This document shows, in pieces, positions 1 through 43,508 of a stretch of DNA of 43,508 nt. Made by a program: the position numbers and the translations under genes. Position 1 is the first letter of the stretch, and each line of letters starts with the position of its first letter. The stretch comes from a virus, in IMG/VR virus record IMGVR_UViG_3300036861_000339, positions 1-43,508 of that record; one strand, given 5' to 3'. Below the pieces are notes generated by a model. It was not told the origin of the DNA. It was given only the letters and a program-made list of their open reading frames with translations, and did not search any database.

Positions 1-2
1 TT

Positions 3-2402
3 TCTATCCTATATCAGCAGCTTCGGGAAACCGAGCCAAATCCTGATCCCCGTATTCTCGTGTATCTGGGTTCTGAAAATCTCGGCCGAGGTAACTTGCA
101 GGAGGCAATCCTTCATCTTCAACGCTTTGTCAAGTTAAGCGGATGGGATGAGGAGAAATACCAAGCACAGGTCCGTATCTCTCATGCTTGGAGAACTCTA
201 GGCGATAATGAGAAGGCTCTGAGAACCGCTCAAGACGCGATCGCAATGCTTCCGAATTGGCCTGATGCTTATCTCTCACTCGCGAAGACATACGCGAGTA
301 TGGAGAACTGGAAGACTTGCCTCGAGTATCTCAAGGTCGCAGTACAGAAGCCTAAGCCACAGACGATGCTCATTATCAACCCTCTTGAGTATACTTATGA
401 GCCTTCTTTGATGATCGCTCTAGCTTACACTCAATTGGGAGATCTTGAAGTTGCACTTCAGAATTATCAGAATGCTTATGGCTTCCAACCAGATCCGAAG
501 GTGGCTGATCAGATTCGATTAATTACACAACAGCTGGAGATGAATCGGGCTCAGCAAGCATTCTTTACTTTGCGTGAGTATCTAGGTAGGCATGATGAGT
601 GGTTAAAGGTCAGAAAGCTCTTTGATGTAGTTCCGAAATCTCTCGAGCAGAGTACTGCAATGAGAGAAGTTTGGGAACGGTCAATGCAACAGACCGGCCA
701 TATCATCGACCCCCAGATCATGGTGGATTTCTACAACGACAACCCGCATTGGCAGCCAATGGAGGAGGATCGGTTTAAGGATCCTGCTTGGCTTGACTAT
801 CCCAGAATGCGGTTCGCTCTTGAAGTTGCGCGGCGTGTCAACGCAAAGACGATCGTAGACTGGGGTTGTTCTGATGGGTTCATCTCACTCCCACTCGCCA
901 AAGAACTCGGAGTACACGTCACGGGATTTGACCTCGACCCGCGATGTATTGATCTCGCTTCATTACGAGGAGAGGCGTGGGGAACAGATACTCGTTTCGA
1001 GGTCGGTAACGTTGATGAAGTCGGAGGGTGGGAAGGTGACAAGGCTGACCTTGCCATCTTCTTCGAAATCCTCGAGCACGTAGTAGATCCAGTTAGAACG
1101 TTGGCTCGACTGGAAATGACGGCCAAGCATATTGCGATGACCACTCCTTATCTCGCATGGGAAAGTGGTAATATCCCAGCTTGGGATAAGCTCGAGCCCA
1201 AAGGACACCTCCGCATCTTCGATCAGTATGACGTTGAGCGTCTCCTCACTGGGCGTGGGCAGATCATGAATATCTACAGAGAACCATGGGGACCGACCGG
1301 GTGGATCTTCGCAGACTACGCTCCTGGAGTTCAACTGCGAAATGAGACCATCATCATTGGCGCCCAGATGGGATTGGAAGAGTGGGGACCCAGAAAGCTT
1401 GCGACAGGTGGCCTAGGTGGATCTGAAACAGCTGTCATCAGACTTGCAGAAGCCTTTGCCAAGAAGCAACGCAGACCGATCGTGTATAATCCAGTCGATG
1501 AGCCGGGATACTACAACGGGGTTTGCTATCGACCCGTCAACCACTTTCGTCCTGAGATCTATTCCGACCTCTACATCGCATGGCGAATGCCAGAAGCTGC
1601 TGATCTGGAAATCAACACCAAACACCTTTCCCTGTGGTTCCACGATACTGACTCCGGTGATCGTCTCACGAAGCAGCGTGCCAAGCAATTCGACTCATTC
1701 GTCGTTTTGAGCGAGTGGCATCGTGAACACCTTTTGAAGACTTACCCCTTCATCAATCCAGAGAAGGTGTTCGTTATCGGAAATGGAGTTGATCTCTCTA
1801 GATTCGACGAACCAGTTAAGAGGGATAAAAAGAAGGTTATCTATTCATCGTCCCCCGATCGTGGACTAGATATTATTCTTGAAAGCATCTGGCCCAAGGT
1901 CGTTGAAGCTATTCCAGACGCTGAGCTTCATGTTTACTACGGTTGGGACAGTTATGATAAAACTTCTCAACTCTATGATGGACTTAAGCAATTTCGTTCG
2001 AAGATGGACCAGCTCTTTTTGGATTCTAAGAATGTCGTTCAGCATGGACGAATTCCACAGGACCGACTAGCGAAAGAGATGCAGGAGGCGTCTATTTGGC
2101 TCTACCCAACTTACTTCAGTGAGACTTACTGCATCACAGCAGTGGAAGCTCAACTGGCTGGCGCTTTGCCCATCACCAATAAACTGGCTGCTCTCGCTGA
2201 GACAGTTCAGAGCGGAATCACAATTGAGGGTGATGTCCATGATTCATCGGTTCAGCAGACATACGTCGATGCGGTGATCCACGTGTTGGAGCACTCGACA
2301 GATGACGATGAGACCTTTCGACAGGAAATCAAGAAGAAGGCACCTGCTCGAACCTGGGATCAGGTCGCCGAGAGTTGGGAACAGTTCTTGAAGGAGAGCT
2401 AA
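3..2402 (+). CDS. TPR-methyltransferase-glycosyltransferase chimera (5' partial)
   Basis: The reading frame is open to the window edge, so the start lies upstream; the GTG at 60 is only an internal candidate. The visible part has TPR-like helical repeats (about the first 200 residues), then a SAM-dependent methyltransferase domain with motif I DWGCSDG and an acidic strand end (GFDLD), then a GT-B glycosyltransferase of GT4 type (LGGSET near its start, GNGVD, and the donor-site stretch SETYCITAVEAQLAG). The upstream TPR context resembles proteins that begin with a GT2 domain, which may sit outside the window. It precedes virion genes in the late operon, so glycosylation and methylation of a virion protein or another phage product is plausible; the acceptor is unknown. 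The domain calls are firm; the target is inference. Confidence 0.85.
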   Translation, partial: SILYQQLRETEPNPDPRILVYLGSENLGRGNLQEAILHLQRFVKLSGWDEEKYQAQVRISHAWRTLGDNEKALRTAQDAIAMLPNWPDAYLSLAKTYASMENWKTCLEYLKVAVQKPKPQTMLIINPLEYTYEPSLMIALAYTQLGDLEVALQNYQNAYGFQPDPKVADQIRLITQQLEMNRAQQAFFTLREYLGRHDEWLKVRKLFDVVPKSLEQSTAMREVWERSMQQTGHIIDPQIMVDFYNDNPHWQPMEEDRFKDPAWLDYPRMRFALEVARRVNAKTIVDWGCSDGFISLPLAKELGVHVTGFDLDPRCIDLASLRGEAWGTDTRFEVGNVDEVGGWEGDKADLAIFFEILEHVVDPVRTLARLEMTAKHIAMTTPYLAWESGNIPAWDKLEPKGHLRIFDQYDVERLLTGRGQIMNIYREPWGPTGWIFADYAPGVQLRNETIIIGAQMGLEEWGPRKLATGGLGGSETAVIRLAEAFAKKQRRPIVYNPVDEPGYYNGVCYRPVNHFRPEIYSDLYIAWRMPEAADLEINTKHLSLWFHDTDSGDRLTKQRAKQFDSFVVLSEWHREHLLKTYPFINPEKVFVIGNGVDLSRFDEPVKRDKKKVIYSSSPDRGLDIILESIWPKVVEAIPDAELHVYYGWDSYDKTSQLYDGLKQFRSKMDQLFLDSKNVVQHGRIPQDRLAKEMQEASIWLYPTYFSETYCITAVEAQLAGALPITNKLAALAETVQSGITIEGDVHDSSVQQTYVDAVIHVLEHSTDDDETFRQEIKKKAPARTWDQVAESWEQFLKES

Positions 2403-2405
2403 TAG

Positions 2406-2834
2406 ATGGCTAATGTTCTTTACGATGTCGGGCGAGACGCCTTCCTCCGTGGTTCAGTTAACTGGCTGACGAGCCCGATGCGGACTCAGCTGGTTTCAAT
2501 TTCGAACCAACCAACCGCATATGTGTTCAATGCCTCATTGGACACCGTGTTCGCATCAGTTCCCACGGGAGCTAGAGTCGGGTTCTCGGCAGCCTCTGTG
2601 GGAACTAAGACTGCAACTGCAGGTATCGCAGATGGTGCTGATACTGTTCACTCAGCGGTTTCTGGGCCGACAGTCGGTGCCATTCTTATCTTCTCATCCA
2701 CTGCCACAGCGAACGGTTCTGACTGGCAGCTGGTAGCTTATATCGATACCGCAACTGGAATGCCCGTTGGCCCCAACGGCGGTGATATCACAATTCAGTG
2801 GGACAGCGCAACCAACAGGATCTTTAAGTTGTAA
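2406..2834 (+). CDS. Small virion-type protein, function unknown
   Basis: A 142-aa protein, rich in Ala, Thr, Val and Gly, with no signal peptide or membrane segment. It begins with a short polar stretch (MANVLYDVGRDAFLRG) and continues as probable beta-sheet. Proteins of this look commonly lie in late operons beside capsid or tail genes. It starts three bases after the stop of the glycosyltransferase gene, with AAGGAG about nine bases upstream of the ATG. A capsid-decoration or minor structural role is possible but not shown by any motif. Confidence 0.7.
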   Translation: MANVLYDVGRDAFLRGSVNWLTSPMRTQLVSISNQPTAYVFNASLDTVFASVPTGARVGFSAASVGTKTATAGIADGADTVHSAVSGPTVGAILIFSSTATANGSDWQLVAYIDTATGMPVGPNGGDITIQWDSATNRIFKL

Positions 2835-2886
2835 GAAGAAATGGCTGAGTGGTAGTTCCGATCGTTCTTTGAAAGGTTATTAACTC

Positions 2887-3507
2887 ATGAAGCGTTTCAT
2901 CACCATCGGAACTATCGCACTTCTGGTAGTTTTCACAATGTCAACCCAAGCTGGAAAGGTAAATCCGCTTGTGTCGGCTTCACTGACACCTTTCCAGCTT
3001 GATAGGAATGTGGAAGAATATGGTTTCCCTGTCTGGAACCCTACTAACTGCACATGGGACCCAGATGATCACTATGAGTTTATCAAACAGGGCTATTTGG
3101 ATAGTGGCGCATCAGCGGTATTTTCGGGCTGTCTGATTGCCCAGCCAGATCCAGTTGGTGGTTTCCATTGGGCTCTACATCCACGCCTCCGTCTGTCAGT
3201 TGTCTCAGATGAACCAGTTACGTCTACGATCTGCTATCAACCACAGGAGTGGTGTCTTTCAGTAGGAGCACTGGCCTGCCCATCAGGGCCGTACTACGAC
3301 CCAGCTTCACCAGCCATCGTCGTGATTCCCGATTCATTAGGAGGTTATGGAGTTCCGACGACTTGGGCGTTAACCATTACGAACTTTGGTAGTCGTCGGG
3401 CATCACCAATCGGCGTTTCAGTTTTAGGAGGTAATGATCAGGATCAGTGCCCGGGACAAGTAGAAGTCCCCGTGGTAAGTTCGGATCATACATTCTGGTA
3501 CCAATGA
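2887..3507 (+). CDS. Exported cysteine-containing protein in the late operon
   Basis: A 206-aa protein with a clear N-terminal signal peptide: MKR, a hydrophobic core through FTMST, and a likely cleavage near TQA-GK. The mature part has at least six cysteines and many Pro, Trp and Gly residues, as in a secreted beta-rich domain. An AAAGG sequence lies about 10 bases before the ATG. The stop codon overlaps the next start (ATGA), so it is cotranslated with that gene. Secretion is unusual between virion genes; a role in cell-surface modification, superinfection exclusion or lysis is possible. I do not recognise the family. Confidence 0.7.
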   Translation: MKRFITIGTIALLVVFTMSTQAGKVNPLVSASLTPFQLDRNVEEYGFPVWNPTNCTWDPDDHYEFIKQGYLDSGASAVFSGCLIAQPDPVGGFHWALHPRLRLSVVSDEPVTSTICYQPQEWCLSVGALACPSGPYYDPASPAIVVIPDSLGGYGVPTTWALTITNFGSRRASPIGVSVLGGNDQDQCPGQVEVPVVSSDHTFWYQ

Positions 3508-3734
3508 TTCCGACGGCCGATCCTACTGTCTGGATCGAGGAAGAACGAGTCGGCTATGTTCGATATCGGGCAGATGATGGCCGACGGTGGGAGATTGAGG
3601 GCATCTGCGATTATCGAGGTGATTGTCTCATCGGGGCTGTTGATCCCTTGATGGGGCCGCGCGAAGATCGTCTTGATGTTCCAGTGACACCTGATTTCAG
3701 TGGTTGTTGTCCACTTCGGGGTCGTTGGCTATGA
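3504..3734 (+). CDS. Small Cys-containing protein, unknown
   Basis: A 76-aa protein. I choose the ATG at 3504 because it overlaps the previous stop as ATGA; an in-frame ATG at 3447 would overlap the upstream gene by 61 bases. It starts MIPTADPTVWIEEERVGYV, then has paired cysteines (GICDYRGDCLIG and SGCCP) that could bind metal or form disulfides. Its own stop overlaps the next start in the same way, so three late genes are coupled. Function unknown. Confidence 0.7.
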   Translation: MIPTADPTVWIEEERVGYVRYRADDGRRWEIEGICDYRGDCLIGAVDPLMGPREDRLDVPVTPDFSGCCPLRGRWL

Positions 3735-6700
3735 CGCAACGGTTCTATCTCCACGACGCAGCGAGCGGTGTAGGTGGAACTCTGCCTGGCGCTACGCCGT
3801 TGGGCAACTCTGGATCTGCTGACGTCACTGCTTCAGGGGCATCCACTAACCGGTCGATGGATGACACTCCGGGAGCGGGACAGACTTCTATCGCACTCAC
3901 TACATTAGCACAGACTACAGCACAACAGAACTGGTTTCGAAGATTCATTTCACCACCGCTCGCCGCCGGAACCTATAACGGTTTCACGATTTCGACCTCG
4001 CTTGGGGCTTCTGAGAGTAACGCTGCAAGCGATATGTTCGAGACGGGTGGGCTCCACATCGTTTCGTGGCGCCCCAGTACTGGCGCAGTCGTAGATACAT
4101 GGCTCGCTGGGCCGGGCGGCGGGTTCGCGTTGACCGAGCCGGGTACATCTCAATCAGTCTGCACGAAGTCTGTAGCGGGTTTCGGGCCATTCACCGTACA
4201 AGATGGTGACGTCCTCATCGTTGAAGTCTGGTCGCAACAGAGCCAGTCGATGGGAACGGCCTACACCAACACCGTCTTCTATGACGGCACGACTGAGGGC
4301 AGTACATCTAATATCGCTGCATATGTCGACTTCGGAACCGACATCGCCCTTCAATCTGCTGGTTCTACTATCTCACCGAGTGCCATTGATTCTGGAGAGG
4401 CATTCGGAACTCCGCGCTTCGATCCAATTCGACTTCAAGGTATCATCTCTGGGGAAGTAGTCCCCACTCCAATCATCCAGCGCGGTATATCACCAGCTGG
4501 TATCGTCTCCGAAGAATCAGTCGGCGGCTTGTGGGATAGGTTAGAAGCTCCAGACGGCACTCTAATCTCGGTTTATGATGGACCAAGTGGTAAGTATCAG
4601 GAACTTGCCGGCACACCATCCATTCTAGATAACCACGTCATTCCTAATGCGAATGGTAATAACGCGCGGCTTTCAGCGGCCAGTGCGCAAGATCAATTTA
4701 TTACATCGATGCGGTTTAATCTGGGTGCAGACGGGGTATCCAGAGGCACTGCAATTAGATTCCGCTATTCATCAAACAGTGACTTCCTCTTTGTAAAAGT
4801 TAGGAGATCTACTACTCCGGTTTGTCAAATCCAACTTTGGCGGAGAGTTGGTGGTGTCACAGACGGATCACCTCTAGCAAGTGTCACTCTCGCATCGGAC
4901 TTCTTCGTTGCTGACACTGAGTATGAACTAAAGGTCGTAGTTCAAGGCGACTCCATCAAAGCATATATCGATGGAGTACTTCAGCTAGATGCTTCTAGTT
5001 CATTTCTCGATACTGATCAGACGGCTACTGGTTTCTGTTGGACTTTCGAGGAAACTAGAGCTACCGGTCAGTACATCGACAACTTCTACGTTTCTCAACT
5101 TGTACTAGAGAGAAGTCTAGGCCCAACTGGGATTGATTCAGGTGAGGCAGTTGGTTCTCCGACCTTAGTTCAACCAGCTGGTGCGCTCTCAATTCTTCCA
5201 ACCGCTATCAGTAGTGGCGAAGCTCTCGGAACTCCCACCCTCGTGCCGGGATCGGTCAGGATCCTACCAGGTGCTATTGCATCTTCAGAGGCTCTGGGAG
5301 TTCCGACCTTCATAGCAACCGCCAATATTCTGCCCAGTGGCATTTCTAGTGCAGAAGCGGTAGGAGCGCATACTCTTAAAGCTACTGCCCTAATTCTTCC
5401 AAGTGCTATCATTTCAGTTGAGGCGGTAGGAAATCCGACATTACTGCCTGGTGGTATCACCATTCAGCCAACAGGAATTACGTCGGCAGAGACGATCTCT
5501 ACACCCACTCTGAAAGCTACCTCTAGTATTCTCCCATCAGCTATTGGAAGTGCAGAAGCCTTTGGGGCTGCGACTCTACTTCATGGTGGAGTAGTAATCG
5601 CACCTACCGCCGTTCCAAGCGCAGAAGCTGTTAGTAATCCGGTTCTGGTAGCTATTGCTAATATCCTGCCAACAGCTATCATAAGTGCGGAGTCTGTAGG
5701 GTCACACACTCTTAAAGCTACTGCTAACATTCTACCTACTGCGATTGCTAGCGCGGAAGCTGCTGGAACACCAACATTAGTAGCGACGGCCATCATTCTT
5801 CCAGGCGGTATCGCTTCCGCCGAAGCATTCGGTAATCCTACTCTTGTAATCGCCTCATCAGGTGTTACAGTTCTACCGACCGCTATCCCAAGTGGAGAGG
5901 CCGTCGGAAATCATACGCTGCTTCCGGGCGGAGTGACGGTCGCCCCAAGCGGCATCCCGACGGCAGAAGCTCTAGGGACTCCGACTCTGGTAGCTTCTGC
6001 CGTCATCGCGCCTACAGCTATAGTATCAGCGGAGGCAGTTTCTACACCTACGCTGAAAGCTACAGCTAACATTCTACCGTCGTCAATCGGAAGTGCTGAA
6101 GCACTCGGTTCTCCTTCACTGCTTGCTGGTGGAGTTCTAATTCAGCCGACGGGGGTTGCTTCTGCGGAGTCAGTTAGTAATCCGACTCTTCAAGCTTTCG
6201 CCTCTATTCTTCCATCTACAATTGCTTCTGCCGAAGTTTTCGGAACTGTTACACTCAGAGCCACAGCTAACATCCTACCGACCGGAATCTCAACCGGTGA
6301 AGTGGTTCCAGTACCAACACTTCTTGCGGGTGGAGTACTAATCCAACCCACAGGGATTATATCTGCTGAAGTAGTTCCTGCTCCCACCCTAGTTGCTACC
6401 GCGACCATTCTCCCTGTGGCAATCATCAGTGGTGAAGCATTCGGAGCCGTTACCGTTCTCCCTGGCGGAGTTCTGATTCAACCAACAGGGATCGCTTCAG
6501 CTCAAGCTCTTGGAACTCCAACTCTTATTGGTGCTCAACTCTTCATTTCACCAACTGGAATTCCTAGTGGTGAAGCTGTTGGTACCCCATTCCTGCGATT
6601 GAGTAGACTCTCGGTCGTAGCCATCCCGAGTTCTGAGGCGTTCGGAACGCCAACTCTTATTGCTACATCGAAGATTATTTCAACAGCTATTGCAAGTGCT

Positions 6701-7384
6701 GAGAGCTTTGCTCCAATAGTCTTGAAAGCTGTTGCGTCTATTCTTCCTAACGCTATTGCAAGTCTAGAAGCTGTCGGTAATCTTACCGTCAAAGCTACGG
6801 CTTTCATTCTACCAACAGGGATTTTCACAGGAGAAGTAGTCCCGGTCCCGACGCTGTCTGCCGGTACTCAGTTCATCTCGCCGACGGGTATTCCTTCTGC
6901 AGAGAGCTTCGGCTCCCCAACGGTTCTTCATGGTCAAGTCATTGTCAGTCCTGCCGGTATAGTTACCGGAGAAGCCCTTGGCCTGCCCACGCTTCAACCC
7001 GGGCAAACTAGAATTATCCCGACGGGGGTGCCGAGCGCTGAGACGGTAGGTAATCCCACACTGGTCCCGACTTCTCAAGTCTTGCCAGTTGGAATCACTA
7101 GCGCAGAACTCTTTGGTCTGCCAGTCTTCAAACCGTCTAATATAATCGTAGTAGAAGGCGTCGCATCTGCCGAAGTCTTCGGTTTCCCACAACTCACTAT
7201 CCCTCAGTTCATTCTTCCACAGGGGGTCCAGTCGCAGGAGATCTTCGGACTCCCCGTGGTTCTGGGCGCAATAATTAGATGGAAGTGGTTGCGTCAAAGT
7301 GGGTTTGCTGGTACTCAAACCGGCGGTTGGCCAGAAACTCAAGAAGCTGTAGCCGGCACTGTAAAGAATGAAGGCGAGACATGA
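3731..7384 (+). CDS. Long repeat-rich tail or fibre protein with lectin-like module
   Basis: A 1217-aa protein; the ATG at 3731 overlaps the previous stop (ATGA). The N-terminal ~220 residues form a Gly/Ser/Thr-rich beta domain. Residues ~265-460 resemble a concanavalin/LamG-type sandwich. From about 460 to 1165 there are 32 tandem degenerate units of 20-25 residues with consensus ILPTAIxSAEAxGxPTLxA, and three more precede the lectin-like module. Codons differ between units, so the DNA is not a simple repeat. The regular hydrophobic/Ser/Glu pattern suggests an extended beta-solenoid or fibrous shaft. The C-terminal ~45 residues differ (RWKWLRQSG). A virion fibre or minor tail role is inferred from position and architecture. 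Confidence 0.8.
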   Translation: MTQRFYLHDAASGVGGTLPGATPLGNSGSADVTASGASTNRSMDDTPGAGQTSIALTTLAQTTAQQNWFRRFISPPLAAGTYNGFTISTSLGASESNAASDMFETGGLHIVSWRPSTGAVVDTWLAGPGGGFALTEPGTSQSVCTKSVAGFGPFTVQDGDVLIVEVWSQQSQSMGTAYTNTVFYDGTTEGSTSNIAAYVDFGTDIALQSAGSTISPSAIDSGEAFGTPRFDPIRLQGIISGEVVPTPIIQRGISPAGIVSEESVGGLWDRLEAPDGTLISVYDGPSGKYQELAGTPSILDNHVIPNANGNNARLSAASAQDQFITSMRFNLGADGVSRGTAIRFRYSSNSDFLFVKVRRSTTPVCQIQLWRRVGGVTDGSPLASVTLASDFFVADTEYELKVVVQGDSIKAYIDGVLQLDASSSFLDTDQTATGFCWTFEETRATGQYIDNFYVSQLVLERSLGPTGIDSGEAVGSPTLVQPAGALSILPTAISSGEALGTPTLVPGSVRILPGAIASSEALGVPTFIATANILPSGISSAEAVGAHTLKATALILPSAIISVEAVGNPTLLPGGITIQPTGITSAETISTPTLKATSSILPSAIGSAEAFGAATLLHGGVVIAPTAVPSAEAVSNPVLVAIANILPTAIISAESVGSHTLKATANILPTAIASAEAAGTPTLVATAIILPGGIASAEAFGNPTLVIASSGVTVLPTAIPSGEAVGNHTLLPGGVTVAPSGIPTAEALGTPTLVASAVIAPTAIVSAEAVSTPTLKATANILPSSIGSAEALGSPSLLAGGVLIQPTGVASAESVSNPTLQAFASILPSTIASAEVFGTVTLRATANILPTGISTGEVVPVPTLLAGGVLIQPTGIISAEVVPAPTLVATATILPVAIISGEAFGAVTVLPGGVLIQPTGIASAQALGTPTLIGAQLFISPTGIPSGEAVGTPFLRLSRLSVVAIPSSEAFGTPTLIATSKIISTAIASAESFAPIVLKAVASILPNAIASLEAVGNLTVKATAFILPTGIFTGEVVPVPTLSAGTQFISPTGIPSAESFGSPTVLHGQVIVSPAGIVTGEALGLPTLQPGQTRIIPTGVPSAETVGNPTLVPTSQVLPVGITSAELFGLPVFKPSNIIVVEGVASAEVFGFPQLTIPQFILPQGVQSQEIFGLPVVLGAIIRWKWLRQSGFAGTQTGGWPETQEAVAGTVKNEGET
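4496..7240 (+). repeat. Protein-level tandem repeat array
   Basis: Within the gene at 3731-7384, the motif [GA]IxSxEAxGxPT recurs every 60-75 bases. I count 32 units from about 5130 to 7240 and further units around 4370-4520, on either side of the lectin-like insert. Two alternating spacers occur: a short one (LKATANILP) and a longer one (LLPGGVxIQP). Synonymous codons vary strongly between units. Confidence 0.8.
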
Positions 7385-7965
7385 CCCCAATCGAAGCAGT
7401 TCGGCTAAAGTCTTCAGATAGAAGTACCATCACTCGTGAGAAGACAGTAGGGACTGGAGACGACCAGTTCATTAAGTTGAAGAATACAAATATCTTCACT
7501 TCTCCAGCCCCTATTATCTCGAGAAATGGAGTAAATCTTATAGAAGGAGCTGATTACACTATCAACTACGAACAGGGGATAGTGGCTTTCTCAGCTCCTA
7601 TGACGGTAGGAATTACGTACGAGTTCACCTATTACTGGAGCATTTTCAGTGATGTTGAAGTTCAGTACTTCCTCGATGACTCAGGTTCGAATGTCACAAT
7701 CGCGACGGCGATGCTACTTCTTGCGTGGGCTGCGGATGCCGCACGACTCGCCAAGCGACAAACTCTATCAGGAGGTGGTGGGCTCGGACAGACGGTCATT
7801 GATACTTCAGTTGCCGCTAAGGAACTTCGAGCAACAGCCAAGGCTCTGATCGATACTCAGGCGGACCTGGGAGAAAGCATTCCCGCCGAGGGATTCACCG
7901 AGATTCCTTGGACAGAGGGAGTTTATCGTCGTCAGGTAGATCAGCACATCATTAGGGAGAGCTGA
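7381..7965 (+). CDS. Putative virion connector or head-tail protein
   Basis: A 194-aa protein. The N-terminal half is beta-rich, with the pattern NGVNLIEGADYTINYEQG often seen in phage structural proteins. The C-terminal half has a helical stretch (ATAMLLLAWAADAARLAKRQ) like head-tail connectors of the gp6 type. It starts on an ATGA overlap with the repeat protein and ends on TGATG with the next gene. Position before tail-completion and tail-tube candidates supports a neck role; the exact function is inferred. Confidence 0.55.
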   Translation: MTPIEAVRLKSSDRSTITREKTVGTGDDQFIKLKNTNIFTSPAPIISRNGVNLIEGADYTINYEQGIVAFSAPMTVGITYEFTYYWSIFSDVEVQYFLDDSGSNVTIATAMLLLAWAADAARLAKRQTLSGGGGLGQTVIDTSVAAKELRATAKALIDTQADLGESIPAEGFTEIPWTEGVYRRQVDQHIIRES

Positions 7966-8504
7966 TGTACCAAGAAGACATTGCGCGAGAAACCACTCGT
8001 CATCTTAGAGAGCATATCAAGGATTACCTAGATGATATCTGGGCACAGTACACTGGAGAACTCACAGTTCCCCTAGTAGTGCCGAAGAGAATTGATATCT
8101 CTTCGAGCGTAGGGGGAATGATTAATGAGTTCGATCAGATTCTGCCACAATACGGAATTGACATCTTAGGGAAAGCATTCTCACCGACGGACGAGTCCCT
8201 GTGGAGTTATGAATACCCTGGGCAGATTAATGGGCTAGTTCATGGGGGTAGTAGAGAGTCCGTAGATTTGCTCATTGGGCGGCACGCTCGCGCGGTAGAA
8301 TTCTTCATCCGTCAACACAAGTTACTTCATGAATTCAAAACTAATAACTTCAGTCTTCTTGAATTAGCTTTCGCTGGAGTAGACTTCTCTGGAGCTGAAG
8401 AGATGGTAGATTCTGAGAGTGGAGGAACTACCTGGTTAGCGGGATTTAGTATCAACGCGTCATGGTTCCTTAGCGAAGACGGTCCAGACGATCATGGCTC
8501 GTAG
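7965..8504 (+). CDS. Putative neck or tail-terminator protein
   Basis: A 179-aa protein that is acidic and helical at the N terminus (ARETTRHLREHIKDYLDDI), followed by mixed alpha/beta sequence. It has no catalytic motif, signal peptide or membrane span. It shares TGATG with the upstream gene and overlaps the next by 11 bases. In this order (connector, this gene, gp10-like protein, tail tube) a head-tail joining role fits. I do not recognise the family. Confidence 0.5.
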   Translation: MYQEDIARETTRHLREHIKDYLDDIWAQYTGELTVPLVVPKRIDISSSVGGMINEFDQILPQYGIDILGKAFSPTDESLWSYEYPGQINGLVHGGSRESVDLLIGRHARAVEFFIRQHKLLHEFKTNNFSLLELAFAGVDFSGAEEMVDSESGGTTWLAGFSINASWFLSEDGPDDHGS

Positions 8505-9384
8505 ACTTCCTAATGGTCGGTTCGCGAAGGTGACGGTTATCCCACCAGCGGGAGGTATTTCTAGGCCAGTTTCTATGGGTGGCAATCTGGTAATCCAGGT
8601 TCGCACCAATGCCAAAGAGATTGCTGAAGTTGCCCAGGACCTACGAACCAGGGTGGGGTCTGCCATCATCTCAGATGCTGATAGACGGGCATCAGTAATT
8701 CAGCAGCGACTTCGAGCTGCAGTACTAGGAGCTTACAATAGGGCTTCTACTGGTCGGTTGGGCAGAGGCATCTTCGCCAAAGCCACTAAAACTGGAACAC
8801 CAGAGGGTGGAGTCCAGACAGTAATCCGCGTCACTATGTTCAACTATCGCGAGGCTAATTTTCTAACCAATCTCGGCGGAAGAGGATACTTTCAACGCTT
8901 CCCAGTGGGTCCTTATCGTATCTTCGCACAGGGGGTCGAAGGGGCTCTCTCACTTCTTGCTCCATCCCGCAAGAAAAACACATTGAGAAGCTCTCGAAAG
9001 ACTCTCTCGATTGTGAGGGAGCATGAAGTAGGAAGACTTAAGGTCCCACGAAAGTCTTCATTCTTTACATCTGGCAGAGCACCTGGAAGGGGAGGCGCTG
9101 AATCACGAAGAATTGGAGATATCGGGGGTTCAGCCGACTTTACACCATTTCAAGGACCATTCATACATCCTGGAAATAGAACGGCTGATAGGGCCGGTCA
9201 TTTCTTCTTTTACCCCCTGTGGGTTAATCATCCCGGTTTCTCCGAGGATGTCATCTCTCTAGTAGCACTTGAGGAAGGAGCGAGGTTTACGACCGAGATT
9301 AAAGATAAAGTCGCGGCGGTGTCTACTGACATTCCGGTTGCAAAGACCTCAGTTACCTTCAAACCAGGACGGAGGATTACGTGA
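8494..9384 (+). CDS. Putative tail-completion (HK97 gp10-like) protein
   Basis: A 296-aa, strongly basic protein rich in Arg and Lys, with a helical region near residues 35-90 and a basic middle (SRKKNTLRSSRKTL). The motif around GPFIHPGNRTADRAGHFF, with basic residues throughout, recalls HK97 gp10-type tail-completion proteins, which sit just upstream of the tail tube gene as here. It is longer than the usual 130-180 aa. The stop overlaps the next start (GTGA). Assignment is by position and general look. Confidence 0.5.
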   Translation: MARRLPNGRFAKVTVIPPAGGISRPVSMGGNLVIQVRTNAKEIAEVAQDLRTRVGSAIISDADRRASVIQQRLRAAVLGAYNRASTGRLGRGIFAKATKTGTPEGGVQTVIRVTMFNYREANFLTNLGGRGYFQRFPVGPYRIFAQGVEGALSLLAPSRKKNTLRSSRKTLSIVREHEVGRLKVPRKSSFFTSGRAPGRGGAESRRIGDIGGSADFTPFQGPFIHPGNRTADRAGHFFFYPLWVNHPGFSEDVISLVALEEGARFTTEIKDKVAAVSTDIPVAKTSVTFKPGRRIT

Positions 9385-10022
9385 GTCAGCGACAAATTCT
9401 AGAAAACTCAATTGATCTTGTGAAGACCGCTAGGGGTCCCGCGAAGATCCTATATGCGGGGTCGGGCGTTCCGATGCCGACACTTATCGAGAACGTCATC
9501 AACCCGACTACAGGAGCGCCAGCCGCAAGCTGGGTTCCATTCGGTCTCACACGTGGTGGAATCAATGTTGTCAAGAATCTCGATATCGCGGTTCGTGATG
9601 ATGTTGACCAAATCATCGGTGCTTACGATCAGGATATCACGGATCGTTCGTATCAGCTTGTAACTCAGCTCGCTGAGGTTCTCTATGATCAAACCCGTCA
9701 GCTCGCAGTCGCGATGGAGATGGGGCAGATCGCAACTACTGTAGTTGCGACCGCTGGACAGCCGACTCAGGTGATGAGGCTTCTGGATGACAATGACAAT
9801 AAGACTGAGGAACGACGTTGGGCTGTTGTCTTCCCGAAGTCAGCGAATGGGAAGCTCCTCGCATTCGTCTTCCGACGTGGTGCGGTTGCTGGTGGGGAGA
9901 AGACTATGAGATTTGATAAGAACGATCCCGCTAGTCCAGCGCTCGATCTTCGGTTTTTCCCGGAGATTGCTACCACAATCCAGGCCGAGGATCAGTACGG
10001 CCGTATCTTCGAGATTGAGTAA
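9381..10022 (+). CDS. Major tail (tube) protein candidate
   Basis: A 213-aa protein with a GTG start overlapping the previous stop (GTGA). Features typical of siphovirus tube proteins are an early segment with WVPFGLTRGGINV, a beta-rich body, and a C-terminal stretch with FFPEIATTIQAEDQYGRIF. It lies immediately before the tail-assembly chaperone pair and the tape measure, the standard position of the tube gene. Confidence 0.7.
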   Translation: MSQRQILENSIDLVKTARGPAKILYAGSGVPMPTLIENVINPTTGAPAASWVPFGLTRGGINVVKNLDIAVRDDVDQIIGAYDQDITDRSYQLVTQLAEVLYDQTRQLAVAMEMGQIATTVVATAGQPTQVMRLLDDNDNKTEERRWAVVFPKSANGKLLAFVFRRGAVAGGEKTMRFDKNDPASPALDLRFFPEIATTIQAEDQYGRIFEIE

Positions 10023-10525
10023 TGGCTGAGAGGCGGCAAGCAGCTCGGCGTGAACCCATTGAAGTGGAACTTCAGGATGGGCGAGTCTTTATCGCTCATC
10101 CTCTCCCTTGGATGGTAGCTAATGATCTTGGCAATGAAATCGTTCGACAAAATCTAGAAGCAGCGAACGAGCTTGTCAGGATGTGGGTTAGTGATTCCGG
10201 GTTGCCTGAGTTACAGATGCAATTCGCTAAGAAGATTACTGACTGGCAAACAGTGTTTAGGATGGCTTATCCAGATGAGTCCATCGATAAGTTCAATACT
10301 CCTAATGCTCCCAGTTTGGACGAGTCAGCGGATCTTATCTTGGCAGCTCTTGATGTAAATCATCTAGAACACATCAAGCATCTAGTCGACCCAAACTACC
10401 AGCCCCCGATGATTCCTGGTGGGACCAATTCCTCACAGGAGACGGAGGGGGAGAGTGGGAAGAAGACAACATCTATTCCAGACTCAGACTCTCAGGGTTC
10501 AGCCGAGTTGACGCCCTTGACTTGA
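10022..10525 (+). CDS. Tail-assembly chaperone, short form (gpG-like)
   Basis: A 167-aa, helical, acidic protein read in the zero frame between the tail tube and tape-measure genes. N-terminal text EVELQDGRVFIAHPLPW and the helix ending near LEHIKHLVDPNYQPP are typical of chaperone G proteins. After about residue 129 the sequence becomes low-complexity (Ser, Thr, Glu), as expected where the real product often shifts to another frame. The ATG follows the tube gene stop (TAATG). Confidence 0.8.
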   Translation: MAERRQAARREPIEVELQDGRVFIAHPLPWMVANDLGNEIVRQNLEAANELVRMWVSDSGLPELQMQFAKKITDWQTVFRMAYPDESIDKFNTPNAPSLDESADLILAALDVNHLEHIKHLVDPNYQPPMIPGGTNSSQETEGESGKKTTSIPDSDSQGSAELTPLT

Positions 10526-10725
10526 CGAGAGGAGAGATGTTGAGTATTCTTGGTGTTTGGATTGAAGCTAAATGGGACGTTCGTAGATGGGAACTTGCTC
10601 TTAGGACTGACAAACCAGTCGAAGTTTATCAGGAGATGCTCGCCGATAAGCGGGCTGATGAAAATGCCCCGAAAATCAGCGAACTCAGTCAGCAGGAACA
10701 AGACTGGTTGAGGAATAGCGGATGA
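10022..10725 (+). CDS. Tail-assembly chaperone, long form (gpGT-like), by predicted -1 frameshift
   Basis: Predicted join 10022-10408 with 10408-10725, giving about 234 aa. The -1 frame is open from 10354 to 10725 and at the CCCCCG run (10403-10408) it continues QPP with DDSWWDQFLTGDG and then SGFSRVDALDLTRGEM, which is chaperone T-like. Without frameshifting this frame has only a TTG at 10522 as start, which would cut off the conserved WW segment. The T part ends on an ATGA overlap with the tape-measure gene. Frameshifted G/GT pairs are well known in long-tailed phages; the exact slip site is my inference. Confidence 0.7.
10403..10408 (+). other. Probable -1 ribosomal slippage site (CCCCCG)
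   Basis: Zero-frame codons are CAG-CCC-CCG-ATG. Sliding back one base lets the second Pro tRNA re-pair on CCC and the next codon read GAT. The resulting junction, YQPP followed by DDSWW, matches how G and T chaperone halves normally join. The heptamer is not a perfect XXXYYYZ because the base before the C run is G. Confidence 0.55.
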
Positions 10726-13154
10726 CAAGTACTCGCGGCAATCCAAGAATTGGCCAGAGCGGCAGTTCCCTAACATCTCTGGGAGCGGTCGGTGGACCAC
10801 GAGGTACTGCGGCGGGAGCTCTGCGAGTACTTGTAGAGTTCCTGACCCAGTATGATCCTAAAGCAATTCAACAACTCGAGGGTGATCTTCAAGGGCTCAG
10901 CCAGCTTGAAGAGAAGCTGGGTAATGATCAGATCAAGATTGCTGATAGGGTTGCTAAGCAACGGCAGAAGATCACGGAATCAGAAGCTCTAATTCAAGCC
11001 AAATTTACTGATCGACAAGCAAAAGCTGCACTCAAGCAGAGTCAGGTTCTTAGAACTACTGGACGGCCCTCTGATACTCGTCAGGCCCAACAACTCCTTT
11101 CATTTGCCATCAAACGACAGGGGCTTTCAGCAAGCGAAGAAAAGATCGTTAGAAATCTAGTTGGAGCTAGAACTCGACTAGTCGCTTTGGAGAAGCAAGC
11201 ACTTTCTATCTCTGCTGACCGACTGGCTGTGGAAGAACAAGAACAAGCAGTTTCTGGACAGCTAAGCCAATTTCAGCAACTTAGAGCTAATCTTCCTAGT
11301 AAGCTTGGTGGTCTAGCTCTGGGAGCAGTTGGTGGCCTCGTTGGTGGGGCAATCATCGGTGTAGGTTTCCAAGCTGCTCAGGAAGCCCTCGATGCAATCG
11401 CTGAGGGTATTAAAGATCTTATCGACCCCGCACGTCACGCGCGTGAGGCAATTCATGACATTGGTCCAGAAATCGAAGCTCTTGCCACAGAGGGGGTTTC
11501 TCGAACACAAGCAGCAGCTGCTTTCCTGAAATCATTGGGGATTAATGCGGATGAAGCTACAGTATCAATCTTATCTGAGGCCGCAGCTCAAGACAAACTT
11601 TCTGAGTCTCTTGATAAGCAGGCTTCTATCAATGAGATTAAGCAGCATGCAGATGCTCTAGAAATCGAGAACGTTAAGCGTAAGGCGGCGGAACTCATCG
11701 CTGAAGCTACAGCTAGCGGCGACCTAATCACTGTCAAGAAACAGGTCGGTAAGGGCCAAATAGAAGTAGCGGACGCGGCTTTCTATGAAGCTCTAGCTCA
11801 TAGCATTCTACGAATTGAACTTGATAAGATGAAGCAAGCTTCTGACGAGGCAACTGCGGCTCAGGCGAGACTTGAAGCTCAGATGCAAGCTACAGCTGCT
11901 CTTGCTTCTATCGCAGCGCGAGCCCTAGCAGAAGCTATTGGAGCTGGAGCAGGAGCGCTCACAAGCCCCTTCGACGAAAAGATCCAGGCACTGCGGGATG
12001 CTAGTTCAGAAAGTGCCAGAACTCGAGCAATTCAAGCTAAGATCGATGCACTTCAGAATACTAGTGGTGATACCAGTAGAAACAAAGAGCTTGCTAATAT
12101 TGCCCAAGAAAGAGAACTCATTCTCCTTCGTCAGAGACTTCGTCTGCTCGGTGCTAATATCGACTTGGATAAATTCTCTGGCAAGTTCTTGCTTGAAGCA
12201 ATCAATGCTAAGATTAAGGCTCTAGATAAACAGGCCGCAGCTCAGGATCGCCTTAATAGAGAACTTGATCTCCAGCTTAGAGCCTCTCAAGTTCTGAAGC
12301 GACAAGAGGGTGAGAGTGTCTCTGACTTCCTCCAGCGTCGTGCAAAGGAGAACCGAGACGTTCTCTCAGAGCAGCGTGCTCTAGAAACTGAGAAGGTCAA
12401 GGAGAGGCTGCAAGAGCTTCAAGAGAAGACTCAGGATGAAGTCGCGCTCGCTGAACTCGCAGAGCGCAAGAAAAATGCTCTAGCGAAGAGTGGCACTGAT
12501 AGTCGAATCAAGCAACTGCAGAAGGAACTTGAGGCATCGAAGAAAGCTGATGCAGCTGCTCTTAAGAACAAGATTGCTGCTCTCGAAAAAGAGCGTGACG
12601 CCCTCAAGAAACAGGCTGACAACGCCGAGTACTACGCCACTGTGGCAGCCAATGATGAGATTAGACAGGCCATTCGAGCTGCTAACTCTATCGAGAAGAT
12701 CGCTCAGTTGAGCGGTGCTTCTCGTGGACTATACGCGGCCAAAGCATTCTTGACGGCGTTGCTTCAGTCAGGAGTATTGAGTCCAGAAGACGTCAAGCAG
12801 GTTCAAGCAGCTATCGATCGAATCAGTGGTACTTTGGGTGCCCTCGCTGAACAGCAGTACAATATCGGACGAAATGCCATCGTGAAAGAGGGGCGACCAG
12901 CTTTCGCTAGTGGTGGTTTCATCCCGTTGAATACTGGTTCTACCCCATTCGGGAGCAGTGCTCAGTTCGGTGAGAAGGGTACTGAAGCTGGAATGCTAGT
13001 GCTTACTACCGACATGCTGAATAAGATGAAGAACAAAGGAACGGGTCAAGAAGGGATCGGTCAGGTCAATATCTACCGATCAGATGATCCACAGAGAGAT
13101 TACTGGCGGACTAAGCGTGCTGTCAGGGATGGGATTTCGGAGGCACTCCATTGA
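10722..13154 (+). CDS. Tape measure protein
   Basis: An 810-aa protein, almost wholly alpha-helical and rich in Ala, Gln, Lys and Glu, with long coiled-coil stretches. A Gly-rich hydrophobic segment at residues ~195-216 (LGGLALGAVGGLVGGAII) is the usual membrane-active part of tape measures. By the common rule of about 1.5 angstroms per residue the tail would be near 120 nm. It starts on ATGA overlap with the chaperone gene and is the largest helical protein in the late block. No peptidase or lysozyme domain is evident. Confidence 0.9.
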   Translation: MTSTRGNPRIGQSGSSLTSLGAVGGPRGTAAGALRVLVEFLTQYDPKAIQQLEGDLQGLSQLEEKLGNDQIKIADRVAKQRQKITESEALIQAKFTDRQAKAALKQSQVLRTTGRPSDTRQAQQLLSFAIKRQGLSASEEKIVRNLVGARTRLVALEKQALSISADRLAVEEQEQAVSGQLSQFQQLRANLPSKLGGLALGAVGGLVGGAIIGVGFQAAQEALDAIAEGIKDLIDPARHAREAIHDIGPEIEALATEGVSRTQAAAAFLKSLGINADEATVSILSEAAAQDKLSESLDKQASINEIKQHADALEIENVKRKAAELIAEATASGDLITVKKQVGKGQIEVADAAFYEALAHSILRIELDKMKQASDEATAAQARLEAQMQATAALASIAARALAEAIGAGAGALTSPFDEKIQALRDASSESARTRAIQAKIDALQNTSGDTSRNKELANIAQERELILLRQRLRLLGANIDLDKFSGKFLLEAINAKIKALDKQAAAQDRLNRELDLQLRASQVLKRQEGESVSDFLQRRAKENRDVLSEQRALETEKVKERLQELQEKTQDEVALAELAERKKNALAKSGTDSRIKQLQKELEASKKADAAALKNKIAALEKERDALKKQADNAEYYATVAANDEIRQAIRAANSIEKIAQLSGASRGLYAAKAFLTALLQSGVLSPEDVKQVQAAIDRISGTLGALAEQQYNIGRNAIVKEGRPAFASGGFIPLNTGSTPFGSSAQFGEKGTEAGMLVLTTDMLNKMKNKGTGQEGIGQVNIYRSDDPQRDYWRTKRAVRDGISEALH

Positions 13155-13594
13155 ATCCTAATCTGATCTATCTTTCGCACGCAACCTACGTCGGTCCATC
13201 AGGCGCTACAGCGGCAGCGACCTACGCTTTCTTCACCAAGGACCTCAAATCTCCAGCTGAACCCAGGGCTATCGACAAGGATATAGTAGTCAATCAGAAC
13301 GGTAAATTCAAGTACATCTATGACAATGGTCCTGGGTTCAGACAATTCCCGCCATTCTCAATTCTTTGTGAAGCTAGATTTGAGATTTTGTTGGGTGGCG
13401 GACCAGATACTCAGTATGCTAGACTTCGAGAGATGTGGGAGCATAGGGGGTTGCTCGGTTTGAAAGTACCAGATGGAACTTACACTATAGCATGGTCATC
13501 TGATCTTGACCAAAACTTCAGGGTGTTTCCCATCACTGCTGGGGCAACCCAGATAGAACGCGAAATCGTCGTCCAGTTCGAGGAAGCACAATGA
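13151..13594 (+). CDS. Putative distal-tail or minor tail protein
   Basis: A 147-aa protein with a TTG start overlapping the tape-measure stop (TTGA). It is beta-rich with segments FPPFSILCEARFEILLGG and YARLREMWEHRGLLGLKVPDG, which resemble the compact beta domain of distal-tail adaptor proteins. Location directly after the tape measure supports this. The stop overlaps the next ATG (ATGA). Confidence 0.55.
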   Translation: MNPNLIYLSHATYVGPSGATAAATYAFFTKDLKSPAEPRAIDKDIVVNQNGKFKYIYDNGPGFRQFPPFSILCEARFEILLGGGPDTQYARLREMWEHRGLLGLKVPDGTYTIAWSSDLDQNFRVFPITAGATQIEREIVVQFEEAQ

Positions 13595-14211
13595 GCGGCA
13601 ACACCAACTTTCCTACAGCTCTGGACGACAATACCTCACTCATAGATGTCACCGATGGGGTAAGTTCTATCGCAGCTGCTCATCACAATAACTTGAAAGA
13701 AGCAGTCAAAGCTCTAGAAGCTAAAGTGGGCATCTTCAATACTGGTGCTCCCACTTCGTTAGATTACCGTCTTGGACATCCAACTTCGGGACATACCCAT
13801 GATGGTGCTTCCGGAAATGGTGGACCACTCTCAGCTTCAGCACTGACTGGGTTTCAGGTTCCTCGTCATATCGTTCAGTGGTATTATCAGGGATCAGTAC
13901 CATCTGGAGCTAGCCTAGGCGCCCCTGTGGTTTTCTCTCGAACGATGCAGTTGGAATCAGTTAACGTACAGATGAGACGAGCTCCATCTGGAGCAACTGC
14001 TGCATTCGATGTCAACTTCGGTCCCACTTCTGTGTGGGTGGCCTCTCAGGGATTGCGTCCCATCCTTCCGGCAGGAACCGCAACGTATGCGCACGCTAGT
14101 CCCAATCTAGTAACTTATCCCTCTGGCACACTTCTGACAATTGATGCTGATAAGGTAGGAACTAACGAACCGGGTTCTGACGTCTCCATTGTCTTCATCT
14201 TCAAGGAATAG
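13591..14211 (+). CDS. Minor tail or fibre protein
   Basis: A 206-aa protein beginning NFPTALDDNTSLIDVTDG, followed by a helix with HHNNLKEAVKALEAKVG. This head is widespread at the N terminus of phage fibre-like proteins. A short GHPTSGHTHDG linker follows (HxH-type, often metal-binding in trimeric fibres), then a beta-rich C-terminal domain of ~110 residues. The late-operon position between tail-tip genes fits a fibre or appendage. Receptor specificity cannot be read from the sequence. Confidence 0.65.
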   Translation: MSGNTNFPTALDDNTSLIDVTDGVSSIAAAHHNNLKEAVKALEAKVGIFNTGAPTSLDYRLGHPTSGHTHDGASGNGGPLSASALTGFQVPRHIVQWYYQGSVPSGASLGAPVVFSRTMQLESVNVQMRRAPSGATAAFDVNFGPTSVWVASQGLRPILPAGTATYAHASPNLVTYPSGTLLTIDADKVGTNEPGSDVSIVFIFKE

Positions 14212-14213
14212 CG

Positions 14214-16772
14214 ATGCCAGCCAATATCTACGGTACAGGAGTTCTATACGGCACGGGCGCGCTCTATGGTAGGATCGGCGCGCTGTTGTCAGGTGCTCAA
14301 GATCTCACTGTTCGTGAAACTGCTTTGAAAGTCTCCATCATAGACGAGCGAGTCAATAGATGGGAATTCTTCACTGGAGACGGAGATCCAGTTAATAGAG
14401 ACTTCCTACCACAGGGAAATAACGCAACTCTTCAAACTTACTGGTCTTATCGATCTCAGCATGCTGTAGTGAAATTGGCCAACGGTAATATCTACCGTGT
14501 AAGAGTTGGAGATGGGTCGTTAAGCGATTTCAATATCTACGATCAAACCATCACTGACCCAACCGTCGCATCTCAGTGGCATTCGTGGAGTCTTCTTTAT
14601 TCAGGAACTCATTTCGCAGTAGCAGTTGCTGCTAATGGAAGCACTCCGCATGTGTACTCAACGAAGTCGGATGGGCTCTACAGAGATAACGTTCTCAAGT
14701 GGTCACGAAGTGGCCTAATTCTCATTCGCCCTGTGGAGAATACTTTCGACGCTCTCTTTATCGGAGAGGTGAGAGAAGACGCCGTAGACGGGGCGGGCAT
14801 CTACAGGACTATCGACTTCTGGTACACTAACGATATCATGGCGACTACGCCAGCTAGAGATCCTGTCAACTATCGATGGTACTCTAACGGGATTGAAGCC
14901 CAGCTGTTGACTGATGGAACGGTTATCAGATATCAGGTGATGCCACGATACGATCCACGTTCCAGAAACAATGGCGACTCTATCACCGTCTGCAAGATGC
15001 CTTCAATCTCTACTAATGATCCGTCTGCCCCCAGATTGGTCAGGGGACTCGCTGGTGAAGTAGGGCATAATCTTATCAGAAGTCCTTTGGTCAGTGGTCC
15101 ACTCAGTGACGGATACTACTACCTTCTTTACTCAGAGGGGCACCGCGATAACGATTACGAGCTGACTGAGAATCCAGGACAGAGCACCCAATGGCAACGC
15201 TCCAAAGATGGAATTCATTGGTCAGAGCCAGTAACTTCTGGAACTCCTTTAAGTAAATTGGTAGAGCATTCTGGGTATGTCTGGATCGTCAGTTATGAGA
15301 ACATCTGGCGTAGACCAGCAACTTCCGTTCTGTACGATATCTCTAACTACGTACCTCGCCTATCGTTCGAAATCCCACGAGACAACCAAGAAGCTGGCGG
15401 CGAGTGTACCGTAGCTAATCCAGATGGAATTAACGCCGCAATTCTTAACTTGTCCGACCGAAGGATGAAAGTAGAAATCGGATTAAGGACTTCAACTGGG
15501 ACCTATGAATATGCCGAGTTCAATGACTGGTGGATTAAGAGAGCTACTAAAGTCATTGATGGGGCGGCCAATCGAATCACTGTCTCATTTGGTGATATCT
15601 GGACACGACTGAACTCCAGTCTACGTGATACATTCAACTTCGTGGGTCAACTAAAGTGGAATGATTGGGGCACCAGTCGAAGGAATAAGAAGTTTAACTA
15701 CTTCTTTGTCAGTGACACTGCCCCTGTGGAGAACGGCAGTCATCTAGCTACTAAAGGCATAGTTCTCTATACTGGCTGGAAAGGACAGAATGCTACTGCA
15801 AAGGTTCACTTCAGTTCAGTAGTTGGTAATCCCTGTATCGTCTTCAGATACATTGATGCCAAGAATTATCAGCGCATTGAGAAGAATGGTTCTACTCTTT
15901 ATCTCTATGATAAGGTCAACAATGTAGATACTCAAATTGCTAGCGCCGCTTGTTCATCAGATACTAGTCCGACTCTGATGGTGGTCTTCAAGTGGTTTAC
16001 TTATGAAGCGTACGTGGATGACGTGTTAGTCTTCTCGGGCTCTTATCTAGATCAGCCCAATGTGAAACCTGGTTATGTAGGATTCAAAGCAACTAGTTAT
16101 TCTATCAATACTTTTTCATTGACCGACTGGGAACCTATCATCACAGAAGAAGAATTGATTCGTACTGCGTTGGCGATGGGCGACTATCACGACGTAATCA
16201 CTGGAGAAAGTTCAGCTGAAGAGCTAGCTATCATTTGGGGACCACAGACGGATGTTCCTACACCTGGGGATGGGTTGCGCAGCGCTCTCGAGGCGATGAA
16301 ATGGGACTTGGTCTGGAATGATGGACGAGTCCGAGTCGGTAGTTTCAAATCTACTGACATCATCAAGATCATCGAAGATCGAGTCGTTAAGACCGACTAT
16401 GTAGATGAAGCCAGTAGACGCATCAACATGGCAGCTGTCGATGGCAATGAGGATCCTTGGCTTGAAACTGACGTTGCAGATACACAAGCACGTGATCGTC
16501 AGATTTCTGCATACTTTGATCTACCAGAATTGACCACCTCTGATGCAGTCCGTGAACGAGCATTGGAGGAGATTAGAAAAGGTAAGATGGGGAGAACTCC
16601 TGGCGGTCAAGTGCCACTCTTCTTCGACCTGTGGCGCATGGATGTGATCACTTGGGTGGATAATGCCGGTGAATCATTCAACACTAGAGTAGAGGGTATC
16701 TCGGCTGAGATTGAACAAGGTATGGAACCGTCTCAGCGAGAGACTCTAGATCTGAGTTTGCTCGATGCCTAG
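14214..16772 (+). CDS. Large tail-tip (hub or spike-like) protein with lectin-like domain
   Basis: An 852-aa protein. Residues ~50-370 look like beta-propeller or sialidase-like repeats (SKDGIHWSEP, WRRPATS). From ~375 (YDISNYVPRLSFEIPRDNQEAGG) begins a hub-like domain of the kind found in siphovirus tail-tip proteins. Residues ~500-650 resemble a concanavalin-like sandwich (FRYIDAKNYQRIEKNG, YVDDVLVFSG), and the C-terminal part returns to hub-like sequence (RIEGIS-type ending). It is the largest gene of the tail-tip block. A role in adsorption is inferred. Confidence 0.65.
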   Translation: MPANIYGTGVLYGTGALYGRIGALLSGAQDLTVRETALKVSIIDERVNRWEFFTGDGDPVNRDFLPQGNNATLQTYWSYRSQHAVVKLANGNIYRVRVGDGSLSDFNIYDQTITDPTVASQWHSWSLLYSGTHFAVAVAANGSTPHVYSTKSDGLYRDNVLKWSRSGLILIRPVENTFDALFIGEVREDAVDGAGIYRTIDFWYTNDIMATTPARDPVNYRWYSNGIEAQLLTDGTVIRYQVMPRYDPRSRNNGDSITVCKMPSISTNDPSAPRLVRGLAGEVGHNLIRSPLVSGPLSDGYYYLLYSEGHRDNDYELTENPGQSTQWQRSKDGIHWSEPVTSGTPLSKLVEHSGYVWIVSYENIWRRPATSVLYDISNYVPRLSFEIPRDNQEAGGECTVANPDGINAAILNLSDRRMKVEIGLRTSTGTYEYAEFNDWWIKRATKVIDGAANRITVSFGDIWTRLNSSLRDTFNFVGQLKWNDWGTSRRNKKFNYFFVSDTAPVENGSHLATKGIVLYTGWKGQNATAKVHFSSVVGNPCIVFRYIDAKNYQRIEKNGSTLYLYDKVNNVDTQIASAACSSDTSPTLMVVFKWFTYEAYVDDVLVFSGSYLDQPNVKPGYVGFKATSYSINTFSLTDWEPIITEEELIRTALAMGDYHDVITGESSAEELAIIWGPQTDVPTPGDGLRSALEAMKWDLVWNDGRVRVGSFKSTDIIKIIEDRVVKTDYVDEASRRINMAAVDGNEDPWLETDVADTQARDRQISAYFDLPELTTSDAVRERALEEIRKGKMGRTPGGQVPLFFDLWRMDVITWVDNAGESFNTRVEGISAEIEQGMEPSQRETLDLSLLDA

Positions 16773-17034
16773 AGAACGAGCGAAACTATCTGTTCAGGAA
16801 CTATCAGCCATTGAGAATAGACATCGTGTCTATCGAGCATTCCTCGCAGAAGAATATGACGGTATTGGACAGTATGTTCATATCACTCTTTCGAGGAATG
16901 CTGTGACTGTCGGAGTTCGTGCCCGAGTAGGTTCTGGGGACTTCGGCACAGGGCAGAAGATTCCAGAGGGAACTCTGGTGACGGTCGCTTCTTATCGTGG
17001 TCACCTTGAGATTTTGTCCTTAGGTGCGAAGTGA
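16765..17034 (+). CDS. Small tail-tip domain protein, paralogue of the next gene's N terminus
   Basis: An 89-aa protein overlapping the previous gene by eight bases. The segment AEEYDGIGQYVHITLS, then SGDFGTGQKIPEGTLV and RGHLEIL, forms a small beta barrel-like domain. The same domain opens the next protein (AETYDGIGQVVKVQMS, AGDFGGQRIFPAGTPV, RGQLEVL). The two are therefore tandem paralogues, one stand-alone and one fused. Function unknown; likely part of the tail tip. Confidence 0.65.
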   Translation: MPRERAKLSVQELSAIENRHRVYRAFLAEEYDGIGQYVHITLSRNAVTVGVRARVGSGDFGTGQKIPEGTLVTVASYRGHLEILSLGAK

Positions 17035-17939
17035 CACGCGTAGGCGCGCGTCGGCGAGTCTCTGAAGTATCACGTAGACCAGCGCGTATAGTCAAGGCGT
17101 ATCTTGCAGAAACTTATGACGGTATAGGACAGGTCGTCAAGGTGCAGATGTCTCTGGGAGGAGTAACGTCTGCTTTAAATGCAAGGATTGCTGCTGGTGA
17201 TTTCGGAGGTCAGCGAATTTTTCCAGCTGGTACGCCTGTCATCATCACTTCTATTCGTGGACAGCTTGAAGTGCTATTAGGTAATATTCCCCAGCTCTGC
17301 GTGTTTCTAGATAACTTCGAACGACAAGAATCTACTCCCGGTCTCATTAGTTATGATGATACAGCTTGGGTCTATGATTCTGGAGTCGGTAACGTAATTC
17401 CAGTAACAGACGGAGAAAACCTAGCGATCAACTTCACAGCAGCTAATCGTCTTGCTTACCAATACTTCGATGTACTTGTTGGAACTGTCCCTGATCTTCT
17501 GAAAAAGACTGAAGCCTTCTCTTTCAGAGCAAGGTTCAAACAATCAGCTATCACTACTAATGGGATTGACACCGTTCGCTTCGAGTGGTATAACGCCGCT
17601 CGTTCTGGAGTCATCACTTTTCTGCTTAGCTTGCGATCAGGTTCTTCTACCATTCGACTTGTCATGCCAAATGAGTTTTCCTCTTCCATTTCAATCCCCA
17701 CTCTTCTAGTAGATACTTGGTATATCGCACATCTAGATGTAAAAGCGGGTTCTTACGGAAGAGCGAAAATTTATAAAGAGGATGATGGACCCGGGGATTG
17801 GATTATTAATCTAGGCGAGACGTCCAATTTCGACCTCTCTACTTCCCCCTTGTGGGACTTCACTAATGAATTACAGAATGGATACATCATGACCAGGCTG
17901 TATTCAGATCTAAAATTTTGCCCACCTGAAGAACCCTAA
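17031..17939 (+). CDS. Minor tail protein: barrel domain plus lectin-like domain
   Basis: A 302-aa protein with a GTG start overlapping the previous stop (GTGA). Residues 1-85 are the barrel-like domain shared with the preceding protein. Residues ~90-300 look like a concanavalin/LamG-type sandwich (FLDNFERQESTPGL near its start, AFSFRARFKQS, WYIAHLDVKAGSYGRAKIY), similar in style to modules in the 1217-aa and 852-aa proteins. Carbohydrate binding at the tail tip is a reasonable inference. Confidence 0.65.
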   Translation: MTRVGARRRVSEVSRRPARIVKAYLAETYDGIGQVVKVQMSLGGVTSALNARIAAGDFGGQRIFPAGTPVIITSIRGQLEVLLGNIPQLCVFLDNFERQESTPGLISYDDTAWVYDSGVGNVIPVTDGENLAINFTAANRLAYQYFDVLVGTVPDLLKKTEAFSFRARFKQSAITTNGIDTVRFEWYNAARSGVITFLLSLRSGSSTIRLVMPNEFSSSISIPTLLVDTWYIAHLDVKAGSYGRAKIYKEDDGPGDWIINLGETSNFDLSTSPLWDFTNELQNGYIMTRLYSDLKFCPPEEP

Positions 17940-18133
17940 TGGATCCAATTCTGAGAGAGCTTTTAGGATATGGAGTATTGGGACTGGTTTTAGTCCTAGC
18001 TATGATTGGTTGGATTGAATTCAAACCAATAGTTGATGAAAGAAAGGCACGTGAGAAGACTAAAGATGAAATCATCGCCAAATTAGCGGACGCGATCGAA
18101 AGGATCGCCGATAAGATCGAGGCGAGACTATGA
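17939..18133 (+). CDS. Single-span membrane protein, holin-like
   Basis: A 64-aa protein with one strong membrane segment (YGVLGLVLVLAMIGWIEF) followed by a charged helix of alternating Lys, Glu and Asp (ERKAREKTKDEIIAKLADAI). It starts one base inside the previous stop (TAATG). Small size, one span and a charged tail beside other membrane proteins and a putative lysin suggest a holin or holin partner. Membrane topology alone does not prove it. Confidence 0.6.
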   Translation: MDPILRELLGYGVLGLVLVLAMIGWIEFKPIVDERKAREKTKDEIIAKLADAIERIADKIEARL

Positions 18134-18297
18134 TCAATTGGCTCAAGAGCTTACGGAGACACCTCTTCGGAAAGACCGAAAATGAAATTCGTGAAGAGGT
18201 TTATCAAGAGCCTACGATCAAGCATGCCCGTGAAGGTTTACAAAGGGTTGACTGGATTTTGGTAGAACTTCAAAAGCTTGAAAGGAAGCGTAGATGA
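18130..18297 (+). CDS. 55-aa protein in the lysis-type cassette
   Basis: A short gene starting MINWLKSLRRHLFGKTENE and ending LVELQKLERKRR. Both ends overlap neighbours by four bases (ATGA with the preceding stop and ATGA with the next start), which is strong support for translation. It is basic with a possible amphipathic N-terminal helix and no full membrane span. Function unknown; it may act with the flanking membrane proteins. Confidence 0.7.
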   Translation: MINWLKSLRRHLFGKTENEIREEVYQEPTIKHAREGLQRVDWILVELQKLERKRR

Positions 18298-18659
18298 GTT
18301 CAGGGGATCTTCATAATCTCTTCGATCTTTATCTGACTCTACTCTCGCTTCTAGCTATCCTTATCGTTCCAGCTTCACTGTATTGTACGATACGAGCGTG
18401 GGGATTTGTTAGAAAGTACCGAGGGTATCGATTACCTACCGTCTTCGCAATCGTGAATACGATTGCATTTCCAGCCGCTTTTTTCATTGGAATTCTAGCT
18501 TGGAATAGGCTTGCGGGTAATCCTTCACCTAATTGGACACCCCCAGTTAGTGCTGCTGTATTCATCCTCTTAGACATCATCCCTCTCATTACGACGGGAT
18601 ATATGGTTTGGGTTGATAGACGGAGTAGAAACGAGAGACGTTCTCCTCCATCAGAGTAG
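18294..18659 (+). CDS. Three-span membrane protein, holin-like
   Basis: A 121-aa protein with three hydrophobic segments: near residues 11-35 (LYLTLLSLLAILIVPASLY), 47-70 (TVFAIVNTIAFPAAFFIGIL) and 83-104 (AAVFILLDIIPLITTGYMVW), and a charged C-terminal tail (DRRSRNERRS). It is coupled to the preceding 55-aa gene by ATGA. This topology and location immediately before the putative lysin fit a class I holin. Confidence 0.65.
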   Translation: MSSGDLHNLFDLYLTLLSLLAILIVPASLYCTIRAWGFVRKYRGYRLPTVFAIVNTIAFPAAFFIGILAWNRLAGNPSPNWTPPVSAAVFILLDIIPLITTGYMVWVDRRSRNERRSPPSE

Positions 18660-18672
18660 AAAGGAAGGCGGT

Positions 18673-19440
18673 ATGGCAACTCTCGGCGGTTATATTCTTA
18701 ATCGCCATAGGTCACAGTATGATGATGGTAACTCAGTTATCACTCATCATGAAGGCTGTACATGGACAACTGGAGCTAATGGTGCAGACGCTTCTACCGG
18801 TGGACGTGTAGATAAAACGCCCGACCAGATTCATACCTTAGTTTCGAACGACGAAGAGACTAATCCAACTCCCGGCTGGTCGTTACCAGATCTGAAAAAG
18901 GCAATGGACAGGTTAGGAATTCCGTTCGAAGATAAGTCCGGTACTGGATGGGCAGCTGCCATCAGTGCGTTGATGGCGAGTCAGTACGTTTCATTACAGG
19001 GAGATTCTGACCGATTCCCAGATGGGTGTTCTGGCGAATTCGACGGTGACCATGACTTAGGCATCTTCCCAGTTTGGAGAACTTTTAACGGTCTTCGTCA
19101 GTGGTGGATCAATGATCCCATCTGTCCCACAGGGCGTTGGGAATATGAGTATATTCTTCGAAACTACGCAGTGAAGTTCTACCCAACTGTCAGATTTGGA
19201 GTCTTCACTCATTCAGTTCCGAGGGCAGTAACTCCCACTCGTTTCCGGGTAGTTATCACTGGCAGAACTAGGCTCTACTCAAAAGTGAGGGGAACTTATG
19301 TAGGTACCGTCACAAAAGCAACCTATATCTGTACCAAGGTGAAAGCTTCTGACGGCCTGTGGTGGTATCGTATCGTAGAGGGTAAGCGAACCGGACAAGC
19401 TTTCAAAATCAATCGCTACACTAAAGCTACGAAGATCTAG
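18673..19440 (+). CDS. Putative lysin: C39/papain-like cysteine peptidase with SH3-like tail
   Basis: 255 aa from the ATG at 18673, which has AAGGAAGG just upstream; an in-frame start at 18613 would run into the previous gene. The N-terminal ~155 residues follow the C39-like layout: Cys in HHEGCTWTT, then TGGRVDKTPDQI, LPDLKKAMDRLG, YVSLQGD, His in FDGDHDLGI, and an Asp in INDPI. These would be the Cys-His-Asp triad. The C-terminal ~60 residues (TRLYSKVRGTYVG to YRIVEGKRTGQAF) look like an SH3b wall-binding domain. With adjacent holin-like genes it is the best endolysin candidate. Catalytic assignment is by pattern. Confidence 0.6.
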   Translation: MATLGGYILNRHRSQYDDGNSVITHHEGCTWTTGANGADASTGGRVDKTPDQIHTLVSNDEETNPTPGWSLPDLKKAMDRLGIPFEDKSGTGWAAAISALMASQYVSLQGDSDRFPDGCSGEFDGDHDLGIFPVWRTFNGLRQWWINDPICPTGRWEYEYILRNYAVKFYPTVRFGVFTHSVPRAVTPTRFRVVITGRTRLYSKVRGTYVGTVTKATYICTKVKASDGLWWYRIVEGKRTGQAFKINRYTKATKI

Positions 19441-19449
19441 GAGGGTAGG

Positions 19450-19755
19450 ATGACTTACTCAATTAGCCTTACTGGTCATGGCGCAGCATCTGATGATGTG
19501 AAGGAGGTTTTCGAGAATGCCGTCAGGGCGCTGAGGAAGGTGAATGAGCTTGGAATCCAGGACGTAAAGTCCGGTATCTCAAACACCGCTTATCTCTCTG
19601 GTTCAGCAGGTGGGATGGGGATCGACGGCGACAACTTTACAATGAGTGTAACTGATGTCGCGGATGTTGATGAGGACGAAGTTCTTGATGAGGAAGAGGT
19701 AGAAGACACCGACCCAGAAGCTGAGACTGCAGCTGGAACTGAACCTGATGCCTGA
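19450..19755 (+). CDS. Small protein with acidic tail, unknown
   Basis: A 101-aa protein preceded by GGAGGGTAGG. The N-terminal half has a helix (SDDVKEVFENAVRALRKVNE) that recurs in small phage proteins. The C-terminal third is a run of Asp, Glu and Val residues (DVDEDEVLDEEEVEDTDPE). No membrane segment. It overlaps the next gene by eight bases. Function unknown. Confidence 0.65.
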   Translation: MTYSISLTGHGAASDDVKEVFENAVRALRKVNELGIQDVKSGISNTAYLSGSAGGMGIDGDNFTMSVTDVADVDEDEVLDEEEVEDTDPEAETAAGTEPDA

Positions 19756-19999
19756 TATCACTCAACCCGTCGCTGAAGTCATCACTGGTGGAAACTTAGT
19801 TGCGAAGCTAACTACGAAGAAGCTTATTAAGGACTTCATCGTAGATGTGATTACGAGTCTGCCAGTTTCTGGAGTCACAATCACCGTTGCCAATATCCAA
19901 GACAAAGCAGCTTTAGTAGCTGTTCTCTTTGGAATTGGGAATGCGGTCGGTGGAGCAGTCCTTAGATTAGTTCTAAGGTGGGCTCAATCTCCCGACTGA
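19748..19999 (+). CDS. Small hydrophobic protein at the end of the late operon
   Basis: An 83-aa protein with two moderately hydrophobic stretches (IKDFIVDVITSLPVSGVTIT and ALVAVLFGIGNAVGGAVLRL). It is the last plus-strand gene of the late region and its 3' end overlaps the convergent nuclease gene by 16 bases. A further holin-like or membrane role is possible. No family recognised. Confidence 0.6.
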   Translation: MPDITQPVAEVITGGNLVAKLTTKKLIKDFIVDVITSLPVSGVTITVANIQDKAALVAVLFGIGNAVGGAVLRLVLRWAQSPD

Positions 20000-20334
20000 G
20001 GCGGCTTGGAATTACGCTTGCGCAATCGGGCCTCCTGGATTGCGTCGAGCCGGTCGAGAACGGCGAGAGCCATCTCGACTGAATGGACCCGGTGAGCAAC
20101 GCCGCCTGCTTGCCGGGTCTTTCTAATCCTGTCAGCTTGGAGGTCAGTAAGTTTCTCCTCGGCATCTCTTTTGACCTCGAGGGCGACGTACCTACCAAGA
20201 TAGCAACCGACGATATCTAGGCGCCCTCTTGCCTCATACGGGTTGCCTTGAGTATTGTCCCACAGTCCCCCCCTCGCGCGCAAAGCCTTCAGAATCTTTT
20301 TCTGAACGGTGCGTTCGAGGGGGGGTTTTTTCAT
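19984..20334 (-). CDS. VRR-NUC domain nuclease
   Basis: A 116-aa protein of about the usual size for stand-alone phage VRR-NUC proteins. It has the N-terminal EXTVQKKIL-type helix, then NPYEARGRLDIVGCYLGR with the metal-binding Asp, and ALEVKRDAEEKLTDLQ with the Glu-x-Lys pair of the PD-(D/E)XK core. GGAG lies six bases before the ATG, and the ATG overlaps the stop of the 33-aa gene upstream (ATGA). It is likely to act on replication or recombination intermediates. Confidence 0.85.
   Translation of the reverse strand: MKKPPLERTVQKKILKALRARGGLWDNTQGNPYEARGRLDIVGCYLGRYVALEVKRDAEEKLTDLQADRIRKTRQAGGVAHRVHSVEMALAVLDRLDAIQEARLRKRNSKPPQSGD
20267..20331 (+). terminator. Candidate rho-independent terminator of the late operon
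   Basis: On the plus strand, CCCCCCCTCG (20267-20276) pairs perfectly with CGAGGGGGGG (20316-20325), followed at once by six T. The loop holds a second 7-bp hairpin (TTCAGAA with TTCTGAA). It lies about 270 bases after the last late gene, inside the N-terminal codons of the convergent nuclease gene, where it encodes Lys-Lys-Pro-Pro and Arg-Gly-Gly. The long loop (about 39 nt) is unusual. Confidence 0.5.
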
Positions 20335-20432
20335 GCGATCTCCACGCTGGCGAGCAGATGCGCTCTGGCGCTGCAGGCGCTAATCCCTTCCCACATTCTG
20401 CTTCTTACCGTTAGCACGGCCAGCCCATTCAC
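20331..20432 (-). CDS. 33-aa protein, unknown
   Basis: A mini-gene that fills the gap between two minus-strand genes exactly. Its GTG start overlaps the upstream stop (TAGTG) and its stop overlaps the downstream ATG (ATGA). The product begins MNGLAVLTVRSRMWEG and ends LLASVEIA. The double overlap matches the coupling style of the whole window. No motif is visible; it may be a coupling ORF or a small functional peptide. Confidence 0.5.
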   Translation of the reverse strand: MNGLAVLTVRSRMWEGISACSARAHLLASVEIA

Positions 20433-20683
20433 TAGACTCCGAACTTCTCTTGATTAGCGGCTACTTCGTCACGAAGGTTATTCCAACGTTCCCTCGCTTC
20501 AGTATGGTTGTTTCGTGCCACAATTAGTTCTTCACTCCGCTGAGCAAGAACATGACTGGCTTCGGCCAACTCATGAAGTGCAGGAATGACTGGCATTAGA
20601 TTTGGTCTGGCCAATTCTGGACCAGCCAATTCTGGACCAGCCCATTTAGCAGTAGAGTTGGAAATATCCTTTGCTTCCATCAT
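20432..20683 (-). CDS. Small helical protein with short internal repeat
   Basis: An 83-aa protein with an AGGAG site just before the ATG. Residues ~14-26 contain AGPELAGPEL, encoded by two copies of a 15-bp direct repeat. The rest is a predicted coiled coil (IPALHELAEASHVLAQRSEE and ARERWNNLRDEVAANQ). It lies in the replication operon directly after the ssDNA-binding gene. Function unknown. Confidence 0.65.
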   Translation of the reverse strand: MMEAKDISNSTAKWAGPELAGPELARPNLMPVIPALHELAEASHVLAQRSEELIVARNNHTEARERWNNLRDEVAANQEKFGV

Positions 20684-20689
20684 AGTCTC

Positions 20690-21346
20690 CTAAAGCTCGT
20701 CGACGTCAATTTCATCTTCGTCGTCTTCATCCTCGTCATCGTCAATGACGGGCTTGGTCTTCTTTGACTTCTTGGTCTTCTCCTTATTTGACTTCTTTTT
20801 GGGGGCCGGCTCTTCCTCTTCTTCCTCTTCAGTCTCGTCCTCTTCGTCCTCGTCTTCCTCTTCGTCCTCATCGTCATCTGACTCAGCGGCGGCTTTCAGA
20901 TCCGCCCAGTCAGCCTTCGGGAATGTAGCAGAAACCTTAGAGGTATCCTTGCCGTTGTAATCATCATCTTCGAGTGTGATACCAATTCGCGGTTTCTTCG
21001 AGACGATGGTCGCGATCGGGATATCCACCGCGCTCTGTGGAACCTTATCTTCTCCGAGCAGATCCATAAGGAAACCGCGAAGGCTCCACAGGGACTCCTG
21101 CGTGAGCCCGGTCCTGTGGATAATTGACTTTCCAATCCCCTTCTTGTTACCCTCGAGAATAGTCAAATTCCAAGCCAGGTGCTTCCTGGAGGGATCATCC
21201 TTCTTAGTTCGCAGCTTGCAGTCCGTCACACGTGCTAGGTAATCACCTTCGGGAAGATGAGGGTTAGTTCCACCACCACCGCGCTCGATGCCAGTAAAGT
21301 CTACGGACAGGCTCTTGGGAGTCTTCATCCCCTGAGGCTTAGGCAT
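20690..21346 (-). CDS. ssDNA-binding protein, DUF669-like, with acidic tail
   Basis: 218 aa from the ATG at 21346 (CAGGAGAG upstream; overlaps the ATPase gene by eight bases). Residues 1-130 match the DUF669 pattern: SVDFTGIE, LPEGDYLARVTDCKLR, HLAWNLTILEGNKKGIGKSI and ESLWSLRGFLMDLLG. Residues ~140-218 are low complexity: an Asp/Glu run, a Lys-rich block (KKKSNKEKTKKSKKTK), then a second acidic run ending DVDEL. Acidic tails are typical of single-strand binding proteins that recruit partners. DUF669 genes usually sit beside Sak4-type ATPases, as here. Confidence 0.8.
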   Translation of the reverse strand: MPKPQGMKTPKSLSVDFTGIERGGGGTNPHLPEGDYLARVTDCKLRTKKDDPSRKHLAWNLTILEGNKKGIGKSIIHRTGLTQESLWSLRGFLMDLLGEDKVPQSAVDIPIATIVSKKPRIGITLEDDDYNGKDTSKVSATFPKADWADLKAAAESDDDEDEEEDEDEEDETEEEEEEEPAPKKKSNKEKTKKSKKTKPVIDDDEDEDDEDEIDVDEL

Positions 21347-22148
21347 TCGTCTCTCCTGCAATCTTGGCGAGGAAACCACCGAAAGTGGGGTTTCTCTCGA
21401 TGTATTTGAGTTCCTCGAACCGGTTACCGGCCAAGTACCTCTCGTGTGGGCCTAGAAGCATCCGCCTCTCAAACACCTTCTTTCCTTTCTCATCAGTTGT
21501 TTCCTTTACATACATCCTCCCGATGATACTGACGGCCGAGAGAAGAGTAGAGCGTGGTGCTGGCGAGAGTTCTGGGTGGGAGATACTCGAACTGGTTCCA
21601 TCTTCCTCCTCTGCAATGGTCATCTTCTCCTGAGCCGTGAAGATGATATGATAAGGCAGATTGCGGAACTTGATGATGGTATCCTTGATGTGTTCACCCA
21701 TCTTACCCCACGACCGCTGATCGGGTGTCTTAGGATCACGGTTGAAGTCTCGGTCCGCGTCGTCCTTCAGAACCCATCGCATGCAGACCATCGCCAGCAT
21801 TGTGATTGTGTCGATAACAACTACTTCGAAGTCGTGGTCTCCGCTTCGCAGAAGCCAGTAGATGGGGTCTAAATCTTCCCATTGTCTCACGCGATAGACT
21901 GACACGCGCTTGCCGTACTTCCGTACTGAAGCAGTACCCCTCTCGTTACAATCGATCACTAATGTGCGAAGAGGAGAGTCACAAGCGAAGCGAGTCTTTC
22001 CTACTTTATTCCTCGCATAGACCACCATAGAGATTGGTTCTATGATGTCTACCGATTGGATACGTTTACGTGCTTTCTCAATTTCATTCGTCTTCGTCTC
22101 CCTCGTCTGCTTCCCAATCCTCTTCGACGGCGCGAGCTCGATCGCCAA
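21339..22148 (-). CDS. RecA-fold AAA ATPase, Sak4-like
   Basis: A 269-aa protein. The Walker A region reads ARNKVGKT, with Ala in place of the usual first Gly, then TRFACDSP. Walker B is FEVVVIDTIT, and the core continues with IIFTAQE. Size and order are those of phage Sak4-like ATPases that work with a DUF669/SSB partner in recombination-dependent replication. The gene overlaps the upstream PD-(D/E)XK gene by 65 bases and the downstream SSB gene by eight. Confidence 0.8.
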   Translation of the reverse strand: MAIELAPSKRIGKQTRETKTNEIEKARKRIQSVDIIEPISMVVYARNKVGKTRFACDSPLRTLVIDCNERGTASVRKYGKRVSVYRVRQWEDLDPIYWLLRSGDHDFEVVVIDTITMLAMVCMRWVLKDDADRDFNRDPKTPDQRSWGKMGEHIKDTIIKFRNLPYHIIFTAQEKMTIAEEEDGTSSSISHPELSPAPRSTLLSAVSIIGRMYVKETTDEKGKKVFERRMLLGPHERYLAGNRFEELKYIERNPTFGGFLAKIAGETNA

Positions 22149-23133
22149 GCTTGTTCTCCTCCTTGATTGTGAATTTTTGCTTCCGCATTAGTGATGTGTC
22201 GAACCCATTAAGTTCGGATCGACAAAGATCATGGTATGCACATTGGGTGGAGCAATCTCGTGTGATGACGCGATAGCGTCTCTCAGTACTTCTGATGCGT
22301 TTTGCAGTTGAGAGACTGTCAAGGAGGATTTGTTTAGTAACCACACGTTCACGTGGAAGTCGATAGCGTCTAAGGAAAGGGGATCGCTTACGCAAGGGCC
22401 TAAGGACATCGAGAAATTCGGCCGGATCGAAGTTGTTATCCCTGAGGAATCTAAGCACTGTTGGGTAATCTGTGACAATCTTTCTCTTTGAGAGTGCACC
22501 AGCTCTTGTGAGTTGCGGGATTCCAGGCGGCTTGGATTTGACGTAGTTATAGATGACACCTGCGATATCCCATCCCCAGGCTTGCTTCGCCGCCCACGGA
22601 TAGAGCATGAGTTGCGGATCCATTGCATGAAACGCTGTCGCCTCGGGGATCGTCCCTGCCGTTTTGTGGTCAACTACCCACCACCGCCCTTCTAGATCTT
22701 CGATGACGAGGTCGATGATACCTTGAAACGGCTGAACTTTACCGTTGATCTTGAGAGGGGTGTCGACCTCGAATGGCTGTTCTACAGCCTTGACGGTCCA
22801 TCCTTCATTCTTCCGATAGAAGACATACGATTTCATGATACGAGTGACAATATCAGGAAGTGACGGTCCTCGTCTACCTCTCTTAGTTTCTAAACCGATT
22901 CGTTCTTCTTCGAAGAGTTTATTGTAATCCTTGAGATACTCATTGTGCCCGATGCGCCAATCACCCCCCACGTAATATGATTCGAGAGCCGCATGAACCC
23001 AGCTGCCAAGATAGAGAGGCCGGGCCTTCGCTTTGGGCACCAGGCGATCATCGTACTTGTATTCCCACTGCTTCGGGCATCGCTGGAACGTCTTAAGTTC
23101 CGACCAAGAAATCGCCTTGAGAGATTCTGTCAC
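22084..23133 (-). CDS. PD-(D/E)XK (RecB/Cas4-type) nuclease
   Basis: A 349-aa protein from a GTG start with GGAGG six bases upstream. The N terminus is ISWSELKTFQRCPKQWEY, a standard opening of this family, then LGSWVHAALESYY, the metal-binding Asp in GIIDLVI, and the catalytic core VVDHKTAG. The C terminus has a Cys cluster (CSTQCAYHDLC) which, with an early Cys, may hold an Fe-S cluster as in Cas4/AddB. It probably processes DNA ends for the Sak4/SSB system. A perfect sigma-70 promoter lies just upstream. Confidence 0.88.
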   Translation of the reverse strand: MTESLKAISWSELKTFQRCPKQWEYKYDDRLVPKAKARPLYLGSWVHAALESYYVGGDWRIGHNEYLKDYNKLFEEERIGLETKRGRRGPSLPDIVTRIMKSYVFYRKNEGWTVKAVEQPFEVDTPLKINGKVQPFQGIIDLVIEDLEGRWWVVDHKTAGTIPEATAFHAMDPQLMLYPWAAKQAWGWDIAGVIYNYVKSKPPGIPQLTRAGALSKRKIVTDYPTVLRFLRDNNFDPAEFLDVLRPLRKRSPFLRRYRLPRERVVTKQILLDSLSTAKRIRSTERRYRVITRDCSTQCAYHDLCRSELNGFDTSLMRKQKFTIKEENKLGDRARAVEEDWEADEGDEDE

Positions 23134-23153
23134 CGCCGCCTCCGTTATTACGC

Positions 23154-23182
23154 ATTATAAGACAACACGTAATCCCTGTCAA
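23154..23182 (-). promoter_or_regulatory. Sigma-70 promoter for the recombination block
   Basis: On the minus strand TTGACA (23182-23177) and TATAAT (23159-23154) are both perfect and are separated by 17 bases. The -10 is preceded by GTTGTCT, shared with three other promoters in the window. The predicted start lies about 14 bases before the GTG of the nuclease gene. The -35 overlaps the stop codon of the upstream P-loop gene. Confidence 0.85.
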
Positions 23183-23478
23183 TCTTCCGTAATTGACACA
23201 GCGGCCACATTATGATGACCGGTGATATAGTGTAGATGTTGATCCAAGTCTTCAAGGAAGAGTTTAGGATGTCTACCATTCAGCATTCCGTTCTTGATTT
23301 GTCCCACAGTGATAAAGCGATTCTTATCAATGTCAGGAGCAATCTGCCGCATCCGGTCCGTCATCATTCCATTGAGACATACCATTATTGCATCTTCACC
23401 AGCCTCGAGAGCTGACCTCATTACTGTCAACATTTCAGTAGTTTTACCAGTAGCTCGGTTCCCCGAGATTACACGCAT
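23179..23478 (-). CDS. Short P-loop NTPase
   Basis: 99 aa from the ATG at 23478, which shares TGATG with the polymerase stop; an in-frame start 15 bases earlier is less likely. The Walker A motif is GNRATGKT near the N terminus, followed by a helix and the strand DAIMVCLNG. A possible Walker B is KLFLEDLD. At this length it is a minimal P-loop core, too short for a helicase. It may assist the polymerase or recombination genes that flank it. Confidence 0.7.
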   Translation of the reverse strand: MRVISGNRATGKTTEMLTVMRSALEAGEDAIMVCLNGMMTDRMRQIAPDIDKNRFITVGQIKNGMLNGRHPKLFLEDLDQHLHYITGHHNVAAVSITED

Positions 23479-25889
23479 CAGTGTTCTCCCCAATGCTGAC
23501 CGATCGTGACATCCGCTTCGATCGGAACAGTTGGACTATACCCGAACAGCTTCTTCAATGGCAGGTGCTCCATCACGTGCTTGGTGATTCTGGCTGCTTC
23601 TTCTGCGTACTCCTCTGTGGCTTCTAGGAGGATGGAATCATGAACGTTACCGAGAATCCTACTTCTAGTGTGATCGAGCTTCCTGGAGAGCCTGACCATT
23701 GATAGGACAGTAAGATCGCTCGCAAATCCCTGCACTGGAGAGTTGATAGCTTCTCGTTCAGCTTCTCCTTGAACTCCTTCATCGGTGGAGTTGATATTGG
23801 GAAGGTGTCTAATTCGTCCAATAGGCGAAGAAACTGCACCAATGTTTCGCACGATCCTTCGTTGTCGATTATGCCAATTCTCGAGGGCTCCGTATTGTTT
23901 GAAGAAGGCGTTGCGGTAGGCTTTGGCTTCGTCATCTGTGACCTCTGTCTGGTACTTCTCCTTGGCGTAAATCTTGAATTTCTTCCATCTCATTCCGTAG
24001 AGAAACCCGAAGTTGACAGCCTTAGCCATCTTCCTCTCTTCCTTCGTGATTAGTTCTGGAGCTTTGCCAAGAATTTTTGCAGCCGTTTGAAGATGCGGGT
24101 CTTCTCCGTTACGGAAAGCATCTGAGAGGGTTCGGTCTCTGGAAAACATAGCAGCAAGTCTGAGCTCGACTTGAGCAAAATCAGCTTCAATGAGACGCCA
24201 CCCAGGTTCTGATCCGATGATACTTCGAATGTAAATATCTCGAGGCACCTGTTGCATGTTTGAGGATAGACGCCCGGTGACAGTACCGGAGAGATTGTAA
24301 GAGGTGTAAAGTCGTGGCTTGCCAGCGATAGCAACTCGGTTAAGCCAATTTCTAGTGTAGGTCGATTCATTCTTCTGCCACTTCCTTAGTTCCATAAGCA
24401 GAGCCACAGCCGGGTGCTTGTCTACCAGTTCAAGAAGAGCTGACTCAGCGGTGGACGGCTTCCCTGTGGGCGTGAGCTGGATGATGGGGAGTTTAAGATG
24501 GCCGAAGAACCAACGACCAAGAAATTGAGGCGATCTGAAGTTCGCATTGTCTCTTAGTTCTTCCGGCACCATCTCCAGCATCTCATCATTGACTTGAGCA
24601 ATCTTGTGAAGAATGCTTCGATGACGGCGTTCAAGCCGCTCCATGTCCACAGGGAAGCCGTTCACTTCGATATCAACGAATGCTCGACAAGCGGGCATCG
24701 TCAGTCGAGTAAACAACCTAGCGAGTCTGGGTTGTTTCTTAAGTTCGTCGCGGAAGAGATGGTACAAACGGAGTGTGTAGTCGGCATCTTTTCCGTTGTA
24801 GATAGCAAGTTTACGAAGTGCTGTAGCATCTCCAGAGAAACTGATTCCGGCTTCATATTCATCAGCGCCGAGATATATTCGAGCGAGCGGTTTGAGGCCA
24901 GAGGGTCGGTTCTCATCGAGGAGATGAGCTGCAAGTTTAGTGTCAAAGTGGGCATATAGATGTACTCCTTTCGCTCTCATCCATGCATCATCAAACTTGA
25001 CATTGTGTCCTACCATCTTCTTACCAGCGAGCGCTACGTTAAGCGCATCGTATACTCTTCTGATTGGTATGTCCCAGCGGGTAGCGGGGTGTTCCAACGA
25101 AACAACATAGGCTTTTCCCGGTTCCCATGAGAACGCCACAGTATGAATAAGCCCATTAGGACTCCAAGGATTAAGACCACCTTCGTTTTCATCTGGATCA
25201 CTGCTTCCTGTCTCCACATCGAAAGCGATGGGTGTCTCCACAGTCGCGAGCATCTGACATAGACGCGCGAGGCCCTTAGAACTTTGAACTAACTTACTGT
25301 CAGTTTCCGGGCGACGATCTTCGCCTTTGGTCAGGCGGGCAAATGTCATCAGGTCCGACTTGAAGGACGTCTCTAGCCCTGGATTGCGCAGGACAGCCGC
25401 GGGATGGACGGTCACAAAGGCAGTACGGCCACCTGGCAACTGCTGTGCAGTACCCCTCTTCTTCATTACCCCCGAGGTCTTCAGGATTGAACGAAGTGCC
25501 GCGTTACCCATAACGAGAATGTAATCTGGCTTGACGATCTCAAGTTCAGACTGCATGTAAGTTGAGCACGCCTTGATCTGTCCGTTAGTCGGTGTTGCGT
25601 TATCAGGCGGCCGGCACCTAACTGAGTTCGTAATGTAGACAGTTTCTCTTGGGAGCCCGACTTCCGCAAGAACTCGATCCAGATACCTGCCTGCGGGTCC
25701 GCTGAAAGGACGAGCAATATCATCCTCCCTCGCACCTGGAGCTTCTCCCACAAGCATGATACGAGTTGGAACTGGCCCATCTCCCAAGAGACACACGGAT
25801 TGGGCAGATTTGTAGAGGGGACAGAGCCTACAGTCTTCGTTCCTAACAGGGAGCCATACCTTCTTTCTTGCTTCTGGATTAAGGGGCAT
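23478..25889 (-). CDS. Family-A DNA polymerase fused to an Fe-S uracil-DNA glycosylase-like domain
   Basis: An 803-aa replicative polymerase. Residues 1-~190 are a family-4/5 UDG-like domain: cysteines 20, 23, 92 and 108 in the Fe-S spacing, motif GEAPGAREDD, and VHPAA. Residues ~215-385 are a 3'-5' exonuclease (DVE at 224-226, HNVKFD at 295-300, DADYT at 368-372). Residues ~390-803 are the palm and fingers: motif A EADFAQVELRL (Asp570), motif B KMAKAVNFGFLYG, motif C NVHDSI. All catalytic polymerase residues are present. UDG-like/PolA fusions occur in some phages, including SPO1-type as I recall. The N-terminal domain may recognise uracil or a modified base, or may be structural. Confidence 0.95.
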   Translation of the reverse strand: MPLNPEARKKVWLPVRNEDCRLCPLYKSAQSVCLLGDGPVPTRIMLVGEAPGAREDDIARPFSGPAGRYLDRVLAEVGLPRETVYITNSVRCRPPDNATPTNGQIKACSTYMQSELEIVKPDYILVMGNAALRSILKTSGVMKKRGTAQQLPGGRTAFVTVHPAAVLRNPGLETSFKSDLMTFARLTKGEDRRPETDSKLVQSSKGLARLCQMLATVETPIAFDVETGSSDPDENEGGLNPWSPNGLIHTVAFSWEPGKAYVVSLEHPATRWDIPIRRVYDALNVALAGKKMVGHNVKFDDAWMRAKGVHLYAHFDTKLAAHLLDENRPSGLKPLARIYLGADEYEAGISFSGDATALRKLAIYNGKDADYTLRLYHLFRDELKKQPRLARLFTRLTMPACRAFVDIEVNGFPVDMERLERRHRSILHKIAQVNDEMLEMVPEELRDNANFRSPQFLGRWFFGHLKLPIIQLTPTGKPSTAESALLELVDKHPAVALLMELRKWQKNESTYTRNWLNRVAIAGKPRLYTSYNLSGTVTGRLSSNMQQVPRDIYIRSIIGSEPGWRLIEADFAQVELRLAAMFSRDRTLSDAFRNGEDPHLQTAAKILGKAPELITKEERKMAKAVNFGFLYGMRWKKFKIYAKEKYQTEVTDDEAKAYRNAFFKQYGALENWHNRQRRIVRNIGAVSSPIGRIRHLPNINSTDEGVQGEAEREAINSPVQGFASDLTVLSMVRLSRKLDHTRSRILGNVHDSILLEATEEYAEEAARITKHVMEHLPLKKLFGYSPTVPIEADVTIGQHWGEH

Positions 25890-26539
25890 CAGCCGTGTTC
25901 CCCGGTACGAGGGTTCCAGTAGCCACCAGATGCAGTTTCCATTGGTGACCTCGGAGCTGGGTTAAACCATTCATGCCCATTACTTGAGCTATGTTTCTCA
26001 TTCAGGGGATGCGCTTCTTTAATACATGGAGTGTAGATACATCTGGTTTTTAGAGGAATCCAACCTTCATCTCGAGGATCAGTAACTACGATTGACTCCT
26101 CGGGAACAGGTAGCTGGACAACCACAACTTTAGCTTCTCTGAGTAGTGATAGTCCACTGGCATCCCGATAAGCTGTTTCATAGTGAACTCGCCTGATCCC
26201 AGAGTTGACGATGAGCTTTGCACAGGGGAGGCATGGAGCGTGAGTGCAATGGAGTTCAGATCCGTCAGTGCTCGTTCCAAACCTGGCCGCAAACGCGATT
26301 GCATTCGCCTCAGCATGCACCGTTCGATCGCACCCCCCATGAGTGCCAATCTGGCATCCAACAGAAATGCAATGTGGGAGTCCGGCAGGCGCCCCGACAT
26401 ATCCTGTTGAGATGATTCGACCTTCTCGGGAGATGACGGCTCCGACTGATGCTCGTTCACAGGTGCCTCTTGTTGAAACAACCACAGCCAGTCGCATTAA
26501 CCATTCATCACGATCCGGTCTTGAAAAACTCCTTGACAA
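25889..26539 (-). CDS. dCMP deaminase (ComEB type)
   Basis: A 216-aa zinc deaminase with the catalytic HAE (75-77) and PCLPC (102-106) motifs, plus the N-terminal RPDRDEWLMRLA opening and the TCERASVGAVI strand. It converts dCMP to dUMP, feeding thymidylate synthesis or lowering dCMP. The TTG at 26539 is chosen because later ATGs would remove the conserved opening helix; it overlaps the ThyA-like gene by 32 bases. It shares TGATG with the polymerase start. The ~70-residue C-terminal extension after the deaminase core is unusual. Confidence 0.88.
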   Translation of the reverse strand: MSRSFSRPDRDEWLMRLAVVVSTRGTCERASVGAVISREGRIISTGYVGAPAGLPHCISVGCQIGTHGGCDRTVHAEANAIAFAARFGTSTDGSELHCTHAPCLPCAKLIVNSGIRRVHYETAYRDASGLSLLREAKVVVVQLPVPEESIVVTDPRDEGWIPLKTRCIYTPCIKEAHPLNEKHSSSNGHEWFNPAPRSPMETASGGYWNPRTGEHG

Positions 26540-27275
26540 TTTCTGCCACCCTTTCTCTCTCCACTGAAAAAATATGCATTGACGAGATGTGCATAACTAG
26601 TCTACCCACTTCCACGTTTAGGGCTGTAGCCATCCATTGCCCCAATCGACACGCCATGTATACATCATCGTTGAAATGTCGAAAGAAATCACAAGATCGG
26701 ATGTAATAAACAATCTTGAGTTTTCCTTCGCGTACCAGAAAGTGATAACCAAGGGTACATGGCACTCGTTGTCCATCTACTGCTCCTGTATCCTCTGGGA
26801 ACCAGACTGGCAGATACGCTTGACGAGTGTAAGGGTTTCTCTTGAGCAGTTGAACAACATCCTCAAGATCACCATATGGGTATCGGAGTCCAAAGTTGCT
26901 GTGCCATTGGCCATTTACACCTGCGAATTTCGGCCAAAATCTTTCCGGATAAGTATGAGAGAATTTTTCATCGGAGATATGTACCGCGTTACCAGCTTGT
27001 GCAAAGGGCCATCTGACATGAGAAGGTGGCGGATTATACGGTATTCCCGAGACGCGTTCTTGAAAGTGTTCTTCGGCCCATGGTAGATTGGGATTGACTT
27101 CATCCTGCAATTCCTCTACTGTTTCTGGAATCTCCAAGGTTAGAGTCACATCTTCTATCTCGATTGTCTTCCCCTGTGGAATATCACCACGGATGGCTTG
27201 CCACTCACCTACATCTACTATTGGAGCTTCGGTTAGTAAGCCAGCGATGTTGAGATAGACGTCACGAAAACTCAT
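26508..27275 (-). CDS. Divergent ThyA-superfamily enzyme A (candidate dCMP hydroxymethylase type)
   Basis: 255 aa from the ATG at 27275 (ATGA overlap). The C-terminal half aligns by eye with thymidylate synthase: YGDLEDVVQLLKRNPYTRQA (phosphate-loop region), catalytic Cys173 in VPCTLGYHF, Arg193 exactly 20 residues later in IRSCDFF, and H-SS-MHIF near the end. At the place of E. coli ThyA Asn177 (11 residues after the Arg) there is Asp204, as in T4 dCMP hydroxymethylase. The window also has ThyX, so dTMP supply need not depend on this gene. I infer a pyrimidine-5-transferase acting on dCMP or a similar base; the product is unproven. Confidence 0.7.
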   Translation of the reverse strand: MSFRDVYLNIAGLLTEAPIVDVGEWQAIRGDIPQGKTIEIEDVTLTLEIPETVEELQDEVNPNLPWAEEHFQERVSGIPYNPPPSHVRWPFAQAGNAVHISDEKFSHTYPERFWPKFAGVNGQWHSNFGLRYPYGDLEDVVQLLKRNPYTRQAYLPVWFPEDTGAVDGQRVPCTLGYHFLVREGKLKIVYYIRSCDFFRHFNDDVYMACRLGQWMATALNVEVGRLVMHISSMHIFSVERERVAEIVKEFFKTGS

Positions 27276-27484
27276 TTGCGCGCGCTCTTCGGGAAGCAAG
27301 AGCGTGGACGCTTGCCCTCTTGTCTCATGTGAGCGTAAGTTTTAGCTCTATGTTCAATTGGAACCTTTGATAGTCTCTCATACTCTGCCTCGGTCAAGCC
27401 CCTCTCATTATCTCTGATTGCTTCATTGGGGTTATCCCAATTCAGCTTCCTCATATCACCCGTCTGCGGGTCGATAGCTCCCAT
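27272..27484 (-). CDS. Small basic protein between the two ThyA-like genes
   Basis: A 70-aa, charged protein (LTEAEYERLSKVPIEHRAKT, ending RPRSCFPKSARK) coupled at both ends: its ATG touches the stop of ThyA-like gene B and its stop overlaps the start of gene A (ATGA). No recognised domain. Its place between two ThyA-superfamily genes suggests a partner or accessory role, which is only inference. Confidence 0.6.
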   Translation of the reverse strand: MGAIDPQTGDMRKLNWDNPNEAIRDNERGLTEAEYERLSKVPIEHRAKTYAHMRQEGKRPRSCFPKSARK

Positions 27485-28392
27485 TACATCGCCTCCTTGA
27501 TTGCCTCTTCAAGCACGGCGACAGATCGCCGCCCTTTACCCATCAGTACAAGTTCAGAGACTTCACGAGATGTTCGCTTCTTCTCAGTCTTACGCATCTC
27601 GCCTTCTGCGTGCCACCCCTTAATTGTCAAGTTCTCCACAGGAAGGGGGGTGTAGACTCCTGATTGGGATCTCATATACTTGGTGCGCCACCTTCGTGCT
27701 GCTCTCCACTTAATCTCACCTTCATCTCGGTCCATGTATTTAATGTAGTACCGGATGGACTCCCCGACTCTCGTATCTGCTTCTGCATATTTCTCAAGCA
27801 GACCTCTCTGGTGGAGGAATGCGATGACTTCTACTGCTTTGATAATGAAGTTCGGGGCGTAAACTTGGAACTGGATGGTTGAAGGGTCGACGCCCATTCG
27901 CTCACCGAGTCTTCGAGCCACGAAGTCACCAAGCGCGTAATCTGCGACGCCACTGAACCCAAGTGATTGGGTACGAGTATAGAGCGTAAGTGTAGCAGGC
28001 TTTGGTTGTCGTCGGAAACTGAGACCGAGAAGACACTTCCCCCATTGGTGAGTTGCTTTCTTTCCACGGAAATTCGGAGGGACATCCTTGAACTGCCAGA
28101 GCGACTCATAGGTCTTCACATTCATCGCGTTGTTCACCCAGGCGTGGAGTGACTCGACATCCACGTACTGACCGGTGAACTTAGTCCACTTGGTTTTCGT
28201 GAGTCCGATGTCGCCCAGATCGAAGTCGAAGACTGCCGACTTGGCCAAGATGTGGTTATTGAATGAATGCCAGATATTACGCTGGAAATAGTCGATTGCT
28301 GGACGACCCTGTTTGTTTACAGAATCATCTAACATCGAGAAGTATGCACCTTCCCAAGCGGCCTTGATGTTAGGGAAAGTACCCTTAATCAC
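27484..28392 (-). CDS. Divergent ThyA-superfamily enzyme B
   Basis: A 302-aa protein not obvious at first sight, but the core lines up with thymidylate synthase: Cys120 in WGKCLLGLSF, Arg140 exactly 20 residues later in LTLYTRTQSLGF, and Asp151 at the Asn177 position (GVADYALGDF), with the helix VARRLGERMG following as in ThyA. The His-rich motif near the ThyA C terminus is missing (QVYAPNFIIKAVEVI). The N-terminal ~95 residues are unlike ThyA. It forms a near-tandem pair with enzyme A. I infer base modification with altered substrate or loss of the folate step; a structural model is needed. Confidence 0.55.
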   Translation of the reverse strand: MIKGTFPNIKAAWEGAYFSMLDDSVNKQGRPAIDYFQRNIWHSFNNHILAKSAVFDFDLGDIGLTKTKWTKFTGQYVDVESLHAWVNNAMNVKTYESLWQFKDVPPNFRGKKATHQWGKCLLGLSFRRQPKPATLTLYTRTQSLGFSGVADYALGDFVARRLGERMGVDPSTIQFQVYAPNFIIKAVEVIAFLHQRGLLEKYAEADTRVGESIRYYIKYMDRDEGEIKWRAARRWRTKYMRSQSGVYTPLPVENLTIKGWHAEGEMRKTEKKRTSREVSELVLMGKGRRSVAVLEEAIKEAM

Positions 28393-28636
28393 GAATGCCC
28401 GCCTGTTCCCGCCGCAATCGATCTACTCGTTCTAGTTTCTTGACTAGTACATCTACGAATTCCTGTGGCTTGACCACCCCCATCAGCATCATCAAATCTA
28501 ACACCACTTGGTGTTCGGCCTGATGAACCGTGGCTTCTCCATATTTGGCAATGAACTTGTCTCTGAGACTTTCTGGTTCTGCACCTCCAGCTTTATAGAG
28601 ATTTGAAGCTGGCATTGGTACATGATTACCTGACAT
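28385..28636 (-). CDS. Small helical protein, unknown
   Basis: An 83-aa protein: ESLRDKFIAKYGEATVHQAE, then a hydrophobic helix (VVLDLMMLMGVV) and a charged helix (FVDVLVKKLERVDRLRREQ). It overlaps the upstream gene by 11 bases and the ThyA-like gene B by eight. No catalytic motif seen. Conservation of such small genes beside ThyA-like genes would be informative. Confidence 0.6.
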   Translation of the reverse strand: MSGNHVPMPASNLYKAGGAEPESLRDKFIAKYGEATVHQAEHQVVLDLMMLMGVVKPQEFVDVLVKKLERVDRLRREQAGIRD

Positions 28637-29030
28637 CTGAACCCTCTGAAAGGCCGCCCTTCTTAGCTGAGTAAGTTCCTGATGCAGCTCTCTGTCGATT
28701 GATCTCCTGCTTCCTCTGGTATGCTTCTGCCAACTCCTCGTCTGTCACACCCATCACTGTGAGCATATTACCGAGGAAGTGGAGTGCATCAATTATTTCA
28801 TCCCTGACGCGCTCTCGGTTGACGAAGGGTTCATCTTTAGCCCAAGGCTTCCAGCTGAACTCCTCTCTGACCTCCGCCAATTCTTGAACAGCTGCAGTAC
28901 AATTCCAGTTCAGATATTCTGCCATGATTGATGGTTCAAGCAGAGCTAATCTGTATTGGTTACCATACCCATAAGTCTCTCGTTGAAGCCTATCAGTTGA
29001 CTCCAACCACCGCCACTGCCACTGCGTCAT
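28626..29030 (-). CDS. MazG/dimeric-dUTPase-like NTP pyrophosphohydrolase
   Basis: A 134-aa all-alpha protein with the family pattern ExxE...ExxD: VQELAEVREEFSWKPW, then RDEIIDALHFLGNML, and a C-terminal EAYQRKQEINRQR. This superfamily includes MazG, dimeric dUTPase and the T4 dCTPase/dUTPase. Next to ThyA-like and deaminase genes, removal of dUTP or dCTP is likely; which nucleotide cannot be read from the sequence. The ATG directly follows the upstream TAG. Confidence 0.8.
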   Translation of the reverse strand: MTQWQWRWLESTDRLQRETYGYGNQYRLALLEPSIMAEYLNWNCTAAVQELAEVREEFSWKPWAKDEPFVNRERVRDEIIDALHFLGNMLTVMGVTDEELAEAYQRKQEINRQRAASGTYSAKKGGLSEGSDVR

Positions 29031-29261
29031 CTAAGTATTAGTCGTCTTCTCTGTGGATGTTTTCTCTTGTTTGATCCCTAGCCACTTCGCGTCATTCGCG
29101 CAGAGGTCTGCACCTTCTGGCAACTCTCCATGGAGTACTCCAGTCATCACGGTACCACAGTGGGCGGTGGGGTAGAAAGCATGACCGGCAGGTGGAGCTT
29201 CTCCAGCATGAACTAGCCCGGTATCATCACTAGCGTAGATAGGATTGATCTGTTCAATCAT
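29031..29261 (-). CDS. 76-aa protein, unknown
   Basis: The ATG at 29261 overlaps the stop of the RlpA-like gene (ATGA), and is preferred to longer in-frame starts inside that gene. The product starts MIEQINPIYASDDTGLVHAG and has His and Cys residues in AFYPTAHCGTVM and GADLCAND that could bind a metal. Function unknown. Confidence 0.6.
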   Translation of the reverse strand: MIEQINPIYASDDTGLVHAGEAPPAGHAFYPTAHCGTVMTGVLHGELPEGADLCANDAKWLGIKQEKTSTEKTTNT

Positions 29262-29707
29262 GGGAATCTCCATTCGATAGGCCCCGTGAAGCAATGGTGT
29301 AGAAGTGTGCAGAGGCCTCCTGAAAGATCCCAAGTGCGTCCTTCAACGTAAGGCCCTCGATCGATAACCGGCACCGTTTTGGTGATCCCGGAATACTTGA
29401 ACTCAACAAGAGTTCCACATGGTAAGGTGCGGTGAGCAACTCCGAGGATCTCAGTGGTGTAAGCTTCTCCGCATGCGGTCCTCTTTCCATAGAAACCGGG
29501 TCCATACCAACTTACCTCGGGATCCTTTTTCCAATTGGACCCAGATGATGCATTCGGTAGAACCGATGCCCCTGCTGTGGAGTCGACCACGACACGTATT
29601 GAAGCAGTCGGGACTGCAACTTCTGGTTCAACGGGGATGTGCGGTACATTAGTCGTTGCCGCAAGTAATGCAGCAATGAACCGAGTGATGACATCATTCC
29701 AATTCAC
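29258..29707 (-). CDS. RlpA-like double-psi beta-barrel protein
   Basis: 149 aa from the GTG at 29707 (AGAGG 10 bases upstream); the longer frame from 29755 would run deep into the kinase gene. A weakly hydrophobic N terminus (FIAALLAATTNV) may be a signal or anchor. The barrel has the family motifs VSWYGPGFYGKRTACGE, AHRTLPCGTLVEF, and VIDRGPYVEGRTWDLSGG, including the Asp of the RlpA lytic transglycosylase site. It could cut peptidoglycan glycan strands. Its place among nucleotide genes rather than the lysis genes is odd. Confidence 0.8.
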   Translation of the reverse strand: MNWNDVITRFIAALLAATTNVPHIPVEPEVAVPTASIRVVVDSTAGASVLPNASSGSNWKKDPEVSWYGPGFYGKRTACGEAYTTEILGVAHRTLPCGTLVEFKYSGITKTVPVIDRGPYVEGRTWDLSGGLCTLLHHCFTGPIEWRFP

Positions 29708-30215
29708 CTCGCAAATACCTCTGCAAATGTTCCACCACTTGCCGAGGCTCAACAATACTTAGCCAGTTGAACTTGTAAAATCGAAGCCCGTAGTACTTTT
29801 GTTCAACTGCCATCAGTTGATCATAAGCCTCGACGAGTTCGGTAAACTTATCCGTCACCCCTTCCATCTGTGATTCTGCACGGACCCCCAATTCGAGGGT
29901 TGCCCGATCTGGGCGAGCATAGATGAGTAGCGCTTCTCGGCGAAGCCCTCTGATGATACCGCTAATATCCGCTTCTGAAACTGAGAGTTCTCCTCTGATC
30001 ACTGGACCATAAACGAGTTCTGAGTAGACAAATCTATCATGCAATGGAATAGCAAATGAAAAACTTGGCGACATCATGGTATTCCAAACATCTAATAGAT
30101 CATCTCTCTTACCAATGGGTTTAATCATTTCAAGGCGGTCTGTGAACAGATCATTAAGGTAACCCACAAGGTGAGATTTACCAGCTCCGTCTGGACCTTC
30201 AACGATGATCCTCAT
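29694..30215 (-). CDS. Deoxynucleotide (thymidylate-like) kinase
   Basis: 173 aa from the ATG at 30215, which has AGGAGG at ideal spacing; the in-frame ATG at 30257 lies inside the promoter. The P-loop is GPDGAGKS (7-14), followed by DRFVYSELVYGPVIRG, typical of the dNMP or nucleoside kinase DR-x-x-S region, and a LID-like ARPDRATLELGVRAE segment. It would phosphorylate dTMP or another (modified) dNMP for incorporation. It is the first gene after a perfect promoter. Confidence 0.8.
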   Translation of the reverse strand: MRIIVEGPDGAGKSHLVGYLNDLFTDRLEMIKPIGKRDDLLDVWNTMMSPSFSFAIPLHDRFVYSELVYGPVIRGELSVSEADISGIIRGLRREALLIYARPDRATLELGVRAESQMEGVTDKFTELVEAYDQLMAVEQKYYGLRFYKFNWLSIVEPRQVVEHLQRYLRGELE

Positions 30216-30233
30216 GTCGCCTCCTACCTCCGT

Positions 30234-30262
30234 ATTATAAGACAGCCGCATCACCATGTCAA
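30234..30262 (-). promoter_or_regulatory. Sigma-70 promoter for the nucleotide-metabolism block
   Basis: Perfect TTGACA (30262-30257) and TATAAT (30239-30234) with a 17-base spacer ending CTGTCT. The kinase ATG is about 19 bases below the -10, with AGGAGG between. The -35 overlaps the stop of the SNF2 gene. Same design as the other three promoters. Confidence 0.85.
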
Positions 30263-31803
30263 GGACGTAAGATCTGCGGGTCGTGTAGAATCATCTTAGC
30301 AATGTTCTTCTTTTCCTCTAAAGCTATATACTGGAGAGCATCGATTGATCGAGGAACTACCAAGCGATAATAAGTAATCTTCTCGTGAATCTCTGCACCC
30401 GCCCTGTGGAGACGATCCTGTGACTGCGCATAGTTAATGAACGAGGTATTCATCGAGTAGTAGATAGCCACAGGGGCCTTGAACAACTCAATTCCCTCAG
30501 ACCCCGACTGCACCTGAGCGATGAAAACTCTTACCTTCTCCCCATTCTGAAACTCCTCTTGATAACTGTCACGGAGGTGAGTGGGGACACTTCCGGACAG
30601 TATTCTATGTTCAATCTTCATTTTAGTTAGTTGCTTGTCTAATCTCTCGATGTCAGCAATGAATCTGACAAAGATAACAACCTTGTGTCCATCCGCAATT
30701 ACTAGGTCCTGCAACAGATCGCTGCAGACTTTAAGCTTTGCGTCATCGATGATACGGATGATACCCGCTTCATCTTTTAAGAAGCCAGAAGTGATTTGAG
30801 ACAGACGAAGTAGCTTGGTAAGAACTATCTTTGCAGAAGAGACTACACCAGTCTCAATCTCTACAATCATCTCGGTTGCCATCTTCTGGTAAATCTGAAT
30901 CGCACGGTAAGAAAGTGTCACCGGTACGTCAACCCACACTTTTGGAGGTAAGTCGAAACACTGATCCTTGCGCACTCGATAGGACCAGGTACGCACCTTC
31001 GTGATCAACTCTTGGATGTGACGGTATCCTTTAAGTTGATGCTTACCCCATCCGCCCCAGATGCCGTATCGATTTCGGAAGTTCTTCCAGTGACTCCTGA
31101 TATCGCCTTGCCCGAAGATGCGTTCGTCTAGGACTCGGAACTGTCCGAATGCGTCGAGGGGCGCTTTCGTGATGGGTGTGCCGGTGAGGATGAGAGTTTG
31201 GTCGACTTCTCTTCCGATCCTGTAACCCGACCGTGACTGTTTAGAGGTCGGATTCTTGAGACGATGGGACTCATCGAAGATGACAAGATCAGGCTTCCAC
31301 TTGAGGATGCTAGCCTCAACGCTACCTCCCTCGTCAGCTTCTCGCCAGATGCCCTCATAATTGATGATGAGATAAGTAAGTTTAGTCTCATCAGGGTGGC
31401 GCAGAATTCGTGCGAGATCGGCCATACGTTCCCTTGTAGAACCTTCAAGTCGGAAGGCACGAGAAGGGACGTTGGAATGTTGACGGATCTGACGTGGCCA
31501 AACTCCCAACACTGAAAGCGGAGCAACGACAAGAACTCGTCTGACTCCGAAATTGTAGAATCCGATGCCTGCCCAATCAATTGCTACCTTCGTCTTTCCG
31601 GTGCCCATCTCCATGAACAAAGCACAACGGCCTCCAAGCCGCATCACCTTATTGAGGGCACGCTTCTGGTGGGAATAAGGCTTCGTCTTGAAGCTATACT
31701 TAGGTTTCTTCGTCGGTGTCAGAATCAGTTTCTTCAATATCGTCATCGCTAAGGAAGGTGCGATGGCAGGCGGGGTTTCCGGAAGCATTAATTGTTCCGT
31801 CAT
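30259..31803 (-). CDS. SNF2-family (SF2) DNA helicase/translocase
   Basis: 514 aa from the ATG at 31803, which has AGGTGG upstream; 31821 is an alternative. Motif I is MEMGTGKT, motif Ia VVAPLSVLGVW, motif II DESHRLKNPTS, motif III ILTGTPI. The second RecA lobe has VVIFVRFIADIERL, IAQVQSGSEGIEL and QSQDRLHRAG, the QxxxRxxR motif VI. The insert pattern matches phage SNF2-like helicases. It likely remodels DNA or protein-DNA complexes in replication. Its start overlaps the small Zn gene upstream. Confidence 0.9.
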   Translation of the reverse strand: MTEQLMLPETPPAIAPSLAMTILKKLILTPTKKPKYSFKTKPYSHQKRALNKVMRLGGRCALFMEMGTGKTKVAIDWAGIGFYNFGVRRVLVVAPLSVLGVWPRQIRQHSNVPSRAFRLEGSTRERMADLARILRHPDETKLTYLIINYEGIWREADEGGSVEASILKWKPDLVIFDESHRLKNPTSKQSRSGYRIGREVDQTLILTGTPITKAPLDAFGQFRVLDERIFGQGDIRSHWKNFRNRYGIWGGWGKHQLKGYRHIQELITKVRTWSYRVRKDQCFDLPPKVWVDVPVTLSYRAIQIYQKMATEMIVEIETGVVSSAKIVLTKLLRLSQITSGFLKDEAGIIRIIDDAKLKVCSDLLQDLVIADGHKVVIFVRFIADIERLDKQLTKMKIEHRILSGSVPTHLRDSYQEEFQNGEKVRVFIAQVQSGSEGIELFKAPVAIYYSMNTSFINYAQSQDRLHRAGAEIHEKITYYRLVVPRSIDALQYIALEEKKNIAKMILHDPQILRP

Positions 31804-31903
31804 GGACCCACCTACGTTCATCGGAATCTTCGCCCTTGCCCCATGTTTTACCCTCTGTGGACCGTGCCTTCACGTGCACCCAACAGTATCTACATTGCAT
31901 CAT
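31700..31903 (-). CDS. Small zinc-finger-like protein overlapping the helicase gene
   Basis: A 67-aa protein whose ATG overlaps the preceding stop (ATGA). It begins MMQCRYCWVHVKARS and has HDGTINASGNPACHRTF, giving a likely Cys-Cys and Cys/His zinc site, and an acidic tail (DDDIEETDSDTDEET). It overlaps the helicase N-terminal codons by about 100 bases in another frame, which lowers confidence, but the Zn pattern and coupling favour a real gene. Confidence 0.5.
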   Translation of the reverse strand: MMQCRYCWVHVKARSTEGKTWGKGEDSDERRWVHDGTINASGNPACHRTFLSDDDIEETDSDTDEET

Positions 31904-32361
31904 CGCCGCTTCCTTCTAATACTGCCTTTCACAATTCGTCCTTCCTTCTTGTTCTTCTTCAACTGTTCCTTTCGTGCTGCTCGTAGTTCTTGCTGCATCT
32001 CAATACGAATGACTAATTCTGGATTGTACATCCGCACATAAGCATCTTTGATACTGATGCTGCAGACGGTACATCTTGGTAACGATGGAGTATAGAAGTC
32101 GGCATAGTGAACTTCAGCCTCTTCAAATACCCGCCACTTCACGCAGTAAGGACACCACAGGAGGCCGTGTTGAGGTGAAATTGCTCGTTTGGGTGGGGGT
32201 GGAAATGCCTGACGAGCACTGATCACGTCAACTACAGCGATGCCGTGGAGCTTCAGCTTCTTGCCATACTCCACGGCAGATTTGGGGGAATTGCCCTCGA
32301 ACTCCTTGACGAGAAGCTTTCCCTCGTCTCTCCATTGAGTTTTCCAGGCGTTTTCCATCAT
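31900..32361 (-). CDS. Zinc-ribbon protein with basic tail
   Basis: A 153-aa protein. The middle has LLWCPYCVKWRVF and LPRCTVCSISIKDAY, two CxxC knuckles that form a zinc ribbon. The C terminus is strongly basic (KEQLKKNKKEGRIVKG, RRKRR). It is the first gene below the structured leader RNA, with AGGGGAG before ATGATG. Nucleic-acid binding is likely; it may act on transcription or on the RNA itself (inference). Confidence 0.7.
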   Translation of the reverse strand: MMENAWKTQWRDEGKLLVKEFEGNSPKSAVEYGKKLKLHGIAVVDVISARQAFPPPPKRAISPQHGLLWCPYCVKWRVFEEAEVHYADFYTPSLPRCTVCSISIKDAYVRMYNPELVIRIEMQQELRAARKEQLKKNKKEGRIVKGSIRRKRR

Positions 32362-32387
32362 TCTCGTCTCCCCTGCTATGAGATTGG

Positions 32388-32888
32388 GCCTCCTGCCAGC
32401 TTATCGCGGCTGGAACCTCACGGTTTCGGCCATTACCTCAGGAGGCATAGCGAAGGGTAGTAGTTGGCCTCGTTAAATCAACTCTTCGACATCGGCCATG
32501 CCAGCCTCAAGATCTCCTCGCTGCAGACGAGGTTCCTGACTTCGCTACCCTTCGAGGAGAAGTGAACTAGAACCAGGCCTACCGGTTTAAGCAGAGAACC
32601 CGCCGCATTGGTGAGATTATTCGAGTTACTACCCGTAGGAACTTGCTCGGGCGTGTAGACTCCTACTTCCCACTCTGCCTATTCACTTCTTCCCGAAGAG
32701 TACGAAGGGCACCGTATCCTCGTGAGACCGATGCCCTTCGAGAAGAGAGTGACCTGAATGGGGCACTGCCTAGAAAGGGCTATCCCCGACCGGACTAGTA
32801 AGGCCGATCGTTCACTCTCTTCTCGAAGGTGTGGACCAGACGATTCGCTTCACCGTGGGGGGAGACGATTCCACCACGTCCGGTCCAC
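32388..32888 (-). ncRNA. Large highly structured RNA (about 500 nt)
   Basis: No open frame on either strand. Read on the minus strand from a start predicted at 32888, the RNA begins directly with a stem, GTGGACC (32888-32882) with GGTCCAC (32837-32831). Then follow an 18-bp perfect helix (32829-32812 with 32752-32735), an 8-bp helix (32740-32733 with 32710-32703) sharing six bases with it, a 9-bp helix (32690-32682 with 32566-32558), a 10-bp helix (32554-32545 with 32460-32451), and a final 8-bp helix (32446-32439 with 32395-32388) enclosing CCAGC/GCTGG. This resembles ornate large phage RNAs such as GOLLD or ROOL in style; identity is untested. It may also be the leader of the downstream operon. 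Confidence 0.7.
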
Positions 32889-32894
32889 TTACGC

Positions 32895-32923
32895 ATTATA
32901 AGACAGCCCGTATCTTATGTCAA
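32895..32923 (-). promoter_or_regulatory. Sigma-70 promoter of the structured RNA
   Basis: Perfect TTGACA (32923-32918) and TATAAT (32900-32895), 17-base spacer ending GCTGTCT. The predicted start coincides with the first base of the first RNA stem. Divergent from the promoter at 32953. Confidence 0.88.
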
Positions 32924-32952
32924 GGACTAAATTTAATCTGAGAACAAGAATA

Positions 32953-32981
32953 TTGACAGGGAAACCGTGTTGTCTTATAAT
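32953..32981 (+). promoter_or_regulatory. Sigma-70 promoter of the rightward early operon
   Basis: Perfect TTGACA (32953-32958) and TATAAT (32976-32981), 17-base spacer ending GTTGTCT. It faces away from the minus-strand RNA promoter; the two -35 boxes are 29 bases apart, so one regulator could control both. Confidence 0.88.
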
Positions 32982-33035
32982 ATCTCAGTCGGGCGACGCG
33001 CGACATAATGACCACGCGTAAGGGAGATTGGCCGC

Positions 33036-33242
33036 ATGGCAACTCTAACGGCACGAGAGGTAGGTGACGCTCTCGGACTTGAGCACATCGAAGTCATTCG
33101 GCGTATTCGTCGAGGGGAAATTGAAGCCACCAAGAAGGGGTGGTTCTGGCTCGTCAAGAAAGAGGAGGTAGAACTTGTGAAGAAGAAGCCTTGGTACAAG
33201 AGTTTGATGGAGCTACGAGCTCGCCGCCAGACATCCGACTAG
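33036..33242 (+). CDS. Small helix-turn-helix (excisionase/MerR-like) DNA-binding protein
   Basis: A 68-aa protein: LTAREVGDALGLEHIEVIRR is a winged-HTH of the excisionase type, followed by the wing GWFWLVKKEEVELV and a basic tail. AAGGGAG lies upstream. As the first gene after the divergent promoter pair it may regulate those promoters or help load the replication protein encoded next. Confidence 0.75.
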   Translation: MATLTAREVGDALGLEHIEVIRRIRRGEIEATKKGWFWLVKKEEVELVKKKPWYKSLMELRARRQTSD

Positions 33243-33245
33243 TCA

Positions 33246-35204
33246 ATGATGGCAGTAGGAAACGCACACCAGTTTCTCGCTGCTGTTTGGGGACAACAAT
33301 CAGGCTACGTCTTTCTTCCATATAAAGATCTTGACAAGAATTGGAATGAGACTAGAGCCGTTCCCTACGATGGCGACACGGACATTCTCCCCAACATCGA
33401 GGAGTTTCGCGGCGACATCTATTTCTGTCCACAGCTCTTCTCCAAGCCCAAGCGGCTAAAGGAATACGCCCTCCCTACGCACTGGCTGTGGGCCGATCTG
33501 GACCCTATCCATCCCGACAAATTAAAGATCAAACCAACTATCGCTTGGGAGAGTTCTCCGGGACGCTTCCAGGCCCTGTGGTTGTTGGATAAGGAGATTC
33601 CAGCAGAAGATGCAGCACAACTTTCACGACGCATTGCATTCTCTGAGGGTGCGGATAAGGGCGGCTGGGATGTCACTCAGGTCCTACGTATTCCAGGCAG
33701 TCGTAATCATAAATATAAGATGGCCCCGCCTGTCAAGCTTCTTTGGGCTGCCAAGAATGCTTACTCTACTCGAGCCATCAAAGCCGCGTATCCCCGCGTC
33801 AATGGACATTCTCACGAGTCAGCAGCTACTGGAAATTGGCCGGCAGTTTCCGAAGCCGCTATTCAATCTGCAATTGCCGGTCTTCCCCTTGGCTACCGAC
33901 GACGACTTACTCAAGATCCTGCGCTGGCGGATCGAAGTAAGGAACTTCAACTTCTTGCCAGAGACCTTATCCGCAAGAGAATACAACCAGAGGTGGTTGC
34001 GCACATTCTACAGCGGGCTTCTGTAAACAAGTTTGCCGGACGAAAAAACGAACACGAAATCCTCCTAAAGCAGGTCGCCGACGCAGAAATCGCTGTCGCT
34101 GCGACCACTAAGTTTAAGGTGCCCAAACCTCGGGCGAAGCCCTCTGAAGATGACGGTCTGCTTGAACAGATGGAGGTTCATAAGTGGGCCGGATTCATGC
34201 AGATTCCTACAAGATTGGAATGGTTAGTAGATGATGCCTGGGTGGATCGATCTGTTGGATTTATCAGCGGTCGAAGTAAATCCTATAAGACTTGGATTGC
34301 GCTTGATCTTGCACTCAGTTTGGTGTCGGGAGAACCATTTCTTGGCCGTCACCAAGTTAGGCGATCTGGGCCTGTACTGCTCATCCAAGAAGAGGATCCT
34401 GCTCCGGTCCTACAAGAACGTCTTCGGCTCATTGCCAAACAGAAAGGAATGCTCCCGAAACTAGAGATTGCGCGAAGCGACCTCATCCGTATTACGTATC
34501 CCGACTACCCTCTGCACATTATCAACCTGCAAGGGTTCAATCTCGGAGCGGAAGAGAAGATCGATCAAGTTCGTCGCCTCATCGCTGAGATTAATCCAGT
34601 CGCCGTCATCATGGATCCCCTCATTGTTATGCTCGCAGGTACTGGAGCTGACGAGAATAAAGCCACAGAGATTTCCATGGTACTCCAGGCAGTTAAGATG
34701 TGGAGGGAGGAATTTGGATGCGCGGTCATCATTGTCCACCACTGGAACAAGGGAAAGATCGAAGAGGGCGAGAGATTCGCTCAACACATGTATGGGTCTT
34801 TCGTCTTCCATGCGTGGTTGGAAAGTGCGCTGCACGTGATGCCGATCATCGAGGAAGAGCAAGAGAAGATCAACGAGGTCAAAGTAGAGAGGGAGTTCAA
34901 AGCCGCACCATCGGGTCGAGCGATGCAGTTAAGGTTCGAAATTGACTCGTCTAAGAACTACACTTATGAAGTAGTTCATCTGGATGAGAAGACGCTGAGT
35001 CCGATGGGGCAACAACTACTAGACCTCGTCACAGAAGCTGGACCACAGGGAACAACCACCCCAGAACTCGTTGCTGTCAGTGGTCACCCTCGGCCGAAAG
35101 TGGTTGAACAACTTCGCCGTCTCGTGAAGACGAAGCAGGTAGTAGTCATCGAGAAGGGAGGCGGCAGAGGTAAATCCACGAAATATGGAGTTCCTTCCGA
35201 ATGA
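33246..35204 (+). CDS. Primase-helicase: AEP/RepB-type primase plus RepA-like RecA-fold ATPase
   Basis: A 652-aa fusion. Residues ~1-190 are an archaeo-eukaryotic primase-like domain with the DxD in LWADLDP (84-86), SSPGRFQALWLLD, and RIPGSRNHKY. A helical linker follows. From ~315 comes a RepA-like ATPase: Walker A GRSKSYKTW (~340), the EED of VLLIQEEDP, Walker B AVIMDPLIV and IIVHHWNKG. The C-terminal ~75 residues form a winged helix (TTPELVAVSGHPRPKVVEQL). It probably primes and unwinds at the phage origin. The start lies just after the HTH gene; its ribosome site is weak, suggesting coupling. Confidence 0.85.
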   Translation: MMAVGNAHQFLAAVWGQQSGYVFLPYKDLDKNWNETRAVPYDGDTDILPNIEEFRGDIYFCPQLFSKPKRLKEYALPTHWLWADLDPIHPDKLKIKPTIAWESSPGRFQALWLLDKEIPAEDAAQLSRRIAFSEGADKGGWDVTQVLRIPGSRNHKYKMAPPVKLLWAAKNAYSTRAIKAAYPRVNGHSHESAATGNWPAVSEAAIQSAIAGLPLGYRRRLTQDPALADRSKELQLLARDLIRKRIQPEVVAHILQRASVNKFAGRKNEHEILLKQVADAEIAVAATTKFKVPKPRAKPSEDDGLLEQMEVHKWAGFMQIPTRLEWLVDDAWVDRSVGFISGRSKSYKTWIALDLALSLVSGEPFLGRHQVRRSGPVLLIQEEDPAPVLQERLRLIAKQKGMLPKLEIARSDLIRITYPDYPLHIINLQGFNLGAEEKIDQVRRLIAEINPVAVIMDPLIVMLAGTGADENKATEISMVLQAVKMWREEFGCAVIIVHHWNKGKIEEGERFAQHMYGSFVFHAWLESALHVMPIIEEEQEKINEVKVEREFKAAPSGRAMQLRFEIDSSKNYTYEVVHLDEKTLSPMGQQLLDLVTEAGPQGTTTPELVAVSGHPRPKVVEQLRRLVKTKQVVVIEKGGGRGKSTKYGVPSE

Positions 35205-35222
35205 TGGGTTTCTCGGTTCCCC

Positions 35223-35251
35223 TTTACAGGAGGCTAATGGAATGGGACAAT
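35223..35251 (+). promoter_or_regulatory. Weak promoter candidate for the second early operon
   Basis: TTTACA (35223-35228), 17 bases, GACAAT (35246-35251) in the gap after the primase-helicase gene. The -10 environment TGGGACAATA is repeated at the candidate promoter at 41213. The same gap holds an AGGAGG followed by a 16-codon ORF (35237-35287) that overlaps the next start. Confidence 0.35.
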
Positions 35252-35276
35252 ATAGAGACAGGACAGTCTGGCCATA

Positions 35277-35597
35277 ATGGACAGTAATCCTGAAAGAGAA
35301 AGGGGCGAAGGTTTGCTGACCCAGCTTTCACTTCGACAAGAAGCCTATCGCGGGATCATTCAGGCCATTCGGGCGGGCGATGACAAATCGTTCTCGGATG
35401 GCCTGGTTTCTTCTGCGTTAGATATGCAAGGGGAGGATGCCACGATCGCCTGCGCGACAGTCCTATTTGAGCTCGGCCATGACCCAGAACGTGAACCAGC
35501 TGAGAACGATATTCTCTGGGCGTCCGAATTTCTCGATCACTTAGATACGATGGGATTTGAGGTAAGGCGGAAGATGGATGGCCAAGTTAACACCTGA
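35277..35597 (+). CDS. Small helical protein, unknown
   Basis: A 106-aa acidic protein: EGLLTQLSLRQEAYRGII, then CATVLFELGHDPEREP, ending RKMDGQVNT. No motif recognised. Its ATG has no good ribosome site and sits inside a 16-codon leader ORF (35237-35287) that does follow AGGAGG, so it may be translated by coupling. The 3' end overlaps the next gene by 20 bases. Confidence 0.6.
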   Translation: MDSNPERERGEGLLTQLSLRQEAYRGIIQAIRAGDDKSFSDGLVSSALDMQGEDATIACATVLFELGHDPEREPAENDILWASEFLDHLDTMGFEVRRKMDGQVNT

Positions 35598-35781
35598 ACA
35601 GAAACTTGATCTCCTGATTAAGTGGAGGAAAGAGGTCAAGGCTGAGATCCAAGACATTTGGGACCGCATCAATGGAGACAGCGATGCGGCTGCTGAATTC
35701 GCTGACGAGACACGCAGTATCGCAGAGCGCGCGCGTAGACTGGCCGCTCGTGTCGAGAAGGAACTAAAGGAGTTGGAATAG
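35578..35781 (+). CDS. Small coiled-coil protein
   Basis: A 67-aa, highly charged, helical protein (LDLLIKWRKEVKAEIQDIWD, then SIAERARRLAARVEKELKEL). Overlaps the preceding gene by 20 bases and abuts the next. Likely a small scaffold or inhibitor-type early protein; function unknown. Confidence 0.6.
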   Translation: MAKLTPEQKLDLLIKWRKEVKAEIQDIWDRINGDSDAAAEFADETRSIAERARRLAARVEKELKELE

Positions 35782-36051
35782 ATGCAAGGTATTGAAACCG
35801 AAGAGAAGATCGCAATCCCGACGATGCAAGTGAGCGCACCTCCTCGTCAAGTATGTGTAACCATCTCATTTCAACCCACTGAAGGTGAACACTGGACCAG
35901 GGATAATGAATTCTTCCATGAAGACTTCCCACAGGGGTTCGACCTCGATGGGAAGTTCCGTGCTCGTGTTGGGGTTGCGTTGAGCGAGGCTCTCACCAAG
36001 CCCCCTGTGGTTGAAGGAGTTACCTCCGCTACGAATGATCCCATCCCATGA
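35782..36051 (+). CDS. Small protein, unknown
   Basis: An 89-aa protein directly after the previous stop, with AAGGAG upstream. It is beta-rich in the middle (RQVCVTISFQPTEGEHWTRD) and ends VTSATNDPIP. The stop overlaps the next start (ATGA). No family recognised. Confidence 0.6.
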   Translation: MQGIETEEKIAIPTMQVSAPPRQVCVTISFQPTEGEHWTRDNEFFHEDFPQGFDLDGKFRARVGVALSEALTKPPVVEGVTSATNDPIP

Positions 36052-36365
36052 GTACCTGGGGAGCGAGAGAACGTCTGCTTCAGATCGCCGAAGACGCAAC
36101 AGAAGCATGGTCCACTCCAGCACGTACATTTGCAGGGTTTCTAACTGCTTGGGAAATGGGGATAGCGTTCACCCTCGCATATCCAACTGCTGCTGAAGAA
36201 CTACTCGAGGTGATGATGAATACCACCAGTGATCAGAAGAACATACATGTTGTTCTCAAGCAATTGGTGGACGACCTCTTCCTCGGACCGCCGCCCTCAG
36301 CACTTGATGAAGTCGTTGCGGTGTTGACGGCCCGACATGGGGAAACACTATATGGCGAAGGGTAG
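36048..36365 (+). CDS. Small helical protein, unknown
   Basis: A 105-aa protein, mostly helical (RERLLQIAEDATEAWSTPAR; FLTAWEMGIAFTLAYPTAAE). ATGA coupling to the upstream gene. No catalytic or metal motif. Probably a small early regulator or host-takeover protein; this is inferred only from its place among early genes. Confidence 0.6.
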   Translation: MSTWGARERLLQIAEDATEAWSTPARTFAGFLTAWEMGIAFTLAYPTAAEELLEVMMNTTSDQKNIHVVLKQLVDDLFLGPPPSALDEVVAVLTARHGETLYGEG

Positions 36366-37158
36366 TTGGCGCGACACCCCAGAGTTCATCCACAGGGAGG
36401 ACCATGAGGAACCGAGAATGAGACCTTCAATCGGGAAGCTAATCACCAAGCTGAAGAAGCTTGATGCTCTCGGTGAACATCCTGATGCCGTCACCTATGT
36501 CAATGAAGCACTCGCCCGTCACTATTTCGTTCATGAACGCTTGCGACCAGCAGATGCGTTCGAGAACTTCATGGCCGCCTATCGTGTCTGGCTCGCAGCG
36601 ATGAACTATCCGTCACATCTCGAAGATGTAAGAAATGACCGGCAGTTGGAAATGGTCCAAAATGCGATTACAGGAGATGATGTATTGAAATCTCAAAGCT
36701 TAGGGACCCGTCTTCGTGAGCATCTCGACGGACCAGATGATGAACCTCTACCTTCGGTGGTGGGAAAGAAGGTTAAGATCAAAGTCAGGAACAATCAATC
36801 ACCCGGCCCCTCGCACAAGTCCCCGATCGCGTTCAAAGGGACGAATATCGGAAGTGGGTTCACAATTCCTGGGGTTCCTGGCAAGTTTATCTGGCACGCA
36901 TCAGATGTGGGAGATAAGCCACCGGATCTGGATGCGGTCGTTGATATCTTTGCCGCGGGATTAGCCAGCGTTGGTGAAGCTCGGCGAAGCCCCGATCTTA
37001 AGGACAAGAAATTGATGAAGCAGGTTCGGCAGATCATTTGGTCTCACACCTACGATACTAACTACGAACCGATATGTAGTTGCGGCGCTGAATTCCCCAT
37101 TGGGGAGGATTGGGCTGTTCACGTTCGTAAATTGATCTGGAAGGAGTTGAAGGGTTGA
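36352..37158 (+). CDS. Unknown early protein with helical N terminus
   Basis: 268 aa from the ATG at 36352 (36337 is an in-frame alternative). Residues ~25-110 are helical (IGKLITKLKKLDALGEHPDA; FENFMAAYRVWLAAM), then a polar linker (KVRNNQSPGPSHKSP), and a C-terminal domain with CSCGAEF, a possible zinc site, and EDWAVHVRKLIWKEL. The linker suggests two separate domains. Function unknown. Confidence 0.65.
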   Translation: MAKGSWRDTPEFIHREDHEEPRMRPSIGKLITKLKKLDALGEHPDAVTYVNEALARHYFVHERLRPADAFENFMAAYRVWLAAMNYPSHLEDVRNDRQLEMVQNAITGDDVLKSQSLGTRLREHLDGPDDEPLPSVVGKKVKIKVRNNQSPGPSHKSPIAFKGTNIGSGFTIPGVPGKFIWHASDVGDKPPDLDAVVDIFAAGLASVGEARRSPDLKDKKLMKQVRQIIWSHTYDTNYEPICSCGAEFPIGEDWAVHVRKLIWKELKG

Positions 37159-37283
37159 AGAATCAAGCACATAAGATGAGGAAGCCGTTGCGAAAGCGGC
37201 TTTGGAAGCTAGTGAACAAAAGAGTAGTAGTCGGTATCGGAGCGGCTCTACTCCATGGATTGCTCACAGGGAGGGCGATTTAG
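37155..37283 (+). CDS. 42-aa basic membrane peptide
   Basis: A TTG start overlapping the previous stop (TTGA) and a stop overlapping the next GTG (TAGTG). The sequence is basic at first (KMRKPLRKRLWKLVNKR) and then hydrophobic (VVVGIGAALLHGLLTG), like a small membrane-targeted peptide. The double overlap supports it. Function unknown. Confidence 0.5.
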   Translation: MKNQAHKMRKPLRKRLWKLVNKRVVVGIGAALLHGLLTGRAI

Positions 37284-37564
37284 TGACGCTAGATTCGGTG
37301 ATGCAGGATTACCTCGCAGGGGAGACGCGCCGAATGAACCGTCTTACAGGTAAGATTAAAGTAAGGAAGATGAGTGGTCAGGTGCCGCTTCCTGGACGCG
37401 TTGCACTTCGGAAGAAACCAATCTGGGTTCATGCGACGCTTCCAGAGATTCGTGCTCGCTTACCACACGAGTACCGAAACACATTCACCTACCGCAACCC
37501 AGAGAGGATTGGGAGATGTGATCTTTGTAACAAGAAGAGGAAGAACTCGAGGCATACATTCTGA
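37283..37564 (+). CDS. Small basic protein with a CxxC motif
   Basis: 93 aa from the GTG at 37283, chosen by overlap with the preceding stop; the same frame is open to 37202 inside the upstream mini-gene. It is basic (GETRRMNRLTGKIKVRKMSG) and ends with RCDLCNKKRKNSRH, half of a zinc knuckle. It shares TGATG with thyX. Possibly nucleic-acid binding. Confidence 0.6.
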   Translation: MTLDSVMQDYLAGETRRMNRLTGKIKVRKMSGQVPLPGRVALRKKPIWVHATLPEIRARLPHEYRNTFTYRNPERIGRCDLCNKKRKNSRHTF

Positions 37565-38232
37565 TGAAAGTACTTAATAAGGGAGAAGTCATCTTAGTTG
37601 ATCATATGGCGGGTGATCACAAGGTTTACGGAGCGGCTCGTGTATCCACAGGGAAGCGACCAGAGGATAGTTCATCAGGAGAGGTAGCGGATCGCCATCT
37701 CATCGAATACCTTATGAAAAATGGACACGGTACTCCATTCGAGCATGCCGTCTTTCAGTTCTTCGTGAAGGCCCCCATTTTCGTAGTTCGTGAATGGCAG
37801 AGACACCGCATCGCTTCTTACAATGAGCAGTCGGGACGTTACAAGCAGTTCGAACCAGAATTCTACATTCCTCAGCAGGTGAGAGTCCCTGATCCGCGAA
37901 ATAAGCAGTCAAGTGTTCCTGTCATGAATGACTTCGACAACATCCTTCACCGTTTGAATGTAGACAGTCAGGAAGCTTTTGACTCTTATGAGTGGATGAT
38001 TGGTCGAGGGGTGGCTCGTGAGATAGCACGCCTCATCCTGCCGCTGAATATGTATACCTCGTTCTGGTTCACAGTGAACGCAAGATCACTAATGAATTTC
38101 TTGGAGTTGCGTACTGCTGAAAATGCTCAGTGGGAGATTCAAGAGTACGCACGAGCTATGGAGGATATGTTCCGTGAAATAATGCCGATGACGCACGATG
38201 CTTGGCACGCGAATGGAAGGAAGGCACCATGA
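37564..38232 (+). CDS. thyX: Flavin-dependent thymidylate synthase
   Basis: A 222-aa ThyX with the signature RHRIASYNEQSGRY (80-93), the N-terminal AARVSTGKRPEDSS, the HGTPFEHAVFQFFVKAP block and the C-terminal RTAENAQWEIQEYARAME. Size and all FAD/dUMP motifs are normal. It makes dTMP from dUMP using methylene-folate and FAD. TGATG coupling upstream, ATGA downstream. Its presence means the ThyA-like genes at 26.5-28.4 kb are probably not needed for dTMP. Confidence 0.95.
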   Translation: MKVLNKGEVILVDHMAGDHKVYGAARVSTGKRPEDSSSGEVADRHLIEYLMKNGHGTPFEHAVFQFFVKAPIFVVREWQRHRIASYNEQSGRYKQFEPEFYIPQQVRVPDPRNKQSSVPVMNDFDNILHRLNVDSQEAFDSYEWMIGRGVAREIARLILPLNMYTSFWFTVNARSLMNFLELRTAENAQWEIQEYARAMEDMFREIMPMTHDAWHANGRKAP

Positions 38233-38678
38233 CGATCGAAGATCAACCAAAGCCAATTCCGAATGAGAAACCGAATATCGCTGATCTTGTTAGTAACGAT
38301 ATCCAAGAGAGGAAGCGGATCGGCACTGAGAGATATGGCACTCCACTTCAGCCGTTCAATGGTCGCAACGGTTTAGTGGATCTCTATCAGGAGCTACTTG
38401 ACGCAACGCAGTATATTCGTCAGGTGATTGAAGAAGACGACAAACCGATGATGCTCTGTAATGCTGGATGTGGTTGCAGACTGTTCGGGGGCGAATGGTT
38501 CGCAAGTGAACATTGGTCTGATGCAGATGCTAGTGACTGCGCTTGCGGGGGACCTTGCCAGTGGGATAATTGGGAGCAGTTCATTCGAGACGTGCTTACT
38601 CGACCAGAAGAATACTATAACCACCTTCCAGAAGATGATCAAAGAAGCTTGTTAAGCTTTAACCGAAGGGAGCGATAG
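38229..38678 (+). CDS. dNTP pyrophosphohydrolase-like N terminus with Cys-rich tail
   Basis: 149 aa from the ATG at 38229 (ATGA with thyX). The N-terminal part (NDIQERKRIGTERYGTPLQP, then LVDLYQELLDATQYIRQVIE) resembles small all-alpha phage proteins related to nucleotide pyrophosphohydrolases. The C-terminal half has many Cys (LCNAGCGCRLFGG, DCACGGPCQW), likely zinc-binding. Next to thyX a nucleotide role is likely but unproven. Confidence 0.6.
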   Translation: MTIEDQPKPIPNEKPNIADLVSNDIQERKRIGTERYGTPLQPFNGRNGLVDLYQELLDATQYIRQVIEEDDKPMMLCNAGCGCRLFGGEWFASEHWSDADASDCACGGPCQWDNWEQFIRDVLTRPEEYYNHLPEDDQRSLLSFNRRER

Positions 38679-38681
38679 AAC

Positions 38682-38828
38682 GTGAGCAGCCGAACGTCTC
38701 AGAACCCGGATGTTCCGTGGCGCGACGAAACGATGTTCACCCCCGACACCGAAGCCCGACCCGACGAACCCCGAACGGAACCGTTCAGCGTGGACGACAT
38801 CGCGGGTTGGCGCGCCCGGCACGTCTAG
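38682..38828 (+). CDS. 48-aa acidic protein in a high-GC patch
   Basis: A GTG start four bases after the previous stop, with GGGAG upstream. The product is acidic and Pro-rich (NPDVPWRDETMFTPDTEARP; ending DDIAGWRARHV). This stretch is far richer in G and C than its neighbours, which suggests recent acquisition. An alternative frame (38710-38943) covers most of it; only one may be used. Confidence 0.4.
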   Translation: MSSRTSQNPDVPWRDETMFTPDTEARPDEPRTEPFSVDDIAGWRARHV

Positions 38829-38943
38829 ATTAGAGGAGGCGACCAAACCTTTCTTACGAGAGAACCCTTATAGCGATTTCGGAAGTCATCTCATCCGAGT
38901 TACAGATGCGGAATTTGAGAAGTTGAGGAGATTGGTTGAATGA
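38710..38943 (+). CDS. ORF overlapping the high-GC patch; C-terminal half looks real
   Basis: A 77-aa frame. Its last ~36 residues (ATKPFLRENPYSDFGSHLIR, then DAEFEKLRRLVE) look like a normal small protein and the stop is coupled to the next start (ATGA). Its first ~40 residues are the out-of-frame reading of the high-GC patch and look unnatural. An AGAGGAGG at 38832-38839 suggests the original start was just downstream, but no start codon remains there. Possibly a gene whose 5' end was replaced. Confidence 0.4.
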   Translation: MFRGATKRCSPPTPKPDPTNPERNRSAWTTSRVGAPGTSRLEEATKPFLRENPYSDFGSHLIRVTDAEFEKLRRLVE

Positions 38944-38996
38944 TTAAATTTTTGCGCCGTTTGTGGGTCATTATCAAAGTGAGGTACTTCGAATGA
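38940..38996 (+). CDS. 18-aa basic hydrophobic peptide
   Basis: MIKFLRRLWVIIKVRYFE. The ATG overlaps the upstream stop (ATGA) and the stop overlaps the next ATG (ATGA). Cationic-hydrophobic make-up is like a membrane-active peptide, but it may only serve to couple translation. Confidence 0.35.
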   Translation: MIKFLRRLWVIIKVRYFE

Positions 38997-39340
38997 ATCC
39001 CAGAGACTTCCCAACCTATGGAGCAGGATTGATTGCAGAGGAACGAGCGAGACAAATCCATGCAGAAGGTTGGACTCTCAAACATGATAAAGATCACACC
39101 CATGAGGAATTAGTTCTTGCCGCAATCGCTTATGCTCTTCCTAAAAGTTGGCGCGCCAGAACTATCTTCGACCATAACCCCGAACGCAGTTTGAAGAAAT
39201 CTCTGTGGAGGCTATTCTGGCCTTGGAGAGAGATGTGGTGGAAGCCTAGCGGTGACGATAGGGTTCGGGACCTGGTGAAAGCGGGGGCATTGATCGCTGC
39301 TGAGATTGATCGTTTGCAGGCGGTGCGAGATGGCACATAG
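38993..39340 (+). CDS. dNTP diphosphohydrolase-like small phage protein
   Basis: 115 aa from the ATG at 38993, coupled by ATGA. Motifs EERARQIHAEGWTLKHDKDH, EELVLAAIAYAL and DDRVRDLVKAGALIAAEIDR match a common small phage family thought to be all-alpha nucleotide pyrophosphohydrolases. A Trp/Arg-rich insert (WRLFWPWREMWWKP) lies between. The nucleotide substrate is unknown. Confidence 0.65.
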   Translation: MNPRDFPTYGAGLIAEERARQIHAEGWTLKHDKDHTHEELVLAAIAYALPKSWRARTIFDHNPERSLKKSLWRLFWPWREMWWKPSGDDRVRDLVKAGALIAAEIDRLQAVRDGT

Positions 39341-39536
39341 AGTCGAACGGCGCAAGCGAGTGATGCCTGAATCATCGATGGGAGTTTATTGCAAAGAGGG
39401 ATGTCGCGTCGGAACTGGCAACGAGCGTATCAGCGACATCCATCAGCATGTGCTTGAGACGGGACATGTGGTTTATCGGATTGAAGAGCATGAGGTAGAA
39501 TGGGTACGCGTGGACAGTCAGGGAAGGGTAGTATGA
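39330..39536 (+). CDS. Small protein, unknown
   Basis: 68 aa from the ATG at 39330. It contains Cys and His in YCKEGCRVG and DIHQHVLETGH, a possible Cys2His2-type metal site. Overlaps the preceding gene by 11 bases and the next by ATGA. Confidence 0.6.
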   Translation: MAHRVERRKRVMPESSMGVYCKEGCRVGTGNERISDIHQHVLETGHVVYRIEEHEVEWVRVDSQGRVV

Positions 39537-39922
39537 GGATTCTCGTCTGCGGCGATCGCAACTGGGCTGACCGAAAGTTCATCGCCGAGGTGCTCGAAGA
39601 CATGAAGGACAACTTCTCGACCTGGCAGGTGTTGATCGAGGGCGAAGCCCCCGGTGCTGATAGCATCGCCGCGAAGTGGGCGCGGAGAAATGGGATTACT
39701 GTGTTCGCTTTCCCCGCTGATTGGGATCTTTACGGACGCGCAGCTGGGCCGATCAGGAACAAGCAAATGCTGGACGAAGGCAAACCTGATATGGTGATCG
39801 CCTTCCATGACAACATCGAAGAAAGCCGCGGGACGAGGAATATGCTTACCATCTTAAGGAAGAGTGGGATGAAGCAGGTATGGCTGTACTCGCATAATGC
39901 CGACCCGCGTCGGTGGGACTAG
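39533..39922 (+). CDS. SLOG-superfamily (DUF2493-like) protein
   Basis: 129 aa from the ATG at 39533 (ATGA). A Rossmann-like fold with the family motifs MRILVCGDRNWADRKFI, LIEGEAPGADSIAAKWA and PADWDLYGRAAGPIRNKQML. DUF2493/SLOG proteins bind nucleotides or nucleotide-derived ligands, and are frequent in phages and defence or conflict systems. Here it may act in nucleotide sensing or metabolism; the ligand is unknown. Confidence 0.85.
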   Translation: MRILVCGDRNWADRKFIAEVLEDMKDNFSTWQVLIEGEAPGADSIAAKWARRNGITVFAFPADWDLYGRAAGPIRNKQMLDEGKPDMVIAFHDNIEESRGTRNMLTILRKSGMKQVWLYSHNADPRRWD

Positions 39923-39998
39923 AATTTCGCAGGGCATCCACTGATGGCCCGTGATTACATCCCACCCTATCTTCGGCAGTGACTCTAGGTGGTGACCA

Positions 39999-40538
39999 GT
40001 GGTTGAACCAGCTGGGAAAACCAGGACTTGCATCCGGTGCGGTCGGGCGAAGCCCCGAGATGATTTCTACCCCGGTCAGGGCAACACTTGTAAGAAGTGC
40101 GTTAGCGATGCGACGAAGGCGCGGAGGAGAGCTGATCCTATAAAGTATCGCGCCACGAGGTCTACGTGGGAGAAGGATAACCCAAGACGGCAGAAGACTC
40201 GGAGACGATCGCGATATAAGCGGCGATATAAGCTCTCTATCGTTCAGATGTTGCAAATGCTTATCGCTCAGGATCGAAAGTGTCTTATCTGTAAAGTCCC
40301 TATCACCATCCCTGATGACCCAAAACCCCCCACAGGCGCTACGAAGGCTGTCATTGACCATTCCCACGAAGATGGCCACGTGCGGGGGTTGTTATGCAGC
40401 GCCTGTAATGTGGGATTGGGGCAGTTTATGGACGATCCGAAGATTATCAAGGCAGCGTACTACTACTTAAAAGAGGATATTAGGAAGATGAAGCTCAGCT
40501 CTCCGCGTATATCTACAGAGACGATTTTAGGAGAATAG
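39999..40538 (+). CDS. Endonuclease VII-like HNH nuclease
   Basis: A 179-aa protein. N-terminal zinc-binding motifs CIRCGRAKPRDDFYP and CKKC; a basic centre (RRQKTRRRSRYKRRYKL); then CLICKVPI, IDHSHEDGHVRGLLCSACN and GLGQFMDDP, the His-Asx-His core of recombination endonuclease VII-like enzymes. Such enzymes resolve Holliday junctions or branched DNA before packaging. Start is GTG with AGGTGG upstream. The RuvB-like gene 3 kb downstream may belong to the same recombination process. Confidence 0.85.
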   Translation: MVEPAGKTRTCIRCGRAKPRDDFYPGQGNTCKKCVSDATKARRRADPIKYRATRSTWEKDNPRRQKTRRRSRYKRRYKLSIVQMLQMLIAQDRKCLICKVPITIPDDPKPPTGATKAVIDHSHEDGHVRGLLCSACNVGLGQFMDDPKIIKAAYYYLKEDIRKMKLSSPRISTETILGE

Positions 40539-40546
40539 GGGGTATC

Positions 40547-40753
40547 ATGTCAATGAAAGATGAACTTTGGGCATTTGAAACTAAAAGAGAAACCAGTCTA
40601 GAACAGCTAATGAAACGGTTAGTTCTATTTGACGATGCTGTAGGAGGAGTTGGAGATCCTTACTATCAAGATCTTTATCAAGTAGTAATAGATCGTGCTC
40701 GAGAGATATTACTGTCCACAGGGGGTGAATCTCCTCAAAATCTGGATGATTGA
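40547..40753 (+). CDS. Small protein, unknown
   Basis: A 68-aa protein with AGGGGG just upstream of the ATG. Helical and acidic (LEQLMKRLVLFDDAVGG; DLYQVVIDRAREILLS). No motif. It is the last gene before the hairpin-rich gap. Confidence 0.6.
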   Translation: MSMKDELWAFETKRETSLEQLMKRLVLFDDAVGGVGDPYYQDLYQVVIDRAREILLSTGGESPQNLDD

Positions 40754-40782
40754 GGGGTAGGCCTGCGGATTAAACTGTCCCT

Positions 40783-40898
40783 TTACTGTATGCCCCCTAA
40801 AGGGGCCATTATACAGTAAGAGGTGACAGTATTAATCTGACGCCCAGGCAATACTGTCACTTACTGAACAATACTAGTTTAAAATAGTAAGTGACAGT
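40783..40898. repeat. Cluster of three strong inverted repeats with alternative pairing
   Basis: Hairpin 1 pairs TTACTGTAT (40783-40791) with ATACAGTAA (40811-40819), enclosing GCCCC/GGGGC. Hairpin 2 pairs GTGACAGTATT (40823-40833) with AATACTGTCAC (40850-40860). Hairpin 3 pairs ACTGTCACTTACT (40853-40865) with AGTAAGTGACAGT (40886-40898). Hairpins 2 and 3 share bases 40853-40860, so only one can form at a time. No T-run follows hairpin 3. A switch-like attenuator, a protein-binding array or an origin element is possible. Confidence 0.75.
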
Positions 40899-40994
40899 TT
40901 ATTCCTGATAAGAATGATCCATAGGTTTGAGAACAATTTTCTCTTAACTCCCTGTGGAAAGAGCTCCTTAAGAGGCCATTTCTGAGCCCCAAAA

Positions 40995-41159
40995 ATGTGG
41001 CCATATCCCAAATTCAAGGTTCCCCCGGCTCCCCAATCTCCATCCAAAAAACTTCGACGAGAGGTGCTTCGAGGAAAGTCGAGATTAGATCCTAAGCTCA
41101 CCGACACAGAAGCTCAGTTGAAGATGAGGATCCACAGTCATACCACCTTAGGGATGTAG
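40995..41159 (+). CDS. Possible 54-aa protein in the gap
   Basis: An open frame starting MWPYPKFKVPPAPQSPSKKL and ending IHSHTTLGM, of natural-looking composition, but without a ribosome site and without overlap to a neighbour. Apart from it and the hairpins, 40754-41316 holds a 10-bp palindrome (41158-41167) and a promoter candidate at 41213. Confidence 0.25.
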   Translation: MWPYPKFKVPPAPQSPSKKLRREVLRGKSRLDPKLTDTEAQLKMRIHSHTTLGM

Positions 41160-41212
41160 CCGCGGCTGCTAATTTCACCCAAAAGTGATATGATGGGTTT
41201 ATCTGGATCAGA

Positions 41213-41241
41213 TTGACAAATGGAACCCAGGATGGGACAAT
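41213..41241 (+). promoter_or_regulatory. Promoter candidate for the last early block
   Basis: TTGACA (41213-41218), 17 bases, GACAAT (41236-41241). The -10 is 4/6 but its context TGGGACAATA matches the candidate at 35246. It would drive the genes from 41317. Confidence 0.45.
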
Positions 41242-41316
41242 AGGGCCATGGTCCAATTTAGTCCAGTCAACTTAGACAAGGGGACACTAGGGCCATCGAG
41301 CGGAGGATCTTACTTC

Positions 41317-41445
41317 ATGGACAACGACTTCGTCCAAAAGCGACTTCGCCAATTACTCAGCGAAATTCAATCAGCTGGGGGAACGACTTTCGAACTCCTG
41401 GCTGAACTCGACAACACAAGCGAGGTCCATCGCATCATCAAATGA
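41317..41445 (+). CDS. 42-aa protein, perhaps the 5' part of a frameshifted gene
   Basis: The ATG at 41317 has GGAGG nine bases upstream; an in-frame ATG at 41248 lacks one. The product (VQKRLRQLLSEIQSAGGTTF; ELLAELDNTSEVHRI) stops at 41445. A +1 shift near 41430 would continue into ASSNEIDSQLSVWEDDIAEL and end at 41506, where TAATG couples to the next gene. See the separate entry for the joined form. Confidence 0.45.
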   Translation: MDNDFVQKRLRQLLSEIQSAGGTTFELLAELDNTSEVHRIIK

Positions 41446-41506
41446 GATCGACAGTCAACTCTCGGTTTGGGAAGATGACATCGCAGAGCTGGTGAAGGCA
41501 CTCTAA
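41317..41506 (+). pseudogene. Probable frameshifted gene (joined reading)
   Basis: Frame 1 runs from 41317 to 41445; frame 2 is open up to a TAA at 41504-41506 that overlaps the next ATG. Both parts look like one acidic helical protein of about 63 aa. The bases CATCGCATCATCAAATGAG around 41430 could have lost or gained a base, or host a +1 slip. A sequencing or assembly error is also possible. Confidence 0.4.
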
Positions 41507-41931
41507 TGCGACCCGCCTCACTTAGACCCCAAGCGAAGTTTATTGGGAAGGCCGCAAAGGTAGGAGGCAAGAAGCTCGAGATTGACTGGGAAAGGATCGA
41601 CGACTCTTACAACCACCGGTTCAATATGGATCTCAATAATCGACAACTTGCCCAACTCCGACAGGAACTAATCGAAGCGGAGGCATTGCATCGACCCAAG
41701 GCTCGCAAAATCCGCCGAAAGATCAACAGTCTCCTCGAGCAGAACTTGGCCATCCATTGCACATGGTGTAACGGATGTATGAACTATCTACACAACTGCA
41801 AATGCGAAGGCATAGAGAAGGGGGCAGTTAGACGGCTAAGGAAGAATGAGAACGCTAGGCTCGCTCGACAAAGGGTTAGGAACGACCGCATTATCGCCAA
41901 GTTCCGAGCTACTTACGGAATTCAAGGCTAG
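41506..41931 (+). CDS. Basic protein with a Cys cluster
   Basis: A 141-aa protein. N-terminal basic part, then a helix (NRQLAQLRQELIEAEALHRP), and a zinc-like cluster HCTWCNGCMNYLHNCKCEG followed by a basic helix (RRLRKNENARLARQRVRND). Nucleic-acid binding is likely. The ATG overlaps the upstream TAA (TAATG). Confidence 0.65.
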   Translation: MRPASLRPQAKFIGKAAKVGGKKLEIDWERIDDSYNHRFNMDLNNRQLAQLRQELIEAEALHRPKARKIRRKINSLLEQNLAIHCTWCNGCMNYLHNCKCEGIEKGAVRRLRKNENARLARQRVRNDRIIAKFRATYGIQG

Positions 41932-41945
41932 GAAAGGAAGACAAG

Positions 41946-42281
41946 ATGAACGACGAGTACGACCACCTTCGAGAATCAGCCTTAGCAGATCAAATGGCCG
42001 AGAGGATGAAGACTCCCGGTTGGGAAGACGAAGCTCGAAGGGCTATCGCGGGGAACCCTATTCCCGGGGATATCGCCTATCGTGAAGAGGCTTACGACGG
42101 CGATTATTCGGAGGTACCCGGCCTTGTCAGGGAATTGGGAATCACATGGGACAATAGCCCGGAGGATCGCCATCGCTTCGCACCGCATCAGATGCTCTTA
42201 GCCCTCTACGGGCATTATCTCAGGCATGACATCACACAACCACTCGACGAAGATGACGCCCAAGAGTTCTTGGTCGAATGA
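41946..42281 (+). CDS. Small acidic protein, unknown
   Basis: A 111-aa acidic protein (SALADQMAERMKTPGWEDEA; APHQMLLALYGHYLRHDITQ) with GGAAGAC before the ATG. The stop overlaps the next start (ATGA). No recognised motif. Confidence 0.6.
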   Translation: MNDEYDHLRESALADQMAERMKTPGWEDEARRAIAGNPIPGDIAYREEAYDGDYSEVPGLVRELGITWDNSPEDRHRFAPHQMLLALYGHYLRHDITQPLDEDDAQEFLVE

Positions 42282-42481
42282 AGCGCCCACTGCATCGCAA
42301 CGTGACTATCCAAGACACCGCACAGTTCAAAGGAGAATGGATCGTAATTCCCCGAGAAGACTTCGATTGGGCTCAGTCAGAACTATCCAAGAGCTGGACA
42401 AGGTTCATCCCTTGGTCCATCGTCTTGTTCGCCCTGTGGTACATCGGTACCCATCTAATAGTGGAGGCGGTGTGTAGATGA
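42278..42481 (+). CDS. Small single-span membrane protein
   Basis: A 67-aa protein with a polar N terminus (NVTIQDTAQFKGEWIVIP) and one C-terminal membrane segment (FIPWSIVLFALWYIGTHLIV). ATGA coupling on both sides. Function unknown; a membrane protein in an early operon could act in superinfection exclusion. Confidence 0.6.
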   Translation: MKRPLHRNVTIQDTAQFKGEWIVIPREDFDWAQSELSKSWTRFIPWSIVLFALWYIGTHLIVEAVCR

Positions 42482-42768
42482 AGGATGAAACAAAGAAATG
42501 GATTGAGGAATTTGTCAATAGCTTCGAATTAGAAATGGTGGCTGATGATGCTCCTTGGGACGAGTACATCTGGCCCTATATTGAGAGGAGAATCAAGGAG
42601 AGAACCGTTCCTGACTGCCCCACCGCAGATCAAATGCATACTCTATATCAGGATCTTCGAGATTGGTGGAAGAATGGGAACATGTACCACTGGGGAGAAG
42701 GCGAACATAATAACTTCGGAATGGGCAGGTGGCGAATGGGCGACGAGGATTTTCTCTATGAAGGATGA
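42478..42768 (+). CDS. Small acidic Trp-rich protein, unknown
   Basis: A 96-aa protein beginning MKDETKKWIEEFVNS, Trp- and Tyr-rich later (YIWPYIERRIKER; LRDWWKNGNMYHWGEGEH). Its first five codons are the same words as those of the following gene (MKDET), so the two may share an origin at the 5' end. Overlaps the next gene by 11 bases. Confidence 0.6.
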   Translation: MKDETKKWIEEFVNSFELEMVADDAPWDEYIWPYIERRIKERTVPDCPTADQMHTLYQDLRDWWKNGNMYHWGEGEHNNFGMGRWRMGDEDFLYEG

Positions 42769-43309
42769 AACACGGAGGTATATCGACTCAGTCGTTCGCT
42801 CTACCGCAACTGCACAAGCGAAGGCATTGGTGGTCTATGGACGGTTAGTAGGAGATGAAAAGCTCTTTGATAAAGCCTTCTTCGGACACAAAACAACCAA
42901 GAAAGAGAAGCGGCGACTAGCTCACCTGTGGCAGATGTCTCTGAAGCTTGGAGGCTTTTATGAAGAAGGACAATCTACGGCCAGAGAATCTGGAGGATTA
43001 CATCGGACAGGAACCTATCAAGGACCTCCTACAGACTTCAATGACAGCCGCCTCTCAGAGGTCCTCGGCATTGGATCACGTTCTTCTCAACGGACCTCCG
43101 GGCCTAGGGAAGACAACACTGGCGAACATCATCGCGAACTCGATGGGGTGGAAGATCAAAGCGATCATTGGGCCATCGCTAGGAACCTCCACAGCCGTCG
43201 AGAAGATGTTCATGATCAACTGGAAACCCAAAACAATCCTGTTCATCGACGAGATTCACAGGATGAAGAAGCCAGCCCAGGAGGCTCTCTATCCGGTGAT
43301 GGAGGATAA
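42758..43309 (+). CDS. Unknown protein whose frame runs into the RuvB-like gene
   Basis: 183 aa from the ATG at 42758. The first ~68 residues look natural (MKDETRRYIDSVVRS; KALVVYGRLVGDEKLFDKAF; RLAHLWQMSLKLGGFYEEG). After 42960 the same frame continues as low-complexity Ser/Arg/Glu text that is the out-of-frame reading of the RuvB-like gene. Either the stop was lost or the long overlap is real. Confidence 0.45.
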   Translation: MKDETRRYIDSVVRSTATAQAKALVVYGRLVGDEKLFDKAFFGHKTTKKEKRRLAHLWQMSLKLGGFYEEGQSTARESGGLHRTGTYQGPPTDFNDSRLSEVLGIGSRSSQRTSGPREDNTGEHHRELDGVEDQSDHWAIARNLHSRREDVHDQLETQNNPVHRRDSQDEEASPGGSLSGDGG

Positions 43310-43508
43310 TGTACTCCAATTCTCAACTACAACCCAGCCTCTGACTGACATCACGGTGATTGGGGCCACTACAAACATGGGGCGGTTAGAGAGGCCATTC
43401 ATCGACAGGTTTGGGTTGGTCCTCCAACTAGAGTATTACACGGAGGACGAACTCGAGGAAATTCTCCATAATTCAGCCGAAAAGTTGAAGGTAAAGCCCA
43501 ACTTCGAC
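42960..43508 (+). CDS. RuvB-like Holliday junction helicase (3' partial)
   Basis: The frame from the ATG at 42960 is open to the window end (183 codons). It starts NLRPENLEDYIGQEPIKDLL, then Walker A GPPGLGKTTL, LANIIANSMGWKI, Walker B LFIDEIHRM, LYPVMEDN, sensor 1 VIGATTN, the arginine-finger region RPFIDRFG and LEYYTEDELEEIL. This is the RuvB AAA+ core with only the C-terminal winged helix missing. RuvB drives branch migration; phage copies are uncommon. No RuvA-like gene is seen in the window. Confidence 0.93.
   Translation, partial: MKKDNLRPENLEDYIGQEPIKDLLQTSMTAASQRSSALDHVLLNGPPGLGKTTLANIIANSMGWKIKAIIGPSLGTSTAVEKMFMINWKPKTILFIDEIHRMKKPAQEALYPVMEDNVLQFSTTTQPLTDITVIGATTNMGRLERPFIDRFGLVLQLEYYTEDELEEILHNSAEKLKVKPNFD

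Follow-up and report, generated by a model that had tools for sequence, protein, structure and literature searches.

In a 43.5-kb virus record, IMGVR_UViG_3300036861_000339, which we analysed over its whole length and refer to as the window, a pair of divergent early operons starts at 32.9 kb, both with their own sigma-70 promoter. On the side of the operon that encodes a helicase, the promoter is followed by a gene-free stretch of about 500 nt in which an earlier note, made from the letters of the sequence, had seen a possible new large phage RNA, highly structured and recalling GOLLD and ROOL. The locus raises the question of whether this structure is held by selection and, if so, what kind of RNA carries it.

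Organization of the divergent early operons

The perfect promoter that the earlier note ascribed to the RNA is present (12 of 12 consensus positions, as in the divergent promoter; Table 1). The helicase-side transcript is predicted to begin at 32888 on the (-) strand, on base 1 of a 12-bp stem (GUGGACCGGACG/CGUCUGGUCCAC, with one G-U pair), as had been claimed; the limits proposed at the time, 32362-32890, enclose the right region, with an outer end set 2 nt too far. All transcription start sites discussed here, in the window and in its relatives, are predicted from promoters. The leader comprises the first 527 nt of the (-) transcript, up to the AUG of the 153-aa gene, and no terminator was found in the window between the structured RNA and this gene. 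The primase-side leader of the window contains only a weak hairpin, with a 6-bp helix at +1.

Four perfect TTGACA-17-TATAAT promoters occur in the window, the helicase-side promoter being one of them, and the word GTCTTATAAT is present in all four. Elsewhere in the window, a likely rightward terminator at 20267-20330 (+), CCCCCCCTCG...CGAGGGGGGGTTTTTT, lies in a region with a z score of -6.7; its hairpin overlaps the first codons of a 116-aa gene (19987-20334, (-)) that matches the phrog_93 endonuclease and starts within the terminator. The gene at 23478-25889 (-) encodes a DNA polymerase A that carries, besides a 3'-5' exonuclease domain, a uracil-DNA glycosylase domain at its N terminus.

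Table 1. Positions of the leader domains, promoters and genes in the window
Feature	Position	Strand	Remarks
D1, 5'-terminal hairpin	32831..32888	(-)	12-bp stem from +1; apical loop CUCCCCCC
D2, branched domain	32735..32829	(-)	closed by 18-bp perfect helix; one nt after D1
D3, hairpin CGAAGGGCAUCG/CGGUGCCCUUCG	32703..32740	(-)	32735-32740 common to D3 and the 18-bp helix
D4, large branched domain	32547..32701	(-)	base helix AGAAGUGAA/UUCACUUCU, sequence-conserved in L165
D5, element common to window and L165	32451..32554	(-)	helix P1 and hairpin P2
D6, final hairpin GCCUCCUG/CAGGAGGC	32388..32446	(-)	
Ribosome-binding region AUAGCAGGGGAGACGAG	32363..32379	(-)	before AUG 32361; predicted paired with 32457-32447
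Sigma-70 promoter TTGACA-17-TATAAT, helicase-side early operon	32895..32923	(-)	12/12 consensus match
Divergent promoter, primase-side operon	32953..32981	(+)	12/12
First gene of helicase-side operon, 153-aa protein	31900..32361	(-)	
SNF2-type helicase	30259..31821	(-)	downstream of 153-aa gene; 55-71% identity in close relatives
Primase-side operon, 68-aa HTH_17-like protein and RepB-primase/AAA_25 protein	33036..35204	(+)	queries for relatives
Other perfect promoters	23154-23182 and 30234-30262	(-)	internal to leftward operon, without strong leader hairpin

Fold of the window leader

Folding of the 529-nt region gives z scores of -5.0 on the (-) strand and -4.2 on the (+) strand, with zero shuffles equally stable. 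The 18-bp perfect helix 32829-32812/32752-32735, which closes a branched domain, is longer than any perfect inverted repeat found in 300 dinucleotide shuffles (longest 14, mean 8.5). The reading of the region as a highly structured RNA of about 500 nt thus stands, as do the closing helix and the six bases, 32735-32740, that it was said to share with the helix 32740-32703. Structure alone, however, is no proof, because other windows, some of them coding, score equally low: among 510 windows of 260 nt from the same genome the region ranks third by minimum free energy and only eleventh by z, and coding stretches also fold with z scores of -5 to -7. As far as sequence can tell, it is the comparative evidence given below, rather than folding energy, that makes a structured RNA convincing.

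D1 and D2 are neighbouring stem-loops that together span about 154 nt, and the C6 of the D1 apical loop occupies 32857-32862. Within D5, helix P1 pairs 32554-32545 with 32460-32451, while hairpin P2 pairs 32483-32479 with 32466-32462 around an invariant loop, AUUUAACGAGGC. P1, which covariation supports, competes with the minimum-energy pairing. The word CGAAGGG occurs twice (32740, 32554) and CCCTTCG likewise twice (32709, 32457), so its earlier reported recurrence holds; the exchange of partners through this word that was proposed alongside is possible in the leader.

Leader variation among relatives

Using the primase, helicase and first-gene proteins as queries, we found twelve more uncultivated phages, giving 13 genomes with the window. 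Helicase identity is 55-71% among relatives where the gene is comparable, the next nearest standing at about 40%, and divergent near-consensus promoters lie at the same place in all 13 genomes. With BLASTN the region found no match among 50,697 phage records, an Rfam search of the relatives' leaders matched no family, and a search of GTDB genomes for primase and helicase relatives, made to find the host, returned none.

Helicase-side leaders measure 527 nt in the window, 344 nt in its nearest relative (L165), 235 nt in L096, 180 nt in L087 and 120 nt in L358; those of L088, L089, L090 and L094 are single hairpins of 68-83 nt. In L003, which lies on the same contig as L091, about 260 nt are structured on the helicase side; by eye, a possible 49-aa Cys/His-rich frame (L003 5410-5559, (+)) is placed there between the structured RNA and the homologue of the 153-aa gene. 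L092, L093 and L095 are without a helicase-side leader of this kind; in these three it is the primase-side leader that has a strong hairpin. The tree, in which L358 is not included, sets these three apart from the other genomes; the hairpin thus switches operon between clades, so that no single gene can account for its function. Multi-domain leaders (window and L165, L087, L096, L003) are scattered in the tree among single-hairpin leaders. Given the clade switch and this scatter, we infer that the leader is modular and fast-changing, and that what stays constant in it is pairing at the transcript start, often together with C6.

The variation in leader size and side, together with the missing terminator before the 153-aa gene, argues that the leader acts in cis and not as a free RNA, and we conclude that the RNA very probably forms the cis-acting 5' leader with which the early helicase transcript begins. 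A free-standing large RNA of the GOLLD/ROOL kind, processed out of the leader, would suit the size, the number of helices and the strong promoter. It is nevertheless very improbable: the region matches no Rfam family at gathering score, searches at E up to 5 gave only noise (mir-49, S4-Bacteroidia), the 43.5-kb window contains no tRNA or tmRNA, and several relatives' leaders are reduced to one hairpin.

Comparative evidence for selection

Selection on the leaders is indicated by three features: helices at +1, C6 loops and covarying stems. Of the 13 genomes, 12 have one or both early transcripts opening with a helix of 11 bp or more that starts within 3 nt of +1; counting L091, whose primase-side helix is a weaker one of 11 bp, brings the number to 13. 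Set against shuffles, the +1 helices give a Fisher combined p of about 1e-8 over 26 leaders, about half of which, taken singly, have a +1 helix no better than shuffles; on the helicase side of L003/L091 the helix at +1 is just 7 bp long. Strong +1 hairpins on both sides are found mainly in L088 and L089.

The cumulative GC-skew minimum of the window falls at 32000-34000, at the divergent promoters and beside the primase gene, and could mark a replication origin or plain gene-strand bias. One might accordingly see in the hairpins a DNA-level element, replication-origin hairpins between divergent operons without RNA function; but GC skew tracks gene strand as well, and the hairpins begin at the predicted +1, which in L088 and L089 holds for both directions; this reading is extremely unlikely.

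An apical loop with at least six Cs, sitting on a short stem that varies, is found in 8 of 13 leaders (window, L165, L088, L089, L090, L094 and L096, and L092 on the primase side), compared with 0-1.7% of shuffles, about 0.5%. It sits in the +1 hairpin in seven of these leaders and in the second hairpin in L165. This loop is the only feature that recurs in sequence across leaders, the stem sequences changing freely. Oligo-C is a preferred ligand of Rho, and the recurrence would fit a leader that antagonises or sequesters host Rho, which would bind the C6 loop so that the early transcript is spared Rho-dependent termination. The C6, however, is short, enclosed in a hairpin and missing in 5 of the 13 genomes, and we judge such a role very unlikely.

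Covariation was counted in two pairs of leaders, each count resting on two distinct sequences in which relatedness cannot be averaged out: between the window and L165, 7 of 13 pairs of D5 are double-compensated and none is broken, and between L088 and L089, 4 of 13 pairs of the outer stem are double-compensated and none is broken, with the strands aligned by hand. The signal is lost when the partner strand is slid by 1-3 columns. The AUUUAACGAGGC loop of D5 is identical in the window and L165, and the CGAAGUC/CGAAG flanks are kept. MAFFT alignments of the C6 hairpins were unusable for pair counts.

A D5 signature, CGAAG-N43-73-ATTTAACGAGGC, gave 56 matches in IMG/VR, of which only the already known relative is real (contigs 3300011435 and 3300011437, identical in sequence there). 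In a promoter-plus-C6 scan of IMG/VR the matches listed were mostly tmRNA 3' ends, with at least two true matches, both within the known group. C6-like hairpins at the distant loci L153 and L112 were set aside: no early promoter context was recognised, and L112 resembles a terminator.

The first-gene protein and translational control

The 153-aa protein has a beta-beta-alpha-beta arrangement, a zinc-ribbon-like CPYC/CTVC pattern and an Arg/Lys-rich C-terminal tail. Its predicted fold (pLDDT 90) has no Foldseek match at E <= 0.001, and VIA-align returned common-fold scores only, with Z up to 5.8 over 51 residues. The basic tail is present in 9 of 9 aligned proteins encoded behind a helicase-side leader and absent from both complete proteins without such a leader (L093, L095), a correlation that rests on one split in the tree; by eye, the L358 protein also ends in basic residues. 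The tail may be a lead toward an RNA-binding partner.

This pattern would agree with translational control, in which leader pairings hide or free the ribosome-binding site of the 153-aa gene, possibly driven by binding of the Arg-tailed product. Also in keeping with such control, the Shine-Dalgarno (SD) sequence of the window is predicted to be more than 85% paired with 32457-32452, a strand otherwise in D5-P1, and the ribosome-binding region and the D1 loop are complementary over 10 nt. Against it, the pairing between loop and SD is best with its own partner in just two of seven leaders, the window and L088, and was rejected as a common mechanism; the tail correlation is a single tree split; and hairpins precede other genes too. 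A clean riboswitch-like release was likewise rejected, as enforced folding of D5-P1 does not clearly free the SD, and modelling suggests an SD switch in the window only. We hold translational control to be improbable. A function at the level of the transcript is more likely than one bound to the translation of a single gene.

Proposed protection of the 5' end

RppH and RNase E depend on single-stranded 5' ends, and structure at the 5' end is stabilising (PMC3997798). On this ground we tentatively propose, as the best-supported reading, that the leader stabilises the early mRNA through its base-paired 5' end. The stem at +1 would keep the 5' end of the early message paired and so closed to RppH and RNase E/J, which need a single-stranded end, provided that the host uses these enzymes; the message would consequently last longer.

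Protection of the 5' end would explain the +1 register and the free turnover of the stems. It leaves the C6 loop and D4/D5 unexplained, which implies an additional binding partner; some 530 nt, a C6 loop and an invariant AUUUAACGAGGC loop are more than a stabiliser requires. The C6 loop probably binds a partner, of the host or the phage, for which it would be an added docking site, and in the lineage of the window the D4/D5 domains may be further ones. Candidate partners are RNA polymerase, Rho, the ribosome and the operon's own zinc-ribbon/Arg-tail protein. A bolder proposal, which we regard as rather doubtful, is that of a new RNA family with a 5' C6-loop hairpin and modular extra domains that hijacks a host factor and thereby favours early phage transcripts; the factor would be RNA polymerase, Rho or the ribosome, possibly with the downstream Arg-tailed zinc-ribbon protein as helper.

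Comparison with known structured RNAs

Like GOLLD and ROOL, the RNA of the window belongs to a phage and is large, with many helices (PMC12286853). Those RNAs are longer (659 nt in a ROOL example, over 800 nt in many GOLLD), often lie near tRNA islands, and are free-standing transcripts that form homo-oligomeric cages (PMC12286853). GOLLD and ROOL have Rfam models, whereas the window RNA fits none of the Rfam families, lies far from any tRNA and leads an mRNA; the lack of a terminator before the 153-aa gene argues against a free-standing transcript, and the relatives' leaders span about 70-530 nt, some on the other operon. Of the earlier reading, a selected structured RNA outside Rfam is retained and the likeness to GOLLD/ROOL is given up. 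The most fitting name for it is a new family of phage early-leader RNA, within the known kind of structured 5' leaders and outside Rfam.

The 5'-terminal stabilising stem-loops of the ompA and papA mRNAs share with it a stem at the 5' end, with little or no unpaired tail, before the coding region (PMC3997798). There, at most about 2-3 nt separate the stem from the 5' end; in the window 12 bp start from the predicted +1. The window leader differs in having up to six domains over 530 nt, a phage early operon, a C6 loop and D5, and its stabilising effect is a prediction. If the present reading is true, a phage lineage holds a structured transcript start under selection despite rapid turnover of sequence and size, with the C6 loop as its recurrent signature; the protection or steering of first transcripts by phages could then be studied on a compact, testable system.

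HK022 putL and putR, too, are structured RNAs directly past phage early promoters, with adjacent stem-loops; each put is about 70 nt long with two stem-loops, the two early operons share the sequence, and antitermination proceeds via the beta' zinc-binding domain of RNA polymerase (PMC9378689). The window leader is placed like putL, its structure starting at the predicted +1, D1 and D2 lie one nt apart, and an unpaired loop is conserved amid variable stems, all as expected if early stem-loops bound RNA polymerase and suppressed pausing or termination in cis. In contrast to put, the present leaders span 70-530 nt, strong structure is usually confined to one operon, and the two early leaders of one phage were not seen to have an element in common, the window's primase side having just its 6-bp helix. 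D1 and D2, adjacent as in put, together measure about 154 nt, and several relatives have a single hairpin. In addition, neither early operon has more intrinsic terminators than chance would give, and the operon is also fed by internal 12/12 promoters, at 23182 and 30262. Processive antitermination of the put type is thus unlikely; but should RNA polymerase or Rho prove to be the ligand of the C6 loop, the leader would be a new cis-acting control RNA of interest comparable to that of HK022 put.
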